NCBI GenBank assembly: GCA_019058515.1
Contig: JAHPYY010000063.1
Coordinates: 1-64,000, forward strand
Source of the DNA: Promethearchaeota archaeon
GTDB lineage: Archaea; Asgardarchaeota; Lokiarchaeia; Sigynarchaeales; SOKP01
Length of the DNA: 64,000 nt
Direction of reading: 5' to 3'
Below the pieces are notes generated by a model. It made no database searches. It had not been told where the DNA came from and was given only the letters and a program-made list of their open reading frames with translations. How positions within the stretch are numbered: position 1 is the first letter of the stretch; each line of letters begins with the position of its first letter. Below are positions 1 through 64,000 of the stretch, in pieces. The translations under genes were made by a program, and so were the position numbers.

Positions 1-1010
1 GAATTGGATATTCCTCTAAAAGGAGATCCAGCTACTACATCGTCAATATTAGGTGCTAGGATCTTGACTCCCGATGCCGCGCTAATCATCTCTTTGGAGT
101 CAAACTTTTGATGCGGATCTCTTATCTCATCTAGTGGTTTTGGGGTCAATAACGCTCTAACTTTTGATTTTATTGGTCTTTCAAGCCCACCAACGATAAA
201 TTCGTCGCCTTTGCTAATGACTCCATCGTAAATCAATACATCAATGGTTTTTCCATAACCTTTTTCTTTTTTAACTTCCAAAACTACGCCTTTTGCGGAA
301 CCCTCAGAGAATTTGAGGTTATCGGTTAAAAATTGCTGTGTCAATCCCATAAGTACCATTAATAAGGTTGAGATGCCTTCTCCAGTTTTAGCACTGGTGG
401 GGATAATGGCTATTTTTTTAGTGAAGTCTTTGATCTTATCGTAGCGATCACATCCTTTGAATCCTTCTTCTAGAAAATTTCCTATAATCTGAAATAACTT
501 TTCATCTAAAAACTCTCTTACATGAGGTTTTTGTTTGTTATATGTATCTAAGAAATCCGCATCTTTTATTGGTTTCCATCCAGAAATTCTGTCAATTTTG
601 TTCGCTGCGATAATAAAGGGTGTTTTCCGCTCTCTAAGTATTCTAATAGATTCCCAAGTTATCGGCATGGTGCCTGCAGTGACATCTACAACTAAGATCG
701 CAATATCTGCTACAGCACCACCTCTCCTCCTTAAATTCATGAAAGCTGCGTGACCTGGGGTGTCAACTATAAGTATACCTGGTAATATGAATTTTTTTTC
801 CGCAAATTCTTGCCTAGATTTGCTTAAGAAATTTACGATGTCTTCAGTGGGGAAGTATGATGCCCCGATGTGTTGAGTTATTCCTGCTGCTTCTCTTTGT
901 TGTACAACTGTACCTCTAATATAATCAAGTAAACTTGTTTTACCATGATCAATATGTCCTAAAATGCACGCTATAGGAGCTCTTATTATTTTTTCTCCTT
1001 CTTCGGTCAA
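1..1010 (-). CDS. infB: Translation initiation factor aIF5B (IF-2 family), 3' part outside window
   Basis: GTPase that promotes ribosomal subunit joining and initiator tRNA positioning. About 336 N-terminal residues are visible; the gene runs off the left edge. The G domain starts almost at the N-terminus, as in archaeal aIF5B: P-loop GHIDHGKT at residues 18-25, the GITQHIGA switch I segment, DTPGHAAF (G3) and NKID (G4), followed by the start of domain II. No ATG, GTG or other TTG lies between an upstream in-frame TAA and the P-loop, so TTG at 1010-1008 is the likely start. Its product reads MTEEGEKIIRAPIACILGH. uvrA lies upstream on the same strand, 97 bases away. The family call is very secure; the start is a little less so. 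Confidence 0.95.
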   Translation of the reverse strand, partial: MTEEGEKIIRAPIACILGHIDHGKTSLLDYIRGTVVQQREAAGITQHIGASYFPTEDIVNFLSKSRQEFAEKKFILPGILIVDTPGHAAFMNLRRRGGAVADIAILVVDVTAGTMPITWESIRILRERKTPFIIAANKIDRISGWKPIKDADFLDTYNKQKPHVREFLDEKLFQIIGNFLEEGFKGCDRYDKIKDFTKKIAIIPTSAKTGEGISTLLMVLMGLTQQFLTDNLKFSEGSAKGVVLEVKKEKGYGKTIDVLIYDGVISKGDEFIVGGLERPIKSKVRALLTPKPLDEIRDPHQKFDSKEMISAASGVKILAPNIDDVVAGSPFRGISN

Positions 1011-1107
1011 TTTTTATCACATCACTGAATTACTTGAAAAATAGTGAATATAGTATTGTGTTTCACGCTAATTATGTATTAAAAACAAACAAGAATTTAG
1101 AATTTTA

Positions 1108-3999
1108 TTAATTCTTTACAATTAGTTGATTATGGTTCAAATATTTTGATAAATACTTTGCCGTATAAGATTTCTTACTTTTTAGAATACTTTCTGGAGT
1201 ACCTTTAGTTATGACTTTACCACCTTTTTCACCCCCCTCGGGACCCAAGTCGATGATATAATCTACAGATTTAATGATTTCCATGTTATGTTCAATAATG
1301 ACCACTGTATTGCCTTTTTCTACCAGTCGTTGAAGTACATTCAAAAGAATTTTAATATCGTAAGAACTCAATCCTGTCGTAGGTTCATCTAAAATGTAAA
1401 AAGTATTGCCTGTACTAGTTTTTCTAAGTTCGCGTGCTATTTTTAATCTCTGAGATTCTCCTCCACTTAATGTGGTAGAAGATTGTCCTAATTCCAAATA
1501 ACCAAGTCCCACATCGATTACAGTTTGTAACGTGTTCTTTAATTTTGGAAAATTCTCGAAAAATACTACCGCTTGATCGAAAGTCATATCCAATACATCA
1601 GAAATCGTTTTTAACTTATATTTAATTTCGAGAGTCTCAGCGTTATATCTTTTTCCTTTACACAAATCGCATCTAATATACACATCAGGTAAAAAGTACA
1701 TCTCTTTTAAGAGATATCCAGTCCCCTTGCACTTTTTGCAGTGACCAGACTTAGTGTTAAAACTAAAGCGACCTTTTTTATACCCTCGTTCTCTTGATTC
1801 CGGCAATCCAGCAAAAATTTCTCGAACATAATCTAATGCTTTGGTATAGGTTGCAGGTACTGACCTTGGAGTTCTTCCTATTGGAGACTGATCGATGTTA
1901 ATAATTTTATCGATATGGTCCGCCCCTTTTATTTCTTTGAATTTACCTGGATTTATCTTTGAACTTCTCGTATTTACAATATTATGAAGCCCTGCATACA
2001 AACAATCTAAAATTAAACTGGTTTTGCCGGCACCAGAGACGCCTGTAATTCCTACAAATAACTCTAATGGAATTTTAACATCAATGTTCTTCAAATTGTT
2101 TTCTTGTGCTCCAAAAATCTCTACAAACTTGTCATTTATTGTTCTTCTTCTTTTAGGTAATTCAATCTTAAACATTCCCGAAAGAAATTTACTTGTTAAC
2201 GACTCGCTTTTAAGAATGGTCTCTAACTCTCCTTGAGCAACGATTTCTCCTCCGTGGATTCCCGCCAATGGTCCTAAATCTATGATATAATCCGCATTTC
2301 TAATAATTTCTTCGTCGTGTTCGACAATTATTACTGTATTTCCCAAGTCTCTTAATTTTTTTAACATAGCAATTAGTCGATCAATGTCTCTTGCGTGTAA
2401 TCCCACACTAGGTTCGTCCAATACATATAGGACACCAACCAAACTAGAACCCAGCTGAGTAGCAAGCCGAATTCTTTCAGCTTCACCCACGGAAAGAGTG
2501 TTAGAGCGACGGCTAAGCGAAATGTAATCCAATCCTACATTATCCAGAAAAGAAAGCCTTTCTGTTATTTCTTTGAGGACTTCTTTTATAATAATTCTTT
2601 CAGTATTGTCAAATTTGAGATTGTGAATAAATTCTAACGCATCTTTAACGGACAAGTCAGATAATTCTGCGATGTTCAAACTATCGATGGTTACCGCTCT
2701 ACTTTCGGGTTTTAATCGCTGTCCCTGGCAATGAGGACAGTGAATTTTTTTCATAAAGGAGTCGTAATTGTTTCTTGCAAATTCCGAGGACGTTTCCATG
2801 TATCTTCTATGAAGCATTGGAATTAAACCCTCAAACGATCTCGTGTATTGAAAGGACGATTTGTTCCCATTCTTTTTAAACTTAGAGTCATGATTTTCGC
2901 TTGTAAGGTGAAATTCAATCAATTCTTCTCCGGATCCATACATTAATTTAGAGATCATTTCGGGAGCAATGTCTTTAATGGGAGTTTTGTCAGTATCAAA
3001 ATCGTAATGGTTGGCTACTTGTTTAAGTACTTGCCAAGAATAACTGGTTACAGTACCGAAGCCTAAAATATTTCTAACATTGCTTTCTTCCAATGTAACA
3101 TCTACATCCGTTCCTAAAATAGAAATCGGATCAAACTCCAAAACTGTTCCCAAACCGTTGCAATATTTACAACTTCCGTGTGGAATGTTAAATGAGAACA
3201 TTTTGTGGTCAATTTGAGGTATTGAGATTCCACAATCCAAGCACGCAAGGTGTTCAGAGAATGTGTGGATTTCATCGGTTAATATATCGACAATAACGAC
3301 ACCTTCTGTTAAATTTAAAGCAGTTTCAATGGAATCGGCCAACCTTGCCTTGATATTTTTACGCATTACCAACCTATCGACAATTACGTTAATATTGTGT
3401 TTCACATTTTTCTCCATCGAAATATCTTCGTCTAGGGTGTATTGTATGCCGTCAACCTCTACTCTAACATATCCTTGCTTTTTTAAATCTTGAAGTAAGT
3501 CCTTATATTCACCTTTTCGATCTCGAATTACCGGAGCTTTCACAACAAATTTTTCACCTTGGGGAACTAGTTTTAACACTTGTTCGATGATTTGTTGTGG
3601 AGTTTGCGGTTTTATTTCCTTTCCACAATTTGGACAATGTGGAACTCCTACATTAGCGTATAACAATCTATAATAATCATAAATCTCTGTGACGGTACCT
3701 ACCGTGCTTCTAGGATTCTTAGATAGGGGTTTTTGTTCTATTGCAATTGCTGGAGACAATCCTTCGATAGAATCGACATCAGGCTTATCCATTTCCCCTA
3801 AAAACTGACGAGCATAACTTGAAAGAGACTCTAGGAATCTCCTTTGACCTTCAGCATATAAAGTATCCATCGCCAAGCTAGATTTTCCACTTCCGCTCAC
3901 TCCCGTAATCACAACTAATTTATTACGGGGAATAACAACATCAATATTTTTTAAATTGTTTTGCCTTGCGCCTTTTATGATTATCGGTTGATCATTCAT
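1108..3999 (-). CDS. uvrA: Excinuclease ABC subunit A
   Basis: DNA damage-recognition ATPase of bacterial-type nucleotide excision repair; it loads UvrB on lesions. At 963 residues it is close to the usual 940-960. Walker A GVSGSGKS lies at residues 33-40 and a second P-loop (GVSGAGKT) in the C-terminal half. Both ABC signatures are present (LSVGEAERIRLA and LSGGESQRLKIA), as are the Walker B stretches ending YVLDEPS and YILDEPT. Zinc modules are visible: CPNCG early, CLDCG/CKYC in the middle, and the C-terminal CKKCKG...CDLCKG finger. It lies just downstream of uvrB on the same strand with a 73-base gap, so co-transcription is likely. No uvrC is in the window. Bacterial-type uvrAB occurs in some archaea, presumably by transfer. 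Confidence 0.97.
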   Translation of the reverse strand: MNDQPIIIKGARQNNLKNIDVVIPRNKLVVITGVSGSGKSSLAMDTLYAEGQRRFLESLSSYARQFLGEMDKPDVDSIEGLSPAIAIEQKPLSKNPRSTVGTVTEIYDYYRLLYANVGVPHCPNCGKEIKPQTPQQIIEQVLKLVPQGEKFVVKAPVIRDRKGEYKDLLQDLKKQGYVRVEVDGIQYTLDEDISMEKNVKHNINVIVDRLVMRKNIKARLADSIETALNLTEGVVIVDILTDEIHTFSEHLACLDCGISIPQIDHKMFSFNIPHGSCKYCNGLGTVLEFDPISILGTDVDVTLEESNVRNILGFGTVTSYSWQVLKQVANHYDFDTDKTPIKDIAPEMISKLMYGSGEELIEFHLTSENHDSKFKKNGNKSSFQYTRSFEGLIPMLHRRYMETSSEFARNNYDSFMKKIHCPHCQGQRLKPESRAVTIDSLNIAELSDLSVKDALEFIHNLKFDNTERIIIKEVLKEITERLSFLDNVGLDYISLSRRSNTLSVGEAERIRLATQLGSSLVGVLYVLDEPSVGLHARDIDRLIAMLKKLRDLGNTVIIVEHDEEIIRNADYIIDLGPLAGIHGGEIVAQGELETILKSESLTSKFLSGMFKIELPKRRRTINDKFVEIFGAQENNLKNIDVKIPLELFVGITGVSGAGKTSLILDCLYAGLHNIVNTRSSKINPGKFKEIKGADHIDKIINIDQSPIGRTPRSVPATYTKALDYVREIFAGLPESRERGYKKGRFSFNTKSGHCKKCKGTGYLLKEMYFLPDVYIRCDLCKGKRYNAETLEIKYKLKTISDVLDMTFDQAVVFFENFPKLKNTLQTVIDVGLGYLELGQSSTTLSGGESQRLKIARELRKTSTGNTFYILDEPTTGLSSYDIKILLNVLQRLVEKGNTVVIIEHNMEIIKSVDYIIDLGPEGGEKGGKVITKGTPESILKSKKSYTAKYLSKYLNHNQLIVKN

Positions 4000-4072
4000 T
4001 GTCAGAGGAGATATTTTGAATCAGAGGTTATATAGATTCTATATTATATTGAATTGTAATTAATTTCAAAAT

Positions 4073-7000
4073 TCAAAGGGTTACTATTTTTTGATTTTTT
4101 TTTATTTTCTTAATTCTATCTCTTAAATATGCCGCATCTTCAAATCTTAACTCTTTTGCGGCTAAATACATCTTACTTTCCAAGTATTGAATGATTACAT
4201 CGATATCTCCTAGTTCTTTTATCTTTTCTTCTACATTTACTTTTAGCTTTTTAGTCTCTTTCGCTTTCAATTCTCTTTCTTCGGATAGAGATTCTAATAT
4301 GTTCTTTTCTACAGTCTTGGGGGTAACATTATGTTCTTCATTATATTTTGTTTGCTTTCTTCTCCTTCGGTTCGTTTCGTTTATAGCTTCTTTCATTGCT
4401 TTTGACACTCTATCACCGTATAGGATGGCCCTCCCATGGAGATTTCTCGAAGCCCTACCGATCGTTTGGATTAACGATCGTGTATCTCTTAGAAATCCTA
4501 ATTTATCCGCATCTAATATTGCGACTAACTGTACTTCAGGTAGGTCCAAACCTTCTCTTAGCAAATTTATTCCAACCAGAATATCATGAGTTCCGTCCCT
4601 TAGTTGTCTTAAAATTTCGAATCTTTCTACTGTGTCTACTTCAGAGTGAAGATATGTGACTTTTAATCCCAATTCTAGGTAATATTCCGCTATATCTTCC
4701 GCCATTCGCTTAGTTAAAGTGGTAACCAGTATCCTTCCTTTATTTGCGATTACTTTTCTTATTTCTTTTAGTAAATCATCGATTTGATTTTTGGCGGGTC
4801 GTATTTCAACAATGGGGTCAACCAATCCGGTCGGTCTTATTATTTGTTCTGCTGAAATGCCCCCGCTTTTCTTAAGTTCGTAAGAACCCGGCGTGGCACT
4901 CATGAATATGATATAGTTAATTTTACCTTCCCATTCTTCAAATTTTAAGGGTCTATTATCGAAAGCACTCGGTAAACGCCAACCGAACTTCACTAAGTTT
5001 CTTTTGCGAGAGCGATCTCCTCCAATCATTCCATGGATCTGAGGGATAGTAACATGAGACTCGTCAACTACAATTAAAAAATCCTTAGGAAAATAGTCTA
5101 CTAAACACATAGGAGGACTTCCTGGAGGTCTTCCATCGAGGTGTCTGGAATAGTTTTCGATTCCCTTACACCATCCCATTTCTCTCATCATTTCGAGATC
5201 AAATTTAGTTCTCCTTTCAATTCTTTGGGCTTCAGCCCACTTTTTTTTTGATTTGAAAAATTCTATCCTTTCCTTCATTTCCTTTTCAATAGTGTCTAAA
5301 GCTATAATCTTATTTTCCTCAGGAATAATAAAATGTGTAGCGGGGAAGATTCTGCAATTAGGCATTTCTCTCAACACTTGATTTGAAATAGGATGTATCT
5401 CTTGAATCGACTCGATTTCTTCTCCAAAAAGGGATATTCTTATCGCAGTTTCTAAGTAAGCCGGAAAAATATCTACTATATCACCTTTTACTCTTAGCAC
5501 TCCAGGTCTAAACTCAATATTCTTCCGTTCGTAATTCATTCTAATTAGTCCTTTTATGATGTCAGAACGGGATATCACTTGGTTTAATTCTAAGCTAAGA
5601 GCTACGCTAGCCCAAATTTCTGGATTACCAATCCCATAAATGCAAGAAACCGTAGCCACAATTATTACATCCTTCCTAGTTTTTACCGCATGAGTTGCTG
5701 CTAACCTTAATCTCTCAATTTCTTCGTTAACACTGAAATCTTTCTCTATGTATTGTCCAGATATAGGCATATACGCTTCAGGCTGATAATAATCGTAATA
5801 GGACACGAAATAATGCACTGCGTTGTTCGGAAACAATTCTTTTAGTTCATTGTACAATTGAGCCGCAAGAGTCTTGTTAGGAGCCATTAAAAGTGTAGGT
5901 TTTTGAACTTGCTCTATTAAATGAGCGATGGTAAATGTATTATGTACAAAAATATTACCATCTCCCGCACAAAAATTCTCATGATCTTCCACAGCAATAT
6001 CATATACATAGCCAGTAGAAGATTTGACTTCATTAATATCTATAATCTTTCTGAAATTAAAATTCAATAAATGTTTTGATTTTATTGGGTTTTTATCAAA
6101 TTGGAGGAATCTTTTAAATAATTCCTTTGATGGATTTCTTTTATTATTTTCAATATGAGAGATATGTTGTCGGATGCACCCCACTCTATCGGCAAATTCT
6201 TTTTGGGAAAAATTATGATCTAACCTTAACTTTTTAATATAATCAGAACAGTTTGGAATTAGATCTACATTAGTGTTTTCTTTTTTACCTATAATATGCC
6301 TAAGTGTTTTTTTTTTATAATTAATTGAGAATGATATATTTTCTGAAAATCTTATTAGATTTTTTTGCCCTGATATACTTAGCTGATAATAGACTCCAGT
6401 CTTATAATTATTAGAAGTTGTTTTATATCTTTTCTTCTTTTTTTTAATCCTTGATGTGATTCCAAACCTTAATAATAAGTTTTTTATATCATATACTAAT
6501 TCTGTTGATGCTGATAAATAACAAACTGCCGATCTTTCAACCCAACCATCACCATCGAATATAGATTTTAAAAATAGTCGTAATTGGTCATCTGATAGAT
6601 TATAAAATAAACTTGAAATTCTTTTTACATTAGCTAACTTTCCAAGAGTTTTAAAATAATTTGAGAGGATTTTGGAATTAAACTGAATATCATTTTTATT
6701 TCTTTGAGTATAATTTAGATTATAATTATCAAAAAATCTCTTACATTTTTGCTGTAAAATTCTATCTGAATTTGAAATTAGAATATATCGATCAGTAGAA
6801 TGCCCTTCTGATATATATAATCCAGCAAAAACTAAAAAATACTCGTCAATAGGAATTAATGGATTTAAAGAATCGTTTCCTTTAGTTACAATATGAATAT
6901 TAGAGTAAACATCATTGAGGTCTAAATTCAGTTTAGAAAGAAGTAATTTTAAATTTTCAACTGAGATCCCCCTCTCTTTTGTTTCATTAAGGATTTGGTC

Positions 7001-7663
7001 TAATTTCCAATTAGGCGCATGATGTTCAAACTTTAGAATCCTAACTATTTCATCAATTAAGTTTAAATTCTTTTCAATTAATGATCTTACATTAACTTTA
7101 ATATGAGGGTTAAATTCCAGCAAATTTAAAAATTCAATACCAGATGAAGGTGGATTTAACACAGAATTTGATATTGGAATATAATCTCCAACTTTTAGTT
7201 CTTCCGTAAGACAGAGGTTTAAATTACAATTATTTAATCTAAAACAATTATGATCTTTTGTTACCTTTATTTTTGAATAGTCATCTAAGATAATTTCATA
7301 TAATTTTTCTTCTTTATGTTTTGATATTTGGATTATATTTTTTTCTTCAATTTTATATGTATGTTTGTTGAATGATAATATTCTATAACCGAAGATCTCT
7401 TCAAATAGTGAATTTTCTGTGCTTTTAGGATTTTTTAATTTACTTTCTACAAAATCCCCGATATTAGTTTTAACTATTTGATTATTTTTATCTCTAAAAA
7501 TTATTCTCTCATAGTAATCCAAACTTTTACCTGTACCAGTCGCGCCTAATAACGTCTGATATTTTTTATTTTCGTTTGATATATTGTTAGCTAATATATC
7601 TATTGCTTGTGGTTGATCGCCTTTTGGCGTAAAATCAGATTCAATTTTAAAAAGGGGAGTCAT
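4073..7663 (-). CDS. uvrB: Excinuclease ABC subunit B precursor, interrupted by an intein
   Basis: Helicase-like subunit that receives damaged DNA from UvrA and positions UvrC. The reading frame is 1196 residues, but residues 47-575 are an in-frame intein. Removing it leaves 667 residues, normal for UvrB, and restores the P-loop GATGTGK-T-FT. Extein landmarks are the damage-probing beta-hairpin HYFVSYYDYYQPEAYMP, the DESH Walker B box, helicase motif VI (QTIGRASRN) and a C-terminal UVR domain that contacts UvrA/UvrC. The gene starts with ATG at 7663 and precedes uvrA on the same strand. Without splicing the P-loop lysine is separated from its threonine, so UvrB should be inactive until the intein leaves. 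That dependence is inferred from the insertion site. Confidence 0.96.
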   Translation of the reverse strand: MTPLFKIESDFTPKGDQPQAIDILANNISNENKKYQTLLGATGTGKSLDYYERIIFRDKNNQIVKTNIGDFVESKLKNPKSTENSLFEEIFGYRILSFNKHTYKIEEKNIIQISKHKEEKLYEIILDDYSKIKVTKDHNCFRLNNCNLNLCLTEELKVGDYIPISNSVLNPPSSGIEFLNLLEFNPHIKVNVRSLIEKNLNLIDEIVRILKFEHHAPNWKLDQILNETKERGISVENLKLLLSKLNLDLNDVYSNIHIVTKGNDSLNPLIPIDEYFLVFAGLYISEGHSTDRYILISNSDRILQQKCKRFFDNYNLNYTQRNKNDIQFNSKILSNYFKTLGKLANVKRISSLFYNLSDDQLRLFLKSIFDGDGWVERSAVCYLSASTELVYDIKNLLLRFGITSRIKKKKKRYKTTSNNYKTGVYYQLSISGQKNLIRFSENISFSINYKKKTLRHIIGKKENTNVDLIPNCSDYIKKLRLDHNFSQKEFADRVGCIRQHISHIENNKRNPSKELFKRFLQFDKNPIKSKHLLNFNFRKIIDINEVKSSTGYVYDIAVEDHENFCAGDGNIFVHNTFTIAHLIEQVQKPTLLMAPNKTLAAQLYNELKELFPNNAVHYFVSYYDYYQPEAYMPISGQYIEKDFSVNEEIERLRLAATHAVKTRKDVIIVATVSCIYGIGNPEIWASVALSLELNQVISRSDIIKGLIRMNYERKNIEFRPGVLRVKGDIVDIFPAYLETAIRISLFGEEIESIQEIHPISNQVLREMPNCRIFPATHFIIPEENKIIALDTIEKEMKERIEFFKSKKKWAEAQRIERRTKFDLEMMREMGWCKGIENYSRHLDGRPPGSPPMCLVDYFPKDFLIVVDESHVTIPQIHGMIGGDRSRKRNLVKFGWRLPSAFDNRPLKFEEWEGKINYIIFMSATPGSYELKKSGGISAEQIIRPTGLVDPIVEIRPAKNQIDDLLKEIRKVIANKGRILVTTLTKRMAEDIAEYYLELGLKVTYLHSEVDTVERFEILRQLRDGTHDILVGINLLREGLDLPEVQLVAILDADKLGFLRDTRSLIQTIGRASRNLHGRAILYGDRVSKAMKEAINETNRRRRKQTKYNEEHNVTPKTVEKNILESLSEERELKAKETKKLKVNVEEKIKELGDIDVIIQYLESKMYLAAKELRFEDAAYLRDRIKKIKKNQKIVTL
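5939..7525 (-). mobile_element. Intein with LAGLIDADG homing endonuclease and Xre-type HTH, inserted in the UvrB P-loop
   Basis: In-frame 529-residue insertion, precursor residues S47 to N575, followed by T576 of the extein. Splicing blocks are visible: block A begins SLDYYERI, block B carries VTKDH (T135, H138), and the C-terminal blocks contain YDIAVEDHENF and end in IFVHN, giving the penultimate His and terminal Asn. The nucleophiles are Ser1 and Thr+1. The endonuclease core has two LAGLIDADG-type helices, VFAGLYISEGH (278-288) and FLKSIFDGDGW (364-374), with acidic residues at the expected catalytic ends. Between the endonuclease and block F, residues about 474-525 form a Cro/Xre-like helix-turn-helix (SQKEFADRVG...ISHIENNKRNPS). 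Base composition is visibly richer in A+T than the surrounding uvrB, consistent with an acquired element. Confidence 0.93.
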
Positions 7664-7784
7664 TAAACAGACCTAAAAGTGATATTGGTGAAATTATAAA
7701 ATAGGTTGAGGTATATATAAAATAAATCTCAAAAGATTTAATGAAAAATCATATTTGTTTTTTATGATTTAAAAATAAAATTGA

Positions 7785-10700
7785 TTATGTTCCAACATTA
7801 ATTGTTATGGAATCTTCTGGACCTTCTTTAGTGCGAACTAGAACCAGTAGATTATCACCCGCGTCAATATCGCCTATGTAAGGAACTAAATTATCCATAT
7901 CAATCGATATTAGGTATGTTTCCTCGGAAAGGATTTCAAACTCCGTCTGTTTAAACTCAGAGAGTGGGATATTGATGTTTTCTACATATATCGATTCAAC
8001 ATTTACACTCTCGATCCCTGTGTTTTGAACATATATCGATAGATCTCCGCTCCGTTCGGCGTAGGATTGAATATCGTTAATAGTAACATTATATAGTTCT
8101 TCATTAATATATGCTTCGAAACTTTGAGTTAGATAACCTGCATTTTCTGTGGATATATTGACTCTTATAATATCTGACCGGTTTATCTGAAGAGTTGGTA
8201 TCTCGAATGAAATTAATGCAGCGTCTTGAAAACCAATAGTTGAGCCACCGTACAGATAATTTATATCATTATCTGTTAGTTCGATATTGTCGTTAATGAT
8301 AATTTTGGATAGAATAATACTGGCGTTTCCCGTATTTTTAATGAGTAATTGTCCTGTTTCATTTGCGCCCATATAGGAGCTTACTTCTCCTAATGTTGAG
8401 TTGATAATCTGGAAGTTTGGTTGTTCAATATATGGTTGGATATAACCAATATCAGAAGCAACATATTCTCCATCAAAATCAGCGGTAGCGAATATTGAAA
8501 GTAGATCATTCGTACTATAGTCAATGAAATTGGTATCGATAGAATAAACTTCTTCTTGATTAAGTTCCAGTTGGTATAATCCGTTCTGTGGGACAATTTT
8601 ATTTTGGGGTATTATCGTATTATTGACAAGAATGGAATTTAAACTGAGGATTACATTGCCCGTATTTTTAATTTTGACTTGCATTTCTTTTGTTCCGTTG
8701 GAATAAATTTTGGCATATGTGCTATCTATGCTGATTGGGATATTATTTCGATACACACTATTTCCGAACGCCCTTACTTCAGGAGATAATACGCGATCTT
8801 GACTAATAATCGAAATTTTATAATTTTCGTAATTGGATGCGAGAATTATCTCATCCCGAGAACCTGATCTGGTGAGAACTCCTACACAATTTTCTTTATT
8901 CAAATCGTAATAACTTCCATTCGCTCCAGTAAGCTCAATTCTAGAAATTTCTCCAGGCCGCAAGATTAGTGATCCACTTAAATAATTAGTTGTATTAAAC
9001 TCGTTATCAATGGTGTTTAAATATACTTTATCAATTACCTCAACTGAATTACCTATATTCTCTACTTCTATATATGTGGTTGCCTCAGTATCGCTTGATT
9101 GCCGTATCTCGCAATTTTCTCGATTAATCCTAATTGCACCTGGTTCTCCTTTTTCAACGAAAAAGCTGCTTGTATAGTTTGAAAATTCGTAGGTAGTTTC
9201 ATCCAACGCTTCAGCTTTAACTGTTACCGTTATATCTACAACATCACCTTCCTTAAAATCATTTTCGGTTGAACTTGTGTTAACCCAAACGATTTCTTCT
9301 TCCCCTGCTTTTACTAAGTTTTCTTCGTTTTGACTTGTAGTAATAAAGTCAAATTCGTCATTGTTTACCTCTACTTTTTCGATTTCTAAGTCTTTTATCC
9401 CAGTATTTTCTACTGTTAATAATGCTTGCTCATTGTCGTAAACAGATGCATTCTTAATTATAAAACTCGAGTCTAACGCAGTGTAATCAACTTTATAAAG
9501 TTTCACTAATCCGTTGAGCGAAAAGTATTCTGGTTTAAACACTTTAAAATCGTAAGCACCATTAGTCGGTATGTGTTCCGCCCATGTTCTACCATCGTCC
9601 GCTATACGGTTACTTATCTCGTTTGCGTAATATTGCTTGAAACTATTTTCAGGAACGGAGCTTGGATTCGTTGATTCGTAACCAAACATCAATTTGACTA
9701 ATGTAGAATCGAACCATTTATCTTCTGGGCGATTATTCGAAGAGTTATAATACTCGCTTTCAATAAACACTGAACTCGCAGCCCAATTGTCTTTTTCTAA
9801 ACCCCATCTCTTGTAGATTTCATAATTGTCGTTACAAATTCTTAGCATCCACTGCCATTTGCCTTCGTCTCCGCCTAACGAAGGATAAAGAAACCCAAAG
9901 TAGACAAGAACATAATCCGCCCCTAAAAGACGAAATATCTCTGCACTATATATCTCATTTGTCTGCATCATTGCCATTCCCGTAAGACCTATCCTCGTCT
10001 GATTAATGGTGGCGTTGTCATTTACGGTCGTAACATTACCTATTGGAGTTAACCAATATCCGTAATCCCACCAACTAACTACTACTGCAGTTCCTGGAAG
10101 ATTCGTTTTCATCCAAGCAAGTGATTCCTCCCAATCATGTAGTTGACCTCCAGTGACAATTTGACTATACGAGAGTTGGTTAATTGATACATCTGTTGCA
10201 TGAACGACTTGAGCCAAACACAAAAACCCAACCAAGAAGAATACAGCAAATACTTCAGAGTTACTAATAACTTTCTTTCGTCTAAGTTGCCGCCTTCGTT
10301 TACGGCTTAATCCCAGTTTTCTTTCACCGACAAAACTTCCATATATCTTTAATACATTCACTAATCCATACGCTCCCATCAATGAAGCGGCAGGAGCAAA
10401 TAATAAGATTATTCTTATCATACTACCTGTAAAATAAAAGATCAGTAATGTAAATAATATTAATAATATATCACCTGGTTGACCTCTTTTAAAAGCAAAA
10501 TATATTCCAAGCGGTACTAATATTAAGGGGATTAATGTGTTGTAGTAAAAAACGCTCCATGGACTGGGAATATGTTCTGCAACGGAAGCTGTAAGGTTTA
10601 TGTTTTCTCTCATTAGTGGACTTAATATACTTTGAATTCTCCCTCCAAACCCAAAGGGAATAATCTCTGGATTTATCCAAACTATTACAGCTAGCACTAA

Positions 10701-11663
10701 AGCAACAGGAATAATACCCCATTTAAGGAAATTCAATAATCCGTAATAAAATTTAGGGTACTTTTCTCTTTTGGTATATATTAAATGAAAAGCTATTAAT
10801 ATAAAAGTGAAAAGAAAAATACCCCCCACTTCTGCGTCAGAAAACAGATTTGTGTAGTCATAAACAGACCACAACCCTTCGATTAATAGTCCAGTTCCCT
10901 GTACACCAGCATACGCTATTAATACATTAGAATTGTATTTATTTATTAAGACTAAAATTACAACGATTATTGGAATTATTAAGAATACAAATTGGTATCC
11001 CCCCCAACTAAGAGATAAATAGCCTAAAAACAATCCACCGAGTATTGAATAGGAAATTTTGCCTGTTTTTATTGCTTTAAGGAAAAACAAAAAGACCATT
11101 AGTGTGGCAAATACACCAATCGTTTCGTTATCGAAAAAACCTGCCATTGTCCTTTGAGCATGCCCTGTGTTTAAAGCCAAGAAGAAAGCTGCTAAAAGCC
11201 CCATTCTCCTATCTAGTATCTCTTTCCCTAAGAAAAATGCCGCAATAACCGTAAGACCTCCCATAAACGCGGGAAAAAAAAAGCATACATGATATATTGA
11301 GACGTTTATACCAATTGAGTTTAAGATAAACCAGAAAGCTGCGGCTGTAAATGGCAACCCAGGACGAAGTGCGTAACGATCGATTCCACCAGGGAACCAG
11401 CTTTTATAATCGTGCCAATTGAAAAACTCGTAGATTCCGTTTTCTGTGATATACTTTGCAGAATAATATTGAATCCACGGATCAAAAGCTTTAATCATAA
11501 GTGATCCCCTTAATATTGGAGTCAAACGAATAAGTAACGCCAAAACAAAAACTAAAACTAAAGCAAAGAAGAAAAGCACATTTTTAGATTTAATTGAGAC
11601 ACTTACTCTGCTACGATCGTAAAAATCTCTTATCGATGTACCAATGTTTTTAAAAAAACTCAT
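7785..11663 (-). CDS. aglB: Oligosaccharyltransferase STT3/AglB with extended C-terminal beta-domain array
   Basis: Membrane enzyme that transfers lipid-linked glycan to Asn of N-X-S/T sequons on the outer face of the membrane. The N-terminal ~490 residues hold many membrane helices. Catalytic landmarks are the first acidic motif at D61 (AFDPW), the DxE-type motif at D178-E180 (FFDNETIG), an SVSE-like external-loop motif (SVAEH, about 360-364) and the signature WWDYG at 531-535. At 1292 residues it is unusually long. After about residue 745 come about five repeats of roughly 110 residues, each carrying an NTG-type strand motif (near 753, 869, 1000, 1110, 1214), typical of Ig/CARDB-like surface domains. 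A TATA-like element lies about 20-34 bases upstream, so the message may be leaderless. Confidence 0.93.
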   Translation of the reverse strand: MSFFKNIGTSIRDFYDRSRVSVSIKSKNVLFFFALVLVFVLALLIRLTPILRGSLMIKAFDPWIQYYSAKYITENGIYEFFNWHDYKSWFPGGIDRYALRPGLPFTAAAFWFILNSIGINVSIYHVCFFFPAFMGGLTVIAAFFLGKEILDRRMGLLAAFFLALNTGHAQRTMAGFFDNETIGVFATLMVFLFFLKAIKTGKISYSILGGLFLGYLSLSWGGYQFVFLIIPIIVVILVLINKYNSNVLIAYAGVQGTGLLIEGLWSVYDYTNLFSDAEVGGIFLFTFILIAFHLIYTKREKYPKFYYGLLNFLKWGIIPVALVLAVIVWINPEIIPFGFGGRIQSILSPLMRENINLTASVAEHIPSPWSVFYYNTLIPLILVPLGIYFAFKRGQPGDILLILFTLLIFYFTGSMIRIILLFAPAASLMGAYGLVNVLKIYGSFVGERKLGLSRKRRRQLRRKKVISNSEVFAVFFLVGFLCLAQVVHATDVSINQLSYSQIVTGGQLHDWEESLAWMKTNLPGTAVVVSWWDYGYWLTPIGNVTTVNDNATINQTRIGLTGMAMMQTNEIYSAEIFRLLGADYVLVYFGFLYPSLGGDEGKWQWMLRICNDNYEIYKRWGLEKDNWAASSVFIESEYYNSSNNRPEDKWFDSTLVKLMFGYESTNPSSVPENSFKQYYANEISNRIADDGRTWAEHIPTNGAYDFKVFKPEYFSLNGLVKLYKVDYTALDSSFIIKNASVYDNEQALLTVENTGIKDLEIEKVEVNNDEFDFITTSQNEENLVKAGEEEIVWVNTSSTENDFKEGDVVDITVTVKAEALDETTYEFSNYTSSFFVEKGEPGAIRINRENCEIRQSSDTEATTYIEVENIGNSVEVIDKVYLNTIDNEFNTTNYLSGSLILRPGEISRIELTGANGSYYDLNKENCVGVLTRSGSRDEIILASNYENYKISIISQDRVLSPEVRAFGNSVYRNNIPISIDSTYAKIYSNGTKEMQVKIKNTGNVILSLNSILVNNTIIPQNKIVPQNGLYQLELNQEEVYSIDTNFIDYSTNDLLSIFATADFDGEYVASDIGYIQPYIEQPNFQIINSTLGEVSSYMGANETGQLLIKNTGNASIILSKIIINDNIELTDNDINYLYGGSTIGFQDAALISFEIPTLQINRSDIIRVNISTENAGYLTQSFEAYINEELYNVTINDIQSYAERSGDLSIYVQNTGIESVNVESIYVENINIPLSEFKQTEFEILSEETYLISIDMDNLVPYIGDIDAGDNLLVLVRTKEGPEDSITINVGT

Positions 11664-12024
11664 TATGAAAAGGTATTGAGAATTTTTTTTATAGATTATG
11701 ATGATATAACTTAGATCAAAAAAAATTGCTTTTCATTAAAATATTTCCCTTAGTAAGAAATATATAAAAATATTATGTGATTAATTGAAAGAGCGGTCAT
11801 TAAATATTCCTTTTCAATGAATTGAAAAAGGTTATGTCAAATTATTGGCAAAAGATCAATTTTTTTTATCTTTAAATGTTTAAAATGGTACGCATAGATT
11901 GTTAATATTCTAAGGAATTATTGAATATTACATCACTTTTCTAAAAATTCTAAATTTGAATTCGTATTAAGTAAATATACAATAGTCACAAGTCAAAGCA
12001 AGCAAATTGGACTGAAAATTAATC
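11664..12024. promoter_or_regulatory. Divergent intergenic region between aglB and truA
   Basis: AT-rich 361-base spacer with no coding signal. Read leftward, a TATA-like CTATAAAAAAAA lies at about 11683-11695, 20-34 bases before the aglB ATG. Read rightward, AGTAAATATAC near 11970-11982 is a candidate TATA box for truA. No tRNA or stable hairpin was seen. Promoter positions are inferred from sequence only. Confidence 0.4.
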
Positions 12025-12876
12025 ATGATGGAAACTTATTTGATTAAGTTCTACTACATAGGTAAGAAAAAATATTTTGGCTCTCAACGGCAGATAAACA
12101 AGCACTCCATCGAAGAGTGCCTCATAGATGCTCTAACCAAAAAGAAATATATAATCGATAACCGCACATCTCGATTTAGAACGGCTAGCAGGACCGATAG
12201 GTATGTATCTGCAAGAGGAGCCGCGTTTTCAATTACCACAGGAAAGCAACCTATATTGATTGAAATCAATACAGCTCTTCCTCCCGAAATAGGAGTATGG
12301 GCTTTTTCAGAAATATATTATGATTTATCTCCAAGGTACGATGCTGTTTATAGACATTACAAATACATATACCCCATACCTTACGATCAATTAGTAGAGC
12401 AATACAATTTCGACCTTGAAATAACTTTAAAAGCTTGTAAATTATTAGAAGGTACCCACGACTATAGAAACTTTTCAAAAATAAATATTAATGAAAGTAT
12501 TAACACTATAAGAGAATTAAAACAAGTTACTGCCACAGTCCTTAATAATTATCTACAGTTTGATTTTAAAGGAAGATCGTTCTTACGCCAACAGATAAGA
12601 AGAACTGTTAAAGTTTTAATGGATGTTGGAAGTAGTATAATGTCTTTTAATACTTTTTTAACATATTTTGATTCCACGAAAGCTCTTCATTGTGAACCCG
12701 TTAACCCAATAGGTTTAATTTTATGGGATATTGAATATAATAACTATATTAATTTTAAAATCGATACTAAATCAAAAGAAAGGATGGAAAAATTTTTTTA
12801 TAATCGGTTAATAGACTTATCCCATAGAGTACATATTTTTAAGACGCTTTTCGAATATGATTCAAGTTCACCTTAG
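12025..12876 (+). CDS. truA: tRNA pseudouridine synthase A
   Basis: Converts uridines 38-40 of the tRNA anticodon arm to pseudouridine. It is a 283-residue protein with the TruA family layout. The catalytic aspartate is D58 in ASRTDRYVSARG, matching the family G-R-T-D-x-G-V-H-A box, although V-S-A replaces V-H-A. Later landmarks are the HYKYIYP strand, LLEGTHDYRNFSK and SFLRQQIRRTVKVL, the RNA-binding C-terminal motif. Tandem ATG codons at the start leave a one-residue ambiguity. It stands alone on the plus strand between aglB and the RFC gene and ends in TAG, which shows TAG is an ordinary stop in this genome. Confidence 0.94.
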   Translation: MMETYLIKFYYIGKKKYFGSQRQINKHSIEECLIDALTKKKYIIDNRTSRFRTASRTDRYVSARGAAFSITTGKQPILIEINTALPPEIGVWAFSEIYYDLSPRYDAVYRHYKYIYPIPYDQLVEQYNFDLEITLKACKLLEGTHDYRNFSKININESINTIRELKQVTATVLNNYLQFDFKGRSFLRQQIRRTVKVLMDVGSSIMSFNTFLTYFDSTKALHCEPVNPIGLILWDIEYNNYINFKIDTKSKERMEKFFYNRLIDLSHRVHIFKTLFEYDSSSP

Positions 12877-12958
12877 TTTTTTATAGTATTTTTCTTAATT
12901 GACTAAATTGGACAATTTAAAAAATATACGAGATTGAGTTATTTACTCAATTGAATTA

Positions 12959-13936
12959 CTATTTTAACTTGAATAGCAGTCCAATATTAGCTAATAATGC
13001 CTGCAATTGTATTTCTTCCGTTCCACCTTGACTTAATCGATATTCGAATTCAGCAAGCAATTTTGAAAGTTCTATCTTTAGATCTTCGGAAACGGAAAGA
13101 GAATAGATTTCGCGGTGAAAGTTCTTTATTACATTTACACCTGAAATTCCGTATTCTTTAATTAGAGCATTCAATGAATTCAATGCATCCGATAATTCAC
13201 CATCAAGGGCAGTTAATAACACTTTTTTAATCAATTCAGAAGGTACTTCTCCAGCAACTCTATAAACAAGATCTTGATCGATCTTTCCAGAAATTGTCCC
13301 ACACGATTGAAGATAATTAATCGCACGCCTGCAATCTCCACCAGAAACATCAATTATAGCATCTAAACCCCCTCTAGTTATGTTAATCTCCTCTTCCTTT
13401 GAAATGTATTTGATGCGTTCCTTAATATCTTCATCGCTAAGTGAAGCAAATCTAAAAACCACGCATCTAGACTGAATTGGGGGTATAATTTTATTAGAAT
13501 AATTACAAATTAGGATCATTCTACAATTTCTGGTGTATTTTTCCATCGTTCTCCTAAGCGCTTGTTGAGCAGGTCCGGTCATATTATCAGCTTCGTCTAG
13601 AATGAGAATCTTAAAGGGGACATCAATAGGAGGTCTTGCTTTTGCAAAATCCTTAATGTATGTTCGAATAACATCAATTCCGCGAGCATCACTCGCATTT
13701 AATTCCAGATATGTACTATTAGGAGCCATTTTGCGGTTAAAAATATCTCTAACCAAGGCTAATGCAGAGGTCGTTTTTCCGGTTCCCGCTGGACCTGCGA
13801 AGATTAAGTGAGGCATCGAATTATCGTGAACAAATTGTTTAAGCCTATTAATTATACCTTTCTGATTTACTACGTCGCTTAAGCTAAGAGGACGATACTT
13901 TTCTACCCATGGTCTACTATCTAATCTACCACTCAT
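12959..13936 (-). CDS. rfcS: Replication factor C small subunit
   Basis: AAA+ subunit of the clamp loader that opens PCNA and places it on primed DNA. It has 325 residues, the usual length. Early RFC box PWVEKYRP is at residues 9-16, Walker A GPAGTGKT at 48-55, Walker B LILDEADNM with the DEAD sequence, and the SRC arginine-finger motif IQSRCVVFRF. The C-terminal third is the helical collar domain. The large subunit is not in the window; PCNA lies about 30 kb away. It starts with ATG and terminates with TAG. It is convergent with truA across an 82-base spacer. Confidence 0.96.
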   Translation of the reverse strand: MSGRLDSRPWVEKYRPLSLSDVVNQKGIINRLKQFVHDNSMPHLIFAGPAGTGKTTSALALVRDIFNRKMAPNSTYLELNASDARGIDVIRTYIKDFAKARPPIDVPFKILILDEADNMTGPAQQALRRTMEKYTRNCRMILICNYSNKIIPPIQSRCVVFRFASLSDEDIKERIKYISKEEEINITRGGLDAIIDVSGGDCRRAINYLQSCGTISGKIDQDLVYRVAGEVPSELIKKVLLTALDGELSDALNSLNALIKEYGISGVNVIKNFHREIYSLSVSEDLKIELSKLLAEFEYRLSQGGTEEIQLQALLANIGLLFKLK

Positions 13937-14063
13937 TAGATTTTTCTAAATTATTAGTATTTTGTGAAAATGTATTTACAAATAGTAAGAACAATAATTA
14001 ATATATTTTATACAAGTGTAAAGCGTTTATAAAGATTAATGGATATAAAAATTATTATTTTAA

Positions 14064-15776
14064 TTATCCTGGTGAAATCTTTATAACTACTTCTTGAATA
14101 AATTGTTTGGGAGATAATTTGTTGCTATTATCCAATTCTGGAAAGATTTCTCTATAAACTTCACTCATAATCTTCCAATAATAACTAGATCTATGATAGC
14201 TTGCTTTTTCTCTATATCCAAAAACCTCTACAAAAATTTTTTCTAAAGTAACGATTGAAGGCAAGGGATCTTTTTCCATTTCTTTAATAATTCTTCTTCG
14301 TCTATATTTTATAATTGCTTCTTTCATACTTGAAACTCTAAAAGTTTCTTGAACCCGTTGAAGTTTCCAGAAATGAAGGCTAAAGCTCTTTCCATCAGAG
14401 TAACCTGCTTTTTTAGCGAGTTCTTCTATTCCATTCCTTTTATCAATAAACCAACTAATCCATTGTGATTTATGAAATCCCTTTATTATCTGATTTTCAT
14501 AATAATCATCAATTTCTTTTTGAACATTATTCCAATCTAATTGATCACCATGCAGTTTTTTACTTCTCAAAACTTTCTTTAAATCTTTAAGTGAAGTGGA
14601 TTCCCCATACCATTCTCTAAACTCATCACCATAGAAAAAATCATCCCCACGATTTACTGCTTTTGAAATTAATTTTCGATTAATATTAGGATTTTTTTCC
14701 AAAACTTTTTCAAACACAGGTTTAAATAATTTTTTGTAATAATTATTGAAAGATTCTTTCAATCTTTTCCTAATTAGTCCCTCGTGAAAATCTTCTTCAT
14801 ACAATTCATTCAGCATTTCTGTAATAATTGGTGGTCTATATCCTAAAGCAATTAGGAAAGAAGTATCGTACAAGGGTATTGTTCTATAATCTGTTTTACC
14901 TTCTGTTCTATCATGCATATTTAATCCTTCTGGATAGATAGTCCCAGTTTTTTTGTAATTGTTTGGAAGTTTATACCAATTTTCATTTTCATATAGAAAA
15001 TTAGTAGAAAGGTGAACTTCGAGTATATTCATAGTTAATAATCTATTTTCTAGTAAGCCTTCTACTATATTTTCATATTCTGTTTTAATTGTTGAATCTC
15101 CATTGTTTGAAATAATTCTTTTTGAATAAGTGTAAAGTTCTTTAATGCTGGTGAATCCCTTAAGTCGTTTTAAACCTTCTAAGAAAGTTTTTAAAATGAA
15201 TCTAGAAGGATAATAATCATTTGATTCAAAATGAGAATCTATTTTGGAATTTAGCCAATTAGTTATAGGATTTTGTGTTTTCAAATCGTAATTCTCTACA
15301 AAAAGCTTTATTGCCTCATTTAAATGGGTGATCATTCGTTCCTTTTTTGTAAAAGCGGTATGTCCTATGTATGTATCTGTAGTTGTATCCATTCCAAATA
15401 GTGCCTTAATTTCATAGATAATTTGAACATATCTCTTATTAATTTGATCGGCATAGAATTGAAATTCTGGATGGTCCCTTTTTATATAATCTCCAATTAT
15501 TCCTTTATAAGGACTTACTAATCCGTGTACCTTATTATATATAGGTAATCTTCCCTCCTCAATTAATTCTTCCAGAATTTCTATTGCCTTATTGAACACA
15601 ATTCTTTTTACATCTTGAGGTGGTTTTTCTGTAATTATTCTTTTAAATAAGTTTAGTCTTATACCTTTTTTCTCTGCCTTTTTGAATGCATATTTAATAG
15701 TATTTATTTCATTGTAAGTAAAGTTAGGATTTATATATTTAACCCAATCATCATTTTCATCTATATCTTTAGTCAT
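14064..15776 (-). CDS. Unknown basic helical protein, 570 residues
   Basis: I do not recognise this family. The product is rich in Lys, Arg, Glu, Tyr and Trp, lacks a signal peptide or membrane helices, and appears almost entirely helical. The C-terminal third contains two stretches that resemble helix-turn-helix units: GIEELAKKAGYSDGKSFSL with a following basic run YRRRR (about 460-510), and TLEKIFVEVFGYREKASYHR. The conserved-looking segment EGKTDYRTIPLYDTSFLIALG sits mid-protein. It starts with ATG and is the last gene of a leftward block after the STAND/TPR gene, separated by 193 bases. Its AT-rich codon use matches that block. A nucleic-acid-binding role is only a guess from charge and HTH-like segments. 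Confidence 0.6.
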   Translation of the reverse strand: MTKDIDENDDWVKYINPNFTYNEINTIKYAFKKAEKKGIRLNLFKRIITEKPPQDVKRIVFNKAIEILEELIEEGRLPIYNKVHGLVSPYKGIIGDYIKRDHPEFQFYADQINKRYVQIIYEIKALFGMDTTTDTYIGHTAFTKKERMITHLNEAIKLFVENYDLKTQNPITNWLNSKIDSHFESNDYYPSRFILKTFLEGLKRLKGFTSIKELYTYSKRIISNNGDSTIKTEYENIVEGLLENRLLTMNILEVHLSTNFLYENENWYKLPNNYKKTGTIYPEGLNMHDRTEGKTDYRTIPLYDTSFLIALGYRPPIITEMLNELYEEDFHEGLIRKRLKESFNNYYKKLFKPVFEKVLEKNPNINRKLISKAVNRGDDFFYGDEFREWYGESTSLKDLKKVLRSKKLHGDQLDWNNVQKEIDDYYENQIIKGFHKSQWISWFIDKRNGIEELAKKAGYSDGKSFSLHFWKLQRVQETFRVSSMKEAIIKYRRRRIIKEMEKDPLPSIVTLEKIFVEVFGYREKASYHRSSYYWKIMSEVYREIFPELDNSNKLSPKQFIQEVVIKISPG

Positions 15777-15969
15777 AAATACTTGATTCTTATTTATATT
15801 TAGTTCACTATTTATAATTTTTAACTAAAAAATTTTGTACTACGATGATAAATTGTTTATATCAAACCTACTAATAATTTTTTTAAAAGGTTTATTTTTT
15901 CTAAAATTTGAAGTAAATATATTCATGTGGGGTACTTCAGAGTATTGATTTAGATACTGGTCTCGTTTT

Positions 15970-17463
15970 TTATTTAATATACTGAATGAATAATTTAGCT
16001 TGATCGACTAGTTCAGGTCTATCTTCTATAATTTCTTCTATCCATTTTTTAATAGTATCCAAGCTAATATTCTCTGGTAAAATTAATCCATAATAGCCTT
16101 CTCTTCCAATAATGGATAAAGCATCTATTCTTCCAAACTTGGTAAGATCAGCAGTCTCCTTATCAATTTCTGAAAAAATAGGAGCAGGATAAGTTCCTCC
16201 TAACTCTCTATATTCTAATAGCTTCTCAATGCTAATTTTAAATTTTCCTAAGTTCCAAAAAGCAAATATTAACCAATAACTAGTCATTGTGATTTTATCT
16301 AGGTCTAAATCTAATTTTATGGCAATAGAGAGACTTTCCTCTAAAGTTCGACGCGCTTTTTGGTATTGTCCAATTTGACATAATAAATACCCTTTGAAAT
16401 GTAAAGATTTAGCAATTCTTTTTTCTAATTTTAATTTTTGATCAATTTTGAGACATTTGTCTGCATATTCTAATGCTTGATTAAATTTACCCAATTTCTC
16501 TAAAGTACTACTCAAACAATCATATAAAAAATATCTTTTCATAATTTCACCAGAAAAATCAGGGATAGGGTCTTCGTGACATTGTTGAACTAAAAGAGCT
16601 TTCTTTAAGTATTTTAGAGACCGTGTATAGTCCTTGTACCGATTATATATAATCCCTAATAGTTGAAAGCTTTCTGAAGTTGACCTTTTTAAATTTTTAA
16701 TTAAACATAATTTGATATTCTTTCTTATAACCTTGAAGTAATAATTTTGCATTTCAGCTTCTATATCTTTAAATAGCAAATTCAGATAAGCTAATGAATT
16801 AGAGGACTTAATTCTGATCTTAATATCTTCACTTTTACTTAATTCTTCGTAATACTTCAAAACATTATCAATATTATCAGGAGATTCTTCTGCTAGAGTA
16901 CTTGCTATTTCGTATTTGATCAAATCGTTTTTAAGCATATCTTCTGGACAATTTAAAGCCTTATTATAGAAAATTAGAGCATTTTTAGGTTCTTCAATTA
17001 TTCTAAATACTCTACCTCGGAAATAATGAACTGCATCAATATTGTTTACATCTTTATATAATAACATTTCTTCAGTAGCTTCTAAGAGAAAATCGAAAAA
17101 TCCATTTAAATACAACCATTTTAAAAAAGGTATAATTTTTTCTTTAGCATGTTTTATTAACCCCGTCTCAAGCGAATGATAAATTTGTTCATATGCCTCA
17201 CTAATATTTAATTTAGGAAGATTTTCATAGTAATTTTCTGCAAATTGATGAAGTAAATTCAAATCAGAGGGATTAATTTTTGATATGATAAAAAATCTAA
17301 TCAAATTATGAATTGTATAATAGTTTCTACTTATTTCCCATGGCATTATGATAAACATTTTCAAAAGAGACATAAATTTGTTTGTAGCTTTATCCAAGTC
17401 TTCAATAAAATTGATTGCACTTAATTTGAATGGAATTCTTAAAATTGACAAATTTTTCAGCAT
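15970..17463 (-). CDS. TPR-repeat C-terminal half of the STAND protein (downstream of in-frame TAG)
   Basis: 497-residue segment whose first ~75 residues (MLKNLSILRIPFKL...IHNLIRFFI) look like the winged-helix region that follows the NTPase core of STAND proteins, not like a true N-terminus. The rest is made of TPR-like helical pairs, for example PKNALIFYNKAL, YTRSLKYLKKAL, KFNQALEYADKCLKI and YQKARRTLEESLSIA. In STAND proteins such repeats usually bind the trigger ligand. It lies in the same frame as the upstream nuclease-NTPase segment; only TAG AGA AAG separates them. If translated separately it would need re-initiation at ATG 17463, and TAG to ATG is only 6 bases. It is best read as the second half of one ~1004-codon gene. 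Confidence 0.75.
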   Translation of the reverse strand: MLKNLSILRIPFKLSAINFIEDLDKATNKFMSLLKMFIIMPWEISRNYYTIHNLIRFFIISKINPSDLNLLHQFAENYYENLPKLNISEAYEQIYHSLETGLIKHAKEKIIPFLKWLYLNGFFDFLLEATEEMLLYKDVNNIDAVHYFRGRVFRIIEEPKNALIFYNKALNCPEDMLKNDLIKYEIASTLAEESPDNIDNVLKYYEELSKSEDIKIRIKSSNSLAYLNLLFKDIEAEMQNYYFKVIRKNIKLCLIKNLKRSTSESFQLLGIIYNRYKDYTRSLKYLKKALLVQQCHEDPIPDFSGEIMKRYFLYDCLSSTLEKLGKFNQALEYADKCLKIDQKLKLEKRIAKSLHFKGYLLCQIGQYQKARRTLEESLSIAIKLDLDLDKITMTSYWLIFAFWNLGKFKISIEKLLEYRELGGTYPAPIFSEIDKETADLTKFGRIDALSIIGREGYYGLILPENISLDTIKKWIEEIIEDRPELVDQAKLFIQYIK

Positions 17464-17472
17464 CTTTCTCTA
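17464..17472 (-). other. In-frame amber codon joining the two halves of the STAND gene
   Basis: Reading leftward the codons are GAG ATT CTA AGT GAA AGT TAG AGA AAG ATG CTG AAA. The residues on both sides (EIWEILSES and RKMLKNLSIL) fit together as the usual IW..LS..E+..L..LS segment of STAND proteins, so TAG replaces one sense codon without a frame change. Possible causes are a nonsense mutation, a sequencing error or programmed readthrough. TAG ends truA, rfcS and tfs nearby, so it is not globally reassigned. Confidence 0.85.
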
Positions 17473-18984
17473 ACTTTCACTTAGAATCTCCCAAATTTCA
17501 TTATGTATATAATTTCCAAGATCTACTCCATATTCAAATATATTACTAGAAATTTCGTCCAAAGAGATCCATTGAGAGAGAAAGACAACCATCCGCATGA
17601 AATAGGGGTGTCCTTCCAATTTTTGATGAATATCTATTAAGATTTCTTCAATTGGTTCATTTAAATTAAATTGGCTAAAGTAGTATTTCAATAAAATTAT
17701 ACTCTTATCTTCTTTCAATCCTTTTAATGTATATTGATAAGGTGGATTTAGAAAATTATGTTCTGCTATTGCTTCTCGTGTAATAATAAATAACCTACCT
17801 TGGTTCATGATTTCATTACATTTTTGCAGTAAGGGAAGGATTCTACTATTTTTTTTGTAATTAAAATTATCAACTATAACAATACTTTTAAATCTCTCAA
17901 TTAAGTTTGCCGCAATCTGAATTCTCCTGTGAATTTGAGAGGATGATTTTAGCACATTTATCAATTCGGAATCATTAAAATTATTGTTAAAATTCATGGC
18001 AATATTTACTAAAATATTTTCTAAATTGGACATATTATTTAAATCCAACCAAATGACATGTAAATCGCTAATAAACAATTCTAAAAATTGGGATATTAAA
18101 TAAGTTTTGCCAATTCCTGCAATTCCATTAATTATAATCGTATTATTTAATTTCAATGCTTCTCGTAAATGTTTGAGCTCAGAATTCCTTCCAATAAAAA
18201 AGATTGGGTGTGGAGAAGTATATAAGATTTGATTATCAATTGAAATCTTTTCACTTAATTCATTATTCATTTCTGTATTAGTTATTTTGAAGGGAGATGA
18301 TAATTCTTCTTTTAAATCGTTGACAGTTACTACATTTGTCACGCTGAAAAACTTTGAGGCAATATTTGAATATTTAAAGAGAGCTAAATCTAAATCAGTC
18401 GCTGTAATTTTTAAAATTTTGATTTTCCCCAACACTTTAAAAATCTTATCTAAATTCTTTTCAATTTCAAAGTCTTGAAGTGTCTTATATGATCTTATAA
18501 TTTTTTCTGCCCAACCTTTTATTTCCTTCTCTTCAAATTTATTACTATTTAATTCATTAAATAGATTAATTGCATTTTCTTTAAAATCATTAGAAACAGC
18601 AAAATAATAAGTAAAATTATTTGGATCTGAGATTAAGCTAGTATCATCCAAATAATAAAGCACAAATTTGATTATTTCTTCTCCGACTTTATTTCTTGAT
18701 AATTTATCTTCGTATTTTTTACATTGTATTAATCCAACATTTAATCCTTTCCATGTGAGTAAGCAATCTCTTCCACGATCTTTTGTACCTGGCATTAAAT
18801 GAACATCATCAAATTTCTTTTCAAATTCTCCTCTATTTATTTTCTCTTTAAAAATGTAATATAATAGAATTTCAAATTGATTATTATCTAAATTATTATA
18901 CGGAAATCCATGGCTTTGATAGGGTATAGGGCGATTAATATTTTCCAGTTCATTTTTAATTTGCTCTGGATTTATATATTTCAA
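17470..18984 (-). CDS. Nuclease-STAND NTPase N-terminal half (Avs-like architecture)
   Basis: 504 residues. The N-terminal ~130 resemble a PD-(D/E)xK restriction-endonuclease domain of the Mrr/Cap4 kind: GTKDRGRD ending at D73, then a strand leading to QCKKY (Q87, K89). A STAND/NB-ARC NTPase follows: Walker A GIAGIGKT at 287-294, Walker B IVIVDNF with D372, sensor strand RLFIITRE near 397-404, and the GhP motif EGHP at 457-460. The start is TTG at 18984, supported by a good Shine-Dalgarno GGGAGAAAG just upstream. The frame ends at an in-frame TAG, and the TPR segment continues directly after it. Family knowledge suggests an antiviral sensor whose oligomerisation activates the nuclease; that role here is inference. 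Confidence 0.8.
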   Translation of the reverse strand: MKYINPEQIKNELENINRPIPYQSHGFPYNNLDNNQFEILLYYIFKEKINRGEFEKKFDDVHLMPGTKDRGRDCLLTWKGLNVGLIQCKKYEDKLSRNKVGEEIIKFVLYYLDDTSLISDPNNFTYYFAVSNDFKENAINLFNELNSNKFEEKEIKGWAEKIIRSYKTLQDFEIEKNLDKIFKVLGKIKILKITATDLDLALFKYSNIASKFFSVTNVVTVNDLKEELSSPFKITNTEMNNELSEKISIDNQILYTSPHPIFFIGRNSELKHLREALKLNNTIIINGIAGIGKTYLISQFLELFISDLHVIWLDLNNMSNLENILVNIAMNFNNNFNDSELINVLKSSSQIHRRIQIAANLIERFKSIVIVDNFNYKKNSRILPLLQKCNEIMNQGRLFIITREAIAEHNFLNPPYQYTLKGLKEDKSIILLKYYFSQFNLNEPIEEILIDIHQKLEGHPYFMRMVVFLSQWISLDEISSNIFEYGVDLGNYIHNEIWEILSES

Positions 18985-19332
18985 GATCTTTCTCCCTGTC
19001 TTTTGATAATTAATTTTTCCTATTTTCTAGGTTTCTTCATGTAATGGTACATATAGTTTCTTTTATAAAAAAATATATTATTGTCTTATTGTAAGTCTTT
19101 TAATGTACAATTCAAATAGAAATTGAATTATTCTATTATTGATGATTATTATAAACCTAGGTGAATAAAATAGATCAAGTTTTTTAATAAAAACCTTATT
19201 AATCTATGATATCATTCCTATCCACCTTATACCGATTTATGCTAAACACAATAAAGAAGAAACTATTAAGAATGCGGTTTTCTTTATTCATAATTAATAA
19301 TCCTATTTAAAAAAATTTGATGAGTACTAAAT
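18985..19332. promoter_or_regulatory. Divergent intergenic region between the STAND gene and enolase
   Basis: 348 bases, very AT-rich. Read leftward, a purine-rich Shine-Dalgarno GGGAGAAAG (about 18989-18997) precedes the TTG start of the STAND gene, and TATA-like runs occur near 19061-19080. Read rightward, CCTATTTAAAAAAA at about 19302-19315 is a candidate TATA box 18-31 bases before the enolase ATG, suggesting a leaderless enolase message. No RNA gene or repeat was seen. Confidence 0.4.
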
Positions 19333-20637
19333 ATGACTGATTTTCAAATAACCAAGATTAAATCACGTTGGATTTTAGATTCCAGAGGAAATCCAACCGT
19401 AGAAACTGATGTTTATGCTAACGATCACTTTGCTAGAGCTGCTGTACCTTCTGGTGCCTCTACTGGAGTGCTAGAAGCGTTAGAACTAAGAGATAAAGGA
19501 AAAGCGTTTTTAGGGAAACACGTTTTACAAGCCGTTTCAAATGTTAACGATGTAATTGCGAAATCCCTAGTTAATATGGATGTAAGAATCCAACGCGAAA
19601 TTGACAACAGGATGATCGAATTAGACGGAACTGAAAATAAAAGTAAATTGGGAGCAAATGCAATCCTATCTGTGTCTTTAGCAGCAGCTAAACTAGCTGC
19701 GCTTCTTTCGAATAAACCTTTATATTCCTACCTACACGAGATTAGTTATAGTAAAACTTCTGAAAGTTTTCTACTTCCTATACCTTGTTGTAACATCATA
19801 AATGGGGGGGAACACGCAGGAAATAACTTAGCAATACAAGAATTTATGGTTTTACCGATAGGGGCAAAAAGTTTTGCAGCTGCGATTCAATCGGTATCTG
19901 AAGTATATCATACGCTTAAAGGCTTACTAAGTAAAAAGTATGGAAAGACTGCGATAAATGTTGGAGACGAGGGGGGATTTGCTCCAAATTTATCAACCAC
20001 AAGAGAGGCGTTAGATGTGATATTAGAAGCTGTTGAGCAAGCGGGCTATTTAGAAGGAACAGATTTTGTATTAGGGCTAGACGCTGCTGCCAGCGAATTT
20101 TTTAAAAACGGTGTGTATTTTATTGATGATAAAAAACTTTCAGAAGAGGAATTATTACAATACTACCTTGATCTGACTCACGATTATCCATTAAAATCAA
20201 TTGAAGATCCCTTTGATGAAAAAGCGTTCAGCGGTTTTGCAAATTTGACAGCCAAAGTCGACAAATCCATTCAGATTGTTTGCGACGATATTACGGTGAC
20301 AAACATTAAGATACTCGAAAAAGCGATACAGCAAAAAGCAGGAAGCGCGCTATTATTAAAAGTTAATCAAATAGGTTCTTTGTCCGAAGCGATAGATGCA
20401 GCTAAAATGGCTTTTAATAATAACTTCAACGTTATGGTTTCGCACCGATCGGGAGAAACCGAAGATTCATTTATAGCCGATTTGGCTGTTGGATTATGCA
20501 CTGGCCAGTTAAAGACCGGAGCTACTTGTAGGTCGGACAGATGTAGCAAGTTCAACCAATTGCTTAGAATACAGGAAGAACTTGGGGAGAAAGCTCGATA
20601 CCCAACCGATTTTGCTTCATGGAGTAAGTTTCAGTAA
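19333..20637 (+). CDS. eno: Enolase (phosphopyruvate hydratase)
   Basis: Cytoplasmic glycolytic/gluconeogenic enzyme converting 2-phosphoglycerate to phosphoenolpyruvate; Mg-dependent. It has 434 residues, the standard size. Landmarks are SRGNPTVETDV and the mobile loop PSGASTG in the N-terminal domain, NGGEHAGNNLAIQEFM, DEGGFAPN, LGLDAAASEF, SIEDPFDE with metal-binding acids, LLLKVNQIGS with the catalytic lysine, and SHRSGETED near the C-terminus. The last 7 bases overlap the convergent methyltransferase gene. It is a single transcription unit with its own promoter. Confidence 0.98.
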   Translation: MTDFQITKIKSRWILDSRGNPTVETDVYANDHFARAAVPSGASTGVLEALELRDKGKAFLGKHVLQAVSNVNDVIAKSLVNMDVRIQREIDNRMIELDGTENKSKLGANAILSVSLAAAKLAALLSNKPLYSYLHEISYSKTSESFLLPIPCCNIINGGEHAGNNLAIQEFMVLPIGAKSFAAAIQSVSEVYHTLKGLLSKKYGKTAINVGDEGGFAPNLSTTREALDVILEAVEQAGYLEGTDFVLGLDAAASEFFKNGVYFIDDKKLSEEELLQYYLDLTHDYPLKSIEDPFDEKAFSGFANLTAKVDKSIQIVCDDITVTNIKILEKAIQQKAGSALLLKVNQIGSLSEAIDAAKMAFNNNFNVMVSHRSGETEDSFIADLAVGLCTGQLKTGATCRSDRCSKFNQLLRIQEELGEKARYPTDFASWSKFQ

Positions 20638-21293
20638 TCCACTTTTTTTATGAACCTAAAAATATTAACATATACCTTTTTTGTTTTCATAAAATGAAAT
20701 GGATAGCTTTTTTCTAACTCGAGGTAATAGGGAAACATATAATCTATATCCCAATTATATTTTCTAATGAATTTTCTTATGAAATTGTAAATTTTTTCCC
20801 CTGCTAAATGAATTGAATAAACAATGTCGGAGATTTTAAACGCATTGGTTAAAAACTCTCTGTCGGCTTTTTCTTTCTGAACACCAAAAGGAGGGTTCAT
20901 GATGGTCGTTATTGGGACATTACCTATAAAGTCTGTTATATAAATCGCAAGTTTTCTAATATCTACGCAAATTGGATGAATTAGACTATGAAGATTTAGA
21001 TTCTTCGCGTTTTTTCTTAACACTTTGATTGCATCAAGATCGATATCGCAACTTAAAACTAATTTAGGATTAAGGAAAGCACTAGCAATGGACAATCTAC
21101 CAGTGCCAGAACCAAAATCTACTATTATTTTGTCTTTGATATCGTCATTCTCCACACCTGCAAAATACACTACATCAGCGGCAGATGTAGCGTCGATAGT
21201 ATACTGCTCAAAATTAATTTTAGGATCAATGAAGCTTTCTACATTTTGGAGCAGCGAGATGAGAGTTTTTTTATTCAGCCTAGATATCATCAT
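20631..21293 (-). CDS. METTL5-like RNA N6-adenine methyltransferase
   Basis: SAM-dependent methyltransferase of the archaeal/eukaryotic METTL5 group. Eukaryotic METTL5 methylates an adenine of small-subunit rRNA. The 220-residue protein has SAM motif I VDFGSGTGRLSIAS, a motif II acid in SCDIDLDAI, and the adenine-methylating catalytic tetrapeptide NPPF in TTIMNPPFGVQ. The N-terminal segment (LISLLQNVESFIDPKINFEQY, then TIDATSAADVVYFA) is typical of the family. It starts with ATG (tandem MM) and ends in TGA. It converges on enolase with a 7-base overlap. Its substrate here is inferred from the family. Confidence 0.88.
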   Translation of the reverse strand: MMISRLNKKTLISLLQNVESFIDPKINFEQYTIDATSAADVVYFAGVENDDIKDKIIVDFGSGTGRLSIASAFLNPKLVLSCDIDLDAIKVLRKNAKNLNLHSLIHPICVDIRKLAIYITDFIGNVPITTIMNPPFGVQKEKADREFLTNAFKISDIVYSIHLAGEKIYNFIRKFIRKYNWDIDYMFPYYLELEKSYPFHFMKTKKVYVNIFRFIKKVDY

Positions 21294-21396
21294 TGACGCA
21301 GGTTCTTATTTCTGATTATCATTAACTTTATTTTACTTAAAAAACTTTTTTTAATTAAGAAGTGTAAAGAATACAATTCGAAAGTTGAATCTAATA

Positions 21397-21984
21397 ATGG
21401 TTAAAGATAAAAAAATCGTAATTACTGGTGAATATCTTGGAGTAATAGAAGAATATTTACCTAACAAAAATTCTACCTTTGTTCAGAACGGAAAAATATA
21501 TGCTACTAAATCAGGAATGGTAGAAATCGATCAAAGTAAAAAAGAAATAGAAATTAAAACCCACCAAGAAGAAGATAGAAAAGTCGTAAGGATAGGAGAT
21601 ATCGTTATAGGTACTATTTTGCACCTTCGAAAGTTTTCTGTGGGCTTAAACTTTTATACTATTAACAAAAAAATTCATTTTAATAGCTGCTATTTCGGAA
21701 ACATTCATGTGTCTCAAATTTCACACAAATACATCGATCAAATCAAAGAAGCTTTTCAGCCAACCGACATTGTTAGAGCCAAGGTTATCGAACAAAGTTT
21801 CAACGAATATAATTTAAGTACTGTTGGTAAGAATTTGGGAGTAATTCACGCTGATTGCGTAATCTGCGGCACCCCTCTTGATAAGGTTGGTTTTAACAAG
21901 CTTAAATGTTCAATGTGTGAAAATATCGAAACAAGAAAGCTAGCTTCTGATTATCGCCAAATAGAGAATAATTTAAGGTTCTAA
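21397..21984 (+). CDS. csl4: Exosome complex RNA-binding subunit Csl4
   Basis: Cap subunit of the archaeal exosome that binds RNA and recruits it to the Rrp41/42 core. An N-terminal segment (GEYLGVIEEYLPN) matches the Csl4 N-terminal domain. A central S1 fold begins near VRIGDIVIGTIL, and a C-terminal zinc ribbon has CVICG and CSMCE. The ATG at 21397 gives the natural MVKDKKIVITG beginning; an upstream in-frame TTG at 21385 would add four residues and seems less likely. It is the first gene of a rightward operon with a small ORF, rpoL, an RNase III-like gene and DUF99, linking RNA decay, transcription and RNA processing. Confidence 0.92.
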   Translation: MVKDKKIVITGEYLGVIEEYLPNKNSTFVQNGKIYATKSGMVEIDQSKKEIEIKTHQEEDRKVVRIGDIVIGTILHLRKFSVGLNFYTINKKIHFNSCYFGNIHVSQISHKYIDQIKEAFQPTDIVRAKVIEQSFNEYNLSTVGKNLGVIHADCVICGTPLDKVGFNKLKCSMCENIETRKLASDYRQIENNLRF

Positions 21985-22033
21985 CCGATTATAAACGGTT
22001 ACTAGTGTAATTTTAAGAAATCAAGGGATAATA

Positions 22034-22252
22034 TTGCCTAGATCTGTAAAGAAAACGCTTAATTTTTACAATAATACGGGTTCACTTGAGATTGGAATCG
22101 AATTTTTAGAAAAGATAAGAAAAAAAGTCACCTATCTTAATTTAAAAGCAGAAATTGAAGGTAATAAAATCAAAGTAATAATTTTTGGTCCTAGAGATCT
22201 CCAATATCTTGCTATTGAGACCATACGAGATATAGCGAAAATTTTGGAGTAA
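22034..22252 (+). CDS. Small conserved-type protein, function unknown
   Basis: 72 residues starting at TTG (22034), between csl4 and rpoL in the same direction, 49 bases after csl4. Predicted pattern is strand-helix-strand-strand-helix: LNFYNNTGSLEIG, then KKVTYLNLKAEIEG, NKIKVIIFGPRDL and a final helix. It has no cysteines, membrane segment or catalytic signature I can name. Regular spacing in an informational operon and clean codon use argue that it is real. It could be a small nucleic-acid-binding or complex-bridging protein, but that is only context. Confidence 0.65.
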   Translation: MPRSVKKTLNFYNNTGSLEIGIEFLEKIRKKVTYLNLKAEIEGNKIKVIIFGPRDLQYLAIETIRDIAKILE

Positions 22253-22345
22253 TTAGTAATTTTAGGTTGATTTCAGATAAATATGATAAAAGATAAATTC
22301 TATAGATCATATTCAATTATAACCTGACTCATATTTTCATATACC

Positions 22346-22855
22346 ATGGCTAAGAAAAAAGCAACTAAAGAAGAAATTGAAGAAGAGGACTTTGGAGACC
22401 TCGTTGATGACGAATTTGAAGACGACGATGTAGAAAGTGTTTATCCCGATTTAGATAAAAAGAAAGAGGTTTCAAAGCCAAAAGAAGAGCAAATCGCCGA
22501 AGAAATGGAAGAAGGAGAGGAGGAAATTGACGAATTTGATGTTGATATAGAAGATGAACTTCAACCTGTTGAATATAAATACTTAGATATTGAAATAAAG
22601 CATGGTTTGGGAGATAATGATTACGAAGTTTCAGTGAAAGGACAATCTCACGGTTTTTGTAATATTCTTGTCAAACACTTGCTAGATATCGAAGGCGTAA
22701 ATATAGCTGCGTATAAGGTTACAAGACTTCAACCACCTCAAATCTTTATTCGCCTTGAAAACGGATTTGATATTAAAGAGATTCTTTTCAAAGGAATAAG
22801 TTCCTTAAGAGAAGAAGTAGAATCTGTGGAAAAAGTATTCCAAAAACTAATGTGA
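22346..22855 (+). CDS. rpoL: RNA polymerase subunit Rpo11 (RpoL) with acidic N-terminal extension
   Basis: Partner of Rpo3 in the alpha-like assembly platform of archaeal RNA polymerase. The family core (about 90 residues) occupies the C-terminal half: EIKHGLGDNDYEVSVKG, then the signature GHGFCN-like QSHGFCNILVKHLL, and AAYKVTRLQPPQIFIRL. Ahead of it lies an extension of about 80 residues dominated by Asp/Glu (EEEDFGDLVDDEFEDDD and similar runs). This makes the protein 169 residues instead of about 90-100. The ATG start at 22346 keeps the extension, and the reading frame and codon use support it. The extension should be disordered; its role is unknown. Confidence 0.9.
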   Translation: MAKKKATKEEIEEEDFGDLVDDEFEDDDVESVYPDLDKKKEVSKPKEEQIAEEMEEGEEEIDEFDVDIEDELQPVEYKYLDIEIKHGLGDNDYEVSVKGQSHGFCNILVKHLLDIEGVNIAAYKVTRLQPPQIFIRLENGFDIKEILFKGISSLREEVESVEKVFQKLM

Positions 22856-22908
22856 TAAGTATCTACTTCTCATTAAATTTTTAATTGTTGGAAGTGCATC
22901 CTATCTTA

Positions 22909-23355
22909 ATGGATTATAAATTATTATTAACTGATTTATCTACCAACTTATCCAAGAAATCTATTGGTACTGATAAAGGGTTAGCCCAAATAGGGGATGC
23001 TGTTGTAAACTTAGCGTATTCTGTCGGAAAATCGCTTTATCTATCAAAAAATAATCCTAACAAGAAAATCATTAGGACCGGAACCAAGGTTAATAAAACA
23101 ATCCTTTCTTCAGCTTTAAAAAAAGCGGATTTAAAATCTTTTGCAAAGCTCAGGTCCGATGCACATGATATGGCAAACACTGTAGAAGCGATTGTTGCAT
23201 ATTTATGGATAAATCAGCAATATACCCTTCCTGACTTAATAAATTTCATTTCTGATCATTTATATGGAAATCCATCATCTAGAAAGGAAGAAAATAACAT
23301 CGCATCAGAAGTATTTACCAAATTTTTAAATAAATACAAGGATTTTCTCCCTTAA
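22909..23355 (+). CDS. Ribonuclease III family protein (archaeal type)
   Basis: Small all-helical protein with an RNase III-like signature near the N-terminus: GLAQIGDAVVNLAYSVGKSL resembles the L-G-D-A-V-L box of the catalytic helix. A later helix (RSDAHDMANTVEAIVAYLW) supplies the second acidic motif, with the D..A...EA..A pattern. It lacks a dsRNA-binding domain, like the short archaeal members. The start is uncertain: ATG 22909 (chosen) or TTG 22885, which would add eight residues. It follows rpoL by 53 bases and precedes DUF99 by 7, so it is part of the operon. Biochemical activity is inferred from the fold. Confidence 0.75.
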   Translation: MDYKLLLTDLSTNLSKKSIGTDKGLAQIGDAVVNLAYSVGKSLYLSKNNPNKKIIRTGTKVNKTILSSALKKADLKSFAKLRSDAHDMANTVEAIVAYLWINQQYTLPDLINFISDHLYGNPSSRKEENNIASEVFTKFLNKYKDFLP

Positions 23356-23362
23356 CTACATT

Positions 23363-23923
23363 ATGAAGGATTTTCCAATAACAATTGGTTTAGACGATGC
23401 AAAATTTGATTTATCATCAAATTCAAGTCACACCAGATTAATTGGAGTTGTGTGTCAAGGTGTGCGTATGTTGAGCGTCGCTTCAGAGCAAATAGAAATA
23501 GACGGAAATGATGCAACTGAAAAGGTAATCAATCTTGTAAATGTGTATAAAAAGCACGTTCAATACATTTTAAGCGATAGTATCACCTTTGGAGGGTTTA
23601 ATATTGCAAACATTAACCAAATTTACGAGGAAACTGGCAAACCAGTAATCTCTGTAACCAATAGGAAAGTTAATTTGCCTAAAGTAAAGAAGGCTTTAAT
23701 AAAAAAATTCCCGGATGTATACACCCAAAAATTGAAAAACATTGTAGATGCGGGGAATTTATATGAGACTCTCATAAAAACTGCCGGAGGAGACAGCAAA
23801 GTTTTCTTTCATGTTGCAGGTATAGATAAGCAAGAGGCAGTAAAACTATTAAACCTGACAACAATCGACTCTAAACTGCCAGAAAGCGTTCGAATGGCAC
23901 ATTTAATAGGAAAGCTGTTCTAA
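23363..23923 (+). CDS. DUF99 family protein (endonuclease V-like fold, endonuclease dU type)
   Basis: 186 residues with the conserved order of DUF99: GLDDAKF near the N-terminus, RLIGVVCQGVRML, VEIDGNDAT-type IEIDGNDATEKV, YILSDSITFGGFNIANI and a VISVTNRK strand. A Pyrococcus member is reported as a deoxyuridine-specific endonuclease, and the fold relates to endonuclease V. An acid is kept in GLDD (residue 11 or 12) and another in SDSITF. It is the last gene of the csl4-rpoL operon, starting 7 bases after the preceding stop. A DNA or RNA base-damage role is inferred. Confidence 0.85.
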   Translation: MKDFPITIGLDDAKFDLSSNSSHTRLIGVVCQGVRMLSVASEQIEIDGNDATEKVINLVNVYKKHVQYILSDSITFGGFNIANINQIYEETGKPVISVTNRKVNLPKVKKALIKKFPDVYTQKLKNIVDAGNLYETLIKTAGGDSKVFFHVAGIDKQEAVKLLNLTTIDSKLPESVRMAHLIGKLF

Positions 23924-23949
23924 TAGGCGTAATAGGATAGGAAGCGGTG

Positions 23950-24438
23950 TTAATGTTTATCTAAGCCGTCAATACCTAACTCGTATTCTAAAATATGCTT
24001 AAACCGTCCTCTAAGATCCTCTCTCAATGCACACATGCCGTACGTCTTTATCCCACCCAATTCTTTTTGTACATACGCAGCGCTGTAGGAATCAGAAAGA
24101 TCCTGTTTATTTGCGATAGCGATAATTTTAGCACCTAAGTGTTTACTGTATTGTTCTATAATTTTTTTCGATTGTTTGATATTTTCGGAAGTCGAATCGC
24201 ATACTAATACTGTTAATCCAGATCCTCTCAAAAAATCTTGCCACATGTGTCTAAATCTTTCTTGGCCTGATAGATCCCAGAAATTTACGTTAACTCCGTT
24301 TATCTTTGAGCTTTCAATTTCTAAGCCAATTGTAGGGTTTCTACCCTTGTTGAGATCCTTTCCTTGAAGTAAAGATAATAGACTTGATTTTCCTACGCCT
24401 CCTAAACCAATAAAGCATATTTTTCTTTTTGTTTCCAA
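23950..24438 (-). CDS. Arf-family small GTPase
   Basis: 162-residue GTPase, essentially a bare G domain. G1 GLGGVGKS is at 11-18, the switch I threonine at T36 (NPTIGLE), G3 WDLSGQE with the catalytic-type Gln at 59, G4 NKQD at 110-113 and G5 CALRE at 136-140. The WDxxGQ box and interswitch pattern place it with Arf/Arl/Sar-like proteins, which are expanded in Asgard archaea. There is no Gly at position 2 (start METKRK), so N-myristoylation is not expected. There is no prenylation tail. It starts at TTG 24438. It is transcribed toward the DUF99 gene. Membrane or complex partners are not shown by the sequence. Confidence 0.9.
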   Translation of the reverse strand: METKRKICFIGLGGVGKSSLLSLLQGKDLNKGRNPTIGLEIESSKINGVNVNFWDLSGQERFRHMWQDFLRGSGLTVLVCDSTSENIKQSKKIIEQYSKHLGAKIIAIANKQDLSDSYSAAYVQKELGGIKTYGMCALREDLRGRFKHILEYELGIDGLDKH

Positions 24439-24615
24439 TTCTCACTTCAACCCCAAATCTCGAGTTGTTACTTAAACTGTGAGAAATTTGACTCAAAAAA
24501 TAAAATGTTATTGTCATATCATGCAAAAAACTGGAGTAAATTGTGTGTTTTTTCTTAGCTTTTCAACTAGTACTAAATAATAAGAAAAAAGAAAATAAAC
24601 AACATTGAATTAAAT

Positions 24616-25092
24616 TTAAGAAGATCTAGCTTTTGTAATAACATATCCAATACCAAAGCAAATAAGGCAAAACCCAAACGAAATTAGACTAACAACATAG
24701 AACAGAGGTATATTATCTACTCCAAACACATTGACTAAGATGCCCTTTAAAATCCAGAGATAAATTGCTCCTATAATGGCAAATAGAACGTCCCAAAGTG
24801 CGTTTGCAAGAGAATCTCGTCTTCCCTCGAATTTAACACCGATCGACACTAACAGCGTGTTTTCAAGAATTTCCCAAACGATCGCAACAACAATCGCCAG
24901 TAAAATCATTGACCACCAAGGAATAATGTATATAAGAGTATTAGTCACCATACTTGGGACATTATTAATCAAAGATAAAAGTATGAAAACCATAATCCCC
25001 ATAGCAACATGTCCCCAACTATAATAATCTATAGCAGATACTCCAACATCGTCTGTTGTTGTACCCACTACTGGAGGCGGTTTGTCTGACAT
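24616..25092 (-). CDS. Four-helix membrane protein with DUF2585-like WEIxEN motif
   Basis: 158 residues with four predicted membrane helices (about 27-50, 55-75, 95-116, 125-150). The short N-terminal tail (MSDKPPPVVGTTTDDVG) should face one side of the membrane. A distinctive conserved-looking set is SWGHVAMG, IVWEILENT and EGRRDSLANALWDVLF. The arrangement His, WE(I)xEN, then an N...D pair recalls the DUF2585/UPF0314 membrane family. Polar residues inside helices suggest an active-site or ion pocket, but no reaction is known. It starts with ATG and is a single gene between the GTPase and a broken oxidoreductase gene. Confidence 0.7.
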   Translation of the reverse strand: MSDKPPPVVGTTTDDVGVSAIDYYSWGHVAMGIMVFILLSLINNVPSMVTNTLIYIIPWWSMILLAIVVAIVWEILENTLLVSIGVKFEGRRDSLANALWDVLFAIIGAIYLWILKGILVNVFGVDNIPLFYVVSLISFGFCLICFGIGYVITKARSS

Positions 25093-25215
25093 AAATTATC
25101 ACGTTTTAATATTTTTACAATTTTGTTAAGTAAAAATCTTGAACGATTTTTCTTATATATAAGGTATTATAAAAAAATTTAAGTTTTGGCGAAGTTAAGC
25201 ATGTTAAGAGAAAAA

Positions 25216-25227
25216 CATTTATAAATA
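25216..25227 (+). promoter_or_regulatory. TATA box of the luciferase-like gene
   Basis: CATTTATAAATA lies 27-38 bases before the ATG at 25254, the spacing expected for an archaeal leaderless promoter. It suggests the gene was recently functional although its coding part is broken. Confidence 0.5.
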
Positions 25228-25253
25228 AAAATTCGAATAGATTTAATCCTACT

Positions 25254-26074
25254 ATGAACTATGGATTGGATATTCCTATTGCAAATGAATATAGCGAACC
25301 AAAGGTCTTAATTGATATCACTCAGAAAACAGAAAAAGCGGGATGGGATGGTTTTTTCTTTGGGATATACTCCTTCACGGAGAGAAGTTTGAGGAATCCG
25401 TAGCCGATCCATGGATTTCTTTAGGAGCAATTGCCGCTAAAACCAATAAGATCAAGTTAGGAGTATTCATGACTCCTTTAGCAAGAAGGAGACCGTGGAA
25501 AGTAGCGCGAGAAACTGTCACTTTGGATTATTTGAATGAGGGGAGATTAATCTTCGGAGTAGGTTTAAGTCTCTACAAGCAAGACTTCGAAGCTTTTGGT
25601 GAAACAGCAGATCCGTCTATTAGAGCGAGTTTGTTAAATGAAGGCTTAGAAATTATAGATGAGTTATGGAGTGGTAAGGAGTTTTTTTTTCATGGTAATA
25701 ATTACAACCTTGTAAAAGTTAAATTTCGTCATAGACCAGTTCAACATCCAAGAATTCCGATATGGTTAGCAGGATTCTGACCAAATAAGAGTCCTATGAA
25801 GCGAGCCGCGAAATACGATGGAATTTACCTAGGAAGCGCAAGTGGAAAAGACATTACTCCAATTGAAATTTCAGACGTAAAAAAGTATATATTAAAACAC
25901 CGCAAAAGTCCGGAACCGTTTGATATCGCATTTTATGGAAAAACGCCCCTTAGTAAAAATACTATCCAAAAAATCGTTACTCCTTATGATAACGCTGGGA
26001 TAACATGGTGGATCGAATCAAACGACCGTTCTTTCGAAGATCATGTTAAGCGGATAAAGTATGGTCCAAAATAG
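25254..26074 (+). pseudogene. Luciferase-like (LLM) F420/flavin oxidoreductase, two disabling changes
   Basis: The natural start is ATG 25254 (MNYGLDIPIANEYSEPK). The frame runs to GWDGFF, then shifts at a six-T run near 25352; adding one T restores FFLWDILLHGEKFEESV. The second frame continues through a recognisable LLM core (AKTNKIKLGVFMTPLARRRP, LDYLNEGRLIFGVGL) to an in-frame TGA at 25778-25780. Family members have AGFWPNK here, so TGG to TGA is likely. After it the frame resumes (PNKSPMKRAAKYDG) to TAG at 26074. The 821-base span is one base short of 274 codons. Family enzymes use F420 or FMN; the product here should be inactive unless the assembly is wrong at both sites. Confidence 0.88.
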
Positions 26075-26090
26075 TTGCTATGGGAAATCT

Positions 26091-27521
26091 CTACTTCTTC
26101 TTCCTTAACTCTACCTTTCTAAGCTTTCTTCGCTCACTTTTCGTGAGAATAATCTTTCTCAAATCAGCTGCAGAATATTCTCCTAAAGAATTGATAATTT
26201 TAATTGCTGCCCTTACTAGAGGTTCTAGACTATCTTGATGTACTTTATCTAATGTGTCAGAGGGATCGAACAGATAGGGAGGTGCCGTAAGGAAGGAAAT
26301 TATTGGTATTCCGTTTAAATGATAATAATGCCCATCCGTTGGAGGTGCATCACTTCCAGGAGGAAATCCATCAGGTGGAAGAAGTATAGAACGCTCTAAT
26401 CCCTCTTGAAAGATAACATTCTCTACTATTTCCTCTAAAGGCAGAATCCGACTAACAAACCACCACCTTACGGTTGGATCCTCCAAAATAAGCATTTCTC
26501 CATCATTACTTGTAACATCTCTAGCTACATGTTCCAAATGAAGTGCTATAAGGGTATTTTTTAACAACTTTTCATGAGATTGCACAAAATTTTGAGTTCC
26601 TGCCGCTCCCGCCATGTGAGCGCAAGTCATAACAAAAACCAAATTGAACGGTCTCTGGTTCTCGGGAATTTGAGACCAATACTTTGCCAACGCCAATACA
26701 AGTGCCATTCCTGAAGCGTCTTCCACTGCCGAGTTCCAAGGTCCATCGTGATGAGTACCAATAACTATATTATCTTTGGCCCGACCTTTAAGTGATCCCA
26801 AAACATTATAAGACACTTCTGGTGTTGTTTTTGCTTCATACTCTATTTTTGCTACCACGGTTCCTTGAGCTAGCAATTCCGTTATTTTCATTCCATTTTT
26901 ATCGGAAACGTACACACCAGGAATTCCTCTTATTTGTGCGTCGTAGGGAACGTAATACTTATCTGTATCCCAAGGATATCCTGAAAGGATTTCTATTAAT
27001 CCTAAGCCTCGATTTGATATAGCCTCGTCCAATGTACTAAACATTCTTCTATTAAAAGGAATGGTTTGTTCTAATATCTCAAATTCGTTTTCAGGATCGT
27101 AATATCTATCCACTCCGGGATATTTTTTCAATAATTTAATGGGAAATTTATATAACTCAAATCTTGATAATGCTATCTTCCCTGAGATTGGATCCTCTCC
27201 GGGAAAATAACATAATTCCGCTATAAGATCGCTAGGTGGCTTAGTGTATGGAATAGGATAGCAAGGAACTTTCACGAGGGTTTGAGGATTACATTTCAAC
27301 CAAAGTGTTATTTCTCCTCCAAAGGATTCCCATTTTTTTATATTCACCGGTTCTAAAGTAACTTTTTGTAATCCAAAAGATTGAAATTGATTCTTAATCC
27401 AGTCGATTACTTGAAAGTTAGCAGGATAACCGGGACGTCGAATTCCCATGTTAAAGATTTCACTAATCCAATGAAATATTTCTTCGCGCACTGGGACGAG
27501 CTCGGGATTAACCACTTTCAT
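26091..27521 (-). CDS. M28-family zinc aminopeptidase-like protein
   Basis: 476 residues with the M28 peptidase layout: an N-terminal cap, a middle PA-like insert (about 80-230), then the metallopeptidase core. Metal-ligand candidates are H and D in GTHHDGPWNSAVEDASG, Glu and His in ALHLEHVARD, and the late His in DKVHQDS. No signal peptide is evident, so it is probably cytoplasmic, acting on peptides or a related amide. The lysine/arginine-rich tail (SERRKLRKVELRKKK) is unusual. It starts with ATG and ends 16 bases from the oxidoreductase pseudogene, convergent. Some M28 members act on non-peptide substrates, so specificity is open. Confidence 0.85.
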   Translation of the reverse strand: MKVVNPELVPVREEIFHWISEIFNMGIRRPGYPANFQVIDWIKNQFQSFGLQKVTLEPVNIKKWESFGGEITLWLKCNPQTLVKVPCYPIPYTKPPSDLIAELCYFPGEDPISGKIALSRFELYKFPIKLLKKYPGVDRYYDPENEFEILEQTIPFNRRMFSTLDEAISNRGLGLIEILSGYPWDTDKYYVPYDAQIRGIPGVYVSDKNGMKITELLAQGTVVAKIEYEAKTTPEVSYNVLGSLKGRAKDNIVIGTHHDGPWNSAVEDASGMALVLALAKYWSQIPENQRPFNLVFVMTCAHMAGAAGTQNFVQSHEKLLKNTLIALHLEHVARDVTSNDGEMLILEDPTVRWWFVSRILPLEEIVENVIFQEGLERSILLPPDGFPPGSDAPPTDGHYYHLNGIPIISFLTAPPYLFDPSDTLDKVHQDSLEPLVRAAIKIINSLGEYSAADLRKIILTKSERRKLRKVELRKKK

Positions 27522-27608
27522 ACAATCTAAGTAAGATAAATTAATACACTTTAGATATATTTCTATTAGAAAATATGAAATTAAAAAAGATAAGAATTTG
27601 AGAAATTA

Positions 27609-28907
27609 TTACAGATCGAATATTTTTAATAAAATTTCCATAGGAGCTTCCTTTATCTTGTATTCTTTGGGTGGTTCAAGATATAATAAGTGTTTAACGA
27701 AGTAATCCAATCCTTTACGAATGAAATACGCGTCAATAGAGTAAAAATGGTTACGATTTGGTAGGACCAACATATCAAAATTTTTATTAGCTTTTATTAA
27801 TGCATCTATAACTTGAAATGTCAGAGCAGGATGTACATTATCGTCTAAATCATCGCAAGAGATCACCAATTTTCCTTTTAGGTTTTTAGCTAGTTTAGCA
27901 TTAACTTGACAATCGTAGCTATTTCCTTCTAACTTGCCTTGATACTTTTCGCCCCAATCTACCATATAACCGCGCTGGTCGTGATTTCCCGCAGAAGATA
28001 CGGCGACCTTGTAAAATTCTGGAAACGCTAATATTGCTCGAGTAGAAGCGTATCCTCCTCCTGAATGACCATATACACCTACTCGCTCTAAATCCAAATA
28101 AGGGTTATCCCTTGCCAACTGCTTTAACCCAGCAATGTGATCTTCCAAACCTCCTCCATCGCTAAGATTTCAATACGAGAAATCGTGGAACTTTTTAGAA
28201 TTAAGAGGTGTTCCTAATCCATCAATCGTTACGACAATAAATCCAACTTCGGCTTGTGAATGAAGACTCCAATAATCCGCTAATCCTCGCTCGACCTTCT
28301 GTGGAAATTGCTTAGGGGTTTTAATCACTTGGGGTCCCATATAAATGGCATCTATAACCGGATATTTATTATTCGGATTAAAATTTGTAGGGTAAAAAAT
28401 TGCACCATAAACATCCCTTGTATCATCGCGAGCTTTGACTTTAAATTGTTTAGGGGGTTTCCATCCTAGTTCTTTTATCATGTTAATATCAGCAGTCTCA
28501 AGATCTACTACTAATTGTCCATCTGCTTGTCGTACAACTGAAGAGGGGGAAGTATCTATAGTTGAAAAGTTATCTACGAAGTATTTAGCTGAGGGTGAAA
28601 ACTCAACAGTAGGGTCAGCGTTTTCAGGAGTTAACAGTTCAATCTTTGAGCCGTCAAGCAGCGTATGATAAAGGTATTTATAATAAGGATCGCGATCTTC
28701 TTCCTTTCCCCTAGCTAAGAAGTACATCCAACGTGCTTTCTCATCCACATGCATGATATCTCTTACCAACAAATCCCCTGAAGTGATTTGGTTTTTTAGC
28801 GCTCCTGTGGTTAGGTCGTATAAGTATAAGTGCCCCCATCCATCCCTTTCCGAGAACCAAATAACATGTGAAATCACTAATTGTCGAATGGGATGTAGAA
28901 TATTCAA
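27609..28907 (-). pseudogene. S9 prolyl oligopeptidase/DPP-like peptidase, truncated and interrupted by TGA
   Basis: Two pieces of one serine peptidase in the same frame. The upstream piece (28170-28907) begins inside the propeller (VIWFSERDGWGHLYLYD) and enters the hydrolase domain, ending at FHDFSY then TGA (28170-28172). The frame continues NLSDGGGLEDHIAGLKQLA, so TGA stands where family members have Gly (GGA to TGA). The downstream piece keeps the full catalytic set: GHSGGGY (Ser), DDLDDNVHP (Asp) and PNRNH (His). Several hundred N-terminal propeller residues are absent; sequence before 28907 is the end of the MgtC gene region. Without the N-terminus it should be non-functional even with readthrough. 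Confidence 0.88.
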
Positions 28908-28931
28908 TAGTACTGAATACTCAAAAAAAAT

Positions 28932-30191
28932 TTATAAAATAGGTAAATTTAGCACGCTTAGAGTAATTAAAGTCATAGAAATTAAAAGTAGTATAGAGAT
29001 TGTTTGAAAAAATAACAAATGAAATGTATACCTCTTTTTATTCTTATTTTGGTTTAGGTGCCTTGTTGAATAAATCGTTTTGTTAGCAATAGCACCAGAA
29101 AATCCAATTGATAGCATTAATAATGCGTTTCCTTGATTTATCAAGTTTCCCAGAAAAGCAGTTGCGACAAATAGCGATGACGCACCCCCCGAGAGTAAAC
29201 CGATTCCGAATACTATAAAATAGTAAGCTAATATATTTGATGGGATAAAACTTAAAAGAACAGTGATTAATACAGCAATAGCATAAGTGCCAATAAAAAA
29301 TAATGCACCTCTTATTGAAAGGGGATTCTTTATTTTCGCAAATTCCAATGTGATATCTTTTTTTCTTAATATTAAAAAAGAGCCAACTAAACCTACTATG
29401 GAAGTTATTAATATGGGAAATAAAGCGTAAATCAACAATAATGGAGTTATAATTAACACTATTAGCATCCTCATTAACATTGTCTGTATTACTAACCAAA
29501 TTGAAGAAGATGGTGCTCCGGCTTCAGCTAATTCAACTGTGGTTGCTTCACTGTGAGCAAGTCCTCCTAAAATTGATATAAAATAAATATTCATTTTCCT
29601 AGAACTTTTAATAAGAAAATAGCTAACATACTTTACTGCAAGTATTGATATGAAGATGATTACAATTGACTTGAGATTAATACTTGCAATAAAGATATTA
29701 TCTGGAATCAAAATGAATAATAATACTACAATTGCGATGAATTCCACGGTTCCCGTCCATTCAATATCCTTTAAACTTTGTATTTTGTAGAACTGCTTTT
29801 TTGTAGACAAGATAATAAGAAATAGAACTGATATTATTATGGCAAGAAATGCAAGATAATAGCTTAAAATACCTACAATGATGGCTAGAATCATAGAAAG
29901 GGTTGTCGTATACCCAGGCTCATCTGTTTTAAATAACCTATATACCGCACCAATTAAAAGGAATACCAACATAACTCCAAAAACTAAGATTACTAGAAAA
30001 ATCCCAACTTCTGGGAGAAAGCTTTCATATAGAATAATAAGACAGGTAGCAATAATAGAAAAAAAGATATGATCTCTTGCTCCATACTGAGCGGAGACTC
30101 TCGTTCTTTCTATCCCGATTAAAAATCCACAGAATAAAGAGACAATTATGGATATTAAAAATTCATAAAACAATCCACTGCTTAATTCCAT
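28932..30191 (-). CDS. MgtC/SapB-DUF4010 integral membrane protein
   Basis: 419 residues with about 12 membrane helices. The N-terminal part has the MgtC/SapB signature (CGFLIGIERTR...YGARDHIFFSIIA), followed by the DUF4010 half with IYFISILGGLAHSEATTVELAE and SGGASSLFVATAFLG. Proteins of this fusion are widespread in bacteria and archaea and have no settled transport substrate, although MgtC itself is linked to magnesium-limited growth. It starts with ATG at 30191. The 3' end lies 24 bases from the truncated peptidase pseudogene, which may mark an old deletion boundary. Confidence 0.88.
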   Translation of the reverse strand: MELSSGLFYEFLISIIVSLFCGFLIGIERTRVSAQYGARDHIFFSIIATCLIILYESFLPEVGIFLVILVFGVMLVFLLIGAVYRLFKTDEPGYTTTLSMILAIIVGILSYYLAFLAIIISVLFLIILSTKKQFYKIQSLKDIEWTGTVEFIAIVVLLFILIPDNIFIASINLKSIVIIFISILAVKYVSYFLIKSSRKMNIYFISILGGLAHSEATTVELAEAGAPSSSIWLVIQTMLMRMLIVLIITPLLLIYALFPILITSIVGLVGSFLILRKKDITLEFAKIKNPLSIRGALFFIGTYAIAVLITVLLSFIPSNILAYYFIVFGIGLLSGGASSLFVATAFLGNLINQGNALLMLSIGFSGAIANKTIYSTRHLNQNKNKKRYTFHLLFFQTISILLLISMTLITLSVLNLPIL

Positions 30192-30475
30192 ATAGTAGTC
30201 ATCTGAATATAATTTAGGTATATAGAATATATAGCAATAGATATTATATATATTTTCCCATTAAATCGGTCAAACTGGTTATAGTTATAACGATAATGAT
30301 ATTTTAATGATTGATGATATATATCTTAAAAAACAAGAAAATCGTAAATAGGATTTCTATCGCGATAAAAGTTTTTAACTTAAAAAATTAAAAATTTACT
30401 ACTGTTCTTATGAATAAATGAACTCTATTTTTATGAATCATACCAAACATCAAATTAAAAATTAGGTGAAATTAA

Positions 30476-30823
30476 ATGGAAAAAGTAGTGTCATATTGTG
30501 GAATTATTTGCGGTGAATGCCCAGCGTATATCGCAACAAAAGAAGACGACGATACTAAGAGGAGGGACCTTGCAGAACAATGGTCGAAGCAGTTTGGTTT
30601 CGAAATGAAACCCGAAGATATCAACTGCGATGGATGCATGTCGGACTCTGAAAGAAAGCTCGGGTATTGTAGTACATGCGAAATACGAAATTGTGGAATG
30701 GAGAAAGGTTTAGAGAATTGCGCGTATTGCAACGAGTACACATGCGAAAAGTTAGATAAGTTCCACGAACATAATCCAAAATTGCGGGAAATTTTGGATA
30801 ACATTAGAGAGACTATTAAATAA
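30476..30823 (+). CDS. DUF3795 cysteine-rich protein
   Basis: 115 residues with 11 cysteines in the DUF3795 pattern: SYCGIICGECPAY at the N-terminus, NCDGCMSD, GYCSTCEIRNC and NCAYCNEYTC. The arrangement suggests binding of zinc or an iron-sulfur cluster. No function is established for the family, which is common in anaerobic archaea and bacteria. It starts with ATG 30476 after a near-perfect spacer with GGTGAAATTAA just upstream. It is monocistronic, convergent with the geranylgeranyl reductase gene. Confidence 0.88.
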   Translation: MEKVVSYCGIICGECPAYIATKEDDDTKRRDLAEQWSKQFGFEMKPEDINCDGCMSDSERKLGYCSTCEIRNCGMEKGLENCAYCNEYTCEKLDKFHEHNPKLREILDNIRETIK

Positions 30824-30851
30824 ATTCAAAACATTTAATGTTTATTTTTTT

Positions 30852-32072
30852 TCATTCTATATTAGAATTACCTCTCAAATCTGCTTGAATTTTAGAATTA
30901 GTGAATTTTGGGCTAGAAAAAAAGTCTTTTGGAGGTATTTTATTGAAGAGAAATGTGTCTGCTACAATTCTTTTATATTCTGGATCTTCCTCAGCCAAAT
31001 TAAACAATACATTTAGGTTGTTTCCTTTATGAGCGTAAAAGAATTCTGCGAACGACCTTTTTAACTTGTAATTACGAACGATTTTCTTGATGTTTGGATG
31101 GAGTTTATAGCTTTTTAGTGCTTTTCCAGAGTATTCTTCGTTCTTTAGCGCGTTTAACGCAGTCTCAGCAGCAATTTGACCCGATACTACAGCTGCGTAT
31201 ATACCTTCTCCGCTAATCGGAGAAACAAATCCTGCGGCATCACCCACTAACATTACATTATCTCTGTAAAGACATTTCTCCATTACACCATTAGCTGGTT
31301 CTGGAAACGCAGAAGTCCATATCTGCACATAATTAGAAGTAGGAATCATTTTTCTAATTTCCTTCATATTTAGAAATTTTTTAAATAATTCGTGTACATT
31401 GTAATTCAAATTATCCTCGTAAAAGGTGATAACTCCCATGTTAAATCTCTTCTTAGAAATAGGAAAGATCCATCCGTAACCGTAATAAGGTTGAAAATAA
31501 AAGTAGGCGCTGTGAACATCTAGATGATTTTTTCCCTCCATTATCGCACATTTGGCTAATCCTAAGTCACGCACATTCCAAGATGGTCTTAAATTCGATT
31601 TTAACGCCAATTTAGAACTTATACCGTCAGCTATTACGATCAGTTTTCCAAGAAATTCTTTTGTCCCCGATTTAGATTTCGCTTTAACACCAAGTTTTTG
31701 CCCTCTTTTAACAACGAAATCATAAGATAAGCTTTTATCAAACAATTGAGCGCCTGCATCCACTGCAACATTCCTCATGAGATTGTCTAACTCAAGTCGA
31801 TCCATCACAAAAGAGTATTCCTTAGCGTTCTTGTAGGTGTAAGCAAATTTTGTAAAATCAGCTGAATACATTTCAATGCTGTGCTTACTAACGATGCCTA
31901 ACTTCTTAAGTTGTGGAAAATATTTATATAGCCTCCCACTACACCCTCCTCCGCACGGTTTTCTCCAATTAACATCCCGCTCAATTAACGCGACCTTAAA
32001 TCCTGCTTTTGATAACACTTCTGCACATTTTGATCCCGACGGACCAGCGCCAGAAACTATAACATCGAACAT
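30852..32072 (-). CDS. Geranylgeranyl reductase family FAD protein
   Basis: FAD-dependent reductase that saturates isoprenoid chains of archaeal ether lipids (digeranylgeranylglycerophospholipid) or related prenyl compounds. The dinucleotide fold GAGPSGSKCAEVLSKAG begins at residue 8, the family box PCGGGCSG follows, and GDAAGFVSPISGEGIYAA binds FAD. A conserved tryptophan/proline region (YYGYGWIFPISKKRFNMG) lines the substrate cavity in relatives. At 406 residues it has the typical length. It starts with ATG 32072. Its first codons and upstream region were copied elsewhere in the window (repeat copies at 32.05 and 34.69 kb). The exact lipid substrate is inferred. Confidence 0.9.
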   Translation of the reverse strand: MFDVIVSGAGPSGSKCAEVLSKAGFKVALIERDVNWRKPCGGGCSGRLYKYFPQLKKLGIVSKHSIEMYSADFTKFAYTYKNAKEYSFVMDRLELDNLMRNVAVDAGAQLFDKSLSYDFVVKRGQKLGVKAKSKSGTKEFLGKLIVIADGISSKLALKSNLRPSWNVRDLGLAKCAIMEGKNHLDVHSAYFYFQPYYGYGWIFPISKKRFNMGVITFYEDNLNYNVHELFKKFLNMKEIRKMIPTSNYVQIWTSAFPEPANGVMEKCLYRDNVMLVGDAAGFVSPISGEGIYAAVVSGQIAAETALNALKNEEYSGKALKSYKLHPNIKKIVRNYKLKRSFAEFFYAHKGNNLNVLFNLAEEDPEYKRIVADTFLFNKIPPKDFFSSPKFTNSKIQADLRGNSNIE

Positions 32073-32246
32073 TTTTATTCAATGATCATTTATCTCTAAA
32101 TTCTAATAAGAAAACAATAATAATTTAATATCTGAGTTAAATCCTTAATAACCTATGTATTTCACAGTTATAAATTCTATTGGAATTACAAAAAAAGTTA
32201 ACAATAAAATAGTTAGAATATAAAAAAATTAAATCGGTTGAAGATC
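32054..32246. repeat. Relic junction repeat, copy 1 (upstream of GGR gene)
   Basis: Shares with copy 2 (34685-34935) an ordered series of blocks: ACTATAACATCGAACAT at the GGR start codon, TAATAAGRAAACA-type sequence, CACAGTT...TTCTATTGGAATTAC, then AAAAAAATTAAATC and GGTTGAAGAT. The A-rich core from about 32176 to 32246 is the best conserved and is also in copy 3 next to the EF-1alpha stop codon. Similarity ends at about 32246. Confidence 0.8.
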
Positions 32247-32319
32247 CTATTTGCTTTGACTTCTGTGGTAAATATTTCTTAATATAGAATTAAATGTGCT
32301 TGCATTTTTATAACCCTAA

Positions 32320-33633
32320 ATGATAAAATTATATATGAAAAAGTTTATTGGGACTCATCCTCAAAAAAAGATCTTAAAACTATATAGTAAACACATTAAT
32401 GCCCCTAAAGTTAGAACTTTTAAAGGGTTCGGATTTGGAGTAATCCCCGGAGAAAGGTATGGTATCAAATTTAAAACCTTAGAAGGTTTAAAACTTGGAG
32501 AACCTCCTTTAGAGATGATAAATTGCCGATCTTCTGGCGGAGTTTTCAATTTAGGACATCACAACCCCGAAATAGTTCAGAGATTGAAGGACGCTCTGGA
32601 TGCCGGCTTAGATCTCGGCGATCATATGCTTTTGTCGGAATGGAGGGCTCTATTAGGAGAAAAATTGGCAGAATTAATGCCGCCTGGAATTACCAAAACT
32701 ACATTTGGTGTGAGCGGAGGGGAAGCTATAGATACCGCAATCAAATTCTCGTTTGCGTTTACTAAGCGGAACGGATGCATTTCTGCGATTGGAGGATATC
32801 ATGGTCACACTGGTTTTGCATTGGCGACGGGTGATCCCAATTTTAAGGATAATTTCATGTGGAATCCCCCCGGTTTTAAACAAGTTCCCTTCGGCAATGT
32901 GGAAGCCATCAAAAAAGCAGTAGACGATAAGACTGCTTGCGTAATTCTCGAAACTATTCCCGCAACTGGTGGAGTTTTAATCGCTCCTGAAGGCTATTTT
33001 TCTGCAATCCGTAAGGTCTGTGATGATAACGGTGCATTAATGATTATTGACGAAGTACAAGCTGGTCTTGGAAGAACTGGTGAATTTTGGGCAATTTATG
33101 GAGGATTATATCCAAATGAAAAAATAATACCTGATTTTATGGTTTTGGGGAAGGGAATGAGTTCGGGCATTTATCCCTTATCAAGTACAAGTTATAAACC
33201 CGAAATAGAAAGAGCAATTTTTAGAGAGGATCCCTTTATCCATATCTCCACGACTGGAGGGTCGGATCTTGGGTGCGCGGTGGCGTATAAGATGCTGGAA
33301 ATCCAATCAGAATCGAAATTTCTAAATAACGTAAAAGACATGGGGAGATTATTTGGAAATGGATTAAAGGAGATCGCTAACGATTTTCCAACGCTAATTA
33401 AAGAAGTGCGTGGAAGAGGATTGATGTGGGGAGTTGAGTTTCAAAATGAGACGCTTAGTCAATTAGCTATGATCAGTATAATTCATGAAGGTGTATTACA
33501 AAATTATTGCGGTAATAAAAAGGATACACTCATCATTATGCCTCCCTTAATTGTTCAAAAAGAAGATGTTAATGAAATACTTGAGAGAATTCGAAAAGGT
33601 ATAGAACATTTAAATGCCCTTCAAAATAAATAA
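32320..33633 (+). CDS. Class III pyridoxal-phosphate aminotransferase
   Basis: 437-residue fold-type I aminotransferase of the ornithine/acetylornithine/4-aminobutyrate group. Landmarks are the phosphate-binding GVSGGEAIDTAIK, the aromatic stack GGYHGHTG, the PLP-pyridine aspartate D244 in IIDEVQAGLGRTG, and the Schiff-base lysine K278 in VLGKGMSSGIYP. The C-terminal domain has VRGRGLMWGVEF with the carboxylate-binding Arg. Substrate cannot be read from the sequence. It starts at ATG 32320; an in-frame ATG at 32335 is an alternative. It is followed 73 bases later by the kinase-like gene on the same strand, and both are framed by relic repeat copies 1 and 2. Confidence 0.92.
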   Translation: MIKLYMKKFIGTHPQKKILKLYSKHINAPKVRTFKGFGFGVIPGERYGIKFKTLEGLKLGEPPLEMINCRSSGGVFNLGHHNPEIVQRLKDALDAGLDLGDHMLLSEWRALLGEKLAELMPPGITKTTFGVSGGEAIDTAIKFSFAFTKRNGCISAIGGYHGHTGFALATGDPNFKDNFMWNPPGFKQVPFGNVEAIKKAVDDKTACVILETIPATGGVLIAPEGYFSAIRKVCDDNGALMIIDEVQAGLGRTGEFWAIYGGLYPNEKIIPDFMVLGKGMSSGIYPLSSTSYKPEIERAIFREDPFIHISTTGGSDLGCAVAYKMLEIQSESKFLNNVKDMGRLFGNGLKEIANDFPTLIKEVRGRGLMWGVEFQNETLSQLAMISIIHEGVLQNYCGNKKDTLIIMPPLIVQKEDVNEILERIRKGIEHLNALQNK

Positions 33634-33706
33634 TTTTGTTTTAAATCCATATAAATAATAAAATAATAAAGAAATACAAATTTCATAAGAAAAAAGAGGC
33701 TTCAAA

Positions 33707-34660
33707 ATGAACATTGATATTGAATTATTAAAGAAATTCGAAAAAACCTTAGATACCTTACACCCAGAGAGTGGAAAAATTCCTATTAAGATTCTTGGAT
33801 ATGGTGAAATTAGTTTAGTATTTTCCATAAAAGGTCAAAACATTGCTTATAAAAGAATCCCGATTTTTGACAACGATCTTCAAGTTCAAAGACATATTTG
33901 GGCGTATAATACTTATAATGAATTACTTCAACGAATCGGATTAACTATACCTGATTACGATGTAATTTCCTTCAAGGATGATCAGGAAAAAATCCAATTT
34001 TATTGCGTTCAGGAAATGATTGATGTAGAGTCTGTTGGAAATAAAATAATCCATCATGTATCAGAAGAAGAGTGTAAACTTCTTGTACTCCTTGTCCTAA
34101 GAGAAGTGAAAAAAGTGTGGGACTTTAATATGCGGAGTAGAAAATTCGAAGTGGCATTAGACGGACAAATTTCGAATTTTGCCGTAATAAATTATGATTC
34201 ACAGAATCCTAAAATCAATGAAAGTACGAAACTTCAATATTTAGATACTAGTACTCCTTTATTCAGAGTAAACGGTATTGAAGCTATAGAACCCGAATTA
34301 TTACTGAAAAGTGCACCTTCCTTTTTGCGATGGCTTCTTAAAGCGTTATTTCTCCAAGATACAGTCGATAGATACTATGATTTTCGGAGAGTTATCATTG
34401 ATTTGATCGCAAATTTTTATAAAGAGCAATTACCTCGTCTTATTCTTAGTTTAATCGCCATTACGAATAAATTTCTACAAGAAGAAGCTTCCGAACACAA
34501 AATCTCTCCAATTAGACCACAAGAGATTTACAAATACTATAAAAGCGATGCAAATATGTGGGAAATTTTTCAAACTGTGAGAAAATTAGATCGCTGGCTC
34601 CAAACCAAAATATTAAGAAGGCAATATCCTTTTTATCTCCCCCAAGATATACAGAGGTAA
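33707..34660 (+). CDS. Divergent protein-kinase/APH-like fold protein
   Basis: 317 residues. A kinase-like skeleton is visible: a glycine-loop analogue ILGYGEISLVF (29-39), an invariant-lysine candidate K49 in IAYKRI, a hinge-like FYCVQEMID (99-106), a catalytic-loop analogue ALDGQISNF with D152 and N157, and a DFG-position aspartate D180 in YLDTSTP. This pattern recalls aminoglycoside/choline kinase-type and DUF6206-type proteins. The C-terminal half is helical. All metal and nucleotide residues appear retained, so activity is plausible; the substrate is unknown. It follows the aminotransferase on the same strand, and a shared pathway is only an inference. Confidence 0.65.
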   Translation: MNIDIELLKKFEKTLDTLHPESGKIPIKILGYGEISLVFSIKGQNIAYKRIPIFDNDLQVQRHIWAYNTYNELLQRIGLTIPDYDVISFKDDQEKIQFYCVQEMIDVESVGNKIIHHVSEEECKLLVLLVLREVKKVWDFNMRSRKFEVALDGQISNFAVINYDSQNPKINESTKLQYLDTSTPLFRVNGIEAIEPELLLKSAPSFLRWLLKALFLQDTVDRYYDFRRVIIDLIANFYKEQLPRLILSLIAITNKFLQEEASEHKISPIRPQEIYKYYKSDANMWEIFQTVRKLDRWLQTKILRRQYPFYLPQDIQR

Positions 34661-34684
34661 TAATCTTCTCTCAAGAGTAATTAT

Positions 34685-34935
34685 AACTATAACATCGAAC
34701 ATATGTATTCTGTATTCAGTATTTATCTATCTCTTAATTCCAATAAGGAAACATATTAAATTAATATTAGAATTAAATCTTTAATAAACTAGTTATATCA
34801 CAGTTTAAGATTTCTATTGGAATTACAAAAAAAGTTAAGAATAATATAGTTGGAACATAAAAAAATTAAATCAGTTGAAGATTTACTCGCCTGTGACTAG
34901 CTTTTTCCTCTTCTGCATTACCACTATTCATTTTA
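34685..34935. repeat. Relic junction repeat, copy 2 (carries ends of both GGR and EF-1alpha genes)
   Basis: Fills most of the 434-base gap between the kinase-like and SRPBCC genes. Read leftward its left end encodes MFDVIV, identical to the first residues of GGR. Read leftward its right end gives KKLVTGE and a stop, matching the EF-1alpha terminus KELETGE and stop, with looser similarity for several codons before. Between them lies the spacer seen in copies 1 and 3. No other gene was found in 34661-35094; a TATA-like ATTATAAATAT at about 35039-35049 may serve the SRPBCC gene. Confidence 0.8.
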
Positions 34936-35094
34936 GTATCAATCTTTCCATTAATATTCAAAACAAAATTCGATCCGTGTACTTTTATATATATTTACGG
35001 TGTAATTAATCTTACTTAATGTATGATTTTTCTCTTTCTATTATAAATATGAGATTTAATTTGTTATATCAAAAATGTCCAATTCTATAAAAAA

Positions 35095-35688
35095 ATGAAT
35101 ATTCAATTAGATAATATTCCGAAAGCTTGTATTGACCTGTATAGAAAAATACAACAAGGTATAGAAGTGATCCCTGAGACAATAGTCGACGATAATGCGA
35201 AATATGTATCTAATGAAGTGGAAATAAATATCGATGCTCCGATAGAAGAAGTTTATTATAGCCTCAGGAATACCCCATTAGAATTACAGCTTCCACCAGT
35301 CCAAGCCACTATCCCACTTAATAACAAAGCGTATCAAGATGAGGGATATAGAAGAATTGTTTGCCTTAAAGATGGCAATAGCGCAATAGAGGAAATGACA
35401 ACATGCATTCCAAACAAATATTTTTCATATAAAGTCTGGAATTACACACTAAAAGCTGCTAAAATCATCGAATACGCTAGGGGAGAATGGTGGTTCGCTC
35501 CGTTTAAAAACTCTACTCATGTCAAATGGCGGTATTCGTTTGTATTAAAAAATAAGGGAATTGGTAAGCTTGGGGCTTTGGGACGCCTTCTTTTTAAGCA
35601 GTATTTCATTAAGGCACAATACAACGAGTTAATGGTTCATGCATTACACGGATTGAAAAGCAGAGTAGAATCTAAGAATAAACTCTAA
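35095..35688 (+). CDS. SRPBCC/START-like ligand-binding protein
   Basis: 197 residues. After a 40-residue lead, NEVEINIDAPIEEVYYSL is the typical first strand and helix of the SRPBCC (polyketide cyclase/START) fold. It is followed by strand pairs (RRIVCLKDGNSAIEEMT, KYFSYKVWNY, GEWWFAPFKNSTHVKWRYSF) and the long C-terminal helix (FIKAQYNELMVHALHGLKS). Such proteins bind hydrophobic ligands or act as cyclases or chaperones. No catalytic residues can be named. It starts with ATG. It is convergent with the HxlR regulator gene, and a regulatory or functional pairing is possible but unproven. Confidence 0.75.
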   Translation: MNIQLDNIPKACIDLYRKIQQGIEVIPETIVDDNAKYVSNEVEINIDAPIEEVYYSLRNTPLELQLPPVQATIPLNNKAYQDEGYRRIVCLKDGNSAIEEMTTCIPNKYFSYKVWNYTLKAAKIIEYARGEWWFAPFKNSTHVKWRYSFVLKNKGIGKLGALGRLLFKQYFIKAQYNELMVHALHGLKSRVESKNKL

Positions 35689-35751
35689 CGCCCCTTCATT
35701 CTAAAACATCGAAATTCTATTTAGTAAATCTTTTTTTTCCTATTTTTGAAA

Positions 35752-36282
35752 TTATTCTGCTTCCTGAGTTATTGACTGTCTGATAAGTTCTTCCATCGTA
35801 CCTATTTTTGGGTACTCTCTTTTTATTTTAGATGGGAGAATAGAATAAACTAAAAATGGAAGCAATAACGCGAAAGATTCTTTTCCGAAATCGGTTAACG
35901 CGTAATTAACTCTAACTGGGCTTTCTGTAATTACATGCCTTGCAATTACCCTTCTTTTCTCTAGAAATTGAAGACGATCAGTTAAAGTTCTTGAATTAAT
36001 CTCTTTACCATTTCTTCTTGGGAGTAATCTTTTAAGATCGTTGAAACCGCAACTTTCTAATATCATTAAAGTAAAATAAATCTCAACGCTCCACTTGCCT
36101 TGAATAATATCAAATATATTATTGTAGAGTGAGGCCTTTTGTTTTACCCAACTTTTATCTTCTCCATGAAAGTTTCTTATTCTTTGCAACGCTTTTAGCG
36201 TAGCTTCTTGGATCGAAGGAATAAGGTTCAATATCTCCTTATAATGTTCTTCTAATTGTTTTTTATATCTATTTGGATTCAT
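35752..36282 (-). CDS. HxlR-family winged-helix transcriptional regulator
   Basis: 176 residues. The HxlR core is clear: IIQGKWSVEIYFTLM (first helix, with the family W and G), FNDLKRLLPR, NSRTLTDRLQFLEKRRVIAR (recognition helix region) and the wing VRVNYALTDFGKES. An extra N-terminal ~60-residue helical segment precedes the core, longer than usual. No cysteine sensor as in some redox HxlR proteins is evident within the core. It starts with ATG. It is placed between EF-1alpha and the SRPBCC gene; the likely target is a nearby promoter, but no operator was identified. Confidence 0.88.
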   Translation of the reverse strand: MNPNRYKKQLEEHYKEILNLIPSIQEATLKALQRIRNFHGEDKSWVKQKASLYNNIFDIIQGKWSVEIYFTLMILESCGFNDLKRLLPRRNGKEINSRTLTDRLQFLEKRRVIARHVITESPVRVNYALTDFGKESFALLLPFLVYSILPSKIKREYPKIGTMEELIRQSITQEAE

Positions 36283-36396
36283 AATATTAAGTTTGTTTAT
36301 ACATCGTATCTCTTATCTTTATGAAATATTCCTATCCTTTTTAGTGTTTTTTTTACACTTAGTGTTTTATCTACAGCTTCAACTGAATCAAATTTG

Positions 36397-36513
36397 ATTA
36401 ACAAATGCTATAGTTGAAATTTTCTTTTGGAATTACAAAAAGAGGTAACAATAAAATAGTTAGAATATAAAAAAATTAAATCGGTTAAAGATTTACTCGC
36501 CAGTTTCGAGCTC
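36397..36513. repeat. Relic junction repeat, copy 3 (3' end of EF-1alpha gene)
   Basis: From about 36397 the sequence matches copies 1 and 2: TTTTGGAATTAC, then A-rich sequence with GGTAACAATAAAATAG, TTAGAATATAAAAAAATTA and TCGGTTAAAGATTTACTCGCC, running into the EF-1alpha stop codon at 36493. Copy 3 is the native EF-1alpha end; the GGR-side block is missing on its left. Confidence 0.75.
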
Positions 36514-37794
36514 CTTTACTATCCCTACAGCGACGGTTCTCCCCATATCCCGTACGGCGAAACGACCCATTTCAGGGAAATCTGTATACTTTTCGATGCA
36601 CAATTTCTTAATAGGTTGTAATTCGACGATGGCAGATTCGTTTCGCTTTAGGAATTTAGGATTGTCTTCGATGACCGCTCCAGTTTTTTGATCTAATTTC
36701 TTCAAAAGACTGGTGAACTTTGCTGCAACTTGGGCGGTGTGGGCGTGAACTACGGGCGTGTAACCTTGTGCGATCGCAGTAGGGTGCCAAATCACGATGA
36801 TTTGACCGGTCCACTTGCCTTTTGGAGTAACAACCGTTGGTACACTAGTTGGATGTCCCAAGCAGTCTCCTCGTCCAACGTCTTGCATAGTAATACCCCG
36901 AATACTAAACCCGATGTTGTCTCCGGGTTCTGCCTGAGGAATTTCTTCGTGGTGCATTTCGATACTTCGAATTTCTCCTTTAAATCCCGTAGGCATGATG
37001 ACAATCTTGTCGTTTTTCTTGAGAATTCCCGATTCTACTCGACCTACGGGAACCACTCCAGTTCCTTTGATTTTATAAGCATCTTGGATAGGTACTCGTA
37101 AAGCTTTGTCAGTTGGTTTATCGGGAATGACAAACTCATCGATTGCGTCGATTAACGATGGTCCTTTATACCATGGAGTTTTATCGCTAACATCGGTTAA
37201 ATTATCTCCTGTCATACCGCTGGTAGGAACGAATTTGATTTTCTTAACGGGAAAACCAATTGTTTTTAGCAAATCGGAAACTGCTTGTTTGCATTCATTG
37301 AAACGCTCCTCACTATACTCGTAGTTATCGGCCTTGTTAATAGCGACTACTAATTGCTTAACGCCTAAAGTTTGGGCTAAGTAGGCGTGCTCTCGAGTTT
37401 GGCCGTTGGCAGCCACTCCAACCTCCATCTCACCTTTCTTACCAGAAACTACTAACACCGCTGCGTCGGCTTGAGAAGCGCCAGTAATCATGTTTTTAAC
37501 GAAATCTGCGTGTCCAGGAGCGTCGATAATCGTGAAATACTTAGATTTGGTTTCAAATTTTCTAAACGCAAGATCTATTGTAATTCCACGCTGTCGTTCT
37601 TCTTTTAACTTATCAAATACGAATGCATATGACCAAGATGCACGATCGTATTCTTTAGCTAATTTTTCTAGCTCTCTGGCTTCTCTGTCGGATACGGCTC
37701 CAGTCTTGATGAGTAAAGCACCCATCATTGTACTTTTACCGTGGTCTATATGTCCAATAATTACTAAATTTAAATGTGGTTTTTCAGTGGGCAT
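36493..37794 (-). CDS. tuf: Translation elongation factor EF-1alpha
   Basis: GTPase that delivers aminoacyl-tRNA to the ribosomal A site. It has 433 residues, normal for archaeal aEF1A. G1 GHIDHGKS is at 14-21, G3 DAPGHADFVKNM, G4 NKAD, and domain II has VGRVESGILKKND. The C-terminus is RFAVRDMGRTVAVGIVKE, as expected. Codon use is more GC-rich and regular than its neighbours, as for a highly expressed gene. It starts with ATG 37794 preceded by a TATA-like element. The usual neighbours (S7, S10) are elsewhere, so the classical str operon is broken up in this genome. Confidence 0.98.
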   Translation of the reverse strand: MPTEKPHLNLVIIGHIDHGKSTMMGALLIKTGAVSDREARELEKLAKEYDRASWSYAFVFDKLKEERQRGITIDLAFRKFETKSKYFTIIDAPGHADFVKNMITGASQADAAVLVVSGKKGEMEVGVAANGQTREHAYLAQTLGVKQLVVAINKADNYEYSEERFNECKQAVSDLLKTIGFPVKKIKFVPTSGMTGDNLTDVSDKTPWYKGPSLIDAIDEFVIPDKPTDKALRVPIQDAYKIKGTGVVPVGRVESGILKKNDKIVIMPTGFKGEIRSIEMHHEEIPQAEPGDNIGFSIRGITMQDVGRGDCLGHPTSVPTVVTPKGKWTGQIIVIWHPTAIAQGYTPVVHAHTAQVAAKFTSLLKKLDQKTGAVIEDNPKFLKRNESAIVELQPIKKLCIEKYTDFPEMGRFAVRDMGRTVAVGIVKELETGE

Positions 37795-37825
37795 GTTTTT
37801 TCACTTTCCAATGCTATTTTTAATT

Positions 37826-37842
37826 TTTAATATATTTTTTTT
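37826..37842 (-). promoter_or_regulatory. TATA-like promoter element of EF-1alpha
   Basis: Read leftward, AAAATATATTAAAAATTA lies about 32-48 bases before the EF-1alpha ATG, and TGGAAAGTGA sits just before the start. The spacing fits an archaeal promoter with a short leader. Position was judged by eye. Confidence 0.4.
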
Positions 37843-37972
37843 GTGTGTTTTATCAAAATTAAATTGATTGGTATCAATTCTAATGTTATCCAATTTAAAT
37901 TTTTTACTATAAATTAATATCCATTAAGGCGAGAGATAAAATTAATTAATCTTATTAGCATATGCTTTCATA

Positions 37973-38270
37973 GTGAAAATATCTCGATTAGTTGATTTAA
38001 TGAACCTTGCTTCGGAAGGTGTCGACAATTTAAAACACGGTGTAATAGGGTACAATGGGTATGGATTTGCTTTTAGAGATCCTTTTCATACGAGTGATTC
38101 TTATGTAGTATCTTATCGCACGAGTAAACTTTGCGGAGCGGTGCTTATAAAGAATTCGTAATACGGTTCTCTTCTATGGAGAAAAAAAAAACTAGATGGT
38201 CTTTTATTATATGATGAACGGTTAGACATGCTCCTTGGAGGCACGCTTAAAACTTCCTCCCGTCCTTAGA
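37973..38270 (+). pseudogene. Decayed small ORF with in-frame TAA
   Basis: A GTG-started frame encodes 62 residues (KISRLVDLMNLASEGVDN ... KLCGAVLIKNS) up to TAA at 38159-38161. The same frame then continues with coding-like sequence YGSLLWRKKKLDGLLLYDE and LDMLLGGTLKTSSRP before the next stop. I recognise no family. The composition is protein-like (balanced residues, no low complexity), so a former gene with a nonsense change is more likely than noise. It is adjacent to a second damaged ORF and downstream of the divergent EF-1alpha promoter. Confidence 0.45.
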
Positions 38271-38289
38271 ATTTGGTGATAGAGAGGGA

Positions 38290-38714
38290 ATGTCTGATGT
38301 GTGGGTACTTGTACAAACTCCCGATAATAAGATTTTCCCTGCTATGTTTTATTTCGGCCAATCGGGTACCGCATTAGGAGCTTGGAAAAAATACACGGAT
38401 ATATCAGGAAGTAAAATATTTCCAGAAGATTTTGAAACCATAATCAATTGTAGTCCATTTGATTTTTTTTTAATGATGAAGAATTATACATGTTAACAGA
38501 AGCTATAGAGTTAGCTTTGAATAAAGTCCCGATATCAGATTTTCACGGTATTTATCGTCACGACATGGGGTATACACTTATGGACGTCTACGAGGGACAA
38601 CCCTTCGCCATTGAAATTGATTACTTTATTAGCGAAAATGATATCGAAATGTTTTTGAGAGAATTGTATCATTCATTTAAAAGTACAAGAGATAGATATT
38701 TCTTATCTTTGTAA
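38290..38714 (+). pseudogene. Unknown ORF pair joined by a frameshift at a T9 run
   Basis: ATG 38290 opens a 68-residue frame (MSDVWVLVQTPDNKIFPAMF...) that ends soon after a nine-T run at 38463-38471. In the next frame the sequence continues across the run as FFNDEELYMLTEAIELALNK to a stop at 38714. Joined, the product is about 141 residues. Adding one T or removing two restores a single frame. No family recognised; two DUF-like halves with aromatic and acidic residues. It could be an assembly indel or a true frameshift. Confidence 0.5.
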
Positions 38715-38804
38715 CTCTCCTCATCAACATAACTAAGGTAATTTCGCTGATGAGACCAAATTTTCTACTAATTATTAACAATTTCTTATTATATTATCGT
38801 ATTG

Positions 38805-39173
38805 CTACGCAATTTGAGAGTAAAATCCTTTCAAATCAAGAATGAGCTCTTTTGAATTTTCTCGTAATAAATTGAACACTTCCTCAATTTCGCTATTAAT
38901 GTTAATTTTTTGGCCTTCTCCAATTGTTATCTCAGGAAATAGTTTCTTCATAAGGCACTTCTCGAACACTTTATCAATATCTGAGATGTCTTCCCGAGTT
39001 TCTTGGAAAAAGTCCAAAATGTAATGCGTTAATCCCGCTTTCAGAAATTGTTTGGTCTCGGGGTCTTTATCGTAGAAGTATTTAAGCTCGTAGTAAATGT
39101 TGCCTTTTATGTTGGCTTGCTCTTGGAGCAAAAACTCGGGCTTATGGTGCCAAATCACGCCGTAATCGATCAC
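38805..39173 (-). CDS. Hypothetical protein, probably 5'-damaged
   Basis: 122 residues from GTG 39173 (MIDYGVIWHHKPEFLL...). The frame upstream remains open to a TGA at 39258-39260 and reads LPIPNWIIHLKWAKKLEIP, which looks like genuine protein. The first codon there is TTA, where TTG would make a plausible start (M-P-I-P-N-W). So the natural start may have been lost by a single base change, or an unusual start is used. The protein is helical and rich in E, L and Y, with His residues at WHHKP. I cannot name a family. It is close to the decayed ORFs at 38 kb and shares their uncertain status. Confidence 0.5.
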   Translation of the reverse strand: MIDYGVIWHHKPEFLLQEQANIKGNIYYELKYFYDKDPETKQFLKAGLTHYILDFFQETREDISDIDKVFEKCLMKKLFPEITIGEGQKININSEIEEVFNLLRENSKELILDLKGFYSQIA

Positions 39174-39428
39174 TGTGTTAACAATATTAACGATTTTCTC
39201 AGGTATTTCTAATTTTTTAGCCCATTTTAAATGTATAATCCAATTTGGTATTGGTAATCACTTGTAATGTGTGAATAAGGATGATCTCAATCTTGTATTA
39301 AGAAATGCTTCGCAAAAAACTATAGGTTAGAGTTTTAGGGAGTATAATATAAAAAGAATAATAAATTATTGAAGTTTTATAATATTAATACTTTTACAAA
39401 CGAACTCGAAAAGCGATAATAAGGAAAT

Positions 39429-40256
39429 ATGGTAAAAAGTCGTAATAAATTTCCGAGGGAAGGAGAATTTGTTGTCGGGAAAGTAGCAGACATCCTAAAT
39501 CAGTATATATATGTGGATTTACTGGACTACGAAGGATTAGCATCTGAGGAACGCGCAAGAGGTATGTTGCATATCTCTGAAATTTCGTCGCGATGGATTA
39601 AAAACATCCGAAACTTCGTAAGAGTGGGCCAAAGAATCGTACTAAGAGTTATTCGCGTCGATCCAAGTAAGGGGCACATAGATTTATCATACAGAAGAAC
39701 CAATTCCGTACAGCGAGATAATCGAATGAAAGAGTGGAAGTACGCTCTTAAATATGAGAATTTACTACAATTTCTTACTGAAATTGAGGGAGTAACTATG
39801 AATTTGGACGAAGCATACGACAAGATCGGTTTTCCCCTATTGGAAATGTTTAACGACAATTATCAAGAAACGATAGATGAGTTGAAGGAAAATGGGGAGG
39901 AATTACTTAGTAATATTGACTCCATTTCCAACCAAATTAAACAGAAGTTTATCGAAATCGTGGATGAGAATGTGAAAGTTTCCACGGTTGATATTATTGG
40001 CAGGATAAAGCTTTCTTTTTCGAGTGGAGATGGGATAAAAAAAATAAAAGATATTTTGTTAGAAGCGAAAAACATCCTTCCCGTTAAAAAGGCAACGAGA
40101 AACTTAAAGATATCTTACATAGCTGCTCCTTATTATAGGTTGGAAATTGTTTCGAAAGATTACTTGGATGCCGAAAACATCCTTTCCGAAGTACTAGAAG
40201 TAATTGAGAAAAAAGCCAATAAATACAACGCGACTTTCGAATTCGTAAGAGATTAA
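39429..40256 (+). CDS. Translation initiation factor aIF2 alpha subunit
   Basis: Alpha subunit of the heterotrimeric aIF2 that carries Met-tRNAi to the small ribosomal subunit. It has 275 residues, the usual size. The N-terminal S1 domain runs from EGEFVVGKVADILNQY through ARGMLHISEISSRWIKNIR to HIDLSYRR. A helical middle domain and the C-terminal alpha-beta domain (KISYIAAPYYRLEIVSKD) complete the fold. The eukaryotic regulatory Ser51 context is replaced by SEISSRWIKN. It starts with ATG 39429. Nop10 follows 24 bases downstream, a common archaeal pair, so co-transcription is likely. Confidence 0.96.
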   Translation: MVKSRNKFPREGEFVVGKVADILNQYIYVDLLDYEGLASEERARGMLHISEISSRWIKNIRNFVRVGQRIVLRVIRVDPSKGHIDLSYRRTNSVQRDNRMKEWKYALKYENLLQFLTEIEGVTMNLDEAYDKIGFPLLEMFNDNYQETIDELKENGEELLSNIDSISNQIKQKFIEIVDENVKVSTVDIIGRIKLSFSSGDGIKKIKDILLEAKNILPVKKATRNLKISYIAAPYYRLEIVSKDYLDAENILSEVLEVIEKKANKYNATFEFVRD

Positions 40257-40280
40257 TTAAGCTGTACTATCATTAGCAAT

Positions 40281-40475
40281 ATGACTAAATACCTCATGAA
40301 ATGCAAACAATGCCAAGAATATGGTATTGCTAATCCAGATAGCAAATGTCGATTTTGTGGCGGTCAGTTAATCAATCCTAAACCTCCCAAATTTTCGCTA
40401 ACAGACAAGTACGGTAAATTTAGGCGTCAGTATTTCAAGGAAAATTTTGAAGAAAAATTTAAGAAATTGAATTAA
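40281..40475 (+). CDS. nop10: H/ACA ribonucleoprotein Nop10
   Basis: 64-residue component of archaeal H/ACA sRNPs, which guide rRNA pseudouridylation together with Cbf5, Gar1 and L7Ae. A zinc-binding N-terminus is present (MKCKQCQEYG and CRFCGGQL), followed by the linker NPKPPKFSLTDKYGKFRR that contacts Cbf5. It lies 24 bases after aIF2-alpha and its last 4 bases overlap the convergent GINS gene. Short but unmistakable by motif and position. Confidence 0.95.
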   Translation: MTKYLMKCKQCQEYGIANPDSKCRFCGGQLINPKPPKFSLTDKYGKFRRQYFKENFEEKFKKLN

Positions 40476-41134
40476 AGCTCAATTACTTCTGCTTGGTTTT
40501 CGCTAATTAAAATTTTTGCGTTTTCTAACGGAATTAAAGCAATATCTTCTTTCTCGAAGGGTCCGTAATTTATGAGATCTAAACCAACTAAAGGAGGGGT
40601 TTTTTTAAGAAAACGAATTAACAAATACGAAATAGATTCTTCCTTTTCAATTACTTCTTCTGTTGTATCGTGTCCCAATAAATCTGAAGGTGTGTGACCG
40701 TTATGCGTGGATATCTCGTCAATCTCCGTATCTGGTTGCGCAGATTCTAGCGATTTTAAAATCGTACCGTCTAATAACGCTATATTCTTGAGTTTATTGT
40801 AGCTTTTAACGGCGATGACCGAATTTTCGTAAAGCAATTTCTCGGCTTCCGTTAGTTTGTCGAAATCTATGTCGTTAAGGGATAGAGCGAGGTTGAGGAT
40901 TTTTACCTTCCGTATTTTTAATAAATCTTCCAGCAAGAACTCCAAATTATCTATGTACGATTTCACGACATCCTTTTGCACTGGTTCAGTGAATTTTAAA
41001 CTCGATTTCTTGAATGATTCGATGTAATTTTGAACCTGTGTGTATTGAGCATCCGTGAACTTCGTTAAATCGGTGCGTTCGAACTCATCTCTCCAACACG
41101 TGAACAATTCGAGATATTTGTCGCTAATGTTCAT
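40472..41134 (-). CDS. GINS complex subunit (Gins51/15-type)
   Basis: Subunit of the archaeal GINS complex that links MCM helicase to primase and Cdc45/RecJ. The helical A domain (SDKYLELFTCWRDEFERTDL...) is followed by the small B domain with its signature VGLDLINYGPFEKEDIALIP, then NAKILISENQAEVIEL at the C-terminus. The A-then-B order identifies the Sld5/Psf1-like paralogue. An acidic, Thr/His-rich linker (DTEIDEISTHNGHTPSDLLG) joins the domains. ATG 41134 is the chosen start; an upstream start at 41176 adds 14 poorly fitting residues. It is the last gene of PCNA-PriL-PriS-GINS, and its 3' end overlaps Nop10 by 4 bases. Confidence 0.88.
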   Translation of the reverse strand: MNISDKYLELFTCWRDEFERTDLTKFTDAQYTQVQNYIESFKKSSLKFTEPVQKDVVKSYIDNLEFLLEDLLKIRKVKILNLALSLNDIDFDKLTEAEKLLYENSVIAVKSYNKLKNIALLDGTILKSLESAQPDTEIDEISTHNGHTPSDLLGHDTTEEVIEKEESISYLLIRFLKKTPPLVGLDLINYGPFEKEDIALIPLENAKILISENQAEVIEL

Positions 41135-41193
41135 TGCAATATGAATAAAATGGAAGTATAATCTAGTATAGAGCACATATTATTTTTTATTTG

Positions 41194-42462
41194 TTACAAC
41201 AGTCTTGCAACATCTTTACATAATAAAAATATTGCCACATGATTAGGGACTGAGATTATTTCGTCCTTGAAGTACGGTCCGAAAGATTGTCCTTTAAAGG
41301 TTGTGACGGGAACCGTTTGTGCTATAATTTGGATTTTATGAGTAGATTCCCCAGCAAAGACGATTGGGTCTAATTGTTCATTTGACTCGTCTAAGGGAGA
41401 GAAATCTTCAAGCTCACCGAGTTCTAATTCCTGAACTTTAAATCCCGATTTACCGTGCAATGTTCCAGGATATCGGATTAATCTATGTAAATCTATTGAT
41501 ACTGGCTGGTCGATTTTAACCCCAATTATGTATACTATATGATCAAGAAAAATTGTCCAATTTTTCAACGAAAATCCTTCAATACTCCAAATATTATAAG
41601 AATCACCCTGAATTACCTTTAAAAAGTCATCTTTAGAATTAACAAAACTTAAAATGTAGTTCTTGCTAAACCCTATCCTTTTTAAAGACTCAGTAAGCTC
41701 CGTATCCGTATATGTAGTTAATATTTGTTCTATCTTAGTGATTATTTTCTCAGCCCAACCAATATTTCTCTTGGAAAATCCGTAGATAAATCCTCCCACT
41801 TCTCTTAAACCCATAATTTCTAAAGATAAGTTTTCACCAGAAAGATAATTAACTATTTCTCGTCGTTCTTCTGATTTAAGAGATCTAAACACATCTGAAG
41901 AAATTTTCAGGTGATAACCTCGGTGTCCAGAAAACACTACTTGTATATCCTCCTCGTTTACTAAGAAATCAGTGGATAAGAAATCATATACGAGCTTTTT
42001 TATTTCATTTTTAGCAATATCTAAACATTCCTCACATATCCAACTCAATGAGCTTAATTTAGAGGATTTACAATTAGTGCATGAGGTTTTCATTCCCTTT
42101 CCAGATTCTCCGCATTCTTTACAGTACCAAAAATCGTGGGTGTCTTTACAAGGTGTATAGAAATGATCCACATCAATATCAATTAAGAAATCGCATCCTA
42201 AGAACCCTTTGGCATTCATTTCTGTGTTTCCAGGGTTTTTGTAATCTGCTCCACTTACATAGCAGTGCCTGGGACCCATATCGATTAAGAATTTCTTATA
42301 TTCTTCAATTGTGGAGAATTCCATATGTCTAATCATTATCTGTTTATCCCAAGGAATGAACCCACATTCTCTATTGCGTAGAGACTTTACTTCGGGAAGT
42401 ATTATATCTTCTTTGGAGTAGTAAGCCCTAAAAATTCTTTTTAAGAATGTGTGCGTCTTCAT
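41194..42462 (-). CDS. priS: DNA primase catalytic small subunit
   Basis: Catalytic subunit of the archaeo-eukaryotic primase that makes RNA/DNA primers. The catalytic acids are D95 and D97 in FLIDIDVDHF. The nucleotide motif GHRGYHLKIS and the basic box SIDLHRLIRYPGTLHGKSGF are also present. A zinc module is CKDTHDFWYCKECG followed by CTNC, extended by an extra CEEC. At 422 residues it is somewhat longer than many archaeal forms. It starts with ATG 42462 and overlaps the priL stop by four bases (ATGA), strong evidence for translational coupling of the two primase subunits. Confidence 0.96.
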   Translation of the reverse strand: MKTHTFLKRIFRAYYSKEDIILPEVKSLRNRECGFIPWDKQIMIRHMEFSTIEEYKKFLIDMGPRHCYVSGADYKNPGNTEMNAKGFLGCDFLIDIDVDHFYTPCKDTHDFWYCKECGESGKGMKTSCTNCKSSKLSSLSWICEECLDIAKNEIKKLVYDFLSTDFLVNEEDIQVVFSGHRGYHLKISSDVFRSLKSEERREIVNYLSGENLSLEIMGLREVGGFIYGFSKRNIGWAEKIITKIEQILTTYTDTELTESLKRIGFSKNYILSFVNSKDDFLKVIQGDSYNIWSIEGFSLKNWTIFLDHIVYIIGVKIDQPVSIDLHRLIRYPGTLHGKSGFKVQELELGELEDFSPLDESNEQLDPIVFAGESTHKIQIIAQTVPVTTFKGQSFGPYFKDEIISVPNHVAIFLLCKDVARLL

Positions 42463-43640
42463 TTTTTCTCAGACAAAGTTTTTCTTCCTTTTGATTTTTG
42501 ATAACTCTGAAATTGAAAATAAAATAAAGGGTGCGATATTTTTCTTTGTTCCTCCAACTTTTTGGAATAGTATCCATTTAAACATAAATCTTCTTTATAT
42601 TTTTCAGCCATACACAACTCGTAGGTCTTTAATGTTTCACATGAATGGGGAGTGTAACCTTTTTCTTTAGCAAACCTGACTTGATATTCGGTTTTATCTC
42701 TATCAAAGTCAGGCATTGGTGAGAAAATATCAGTAATTTTTTGTTCGGGAACATTTAGTGCGTGCAGAAAAAATAGAATAACTAATCTCTCTATATGAGG
42801 TAAATTTACTCCGTCTGCTGCTTTTTTTAAAATTTCTTTCATACACGGGGGAAAAAGTTGAAAATCAGAGTCTTTTGCAGCATAGTCAATTTGATTGAAT
42901 TGGCCAAATTCTTCTTTTTTGGAGTTCCATGTAGTGACTATTTTATCGTAAATTTCTCGAAAATCGTTATTTTTAAGTAGGGCATTTCTCAGCATTTCAG
43001 CTTGCTTTGGATCGGTTTTTTTTTCACCAATAATTTTGTTTCGAATAAATTCTTGGATTAACCTAAGCAATGACTTTTTGCTTATATACACAAATCCCTC
43101 TTTTAAGGAATTATTAACAAGTCTCCTGTAGTCGTCCCTGAGATTTGCGATCAATTTTAGATAATCTTTGAAAAAAACTCGAAAATTAGTTGATGAAGTT
43201 TCTTTCTGATCCTTATAAAAGTATTCTCCATATATCCAAGGATTTTCGCTATACTCTATTTGAAGCTCCATATCTTCGCAGATCGAGTAGACATTATAGT
43301 CATTTTCTCCAATTAATTTATCGTAGTTGATTTTAGAATACAAGTTTGCTACTCTGTTAACAATTCTGTTATCGTTAATTACATAGAGCAGTATCTTAAT
43401 TAAAAGGTATAATTTAATGTTCAATTCATCAAACTTATAACCAACAATAGTCTCGAAATTATCGAAGGATGATTCAAATACACTAATTATCCTACTTTTT
43501 AAATCCTCCTTATCAGTACCCGAAAATACCTCATCTATAAATTCAATTGGAGATTTTTCTGAAAATTCTGAAGAATAAACTTTCAAAGAAGATAACCAAG
43601 GGTATTTATGAACTAATTCCAAATCGGTTTCAATGGTCAA
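42459..43640 (-). CDS. priL: DNA primase regulatory large subunit
   Basis: 393-residue partner of PriS, needed for initiation and primer-length control. The iron-sulfur cluster cysteines lie in the C-terminal third: LFPPCMKEI, YTPHSCETLK, YELCMAEKY and EDLCLNGYY. The fold marker NLPHIERLVILFFLHAL precedes them. The N-terminal part is helical and less conserved, starting MTIETDLELVHKYPWLSS. It is translationally coupled to priS through the 4-base overlap. PCNA lies 98 bases upstream on the same strand, so the replication genes probably share a transcript. Confidence 0.94.
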   Translation of the reverse strand: MTIETDLELVHKYPWLSSLKVYSSEFSEKSPIEFIDEVFSGTDKEDLKSRIISVFESSFDNFETIVGYKFDELNIKLYLLIKILLYVINDNRIVNRVANLYSKINYDKLIGENDYNVYSICEDMELQIEYSENPWIYGEYFYKDQKETSSTNFRVFFKDYLKLIANLRDDYRRLVNNSLKEGFVYISKKSLLRLIQEFIRNKIIGEKKTDPKQAEMLRNALLKNNDFREIYDKIVTTWNSKKEEFGQFNQIDYAAKDSDFQLFPPCMKEILKKAADGVNLPHIERLVILFFLHALNVPEQKITDIFSPMPDFDRDKTEYQVRFAKEKGYTPHSCETLKTYELCMAEKYKEDLCLNGYYSKKLEEQRKISHPLFYFQFQSYQKSKGRKTLSEKK

Positions 43641-43738
43641 GAAATAGTACCTCCAATTTTGTATTAAATCACACGCTAAGTTCTTTAAAGAAGAGAACGA
43701 TATAAAGAAGATGAGTAGGAAGACTTAGTAAGATTCAG

Positions 43739-44545
43739 TTAAAATTCATCTAATTCGTCGTCATCATCGAAATCTTCTTCTTGTTCCACTCTGGGAGCCA
43801 AGAAATAGCTTAATTCACCGCCCTCTAGCAAATTAAAGATCATTTTAAGGGGATGATCCGTTTTCAACGAAATCTCGAGCTTTTCAGTTATTGAGGATAT
43901 CTTTAATATTCCCTTAAGAAAGGTAAGCGAGTATGCTCCGGTGGATGTTTCCTCGATATTTGATTCGATTAAGTCTTCAAGTCCTAATTGATACTCCATC
44001 TCTCCAATTTGGCCAGTAGAGTTGAAAACTAACCCTGCATCTTCAACTGCTTTTATATTTAATATTTCTGAATATATTTCCGCGTCTTTAATGGCTTCCA
44101 CTAGAAATTCAGAATCAATTACCCACTTCGAAGAATACTCTAAACCAAGTAAATTTTCCATGGGAATTTCTTCCATTTCTATGTCAAGAAGGGCTAAACT
44201 GAATGTTCGAGTTCTAGAGGACCCTTCTCGTTTCATTTTGATCTTAATCTTCTGATCTTTTTCCTCGAAATTCATTTCAATCGAGTCGTTAGAAGCGCTT
44301 CGCTTTAGGATTTTATCGAGGTCATCCAAATTTAACCCAACTTTAGATTCTTTATCGCAAGTATATTCATCAAAATGTTCTTTTTTCATTTTTAACGATA
44401 GCAAGCATATTCTAGAAGGATCCATTGCAGTAATTGTGAATTCTTTTGGAGTAACATGAAACTCTGTCTCGTCGATAATAGTAGCTAATGTTTCTACGAT
44501 TCCTTTTAAAATCCGACTATTTTCTAATTTTAAAGTAAAGCTCAT
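43739..44545 (-). CDS. pcn: DNA polymerase sliding clamp PCNA
   Basis: Ring clamp giving processivity to replicative polymerases and docking PIP-box proteins. Two-lobe PCNA architecture is visible: TLATIIDETEFHVTPKEFTITAMDPSR in lobe one, the interdomain loop, then the C-terminal DHPLKMIFNLLEGGELSYFLAPRVE. At 268 residues it is about 15-20 longer than typical because of an acidic tail after the LAPR motif (EEDFDDDDELDEF). This tail would extend from the usual C-terminal binding surface. It starts with ATG 44545, is divergent from an OB-fold gene, and heads the PriL-PriS-GINS block. Confidence 0.96.
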   Translation of the reverse strand: MSFTLKLENSRILKGIVETLATIIDETEFHVTPKEFTITAMDPSRICLLSLKMKKEHFDEYTCDKESKVGLNLDDLDKILKRSASNDSIEMNFEEKDQKIKIKMKREGSSRTRTFSLALLDIEMEEIPMENLLGLEYSSKWVIDSEFLVEAIKDAEIYSEILNIKAVEDAGLVFNSTGQIGEMEYQLGLEDLIESNIEETSTGAYSLTFLKGILKISSITEKLEISLKTDHPLKMIFNLLEGGELSYFLAPRVEQEEDFDDDDELDEF

Positions 44546-44735
44546 TTTTAATTAACCAGCGGTATTTTTCAATAAAATTGATAATAATATTGTTGTATAG
44601 AGAGTGGTTTATTAAACTTAATATTAAGGTTTTAATAACAGTTATTTTTACTTTTCGAATTAAATATTTATAGTAAACCTTAATTTAAATTAATATCAAA
44701 AGAGTCCTTAGAGATTCTGAAACCATTCTCATATC

Positions 44736-45062
44736 ATGTCTGGAGAACCTAAACATTCTATTCAAAGAATAATAAAAGACCTTACAAATGACGACGAGAG
44801 AATTCAAATTACAGGATATGTCAAGGATATTACTCCGAATAAATCGTTTGTTTTAGATGATCGTACTGGAGAAATCACGGTTGTAATTGTAAATGTGGAT
44901 TTTCCTCATAAAGTAGGGGATTTAGTAAATGTTTTTGGAGACTTAAACTTTAAACCGAGCGGGGAAAAAATCGTAATAGCCGAGTTCGTGCAAGAAATGC
45001 AAGGATTGAACTTTGATTATTACAAAAGATTGTACGAGTTAAAAAAGGATTACAACTTATAA
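44736..45062 (+). CDS. OB-fold nucleic-acid-binding protein
   Basis: 108 residues. An OB fold is evident from ERIQITGYVKDITPNKSFVLDD followed by RTGEITVVIVNVDF and GDLVNVFGDLNF, ending with a helix (FDYYKRLYELKKDY). This resembles RPA2/RPA32-type single OB domains and tRNA-anticodon OB families. Its position divergent from PCNA supports a replication or repair role as an accessory single-strand DNA-binding protein; that is inference. It starts with ATG 44736, with a TATA-like AAATATTTATAG near 44661-44672. Confidence 0.75.
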   Translation: MSGEPKHSIQRIIKDLTNDDERIQITGYVKDITPNKSFVLDDRTGEITVVIVNVDFPHKVGDLVNVFGDLNFKPSGEKIVIAEFVQEMQGLNFDYYKRLYELKKDYNL

Positions 45063-45462
45063 ACGCATTATTATGCTACTTATCCAAGAACCGCTGAAAT
45101 TCTATAAGGTACCCGTTTGGATCCCCTTATGAAAAAGTGGTATATGTTAAATTTCTCTGTAAGTTTTGGTTCCTCGACATATGAAGGGGATACAGTAAAA
45201 ATTTTACATATTTTTTGTCTTTATACAAGCTTAACTGAAGAATATTTTCGTAAAAATTCACAGCAACTCCAAATCTCCCGTCCCTAAAAATATGATAAAT
45301 TCAGTGGTTTTCATGGATAATGGCTCGATTTAATAAAGAATACTTTATTTTGTGATTATATTGTCGAGATATCTTATAATTTTTCGATTATTTCGAAACC
45401 AAAATTTATTTAATCACCGAAAATTATTTTGAATTATAAAATTTTGAAGATTTTGCCTGAAA
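45063..45462. promoter_or_regulatory. Intergenic region before tfs
   Basis: 400 bases without a gene that I can support. ATTATAAAATT at about 45434-45444, 19-29 bases before the tfs ATG, is a candidate TATA box. The middle portion (about 45070-45330) has a slightly higher GC content and short stem possibilities but no tRNA, CRISPR or repeat structure. Confidence 0.35.
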
Positions 45463-45801
45463 ATGGTTGAATTTTGTCCGGATTGTTCCAATCTTTTAAG
45501 AAAACAAGTATTAGACGGAGAGATGTACTTGGTTTGTAGATGTGGGTATCAGGCACCGTATGAAAACAATGAAGAAAATGAAAAAATGGTAATCGAAAAG
45601 AAGAAAAAAGCGTTAGAAAAGAACCTTATCATTGTTTCCGAAGAAGATAAAATTAGCACAAACCCTATAGTTACGAGAATATGTCCTAAATGTAAGCATA
45701 GCGAAGCTGAGGCATGGCAAGAACAAACGAGGAGCGCTGACGAACCCAGTACTTCTTTCTTTCGGTGTGTTAAGTGTAAGTTCACTTGGCGCGAATATTA
45801 G
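45463..45801 (+). CDS. tfs: Transcription factor S (TFIIS/RPC10-like)
   Basis: 112-residue RNA polymerase cleavage factor that rescues backtracked complexes. Two zinc ribbons: the N-terminal one with FCPDC and CRCGYQ (residues 5-28), and the C-terminal one with CPKC and CVKCKFTW (74-109). The catalytic acidic pair is D93-E94 in TRSADEPST, which reaches the polymerase active site. It starts with ATG 45463 and ends in TAG. It is a typical single-copy archaeal TFS with normal length and the intact DE pair. Confidence 0.95.
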   Translation: MVEFCPDCSNLLRKQVLDGEMYLVCRCGYQAPYENNEENEKMVIEKKKKALEKNLIIVSEEDKISTNPIVTRICPKCKHSEAEAWQEQTRSADEPSTSFFRCVKCKFTWREY

Positions 45802-45918
45802 GTTTTTGATTTTAATATTATCTGCCTTATGAGCAAATTATGATTATCGATAGGAGCAATTATATATGCGTGTAAAATCATATTGGTGTACTCCTCTTAC
45901 GCAAAATCATAGGAATAG

Positions 45919-46443
45919 TTATTCGTTCCATTTACTTACATCTATCATAATTTTACATTCGCTTTCTCCTTGTTTAATACAAGCTAAACATTCCTCTTTT
46001 GCTTTTAATTTTAGAGCTTTGTACCATCCTTTTCTCATCTCAAAACATCCACATTCGTAAAAATCAGATACTCCAATGCTTTTGACTTGCTCAATAATAG
46101 GGCACTTTTTTACAATAGCGAGTATTTGGCAGTCTGATATCTTTTCAAATTCATACACCATATTCGGTGGAGGATAATAAAATTCCACCATAGTTGAGAT
46201 GAGATTTATCAAATCGTCGGGATTCTTGATAATTTTTACATCTAATGCATTCTTAAAGCGATACATCATTACTTTACCCATCTCTCCAATAACTTGCTTG
46301 TTTATTTTGTTCCCTTTTTCCCAACCAAACTCGCTTACGATAGCCATTTGAGATTTTGCATCTTGTGACATCCAATTTTTCCTCAAGATTTCTATTTTTT
46401 TCTTATCAGATAATTTTTTTAATAGATTTATTCGTTGATTCAT
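45919..46443 (-). CDS. ATC-hydrolase-like (DUF6125-type) protein
   Basis: 174 residues, ATG start. The C-terminal half resembles the L-2-amino-thiazoline-4-carboxylate hydrolase family: CPIIEQVKSIG, a Cys-containing FYECGCFEMRKGW, then CLACIKQGESECKIMI. Clustered cysteines could bind metal or serve in catalysis. The N-terminal helix set (KKLSDKKKIEILRKNWMSQDAKSQ) is unlike an enzyme core and may be a dimer or regulatory segment. The G-E-S-E-C ending also resembles V4R/heme-NO-binding sensor strands, so a small-molecule sensor is an alternative. Function unproven. Confidence 0.6.
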   Translation of the reverse strand: MNQRINLLKKLSDKKKIEILRKNWMSQDAKSQMAIVSEFGWEKGNKINKQVIGEMGKVMMYRFKNALDVKIIKNPDDLINLISTMVEFYYPPPNMVYEFEKISDCQILAIVKKCPIIEQVKSIGVSDFYECGCFEMRKGWYKALKLKAKEECLACIKQGESECKIMIDVSKWNE

Positions 46444-46739
46444 GACTCAATAACTAATTTCTATAGTTAAATGAATTTTCGATCGTTCACAACTAGTTTC
46501 TAGTTGTAAAAAACAATTTAATTAAGAAATATCTTCAACTCTATAGTTTCTGTTTTTTTTTCAATTCGGTTTTTGGATTTTTGCTAATATTTGTTTTTTT
46601 TGTTGGAAAAAAATGTCACACTTATGTTGGAAAATTTTCGTGAAAGAACCGTTTCACGAATATACTTCTTAACGATTTATCACTTAAAATCTTTAAATAA
46701 AGATTTGAAATTCCAGTCATTTAAGCGGGAGTTAAGTTA
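46444..46739 (+). promoter_or_regulatory. Divergent regulatory region with three inverted repeats
   Basis: Three inverted repeats are visible: TAACTA/TAGTTA at 46451-46469, ACAACTAG/CTAGTTGT (perfect, 3-base loop) at 46489-46507, and TTCGTGAAA/TTTCACGAA (perfect, 6-base spacer) at 46637-46660. The last lies about 80-100 bases upstream of the methyltransferase ATG, near a TATA-like TTTAAATA at about 46692. The perfect dyads could be operators for a dimeric regulator controlling one or both divergent genes. No regulator gene is adjacent. Confidence 0.5.
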
Positions 46740-47603
46740 ATGTATAGGCCCATCCTATCATACTTTAACTTAGAGAGGCTAATAAAATTGGATGATGAAG
46801 AGAGATTTAAGAATTATTATAACAAAGGACTCGAAGATACACGTTTAGATCTTGACTCTAATAAGTTAGAAAAGGTTCGCACGCTGGATATATTGGAACG
46901 ATACCTCCCAAAACCTCCGGCAGTTGTTCTAGATATAGGGGGTGCAACGGGAGTTTATTCTTTCAAGCTAGCAGAACTCAATTATGATGTTTACTTAATT
47001 GATATTATTCCTCTTCATATTACTAAAACCAAGGAAAGAAATAATTTAACTAAGTATAAATTAAAAGGCATCATATTAGGAGATGCTCGTCAATTAGATT
47101 TTCCAGATCATTTTGCGGATAGTATTCTACTCTTTGGACCTTTATATCATTTGGTCGATAAGGAAGATAGAGAAAGTACATTAAAAGAAGCATACAGAGT
47201 GTTAAAACCCGGAGGAATACTTTTTTCTGTAGGGATATCTAGGTATGCATCTCTAATAGATGGGTTTCAAACGGGAAATATTCTTGATGAAAAGTTTCTT
47301 CCTATTGTAAAACAAGATCTTATAAATGGGCAGCATAGAAATCCCACTAATATAACTCATTATTTTACAACCTCTTTTTTTCATCATCCAAATGAATTAT
47401 ATCAAGAGCACATTGATGCAGGATTCCAGTCAGTTGAATTATTATCAATTGAAAGCCTGTTAGACTTATTAGGTAATATAGGAGATTACCTTAATGATTC
47501 TGAAAAAAGTGAATTATTATTAACTTTTATGAGACAAATTGAGAAGGAAACCTCTCTTATCGGTGCAAGTCCTCATATTATGGTGATAGCCCGGAAAAGT
47601 TAA
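46740..47603 (+). CDS. Class I SAM-dependent methyltransferase
   Basis: 287 residues. Motif I is VLDIGGATGVYSFKLAE at about 57-73, then an acid after motif I in YLIDIIPLHI. The DSILLFGPLYHLVDKEDR stretch corresponds to motif IV, and AYRVLKPGGILFSVGI to motif V. This pattern is typical of small-molecule methyltransferases such as UbiE/COQ5-like or ArsM-like groups. The substrate cannot be identified. It starts with ATG 46740 downstream of a dyad-rich region and converges with the CrtI-like oxidoreductase gene across 21 bases. Confidence 0.85.
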   Translation: MYRPILSYFNLERLIKLDDEERFKNYYNKGLEDTRLDLDSNKLEKVRTLDILERYLPKPPAVVLDIGGATGVYSFKLAELNYDVYLIDIIPLHITKTKERNNLTKYKLKGIILGDARQLDFPDHFADSILLFGPLYHLVDKEDRESTLKEAYRVLKPGGILFSVGISRYASLIDGFQTGNILDEKFLPIVKQDLINGQHRNPTNITHYFTTSFFHHPNELYQEHIDAGFQSVELLSIESLLDLLGNIGDYLNDSEKSELLLTFMRQIEKETSLIGASPHIMVIARKS

Positions 47604-47624
47604 ACAAAAAAATTAAGATAATAT

Positions 47625-49205
47625 TTAATCTTTAATCCCTAATCTAGCATTTCCGCCCATTATCTTATTATTCAATATCATGTCGTTCACTTGAATTCCC
47701 GCAAGAAGCGATCCAAATACCCCGTGAACGAATTTAGGATTAAACAAACCTTTAATGGGTGTTCGCATCTTTAAGCGCGTCCGTCCGAAATTATCAGTGT
47801 AAGGAGCCATACCAAAGATCGCCCCGCTAGGAGATCCAGAATATCGCGCGTATGTAGCGGGTGTAGAAATATCTGTTATTAGGATGTGGTTTTTTAAATC
47901 AGGTATTAAGTATTTTTCAACGAGATCAATGAAGAAATTACCCCAGTTTTCCTTCCTTGCATTATACTCATCTCGGTTATTTTCATGCAGTTCACCCCAA
48001 TCAGCTAATGCCATTGGTGTAATTCTTATTGTAATGTTTGGTTGACCGCCAGTAGTTAAAGAAGGACAAATTACGCCAATGTGAAATCGTTCCTCAGTAA
48101 ATCCGATTTTCCCCTTTTCATATTCGTCAAATAACCGATCGTAGGTGTCTCCTCCAGTTGTGATAACATTATAGCCACAATCCAATCCTAAATCCTCTAA
48201 ATCCAATTTATCGTCCAATCCAAGACTAATATTCATTGATGAGGTTGACATTTTAACTGATTCTATCTTATTTGCGTATTTCTCATCAATTTTTCTTATT
48301 TTATCCAACCCAATTAATGTTTTCATGGCAAACATAGTGTCTACTGTAGAGATTACGTAATCAGAGTATAACTTCTCTCCGCTGTTAAGTTCAATTCCAA
48401 TTACTTTATCATCTTCTATCAAAATTTTCGCTACCGATGTACCCAACCTCAATTCGCCACCCAATTCTTCGAATCGCTGTTCTAGTTTGTTTGAGAAATC
48501 AATAAATCCAAGTTTCGTTCTGTAAGCTCCGTCTAAGAGAGAATTCATTGCAGAAATCGGCACAATCGCTGAAACTTGTTCTGATGGTAGCGCACTAAAG
48601 TCCGCAAAAACGTTAAAAATCTCAATAACCTCGGATTCTGTTATTCCAAATTGGTCAAAATACTCTTTAAAGGTTTTTGATGAGCTTTTTATAATTTTTG
48701 GACAAGTAAATAACAGTTTTAGAATATCTAAGACCTTTGGTTCGACTTTTAATTTAAACAGTTCTAAATACATGTCCCTAGAGTAGTTAAGAAACTTCTC
48801 AATCTGAGCTGAATTTTGAGGATATTTTTCCATTAAACTTTTTTTGAATGTTTCTACTCCAGAGGGTAGCTCTAATACTTTTATTTCCTCTGTCTTAGGA
48901 TTTACAATGAATATTCTCATGTAGTAACCTTTAAACTTTTTTAATTCTACCTCTACTCCTAAAAAGTCGAGAATTTCAGAGATATTTGGTAACATTTGGC
49001 ATGTATCAAACACAAAACCCTCGCGTTCGTACGATGTTACATAACCTCCTGTTTTAGGTTCTTTTTCAATAAGCAATACCGGTTCTTTCTTTAAATCGTG
49101 ATGAAGCACCCAAGTTATAGCGGAACTCAAACCGGTCATCCCTGCTCCTAGCACAATCAATCCGTACTTGTTTATTTCCTTTTCTGAAATAGTTATTTCC
49201 CCCAA
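47625..49205 (-). CDS. CrtI/phytoene-desaturase-like FAD oxidoreductase
   Basis: 526 residues. An N-terminal Rossmann FAD site reads LIVLGAGMTGLSSAITW with the acid at LLIEKEPKTGGYVTSYEREG. The C-terminal FAD loop is FVHGVFGSLLAGIQVND. The overall plan (GGYV...GFVFDTC...) is that of the phytoene dehydrogenase/carotenoid isomerase superfamily, whose archaeal members act on isoprenoids or amine-like substrates. No carotenoid synthase gene is nearby, so carotenoid biosynthesis is not implied. It starts with ATG and is convergent with the methyltransferase gene. Confidence 0.82.
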   Translation of the reverse strand: MGEITISEKEINKYGLIVLGAGMTGLSSAITWVLHHDLKKEPVLLIEKEPKTGGYVTSYEREGFVFDTCQMLPNISEILDFLGVEVELKKFKGYYMRIFIVNPKTEEIKVLELPSGVETFKKSLMEKYPQNSAQIEKFLNYSRDMYLELFKLKVEPKVLDILKLLFTCPKIIKSSSKTFKEYFDQFGITESEVIEIFNVFADFSALPSEQVSAIVPISAMNSLLDGAYRTKLGFIDFSNKLEQRFEELGGELRLGTSVAKILIEDDKVIGIELNSGEKLYSDYVISTVDTMFAMKTLIGLDKIRKIDEKYANKIESVKMSTSSMNISLGLDDKLDLEDLGLDCGYNVITTGGDTYDRLFDEYEKGKIGFTEERFHIGVICPSLTTGGQPNITIRITPMALADWGELHENNRDEYNARKENWGNFFIDLVEKYLIPDLKNHILITDISTPATYARYSGSPSGAIFGMAPYTDNFGRTRLKMRTPIKGLFNPKFVHGVFGSLLAGIQVNDMILNNKIMGGNARLGIKD

Positions 49206-49351
49206 TTGTTAATACGATTGAGTGATAGTTTGTTCTTTGTTAATATAAACCTTTTGCAAGATCAATTAATTTGATCAAGAAATAGATCACTATCTCGAGG
49301 GAGAGAATTTAAAATGGATGTAAGAAATTGTTAAAGCAATTGCTATTCGAA

Positions 49352-49558
49352 TTAGGTTAATACTTCTAAAATCTTAGTTAAAATACGGGCTTTACCTCCA
49401 GTGGATTGAAGTAACGTTTTCCCGCATACTAAACACCCTACATCGGTCGCAGCGCACCCAAAAATTATTTGTTGATTTCCACAATTCAAACACTTTACTC
49501 GTAAAAACCTACTTCTTGGTTGTGGAATAAGATCTTTTTCGCTTCTTCTTTTCGTCAT
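49352..49558 (-). CDS. rps27e: Ribosomal protein S27e
   Basis: 68-residue small-subunit protein of archaea and eukaryotes. The zinc ribbon has CLNCGNQQ and CLVCGKTL, the expected four cysteines in C-x2-C...C-x2-C form. It lies 13 bases downstream of L44e on the same strand, a common archaeal pair, so it is co-transcribed. It starts with ATG 49558 and ends TAA. Motif and neighbourhood make the call secure. Confidence 0.95.
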
Positions 49559-49571
49559 GGTATCAAATCCT

Positions 49572-49850
49572 TTACGCTTGTATTTCTAACTTTTTCACTC
49601 TGTACGATTTTGTGTAGTGCTTACTTCCACATTGAGGACATTCGAGTATCGGAGTAACTTTTTTGTTAATCTTAGCATTTTTGTGGAAGATTTCTTTAGG
49701 AAACGAACCGTATCCTTTTTTCTTTCTTTCAAGTCTTCTGCGTCCATGGTTCAACATTCGTTCTTTTCCTTTCTTATAGGTCGAAACTTTGTGTTCTGTG
49801 TGTGTCCTACATTTTGGGCAATATCTGTTAATTGTACGAGGAAAGTGCAT
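49572..49850 (-). CDS. rpl44e: Ribosomal protein L44e
   Basis: 92-residue large-subunit protein with a zinc ribbon split across the chain: [10 protein letters not shown] near the N-terminus and CPQCGSKH near the C-terminus. It is highly basic between them ([21 protein letters not shown]), as expected for rRNA binding at the E site region. It starts with ATG 49850 and is directly upstream of S27e. The upstream region contains a 19-base tandem duplication and an LRR-like relic, so its promoter cannot be placed with confidence. Confidence 0.95.
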
Positions 49851-49860
49851 AAATATTTAA

Positions 49861-49898
49861 ATTTTCTTTTCGTTTTAAAATTTTCTTTTCGTTTTAAA
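49861..49898. repeat. Perfect 19-base tandem duplication
   Basis: ATTTTCTTTTCGTTTTAAA occurs twice head to tail immediately upstream of the L44e start. It overlaps the 3' end of the LRR-like relic ORF and may reflect replication slippage. Confidence 0.9.
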
Positions 49899-50042
49899 AT
49901 CCATATCGTATTTTCTTTTTTGATAATCCGAAAGTATTACTTTAGTACCGTGCATTTCCAACTGTGACAGATTTGGGAGTTTGAAAATTTCTCTAGGGAT
50001 GTATTTGATAGGATTATATTGCAAGCGCCTTGTAAATACCAT
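49875..50042 (-). pseudogene. Fragment of a leucine-rich-repeat protein
   Basis: A 55-codon leftward frame from ATG 50042 encodes LQYNPIKYIPREIFKLPNL then SQLEMHGTKV, matching the LRR consensus L..N.I..IP.EI..L.NL..L...G. It is one and a half repeats with a lysine-rich tail. Upstream sequence lacks further LRR repeats, so it is likely a leftover from a longer gene. No TATA element was noted. Confidence 0.4.
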
Positions 50043-50160
50043 CTACTACGCGCGTGTGGCGATTTGATAGAAATTCATTAAATCCTTGCTCTCCTCACAA
50101 ATATAACTAGTACACGACTATAAATCGTACCCAAATTAACGAAAACAAGAGGAAAAGAAC

Positions 50161-50325
50161 ATGAAAAAGAACAAACGAAGGTTCGTGTATTGTGGATTCG
50201 TGATCCACCACCTCTACTTGATGTACCCCTTCTGCGACCCCAAATGCGAAGAGAAGTGGGTTAACGAGAGAAAAGAGAGGGTAAGTCCGTTCCAGTACCA
50301 CGCAGAAAGGAGGGAAATTATATAA
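50161..50325 (+). CDS. Micro-ORF 1, 54-residue Cys-containing basic protein
   Basis: ATG 50161 follows a good Shine-Dalgarno (AGAGGAAAAGAAC). The product is basic, with an aromatic-rich stretch (CGFVIHHLYLMYPF) and three cysteines in YCG and FCDPKCEEKW, resembling a zinc-knuckle or MYM/treble-clef fragment. Codon use is GC-richer than flanking host genes (TAC, CTC, AAC, CGC common). Its stop TAA shares a base with the next ATG (TAATG), showing tight packing as in viruses and plasmids. I recognise no family. Confidence 0.6.
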   Translation: MKKNKRRFVYCGFVIHHLYLMYPFCDPKCEEKWVNERKERVSPFQYHAERREII

Positions 50326-50420
50326 TGCTCGTACTACTTAACAAATCCACGATTAGCTTACTGTTTTGGTTGGTAATGATATCCTTAATTAGACGCGGGA
50401 GAGGTAAGGTTCTAACATGA
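50325..50420 (+). CDS. Micro-ORF 2, 31-residue single-helix membrane peptide
   Basis: ATG 50325 overlaps the preceding stop (TAATG) and the frame ends in TGA overlapping the next ATG (ATGA). The peptide has one hydrophobic helix (ISLLFWLVMISLI) and a basic tail (RRGRGK), a typical small inside-positive membrane peptide. It is too short for family assignment. The double overlap with its neighbours is the main reason to call it. Confidence 0.45.
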   Translation: MLVLLNKSTISLLFWLVMISLIRRGRGKVLT

Positions 50421-50587
50421 GTCCCTACAAATTAACGCTTAACCAACTTAACGACTTTTTAAAAATGGCGGCAACGGACAGCGTAGTGTACTGCCCTTAC
50501 TGCTATAGGGATAATCTCGAAGCAGATTACCAGAATTGTCCTGAGTGCGATCGCCTTAACCCTCTGCGTGAGGGAGGATTTATATAA
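50417..50587 (+). CDS. Micro-ORF 3, 56-residue zinc-ribbon protein
   Basis: ATG 50417 overlaps the preceding TGA (ATGA). The product has a helical N-terminus (MSPYKLTLNQLNDFLKMAA) and a zinc ribbon made of YCPYCY and CPECDR, 15 residues apart. Such short zinc ribbons are frequent in archaeal viruses and plasmids but also in host genomes. The Cys pairs and the overlap make it likely real. It ends in GGATTTATATAA, similar to the end of micro-ORF 1. Confidence 0.6.
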   Translation: MSPYKLTLNQLNDFLKMAATDSVVYCPYCYRDNLEADYQNCPECDRLNPLREGGFI

Positions 50588-50810
50588 TAAAGAAGGATTT
50601 TTTTAACTCTTTTTTCTTATATAGTTATTTTCCTTTTTTCCTGTTCGTGTTTCTTGATAAGAGTAAGCAATTAAACTGGTTGAATTCGACGCTAAATTTG
50701 TTTCTTTACCATTATACCGCGAAATTATAGATCCTACCATCTCTAAGGATTTAAATAAGGTGAGCAACCATTAAACATATAGATTGACCTATTTTTTAGA
50801 GTGAAAAGAC

Positions 50811-51257
50811 ATGGGAAAAAAAGACTATATCGAGCTAAAGGGAAAGGGCGACAAGCTCAAAGAATTTTACCACGCGTTTTTAGAGGGTATTAAAGGCGCG
50901 AAAGTTAGAAAAAAGGAACTACCTTACCATCCAAACGAAGAAGCTATTACCCTTACCTCTCTTCAACTTACCAGAATTACATTTCACGCGGTAAACGACG
51001 ATGGCGATTTGTACTACAATATCTACACAGAATCTGGGATTATTAGGTATTGGAAAGTAGTAGTCGCGCTAGCTATACCCGCGTTACTTAGCATACCATT
51101 CTTTCTGTGGTGGAACGCAATATTCGGATATATACTCATTGCTCCCATTATCATATGGTTGAACTACGGATGGATGTTAAAGTTTATAGAAGAACCCGAA
51201 AATTCGCAAGTGCTAGTAGCACTTGTCTCTGCCGAGAAAAAGATCAGTGAGTTTTAA
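50811..51257 (+). CDS. Small membrane protein with N-terminal soluble domain
   Basis: 148 residues. The first ~78 form a soluble alpha-beta segment (ELKGKGDKLKEFYHAFLEG, then LTRITFHAVNDDGDLYYNIY). Two membrane helices follow at about 82-100 and 102-121, separated by a tight turn with WWN, then a short cytoplasmic-type tail ending EKKISEF. It starts with ATG 50811 after GAGTGAAAAGAC. Codon use is GC-richer than the neighbours and resembles the micro-ORFs 220 bases upstream, suggesting common origin. No family recognised. Confidence 0.65.
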   Translation: MGKKDYIELKGKGDKLKEFYHAFLEGIKGAKVRKKELPYHPNEEAITLTSLQLTRITFHAVNDDGDLYYNIYTESGIIRYWKVVVALAIPALLSIPFFLWWNAIFGYILIAPIIIWLNYGWMLKFIEEPENSQVLVALVSAEKKISEF

Positions 51258-51432
51258 CTTCATTACTCACAGAGATCGTTAGTTAAGTATGTTATACTTG
51301 AATATCATTTATAAATTAAAAATTTTATTGTATGGCTAATTTCAATCCAAAATCGTGCGTTAATAAAAAATGTTTTAATACTTTTGATCCTATTTTAATA
51401 AAAATACTCTATCAAAAAAGATATAATAGATA

Positions 51433-52359
51433 ATGTTTAGAGAGAAGTTTAGAGAAGAGGGTATAATTAGTGCAAAAGACTTTGTTAGAGAAGATATCGA
51501 TTATATATTAGATAAAGCTGACAAGATGCTGTCAATTAAAACTTCTGATTTACTAAAAGGAAAGATATTAGCGACATTATTCTTTGAACCATCAACGCGA
51601 ACGAGATTAAGCTTTGAATCAGCAATGTATCGATTAGGTGGAAATACGATTGGTTTCCATTCCGCAGAAGTGTCTTCCACTAAAAAGGGTGAAACTCTCG
51701 CAGATACCATAAGAACGGTTCAAAATTATAGCGACTGTATCGCCATTAGACATTCATTGGAAGGTGCGACGAGATTAGCAGCAAAATTTGCGCGAGTCCC
51801 TATCATTAACGCAGGATCTGGCAGTGGAGAACATCCAACACAAGCTCTATTGGATTTGTTTACAATCAAACAAGAATTAGGAAAGATAGATTCCCTCAAT
51901 ATTGGTATCGTAGGAGATCTAAGATATGGAAGGACCGTTCATTCACTATCTATTTTACTGTCAAACTATGATGTGAACATTTATTTTATCAGTCCAGAGC
52001 TCTTACAAATGAGAAACCGTGAGAGGGACTTCCTCCAACAGAAACAAGTTAAATTCAAGGAAATTCCAAAATATCGGGAAGTTTTGGACATTTTAGATGT
52101 GCTATACATGACACGAATTCAAAAAGAACGATTTGTAGATATGGAAGAATACGAAAGAGTAAAGAATTTTTATATATTTAAAGAAGAGGACCTTAATAGG
52201 ACCAAAGATAACTTTAAAATCATGCACCCGCTTCCTCGGGTCAATGAAATTTCAGACAAAGTAGACAAATTCGAAGATAAAGCTATATATTTCAAACAGA
52301 TGAATTACGGACTTCACTTAAGAAAAGCAATTCTCGCAGAACTACTTGCGAATACTTAA
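51433..52359 (+). CDS. pyrB: Aspartate carbamoyltransferase catalytic subunit
   Basis: Second step of pyrimidine synthesis: carbamoyl phosphate plus aspartate to carbamoyl aspartate. The carbamoyl-phosphate loop STRTR is at 54-58 in FFEPSTRTRLSFE, and the 80s-loop region SSTKKGETLADT follows. GSGSGEHPTQALLDLFTI matches the H-P-T-Q-A-L-L-D site, and HPLPRVNEI closes the active site. It has 308 residues, normal for the catalytic chain. The regulatory gene pyrI is not adjacent, unlike many archaea. It starts with ATG 51433; the 3' end overlaps the convergent NrdD-like gene by 4 bases. Confidence 0.96.
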   Translation: MFREKFREEGIISAKDFVREDIDYILDKADKMLSIKTSDLLKGKILATLFFEPSTRTRLSFESAMYRLGGNTIGFHSAEVSSTKKGETLADTIRTVQNYSDCIAIRHSLEGATRLAAKFARVPIINAGSGSGEHPTQALLDLFTIKQELGKIDSLNIGIVGDLRYGRTVHSLSILLSNYDVNIYFISPELLQMRNRERDFLQQKQVKFKEIPKYREVLDILDVLYMTRIQKERFVDMEEYERVKNFYIFKEEDLNRTKDNFKIMHPLPRVNEISDKVDKFEDKAIYFKQMNYGLHLRKAILAELLANT

Positions 52360-54335
52360 TTATTTATAAAATTTAATTTGAATGCTCTTACATGGGCGTT
52401 AATTAACATTTCGAAAAGATTTTCGAATTTATATATTTCCGGATTAAAAATTGGCTGAAATATTGACCCTCCATTTATGTATTTTTCAAATTTTTTATAC
52501 AACTCTATTTGCCTGTCGAGTGATAAACTAGTTTTAGATCTAATCAATCGAAATGCATCTTTAGGGTTTACTAAATGTGAAGTTTGATTCAAGCTATACA
52601 TGTTTGACAAATTTCCTTCATGAGGCTGGCAAAGCAGGTACAATCCCCTCTCTTCTCGGGACTGATCTTTTATTGTATTTTTCATGAATTTTAAAACTTT
52701 AACCGCAAATCGCTCACTATTTTCGGTTAAATCAGGCGCAATTCCACAATGATAAGTTATTGCTGAATCTAAATTCATAAAACTTATAGCTTTTACAGAT
52801 GTTTCAAGAAACTCTTCGCGCTCCTCAGTGTAAATTATATTACCATATGTTCGCGGATACTCTCTTTTTTTTAGGAACTTAGTTTTCAACTCAAATAATC
52901 TGATTACATCCTCAATTCTTTTTCTCAATATTTCTAGAAATAATCCGTCATCTTGCGCGGAACTTTCGGAAATAGAATGTAGATTTATGAAAATTGTATC
53001 AAGAATTAATATATCTTCAAAATCATCGAAGAAGGACTCATAATTGGTTTTTACATTGTAAGAATTTATTGAATTAGATGATTTTCCATCATAGAAAAGA
53101 AGATTTTCATAACCTATACCTTCACTCGCTCTATATTTGATAAAATCTGCAGAAGCCTCTAAAAAATTATTTTGAGAGTAATCCATAACAAAATTGGGAT
53201 TTTGTACAAGATTCAAGTTAGTTAGAGCACGATTGAATATCTCTTCAAGAGTAAAATCTGCCACTTTGGTTCCTGCGTTGTTAACGGCGTTAAATTCAAA
53301 GGATAGACGAGGATGTACCACATGATTATCAAAAAATGCTGGTCTAATCGATTTTAACAAAATTCGCACAATAGAAATTGTTTCCTCATATGGTAAACCT
53401 TCAAAATATTTTAAAAATGAAGATTGAAACTTCCTTAAAAATATATCTCCTGAAAATTGTAAACTCAATCTCGTTAGTAGTAACCCCAAATCATTTATAA
53501 TTTCCACTACCTCTCTGAAATTTAAGTTAGAAGTTTGCCTTATGCTATGTTGTTTGTATAAATAATCGAAGATTTTATCGGAATTTAAACACACTGCTAG
53601 CGGTCTAGTGCTCCAAGAATTAAGGTGTATTAGCGAAACTTGTCCAGATAAATAGAGATCTGCTAATTCCTTAGGAAGTAAGTTCAACAATAGATATTGT
53701 TCAGAAACATCCGATCCTAATTGATGAATTAAACTTTCTGGAGTAATAGAGGAATTTGAGAATAATTTAGAGACTTCGTATGGAGGAGTTCCAAGACGAG
53801 TTAATTTGTGTCTAACTTCTTCTAATCCTTTCTCAAGTAAAATTCCATTGATATATTCGCGCATAAGTGGAGCGGTTAAGTATTCAATCTTGGTTCTTAA
53901 TAATCTTTGTTTAACCTCTTTTGCGATATTTCGTGCCAAATAACTCTCTAATTTTCCCTCACGTTGTAGGTAACTCTCGATTTTCCTTACATCAAATGGT
54001 TCTTTAGAATATTTTGATGTACGGATCATTATGGTTTTAGTTTCCTTATTTATCTCGTGCTCAATTGCCAAGATGCTATCGAGAATTGACTTTCCTAACT
54101 TCGAAATCAAATACCCTTCTTCCTGGTTCGAAATTAAGCTACACTTTTTTAGTGCATTAAGGTGAAACGAAAAGTTTACTGAGGAATTTTCGTTTTTCAA
54201 CACTTCCTTTTGCAACTGCGAGTAAGACAGTGGGTTATTGGCATTAGCTAGTCTCTTTAGAACATCAATCCTAATCTTCTGACCAAGTGTCTTCAAATGT
54301 TTTACTAATGAACGAGAATTTTTGTCGGTCTCCAC
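52356..54335 (-). CDS. Winged-helix / ATP-cone / degenerate NrdD fusion protein
   Basis: 659 residues with three parts. Residues 1-95 are an ArsR-like winged helix (KTLGQKIRIDVLKRLA ... SFHLNALKKCSLIS). Residues about 100-190 are an ATP cone as in ribonucleotide reductases (TIMIRTSKYSKEPFDVRKIE, then LEKGLEEVRHKLTRLGTPPY). The rest matches anaerobic reductase NrdD (LNLLPKELADLYLSGQVS and a C-terminal YINGGSIFQPIFN), but it stops before the Cys-rich finger and glycyl-radical segment; no R-V-C-G-Y motif exists. The enzyme should therefore be inactive. A dNTP-sensing transcription regulator is the simplest reading, by analogy with NrdR, and is inference. Starts ATG 54335. Confidence 0.8.
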   Translation of the reverse strand: METDKNSRSLVKHLKTLGQKIRIDVLKRLANANNPLSYSQLQKEVLKNENSSVNFSFHLNALKKCSLISNQEEGYLISKLGKSILDSILAIEHEINKETKTIMIRTSKYSKEPFDVRKIESYLQREGKLESYLARNIAKEVKQRLLRTKIEYLTAPLMREYINGILLEKGLEEVRHKLTRLGTPPYEVSKLFSNSSITPESLIHQLGSDVSEQYLLLNLLPKELADLYLSGQVSLIHLNSWSTRPLAVCLNSDKIFDYLYKQHSIRQTSNLNFREVVEIINDLGLLLTRLSLQFSGDIFLRKFQSSFLKYFEGLPYEETISIVRILLKSIRPAFFDNHVVHPRLSFEFNAVNNAGTKVADFTLEEIFNRALTNLNLVQNPNFVMDYSQNNFLEASADFIKYRASEGIGYENLLFYDGKSSNSINSYNVKTNYESFFDDFEDILILDTIFINLHSISESSAQDDGLFLEILRKRIEDVIRLFELKTKFLKKREYPRTYGNIIYTEEREEFLETSVKAISFMNLDSAITYHCGIAPDLTENSERFAVKVLKFMKNTIKDQSREERGLYLLCQPHEGNLSNMYSLNQTSHLVNPKDAFRLIRSKTSLSLDRQIELYKKFEKYINGGSIFQPIFNPEIYKFENLFEMLINAHVRAFKLNFINN

Positions 54336-54511
54336 TTTCTTGAAGTATAATTTGCCTAACTGTTATAAGATTTAATTTAATCTTAAGTTAAGCAATTATA
54401 TAAAAGTTAAGGTTGATCCCCTCTATATTGCGAGATTATATAATATTTGGGTGATATGATAAAAAGATATAAGAAAAGTGTTTAAGAGACTAGTAGAAAT
54501 GTATTTGAAGT

Positions 54512-55129
54512 TTATCTTGCTGATACGGCAATCCTTTCTACTTCGTCCTTCTTTCGCACTGCCCGAGAATCTTGCGAATTTTGAGCTGCCATAATTAATT
54601 CTTGTGCCAAATTCTCTCCAAAAGCATTTATATTTGAGTGAGATTTGGTCCCAATAGCCTGGATTAGATACTTTATTGCTAAATCTACTCTTCTTTGAGG
54701 GGAAATATCCACAGCAGAAGCGTAGGAAATGCCACCCATAGCAATTCTGGTCGTTTCTTCACGAGGAGCGGTGTTACAAATCGCATCTACGAGGACTTGG
54801 ATTGGATTTAGACCTGTTTTGATATTAATTAGTACAAATGCGTTTTTAATGCTTTTAACTAACTTTGATTTTTTCCCTGAATTATAGGAACTCTTGTGAC
54901 CTTTTATTTTCCCAGCTATAAATCCAGGGGATAGTAATCGATTAGTAAATCTTTCAATAATAGATACTTTTGAAGATTTCCAAAATCTCTTATGCTCGTG
55001 GCGTCCGCAACTATACGGTACAATAATAGGTTTTAAATTTATGTAATTTTCAAGAGTGAAATCCGAGATCTCAATATCCTTATACGACCATTGATTAAAG
55101 AGCATTATTTCAGTTTTTTCCTTGGACAT
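54512..55129 (-). CDS. rps7: Ribosomal protein S7
   Basis: 205-residue small-subunit head protein (uS7) that nucleates 16S assembly. Landmarks are SCGRHEHKRFWKSSKVSIIERF in the N-terminus, VDAICNTAPREETTRIAMGGISY, and DISPQRRVDLAIKYL. The C-terminal AQNSQDSRAVRKKDEVERIA is the archaeal/eukaryotic tail that contacts mRNA. It starts with ATG 55129. In most archaea it follows S12 in one operon; here S12 lies on the opposite strand and is divergent, 208 bases away. Confidence 0.97.
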   Translation of the reverse strand: MSKEKTEIMLFNQWSYKDIEISDFTLENYINLKPIIVPYSCGRHEHKRFWKSSKVSIIERFTNRLLSPGFIAGKIKGHKSSYNSGKKSKLVKSIKNAFVLINIKTGLNPIQVLVDAICNTAPREETTRIAMGGISYASAVDISPQRRVDLAIKYLIQAIGTKSHSNINAFGENLAQELIMAAQNSQDSRAVRKKDEVERIAVSAR

Positions 55130-55337
55130 ACTTCAAATCACGTTTAGCTAATAAAGCCGTAGCTCAAACTATTTAGAATTTAATATTTATAAATATACGA
55201 GATAACTTTAATTCTTTTTGGAAAATGTATTTAACTTTAGCAATGCGCTTACTCCTTCCCAATTATTTAATACAAAATTTTAAGTTTTAAGAAATATTTA
55301 GAAGGATATCGTATCATTAAAATTATATTTTACTACA

Positions 55338-55772
55338 ATGAGTAAACCTAAAGGATTGTACAGCGCAAGACAGTTAAGAAAAATAAGGAGAAAATTTCGC
55401 TGGAGCAAAACTAAATACAAAAGAAAGAGGCTTAAGTTAAAACAAAAAGTAGATCCCTTGGAAGGAGCACCTCAAGCACTTGGAATTGTTCTTGCAAAAG
55501 TAGGTCGTGAAAGCAAGCAACCAAACTCCGCAATAAGAAAATGCGTTAGGGTTCAATTAAAAAAGAATGGCAAAGCTATTACTGCATTTCTTCCTGGAGA
55601 TGGCGCACTAAACTTCATAGAAGAACACGATCGTGTCATCGTCGAGGGAATTGGAGGGGCTAAAGGTAGAAGTATTGGCGACCTCCCTGGTGTTAGATGG
55701 AAAGTAGTAAAAGTAAATGGAGTCTCTCTCGACGCACTTCTGAAAGGAATAAGGGAAAAACCCTTAAGGTAA
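55338..55772 (+). CDS. rps12: Ribosomal protein S12
   Basis: 144-residue decoding-centre protein (uS12). The conserved core includes [26 protein letters not shown] and the loop near PNSA, then [21 protein letters not shown] and the rRNA-contacting [16 protein letters not shown]. The archaeal N-terminal extension ([19 protein letters not shown]) is present. It starts with ATG 55338 and reads rightward, opposite to S7, NusA, L30e and the polymerase genes. An inversion of this gene relative to the classical cluster is implied. It ends TAA before a T-run terminator. Confidence 0.97.
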
Positions 55773-55792
55773 ATTTTTTTTTTGTATTTTTT
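55751..55792 (+). terminator. Hairpin plus T-tract after rps12
   Basis: AAGGG-AAAAA-CCCTT forms a five-base stem overlapping the last codons of rps12, followed by a ten-T run from about 55774 and a second T-rich stretch to 55792. It suits T-rich archaeal termination; the stem may be incidental because it lies in coding sequence. Confidence 0.4.
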
Positions 55793-55887
55793 AGAAACTA
55801 CGTCTATTCTTCTCTTTCTAATTTGTTTTATAAACATGTAAATTATTACCCAATAAATTTATTTTGGAAAGATTTAAATCTTAAATT

Positions 55888-56271
55888 ATGGCGAAAAAAA
55901 CTTGTCCTCAATGTGGAAGAAGATTAATGGGAGGACAGTATCCCAATTATGTTAAATGTGCGATTTGTGGATCAGAGTATTGCTATAAATGTTCCACAGC
56001 AGGACTATGTCCAACCCATTATGAATCTTTGACGGCTGACGATAAAAAAGAAGTAAAAAAAGTATATCGTTTATCCATATTCCTATTATTTATTTGTCTT
56101 ATAGCGGGAATAGTTGGATTTACATTCTTAATGGTTTTCTCAACTGAAGCGTGGCAATATGTTCTATTTATTTTCTTAATAATAGTTTATATCTTAAGCA
56201 TAATAGTCTTAACAAGATTGTACTGGAAAAGAAAGGTAAAGGCTCTCTTTTCCCAACATCAAGAAAAATAA
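55888..56271 (+). CDS. Zinc-ribbon membrane protein
   Basis: 127 residues. The N-terminal 55 hold a double zinc site (TCPQCGRRLM, KCAICGSEYCYKC, LCPTHYE) that looks like a B-box or cross-brace type fold. After a charged linker come two membrane helices (about 64-86 and 93-114) and a short basic tail. Proteins with a cytosolic zinc module anchored by two helices are common in Asgard genomes and often unassigned. It starts with ATG 55888, sits between S12 and NusA on the plus strand, and converges with NusA. Confidence 0.72.
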   Translation: MAKKTCPQCGRRLMGGQYPNYVKCAICGSEYCYKCSTAGLCPTHYESLTADDKKEVKKVYRLSIFLLFICLIAGIVGFTFLMVFSTEAWQYVLFIFLIIVYILSIIVLTRLYWKRKVKALFSQHQEK

Positions 56272-56272
56272 A

Positions 56273-56746
56273 CTAGTTTTTGGTATTTACGATTACATTA
56301 TCGACTTCAAAATGACGGAGGACGAGCTCTTTAATCTTTTTGATCATACTTCCATCTTTTCCGATGGCTTTTCCTCTATCTTGTGGTCTGACCGAAATAA
56401 TTACTGTTTTCTTTCGGTTTTTGCTCTCTTTAATTTCTATGTTTTGTACCTTAATGCCGTTTTTCGAAGTGTTAAGTATGTATTGGATGAATTTTGTCAG
56501 CTCCTCGGACCATGGTATAACATCAATCTTTTTCTGGAGTTTAGTCATTAAATCCTTAACATGTTCTCCCCCTTTACCAATTGCTTTTCCCACATCCTCC
56601 TTTTTAACTAGAAATATGATAACTTCGGAGTTGTTTCCGGGAGATTTAAAGATTAAGCAGTCTTTGATAATAGCGCCCGAGATATTATTGAAAAGCGAGA
56701 TTAGTTCCATCGCTTCTCGATCTATTCTAATGTTCTTCTTTATCAT
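56273..56746 (-). CDS. nusA: NusA-like KH-domain protein
   Basis: Archaeal NusA homologue, 157 residues, made only of the two KH domains without the bacterial N-terminal and S1 parts. KH1 has IIFLVKKEDVGKAIGKGGEHVKDL-type sequence with its GxxG loop GKGG; KH2 has SVRPQDRGKAIGKDGSMI with loop GKDG. The RNA-binding loops are intact. It starts with ATG 56746, 30 bases after L30e in the leftward polymerase operon, the classical archaeal order (rpoA2, L30e, nusA). Confidence 0.94.
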   Translation of the reverse strand: MIKKNIRIDREAMELISLFNNISGAIIKDCLIFKSPGNNSEVIIFLVKKEDVGKAIGKGGEHVKDLMTKLQKKIDVIPWSEELTKFIQYILNTSKNGIKVQNIEIKESKNRKKTVIISVRPQDRGKAIGKDGSMIKKIKELVLRHFEVDNVIVNTKN

Positions 56747-56776
56747 TTCTTAAATTTCCTTTATTCGGTTATACAT

Positions 56777-57145
56777 TTATTTTGACATTAAGGAGGAGAG
56801 ATCCGAATCTCCAAAGTCGTTTACGCCAATAACGCTAATCATATATGGCTTTGCGCACGCTAAACCTAAATCCCATGAGGACCCCTTGTAAGTGTGCAGG
56901 TAGAATTTATCTTTAGCGAGCGAATTGTAATAATTAAGTTGATCTGCAAATTCTTTAGGACAATTGTTAGCAATTATGATCATTTTAAACGATTTTTGTC
57001 TCAATTGCCTTAGAATTTGATTTTTACCGTAAATAATTTTTCCAGTTTTGTACACGACTCTTATGTTTGTGTCAATATCAAACTCCTTTTGTTTCTTTCG
57101 CGATAAGTCAATGTTCGTCGACTTACTTCCTTTTTTCTTTGCCAT
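56777..57145 (-). CDS. rpl30e: Ribosomal protein L30e
   Basis: 122-residue L7Ae/L30e-fold protein. The fold markers are NIRVVYKTGKIIYGKNQILR, the RNA-binding FKMIIIANNCPKEF, and the C-terminal GLACAKPYMISVIGVNDFGDS. It is somewhat longer than the ~100-residue norm because of a lysine-rich N-terminal 20 residues (MAKKKGSKSTNIDLSRKK). It starts with ATG 57145 and lies between rpoA2 and nusA as in most archaea, but is 171 bases from rpoA2. Confidence 0.93.
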   Translation of the reverse strand: MAKKKGSKSTNIDLSRKKQKEFDIDTNIRVVYKTGKIIYGKNQILRQLRQKSFKMIIIANNCPKEFADQLNYYNSLAKDKFYLHTYKGSSWDLGLACAKPYMISVIGVNDFGDSDLSSLMSK

Positions 57146-57316
57146 CGTCTACTCAACTAATACGGTATAATTATAGTAAGTGATTCTGTGATATAAAAAA
57201 TATACGATGTTTTATTATTTTTGCTATTTCTGCGGTTTTATTTTTAAGTAAAATTAGTGCGGATTAAATTTCTTTTCTAAATCAAATAGAATGTAATTGA
57301 AATCAATTACTTTCTC

Positions 57317-58516
57317 TTATCCTTTTTGGAGTTGTTTAATAATCTTTAGATTTGCATCTAAATCGAACATGACCGAAACTCGACCAGTTCCAATTGGAGT
57401 TACCTGCCCTAATATGACGTTTTCAGGGATTCCTAACAATCGTTCTTCCTCCCCATATAATCCCGCGTCAAGCAATTGGTTAACGGTTACTTCGAAAGCT
57501 GCTCGAGCAAATACGCTTGATTTCGTTCCGGAAATCCCATGTCGTCCAATCGACTGTATGGTTCCTGTGGTACACATCAAATCTGAAAGTATTAGCAAAT
57601 GACGTAAATCTACATCTAAACCTTGTTGTTCAAGTACTTTTTGAGATTCCTTTATAATCATGTTTCTAGCAGCTTCGATTCCGTATAACTTTTCTACCTC
57701 ATGGATGTGGTTTGAAACAGTTCTAGTGTTGTCTACTCCCGGTATTTGAACCACTCCCTGAAGGTTCGTACCTTCGGTCTTGATAACCCATTCGTTATTG
57801 TCATCAGAAGGAGTTAATAACCCTCGTTTGACTCCTCTTATACCCTTTACTACTTTTTTCAGTATTTTTTCCCTAAGTTTTTGCAAGTTTTGCAAGTCTT
57901 CAATTCCAGGGTCAATAATAATAGAATTACCTTCACGATTGATTGTCCCCTTCTTTTTGTACCGTTTCAGGATCTCAGGAATAACTTCGATATCAATGCC
58001 CTTTTTTTCGCATACTTCAGGAATCAAATTAATAACAATGTTCCAATTAACGAAATCTAAATCGACATCACTTGTAATCTGTTCAATTCTTATCTGTTCG
58101 ATGCTATTATGAACTTTAATTGCCTCTTCTTCAGAATGGCGATAATTCTTCTCTAAGTAAATATCCATCGCCGGTGTGCTTGGAAAACGGCGCGCGTCTA
58201 CAATTTCAATTAACCTTGGAAGTCCTTGGGTTACTGAAAATTCTTCTACTCCTGCATAATGAAAGGTACGGAGAGTCATTTGAGTTCCAGGTTCTCCAAT
58301 AGATTGCGCTGCAACCGTTCCTACTGGTTCTGAAGCTTCTACAACTGCGTTTGTAAAATTAATGAAAATTTTATTAAGTAAATACTCGAGTTGTTCTTCC
58401 TCCAACTCCTCATCAATTATTTTATCTCTAATTTTTTCTATTAAATCTTTGGGAATTCCATCCTGTTTAAGTTCGTCTAAGCTTTCTTCCAACTTTTTTT
58501 TCGTAACTTTTACCAT
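57317..58516 (-). CDS. rpoA2: RNA polymerase subunit Rpo1C (A'')
   Basis: C-terminal part of the largest subunit, split from A' as in archaea. It contains the trigger-loop region [20 protein letters not shown] and the jaw. The closing clamp-core motif is [20 protein letters not shown], followed by [19 protein letters not shown]. At 399 residues it has the expected size. It starts with ATG 58516, 27 bases after rpoA1 on the same strand, so the two are co-transcribed. Retention of the split argues against a fused A subunit as seen in some Heimdall lineages, a weak taxonomic clue. Confidence 0.96.
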
Positions 58517-58543
58517 AATTGCTCACTCATAACTATTAAATAT

Positions 58544-61507
58544 TTATTGACTTGCTTTCCAATCTAAAAAACCCTTGGTTACCTTTCCCCTCCAAATCGC
58601 ATTTTTCCCTGTTTCTTGTTCGTACGCTTGCATTAACTCTGCCTCATCAGATTCTTTCACCTCTTCCTTAGGAGCGGATTTTTCTATTTCAACTTTTTTA
58701 GGTTGAGCTTTCTTCTTAGCCGCTTTCTTTTTAGGCGCGAGAGCCTTTTTGGGTGCTTTGGTTTTCTTTGTTTCTCGTTTTTTCATTGTTTCGTGAATCT
58801 CATCAATATCAAGAGATTTAGCTTTAAGAAGCAGCACATCCAAATTAACTGCTTGCCCGTGATCAGTCATTTGAGGGTTTACTGAATCATCCCCGAATTC
58901 AAACTGAATGATATTCTTATCTGCGTTTCTTACGGTTCCATCGTTTTCGATTACTAAATCTTGCAGCGCGTTTACCAATCTTCGTTGCATATAACCACTT
59001 GTAGAAGTTCTCACCGCTGTATCGACTAATCCTTCTCTTCCTCCCATCGAGTGGAAGAAGAATTCAGTAGGATTTAGTCCCCGTCGATAGGATGATGATA
59101 CGAATCCCCGCGCTTTTGGTGATAAATCGTTAACTTTAAAGTGTGGTAAAGTTCTCATGCTATAGCCTCGATTAATCCTCTCTCCTCTTATGGCTTGTTG
59201 ACCTACAACAGCGGACATCTGACCTAAATTGAGAATATTTCCACGAGCTCCAGATTTTGTCATAATAACCGAATGAGCTTCATCTCCGATGTAGAATGCA
59301 GCCGCTTCGTTAGCTTTACTACGAGCTTCATTTAGCACCTGTCTAATTCGTAATTCTAGAGTTTCTCTCATAGAGCGTCCAGGAGCTCTTTTTAATACAT
59401 TAGTGTCATTTTCGTAAAACGCTTTGATAAATTTTGCCGCTTCTAACTTAGCATCCGATAAAATATCTTGTATGGCATCATAGGCTTGTCCTTTTACGTA
59501 GACTTCGTCTAAACCCATCGTCATACCGTTTAACCGAATGACGTAAAGAAGCATTTTTGTAGCGTTGTCTAAAAATTCTCTCCCTCTTGCATTTCCGTGA
59601 TCTTTGATAATTCTTTGCAGTATGCTGTTTGACTGCATAGCTCCAAAAGAATTTTCATCAATAGTGCCCGTGATTAACTTACCATTTCTAATGGTAACAT
59701 AGGCGTCGTATTTGCAGTTTTCTTCTTCGCACTTTTGACCTTCTTTAGTGAAGCATTTCTTGCAAAATTTTGAGCGTACTTTAATATTTAGATCGTCGGG
59801 AAATAATGTGCTAAATATTTGTTTTCCAGAATATAGAGGTTCTGGCTTCGTAACTACCGGCTCTAAATCTTCTAAATTAAACTCAGGGTGAAAATCGAAA
59901 ATATCCCCGTTAAAAAGTAATTTTAACGTATCCTTTTGGTTGTATAAAGAATCTCTGCTTGTGAATTGAAATACTGAAGAAATAAAATCTTGAATTCCTC
60001 CAAGAATAGGCCCCCCAAATCTGGGTGTTAAAATGTGTTCCTGAACTTTAAGAAGTAGTTCTGCTTCAGTTCTCGCTTCTTCGCTCTGAGGGACATGGAG
60101 ATTCATTTCGTCTCCGTCAAAATCAGCGTTGTATGGAGGGCACACCGTTAAATTCAATCGAAAGGTCCTACCATCCATGATTCTAACCTCGTGAGCCATA
60201 ATCGACATTCTGTGGAGAGAAGGTTGTCGGTTAAATAACACGAGATCTCCGTTATCCAAATGTCGTTCAACAGTAAATCCCGGTGCTAGCATGTCAGCTA
60301 TGATTTTTCTGTTTTTTACATATCTAAGATCGATTCTTCTTCGATCATTCCGGATTATGTAATTTGCACCCGGATGTTTGTTTGGTCCATTTAAGACTAA
60401 TTGCTTCATTTCTTCGATATTCCAATCATTAACATTTGTAGGGATTGTTAATACTTTTGCAATTTGTCGAGGGACTCCTACTTCGTTTATACTAATGTAA
60501 GGATTTGGAGATATAACGCTTCGAGCCGAAAAATCGACTCTTTTTCCACTTAAGTTGCTTCGAAATCTACCTTCTTTTCCTTTTAGACGTTGTGTAAGAG
60601 TTCTTAACGCTCTACCTGAACGATGTCTAGCAGGGGGAATGCCTGATACTTGATTATCGAAGTAAGTTGTAATGTGATATTGCAATAATTCCCAGAGATC
60701 TTCGACAATTAGATGAGGTGCGCCAGCATCAATGTTTTCTCTCAACCTTTGGTTAATACGAATAACATCCACTAATTTATGAGTTAGATCGTCTTCTGAT
60801 CTAATACCACTATCTAGAGTGATTGAAGGTCGAGCACAAACAGGAGGTATCGGTAAGACTGTAAAAATTACCCATTCCAACCTCGCGTTTTCAGGTGAGA
60901 CTCCAAGTATGCGAAGATCTACATCGCTCATCTTTTTTAATCGTTCTAAAATTTCTATAGGGGTGAGGCGACGAGATCCTTTTCCTTCTTCTTCTTCGTA
61001 AAAAGTAGTGGGTTTTTCTAGTATGATTTTTTTCTTTTTTGCTCCACAATAGTGGCAAATTTTAGACTTTCTAGCCCTTTTAAACACAATTTTGCTTGCA
61101 TCCTCGTCCCCTTCAAAAAATAATTTTCGGTGCTGAATCTGTTCTTTCTTGAATTTTTCCTTTTCTTCCTCAGTAAGCATTAATTTTGAGCACGATGGAC
61201 AAATACTTCTTAGTACTTTAAGCACTTTTTTCGCATATCCCACATGAATGACTGGACGAGCCAACTCGATGTGTCCGAAGTGCCCCATACAGTTGCTAAC
61301 AAGATTTCCACAGGTTTGGCATCTTTGACCCGGTTCAATCGTTCCGAGTCGTTGGTCCATTAAGCCTGACGGTATGGGGAGACCATCTTCGTCGTAAGTA
61401 TCAGCTGTAATAATACGAGCCGCGCTCATTTTTCGAATTTCGTCTGGACTAAGAAGACCGAATTTTATTCGGTCAATCATTTTAGTTCTTGAATAAGTAT
61501 AACTCAT
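58544..61507 (-). CDS. rpoA1: RNA polymerase subunit Rpo1N (A') with basic C-terminal tail
   Basis: 987-residue N-terminal part of the largest subunit. Zinc sites are CQTCG...CMGHFGH and CPSCS/CHYCG. The active-site motif NADFDGDEMNLH lies near 458-469 and its three Asp chelate the catalytic magnesium. Bridge-helix sequence FFFHSMGGREGLVDTAVRT is conserved. After about residue 905 comes a tail rich in Lys, Ala and Pro (KKTKAPKKALAPKKKAAKKK and acidic runs), unusual for archaeal A'. It starts with ATG 61507, with Shine-Dalgarno GGAGG about 12 bases upstream and a TATA-like ACTATAAATG. No rpoB or rpoH gene is adjacent upstream. Confidence 0.97.
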   Translation of the reverse strand: MSYTYSRTKMIDRIKFGLLSPDEIRKMSAARIITADTYDEDGLPIPSGLMDQRLGTIEPGQRCQTCGNLVSNCMGHFGHIELARPVIHVGYAKKVLKVLRSICPSCSKLMLTEEEKEKFKKEQIQHRKLFFEGDEDASKIVFKRARKSKICHYCGAKKKKIILEKPTTFYEEEEGKGSRRLTPIEILERLKKMSDVDLRILGVSPENARLEWVIFTVLPIPPVCARPSITLDSGIRSEDDLTHKLVDVIRINQRLRENIDAGAPHLIVEDLWELLQYHITTYFDNQVSGIPPARHRSGRALRTLTQRLKGKEGRFRSNLSGKRVDFSARSVISPNPYISINEVGVPRQIAKVLTIPTNVNDWNIEEMKQLVLNGPNKHPGANYIIRNDRRRIDLRYVKNRKIIADMLAPGFTVERHLDNGDLVLFNRQPSLHRMSIMAHEVRIMDGRTFRLNLTVCPPYNADFDGDEMNLHVPQSEEARTEAELLLKVQEHILTPRFGGPILGGIQDFISSVFQFTSRDSLYNQKDTLKLLFNGDIFDFHPEFNLEDLEPVVTKPEPLYSGKQIFSTLFPDDLNIKVRSKFCKKCFTKEGQKCEEENCKYDAYVTIRNGKLITGTIDENSFGAMQSNSILQRIIKDHGNARGREFLDNATKMLLYVIRLNGMTMGLDEVYVKGQAYDAIQDILSDAKLEAAKFIKAFYENDTNVLKRAPGRSMRETLELRIRQVLNEARSKANEAAAFYIGDEAHSVIMTKSGARGNILNLGQMSAVVGQQAIRGERINRGYSMRTLPHFKVNDLSPKARGFVSSSYRRGLNPTEFFFHSMGGREGLVDTAVRTSTSGYMQRRLVNALQDLVIENDGTVRNADKNIIQFEFGDDSVNPQMTDHGQAVNLDVLLLKAKSLDIDEIHETMKKRETKKTKAPKKALAPKKKAAKKKAQPKKVEIEKSAPKEEVKESDEAELMQAYEQETGKNAIWRGKVTKGFLDWKASQ

Positions 61508-61817
61508 AATACTAAATCCTCCATTTAAAACTTACATTTATAGTAATTTGGTTTAAATTTTCAAAAAAAGTAACCTTTATCATAAAATATTACATCCTCT
61601 TGTTTTTTCTTACACAAAATAGCGCAAAACAAGATTTTAAAACTCTCCACTGAAATTTTAAATACTTTAAAAAATAAAAAATTTTCGTTTTTTCGATTTT
61701 TTTGCTCAATTGACACATGTTCTTGAACAAAAGCACAAAAATAGCTGACATAATTGAATCTACTTAAATACTTAGGGCTTAGAACTTTAAAAGTTAGCAA
61801 AAAAACAAGAGCAAAGT
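61508..61817. promoter_or_regulatory. Intergenic region upstream of rpoA1
   Basis: 310 bases. Near rpoA1, GGAGG at about 61521-61525 and ACTATAAATG near 61538-61548 form a plausible promoter and ribosome site. The rest is A/T tracts with no convincing gene; the terminator of the neighbouring 359-residue protein gene should lie here. Confidence 0.4.
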
Positions 61818-62897
61818 TTACATTTTATGCAATCTTTCTTTTTCAGCCGTGTAGGCATCTTCAATCACATTCAAATATTCTAAGAGAACTTCGTCTGATT
61901 TTGATTTACTTTCGTACCTATCTTTTATCATATTTAACAAGTATTTTGGAAAAATGCGTTTAATTTTAAAATCAGATATCATACCATAATATTCGTTGTT
62001 TTGATCTTCTTGAAACACTTCTATTAAATTATTCTCCCACAGAATACCAATAACCTTATCTACATCTTCCACGTACTTCTTCATTAATTTTTCTACATCC
62101 TGTTTAGTCACAACTGCTGTTCTGATTAGTCTTAAAGTCTCATAAACTTGAGGATCTAGGATTGCGTCGATTAATTTGAGATTATCAAATTCAGTTGTTT
62201 TATAAGAGGTGAAAAAATTAATCACAGCTCTTTTGTACTCTTTCTCTAATTGTTTTGGTAAGCCTTTTTCAACTGGCTTGTTGAATATTTCTACAGGGGG
62301 TATTCTAAGTATTAGTAAGTCGTTAATTAAAAAAACAAGCTCTGAAGACATTCCCTTCACAGAAAATTCCTTTATCAATTCTCGTTTTATCAAATCAACT
62401 ATTATCGTATCAAGATCAATGACGACTTGATTAAATTTATCCTTTAGCCATATCGTTAATTCCGATTTTGATACAACTCCTTCTTCTTGGAGACGGTTCA
62501 AAATAGCTCGTTTCATCTCGTCGTGATAGGTCATGGCTAGTTGTTGTTCCTCATTCAATGAAGGATAGAGAGAAATTCTCTGAAAAAGTGAAGGGATCAT
62601 CCCAATGTATTTACCTTCTTCAATATTTTGTTGAATAATTCTAGCAACCTCTGCCAAAGCCCCTTCGAAAGAGTCGGGGTCGTCATCCAACTTTAATAAA
62701 AGTAAAAGGTAAAGATTTTGCTCAGAACCCGTGTAATACGACGCTATATTAAGAGCACCAACCATTAGACTTATCATTCCTACCTCTGCGCTATATTCAT
62801 GGATTCTATACACTTGCATAAGTGTTTGATCCCTTACATTAAGATCTTTTGGATACCTAGCTAAGATTTCTGTTCCACTTCTATCCTCCCATTTCAT
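61818..62897 (-). CDS. Asgard-type conserved protein with longin/roadblock-like N-terminus (tentative)
   Basis: 359 residues. The N-terminal ~115 (WEDRSGTEILARYPKDLN, then EVGMISLMVGALNIASYY and LYLLLLLKLDDDPD) follow a strand-rich alpha-beta plan like longin/profilin-type domains that accompany small GTPases. The remainder is helical with two winged-helix-like units (LNRLQEEGVVSKSELTIWL, and VVTKQDVEKLMKKYVEDVDK). The initiating Met to WEDRSG spacing supports the ATG at 62897. A GTPase fragment 0.9 kb away supports a trafficking-like context, though proximity alone is weak evidence. No function can be assigned. Confidence 0.55.
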   Translation of the reverse strand: MKWEDRSGTEILARYPKDLNVRDQTLMQVYRIHEYSAEVGMISLMVGALNIASYYTGSEQNLYLLLLLKLDDDPDSFEGALAEVARIIQQNIEEGKYIGMIPSLFQRISLYPSLNEEQQLAMTYHDEMKRAILNRLQEEGVVSKSELTIWLKDKFNQVVIDLDTIIVDLIKRELIKEFSVKGMSSELVFLINDLLILRIPPVEIFNKPVEKGLPKQLEKEYKRAVINFFTSYKTTEFDNLKLIDAILDPQVYETLRLIRTAVVTKQDVEKLMKKYVEDVDKVIGILWENNLIEVFQEDQNNEYYGMISDFKIKRIFPKYLLNMIKDRYESKSKSDEVLLEYLNVIEDAYTAEKERLHKM

Positions 62898-63160
62898 AAC
62901 TATTAATCCGATAGGCAGTATTTTTCACCAATATCTTTTCTGGTTGCTTCAAACAAGCTATTTTTTACATTTGCTTATCACTTATACATTAAGCAATAAT
63001 ACATTGTAATAATTAACTACATTACTTTAAGGTGTTAGAGGACATTTTTATATTTTTTTAAAAAACCATTATCCTTATAATATATCGCCGTTAGAATGAG
63101 GTGTTTTCGCAAAATTGGGGAAAAGAAAGGTTTTAACGAGTATCTGCATATATTAACACA

Positions 63161-63766
63161 ATGAAAGAGCTTAAGAAAATTGTTCAGTCTAAACTCTTTT
63201 GTTTTCTAATTCAATGCTTAATTCTGTATGTAAGCGTAAATTTAGTTAGGTATTCGATTTACATACCAATAAGCTCTGACACTACTTTTGAACGACACCT
63301 AATCATTAACTTCCTATCAGATTATGTGATATTCAATACCCTACAAGAAATGGGATTCATGTTCCTTCTGTGGTTTTATGTCTCTTTAGTACCGATTATT
63401 ATATTCTTAGATTATAGGAAAAGTTATGTGGTTAATCTTACAACATTTTTCGTTATTAATTTCTTTTTTTACGCGTTCTTATTTAAATACGCAAAGCTAA
63501 AATTCGATTCCGTTTTTTCTGTGCTGTTTCCAAGGACAATCGTGCTTGCATTGTTTGTTCTTCTTAGCACATTCGTTTTATCCTTGATACTTGAGGCTTT
63601 AGTAGACACTTTTATTAAACCCGATTATAACAATCTCGAACTATTATACCAGAATAGTAGATCTACTTGCCCAAATTGTGGTGAAACATTCGAATCTATT
63701 CCAATCTATTGCTATAATTGCAACGCAATGATAAGAAACGACTTTATAGAAGACAAGGAAAAATAA
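63161..63766 (+). CDS. Four-helix membrane protein with C-terminal zinc ribbon
   Basis: 201 residues, ATG start. Four hydrophobic helices (about 15-33, 60-83, 86-108, 122-148) are followed by a soluble tail with a zinc ribbon, STCPNCGETFE then IYCYNCNAMI. Such zinc-ribbon-tailed membrane proteins are common in archaea and have no known reaction. The tail is probably cytoplasmic. It converges with the GTPase gene across only 7 bases. Confidence 0.7.
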   Translation: MKELKKIVQSKLFCFLIQCLILYVSVNLVRYSIYIPISSDTTFERHLIINFLSDYVIFNTLQEMGFMFLLWFYVSLVPIIIFLDYRKSYVVNLTTFFVINFFFYAFLFKYAKLKFDSVFSVLFPRTIVLALFVLLSTFVLSLILEALVDTFIKPDYNNLELLYQNSRSTCPNCGETFESIPIYCYNCNAMIRNDFIEDKEK

Positions 63767-63773
63767 TTTACTT

Positions 63774-64000
63774 TTAGATTATCTTATCGTACTTTAACAT
63801 GTGCTCGTCAAGCATAATTTTCGTCATAATTTTAAATATTTTCTTAATATTGACATTTTCCTTCGAGGAAGTCTTGTAATATTGGTCGAGGTTTTGCCGT
63901 TTCATAAATTGGTTAATGATTAGATTGTCAATCTTATTTTCGTCTTCAGGTCTAACAAGATCACTCTTAGCGCCAATAAGGATTTTAGGTGTATTTTTCT
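63774..64000 (-). CDS. Ras/Rab-like small GTPase, 5' part outside window
   Basis: Only the C-terminal 75 codons are visible, ending TAA at 63774. The G4 region is PKILIGAKSDL, where AKSD stands in place of the usual NKxD, and the G5 segment is YYKTSSKENVNI (SAK position). The arrangement and the C-terminal helix are those of the Ras superfamily. There is no C-terminal CaaX cysteine, so prenylation is not expected. P-loop and switch regions lie beyond position 64000, so subfamily is uncertain. Confidence 0.75.
   Translation of the reverse strand, partial: KNTPKILIGAKSDLVRPEDENKIDNLIINQFMKRQNLDQYYKTSSKENVNIKKIFKIMTKIMLDEHMLKYDKII

Follow-up and report, generated by a model that had tools for sequence, protein, structure and literature searches.

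What can a protein do that carries a DNA-binding domain on the body of a class III ribonucleotide reductase (RNR)? The question is raised by a gene of 659 codons in a 64,000-nucleotide stretch of a Promethearchaeota archaeon contig (JAHPYY010000063.1, positions 1 to 64,000 of the forward strand), which was analyzed as a whole and is called the window here. The initial annotation, made from the letters alone, described an ArsR-like winged helix, an ATP cone, and an NrdD-like body that ends before the glycyl-radical and Cys-finger region. Domain and fold searches agree with this description and place the parts as follows.

52356..54335, minus strand: HTH, ATP cone, and pseudo-NrdD protein, 659 aa, GTG start
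54072..54296, minus strand: winged helix, DUF7347/ArsR-like, residues 14-88, DUF7347 match over the cut-off
53775..54032, minus strand: ATP cone, residues 102-187, from a domain match and conservation in aligned members
52368..53744, minus strand: RNR α/β barrel, residues 198-656, without catalytic Cys, NxN flap, or glycyl-radical domain

The winged helix exceeds the curated Pfam cut-off for DUF7347 (41.4 bits vs 27.6), and the protein scores under the cut-offs of both the ArsR NCBIfam model (24.7 vs 55) and the NCBIfam NrdD equivalog (42.1 vs 326.35 bits). The NrdR model is absent from its four NCBIfam matches, and the winged helix occupies the place of the Zn ribbon. The ATP cone of the window protein lies below the Pfam cut-off, which is exceeded in 5 of 6 relatives of one set and 1 of 3 of another; read from its sequence, the window cone lacks the KRDG-like turn that is usual in such domains. 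For the remainder, plain phmmer against the PDB gave no match, and a profile of 42 rows gave weak matches to NrdD (best E 0.0053), after which a fold search settled the identity of the RNR α/β barrel. The protein ends at the point where the zinc/glycyl-radical domain would start. The combination of winged helix, ATP cone, and NrdD body makes it a candidate nucleotide sensor, with predicted binding of ATP or dATP.

The search for further HTH-ATP cone-NrdD architectures, proposed in the initial annotation, uncovered a large archaeal family. With the window protein as query, 499 matches at E ≤ 1e-3 were obtained among 7991 scored. The best 120 of these 499 relatives measure 639-671 aa and each contain DUF7347 and NRDD; the 119 besides the query share 41-45% identity with it over 95-100% of its length. 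A scan of the genome collection, whose two seed patterns were taken from the window's own clade, retrieved 52 loci of this short form, all titled Lokiarchaeia or Lokiarchaeota. Phylum-wide, a profile search matched 136 of 227 genomes, many of the weak matches being merely cones of true NrdD, and detected the fused family at E < 1e-50 in 82 of the 227. Twenty longer or odder members comprise 18 open frames of 710-779 aa, one of 638 aa, and one fragment. When residues 1-330 of one longer member served as query, 2790 matches were found among 7998 scored; among the 120 matches listed were Freyarchaeota, Jordarchaeum, Baldrarchaeia, Odinarchaeota, Njordarchaeum, Helarchaeota, an Atabeyarchaeon, Verstraetearchaeota, Methanomethylicus, Methanosuratincola, and Bathyarchaeia. 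A third search (1838 matches among 7995 scored) added Nitrososphaeria and Methanomethylicia, and tblastn among 9 pattern stretches found no viral relatives. Members are named at the source as "anaerobic ribonucleoside-triphosphate reductase", "ArsR family transcriptional regulator", or "anaerobic ribonucleoside-triphosphate reductase/predicted transcriptional regulator"; database entries such as P0002, P0142, and P0133 belong to the same family as the window protein, and their names are silent on the lost chemistry. Our literature search, confined to open-licence PMC papers and hence weak evidence of absence, found the architecture described nowhere.

The loss of chemistry was examined in an alignment of 10 true Asgard NrdDs, 5 HTH-less relatives, and 319 members of the fused family (299 of the 302 proteins found, three shorter than 620 aa having been dropped, and 20 from loci, one of them a fragment; a few of the 319 have no DUF7347 call). 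At the first catalytic Cys column, a cysteine is present in none of the 319 fused members and in all 10 true NrdDs. The radical-Cys columns, where the alignment is looser than at the anchored RP-C motif, hold a cysteine in 2 of 319 and again in 10 of 10. These residues are the equivalents of C79 and C290 of the T4 enzyme. The alignment, a check that the initial annotation had proposed, thus shows the catalytic residues to be lost almost throughout. The substrate-covering NxN flap is replaced by a gap in all 120 short members, and long members do not usually show it either (Asn at both places in 1 of 70 in a smaller alignment). Of the HxH phosphate motif, 142 of 199 long members retain the first His, and the short clade has lost it. 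Toward the C-terminus, 184 of the 199 long members keep all four zinc cysteines, and their radical Gly position holds Gly in 86, Ala in 54, and Asn, Ser, or Thr in 44. In the short clade, to which the window protein belongs, the Gly and the third and fourth Zn columns are gaps in 120 of 120; the radical domain that is vestigial in long members has gone. The initial annotation had named a separate downstream frame for this domain as evidence against its reading; in our scan no glycyl-radical frame was accepted, downstream or anywhere in the window. We read the order of loss as a graded path, in which the cysteines would have disappeared first, the radical Gly next, and the zinc knuckle last.

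A FastTree built from 661 columns of cone and barrel in 83 sequences, after two of 85 rows were left out as incomplete, separates 68 fused from 15 other sequences with a support of 1.0 and shows the fused family as one clade of single origin. Among 42 aligned members, mean pairwise identity is 65% for the HTH, 79% for the cone (residues 99-187, the most conserved part), 75% for the next 63 residues, 35% for the first part of the barrel, and 50% for the second. Overall dN/dS ranges from 0.13 to 0.32 in the 40 closest pairs listed (drawn from 45 coding sequences, so that pairs share sequences), which shows maintenance throughout the protein, strongest in the sensor: the value for the cone is below 0.2 in 37 of the 40 pairs, with barrel parts reaching 0.46. 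The term "decayed reductase" used at the outset therefore holds for the catalytic residues but not for the barrel, which is kept under purifying selection.

Five further Lokiarchaeal frames of 601-627 aa (L059-L063, from genomes G008, G005, G004, G001, and G003) are dead NrdDs without the HTH, with no catalytic cysteines and no glycyl-radical domain. In the tree these frames make up a clade of their own with a support of 1.0, next to Lokiarchaeal NrdD and inside the region occupied by true NrdD, and represent a second, independent loss of chemistry.

Dead chemistry, purifying selection, and the union of HTH, cone, and barrel make the 659-aa protein very likely a regulator. It probably works as a one-component transcription regulator and uses a complete class III RNR, now inactive, as its sensor. 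In such a protein the cone would bind ATP or dATP, and the old dimer-interface site of the barrel may hold a further nucleotide; a ligand-driven change of oligomer, as in true NrdD and NrdR, would be passed on to the winged helices. These would bind a direct-repeat box, two helices per dimer meeting two repeats, and the first target would be the gene's own promoter, where the following elements lie.

54439..54457, minus strand: conserved promoter box ATATCACCCAAATATTATA, in the 176-bp stretch between rps7 and the gene, 122 to 104 bp before the start
54393..54410, minus strand: probable TATA element TTAACTTTTATATAATTG, from aligned upstream regions, of putative function

The box, a 19-bp element of consensus ATATCACCYACATATTATC, is matched at 14 or more of its 19 positions upstream of the gene in 51 of 52 short-form loci, vs 20 of 1040 Markov-resampled regions; a first, stricter pattern was found in 35 of the 52, and the core in 47 of 52 vs a mean of 0.01 over 200 resamplings. 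It lies 95-137 bp before the start, mostly at 120-124. A TATA-like element was located in 34 loci, and in 27 of them the box lies 31-33 bp upstream of it. Its layout is the direct repeat ATATCAC-N4-ATATtAt, with two ATATYAYC copies 11 bp apart. Boxes upstream of TATA more often serve activators or feedback than repressors that block TBP, and an activator or distal feedback role would fit this position no less well than TBP-blocking repression.

Genome-wide, the strict box was found 14 times, in 13 of 20 whole genomes, vs 2 matches of the reversed control. Ten of the 14 precede the regulator gene, and the other four have no gene in common. A looser box gave 41 occurrences in 19 genomes vs 9 in the control, 13 of them before the regulator gene and 11 before a 103-aa gene of unassigned role, which has the box in 12 of the 30 loci examined, all of them among the 15 that resemble the query best, at 81% or more. 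The family of this protein of about 103 residues (e.g. L255:1656-1967, plus strand) is present in 88 of 227 Asgard genomes. The 17 leftover matches of the 19-genome search were set aside as further sites: of 11 inspected, 6 lie inside ORFs, and none recurs. With 3 mismatches allowed, 35 matches were obtained vs 23 in the control (4 genomes), hardly an excess, so weaker sites are beyond the reach of the search.

Local regulators are often marked by a box at their own promoter, and we infer that the protein, a predicted sequence-specific DNA binder with the 19-bp box as candidate site, is itself the reader of the box. A box before a regulator can also be bound by another protein. That the element belongs to an unrelated transcription factor, and so says nothing about the 659-aa protein, would account for its presence at the 103-aa gene, but the concentration of strict matches before the regulator gene speaks against it, and we regard it as rather unlikely.

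If the protein is a one-component regulator, its targets might be sought among its neighbors, two of which flank the gene directly.

51433..52359, plus strand: pyrB (aspartate carbamoyltransferase), convergent, with a 4-bp overlap with the stop of the 659-aa gene and conserved linkage
54512..55129, minus strand: ribosomal protein S7, upstream neighbor on the same strand

In the 52 short-form loci and the window taken together, S7 lies upstream on the same strand in 48 of 53 and pyrB follows on the opposite strand in 49 of 53. Genes for rpo A subunits lie further upstream in this set, and downstream an OB-fold protein is joined by PCNA-like and primase-like genes in about 30 of 53; many of the 53 loci end short of the outer neighbor positions. 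The identities of S7, pyrB, and rpo are backed by Pfam, that of the OB fold weakly. For the longer forms, the flanks of 15 loci from 14 genomes contain pyrB in 11, pyrI alone in 2, and neither in 2. The orientation of pyrB relative to the longer forms varies, being convergent in several; at locus L172, pyrB and the regulator gene abut head to tail on one strand, pyrI is divergent, and a true grx-nrdD pair converges from the other side.

A linkage with pyrB that outlasts changes of orientation argues for a shared pathway. It is consistent with a nucleotide-sensing regulator whose main targets are the adjoining pyrimidine or ribosome/replication genes (pyrB and the rps7-rpo cluster) rather than nrd, and the L172 arrangement points the same way. 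However, the box is absent from all 47 pyrB upstream regions searched (best score 11.8), two of the 15 longer-form loci have neither pyrB nor pyrI, and the linkage is mostly convergent; in the window, this orientation means that pyrB and the regulator gene share no promoter. We hold these neighbors as main targets to be a tentative and somewhat doubtful possibility.

The initial annotation drew on NrdR, which controls RNR genes, and proposed to look for a conserved site upstream of nrd genes. Run on the genomes of relatives, this search found no box before true nrdD in 28 upstream regions from 25 distinct genomes (43 loci were given, 15 of which yielded no upstream region): the best score was 6.2, vs a mean of 26.4 at the regulator gene's own sites, a result that concerns the regulator gene's own kind of box only. 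Since neither nrdD nor pyrB has the box upstream in the regions searched, the nrd regulon that was expected does not emerge. In the proposed "repressor made from a reductase", the derivation of a regulator from a dead NrdD is well supported; that it is a repressor, that it senses a dNTP, and that it controls nrd genes are claims that reach past the evidence.

The true nrdD genes have a conserved element of their own, CCGACAAA, in 27 of 28 Lokiarchaeal upstream regions. It is situated about 57-92 nt before the assigned start (e.g. L164 and L158) and in some cases makes up the right part of an imperfect inverted repeat, TCRGTT-N6-ACCGA; genome-wide it gave 31 matches vs 22 in the control, and those that recur lie at nrdD. 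A sharing of this element between nrdD and the regulator gene was considered and dropped, the copies near the regulator's start being (S/T)DKN codons (window, L028, and L034). Some true nrdD frames of Lokiarchaea are overlong, at 1186-1228 aa (L058 of G006, G119:C83, G135:C211, and G148:C36), and that of L058, read in part, looks to hold an intein.

The RNR content of the genomes bears on the same point. NrdR exceeds its cut-off in 7 of 227 genomes (G063-G069) and in none of the 82 with the fused family at E < 1e-50. Among these 82, 73 also have an NrdD-family match at E ≤ 1e-40, a count that is uncorrected for kinship and in which the match in long-form genomes can be the fused protein itself (e.g. 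G088); for these two reasons a Fisher test of co-occurrence with NrdD was given no weight. In the nine genomes with a fused gene and no such match, some of which may be incomplete, PF13597 detects the fused protein alone in eight and nothing in G096, and PF02867 has no match in any. Four genomes (G095, G096, G098, and G099) have no RNR by the NrdD, NrdJ_Z, and lgC models, any NRDD match being the HTH-fused dead protein. As G095 is essentially one 4.36-Mb contig with no RNR by those models, the fused protein there cannot serve an RNR that these models recognise. Persistence in the four genomes with no RNR by these models fits nucleotide sensing and not control of RNR.

Persistence without detected NrdD also weakens the idea of a pseudoenzyme partner, which would form a heterodimer with true NrdD and set its activity, the winged helix acting as a protein-interaction or tethering part. 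The separate origin of HTH-less dead NrdDs in some Lokiarchaeal genomes indicates that dead NrdD subunits do get kept, but the fused clade stands far from true NrdD (a branch of about 0.65 in the rooted display of the tree) and its winged helix is conserved at the identity given above, so that we consider such a role improbable.

Split reductases do exist elsewhere in the phylum. Six genomes encode NrdR and NrdD in one frame of 804-832 aa, and the full-length examples L326 and L327 keep Cys at the catalytic motifs. For L332-L336 (G063-G067), the glycyl-radical loop and the second zinc pair lie in the next frame, of 80-92 aa, in 4 of 5 cases, the fifth ending with the contig; the zinc knuckle therefore seems split between two chains. 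The small frame is followed by a glutaredoxin-like and then an NrdG-like gene. A lone 56-aa glycyl-radical fragment (RVMGYY; L338:2903-3070, G002) stands in a probable mobile element that carries polymerase-like and helicase-like genes, and is perhaps a spare part for NrdD. Although these split domains and the lone ORF lend it a precedent, an active reductase that a separate glycyl-radical peptide makes whole is scarcely credible here, as the window's clade lacks both catalytic cysteines, the NxN flap, and the HxH phosphate motif, and the window holds no glycyl-radical ORF.

We return to the one-component regulator with an inactivated RNR as its sensor. To our knowledge, the mechanism that matches dNTP production to replication in archaea without NrdR is open, and the fused family is a testable candidate for nucleotide matching in Asgard and TACK archaea. 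There is roughly an even chance that a whole RNR works as a multi-site nucleotide sensor in a class of gene regulator found across archaea, the cone and the dimer-interface site of the barrel sensing the (d)NTP pool and the winged helix relaying the outcome to DNA. Such a regulator would take the place of NrdR in Asgard and TACK lineages and would tie the dNTP state to pyrimidine supply and to the ribosome, RNA-polymerase, and replication cluster around the gene. The family would also display the stepwise turn of a radical enzyme into a sensor, with the cysteines nearly all gone while the finger is kept, and the domain then lost. In practical terms, reductase names mislead metabolic reconstruction, most of all in genomes where the fused protein is the sole RNR-like protein found.

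Compared with known systems, the protein is closest in plan to NrdR, in which an ATP cone is likewise next to a DNA-binding domain and which controls transcription by nucleotide-driven oligomer changes (PMC9110341). NrdR has a Zn ribbon, whereas the 659-aa protein has a winged helix and, behind the cone, a whole dead NrdD barrel; NrdR boxes are palindromic, whereas the box of the 659-aa gene is a direct repeat. In the NrdD of P. copri, ATP favours the dimer and dATP the tetramer (PMC11226230). Relative to class III NrdDs of known structure (P. copri 8p27/8p23, S. thermophilus 9d3x, T. maritima 4coi, and T4 1h78), the 659-aa protein adds a winged helix and dispenses with the catalytic cysteines, the NxN flap, and the glycyl-radical domain. 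With archaeal ArsR/DUF7347 regulators it has the N-terminal HTH in common, but it differs from them in carrying, fused to that HTH, 570 residues of enzyme origin.
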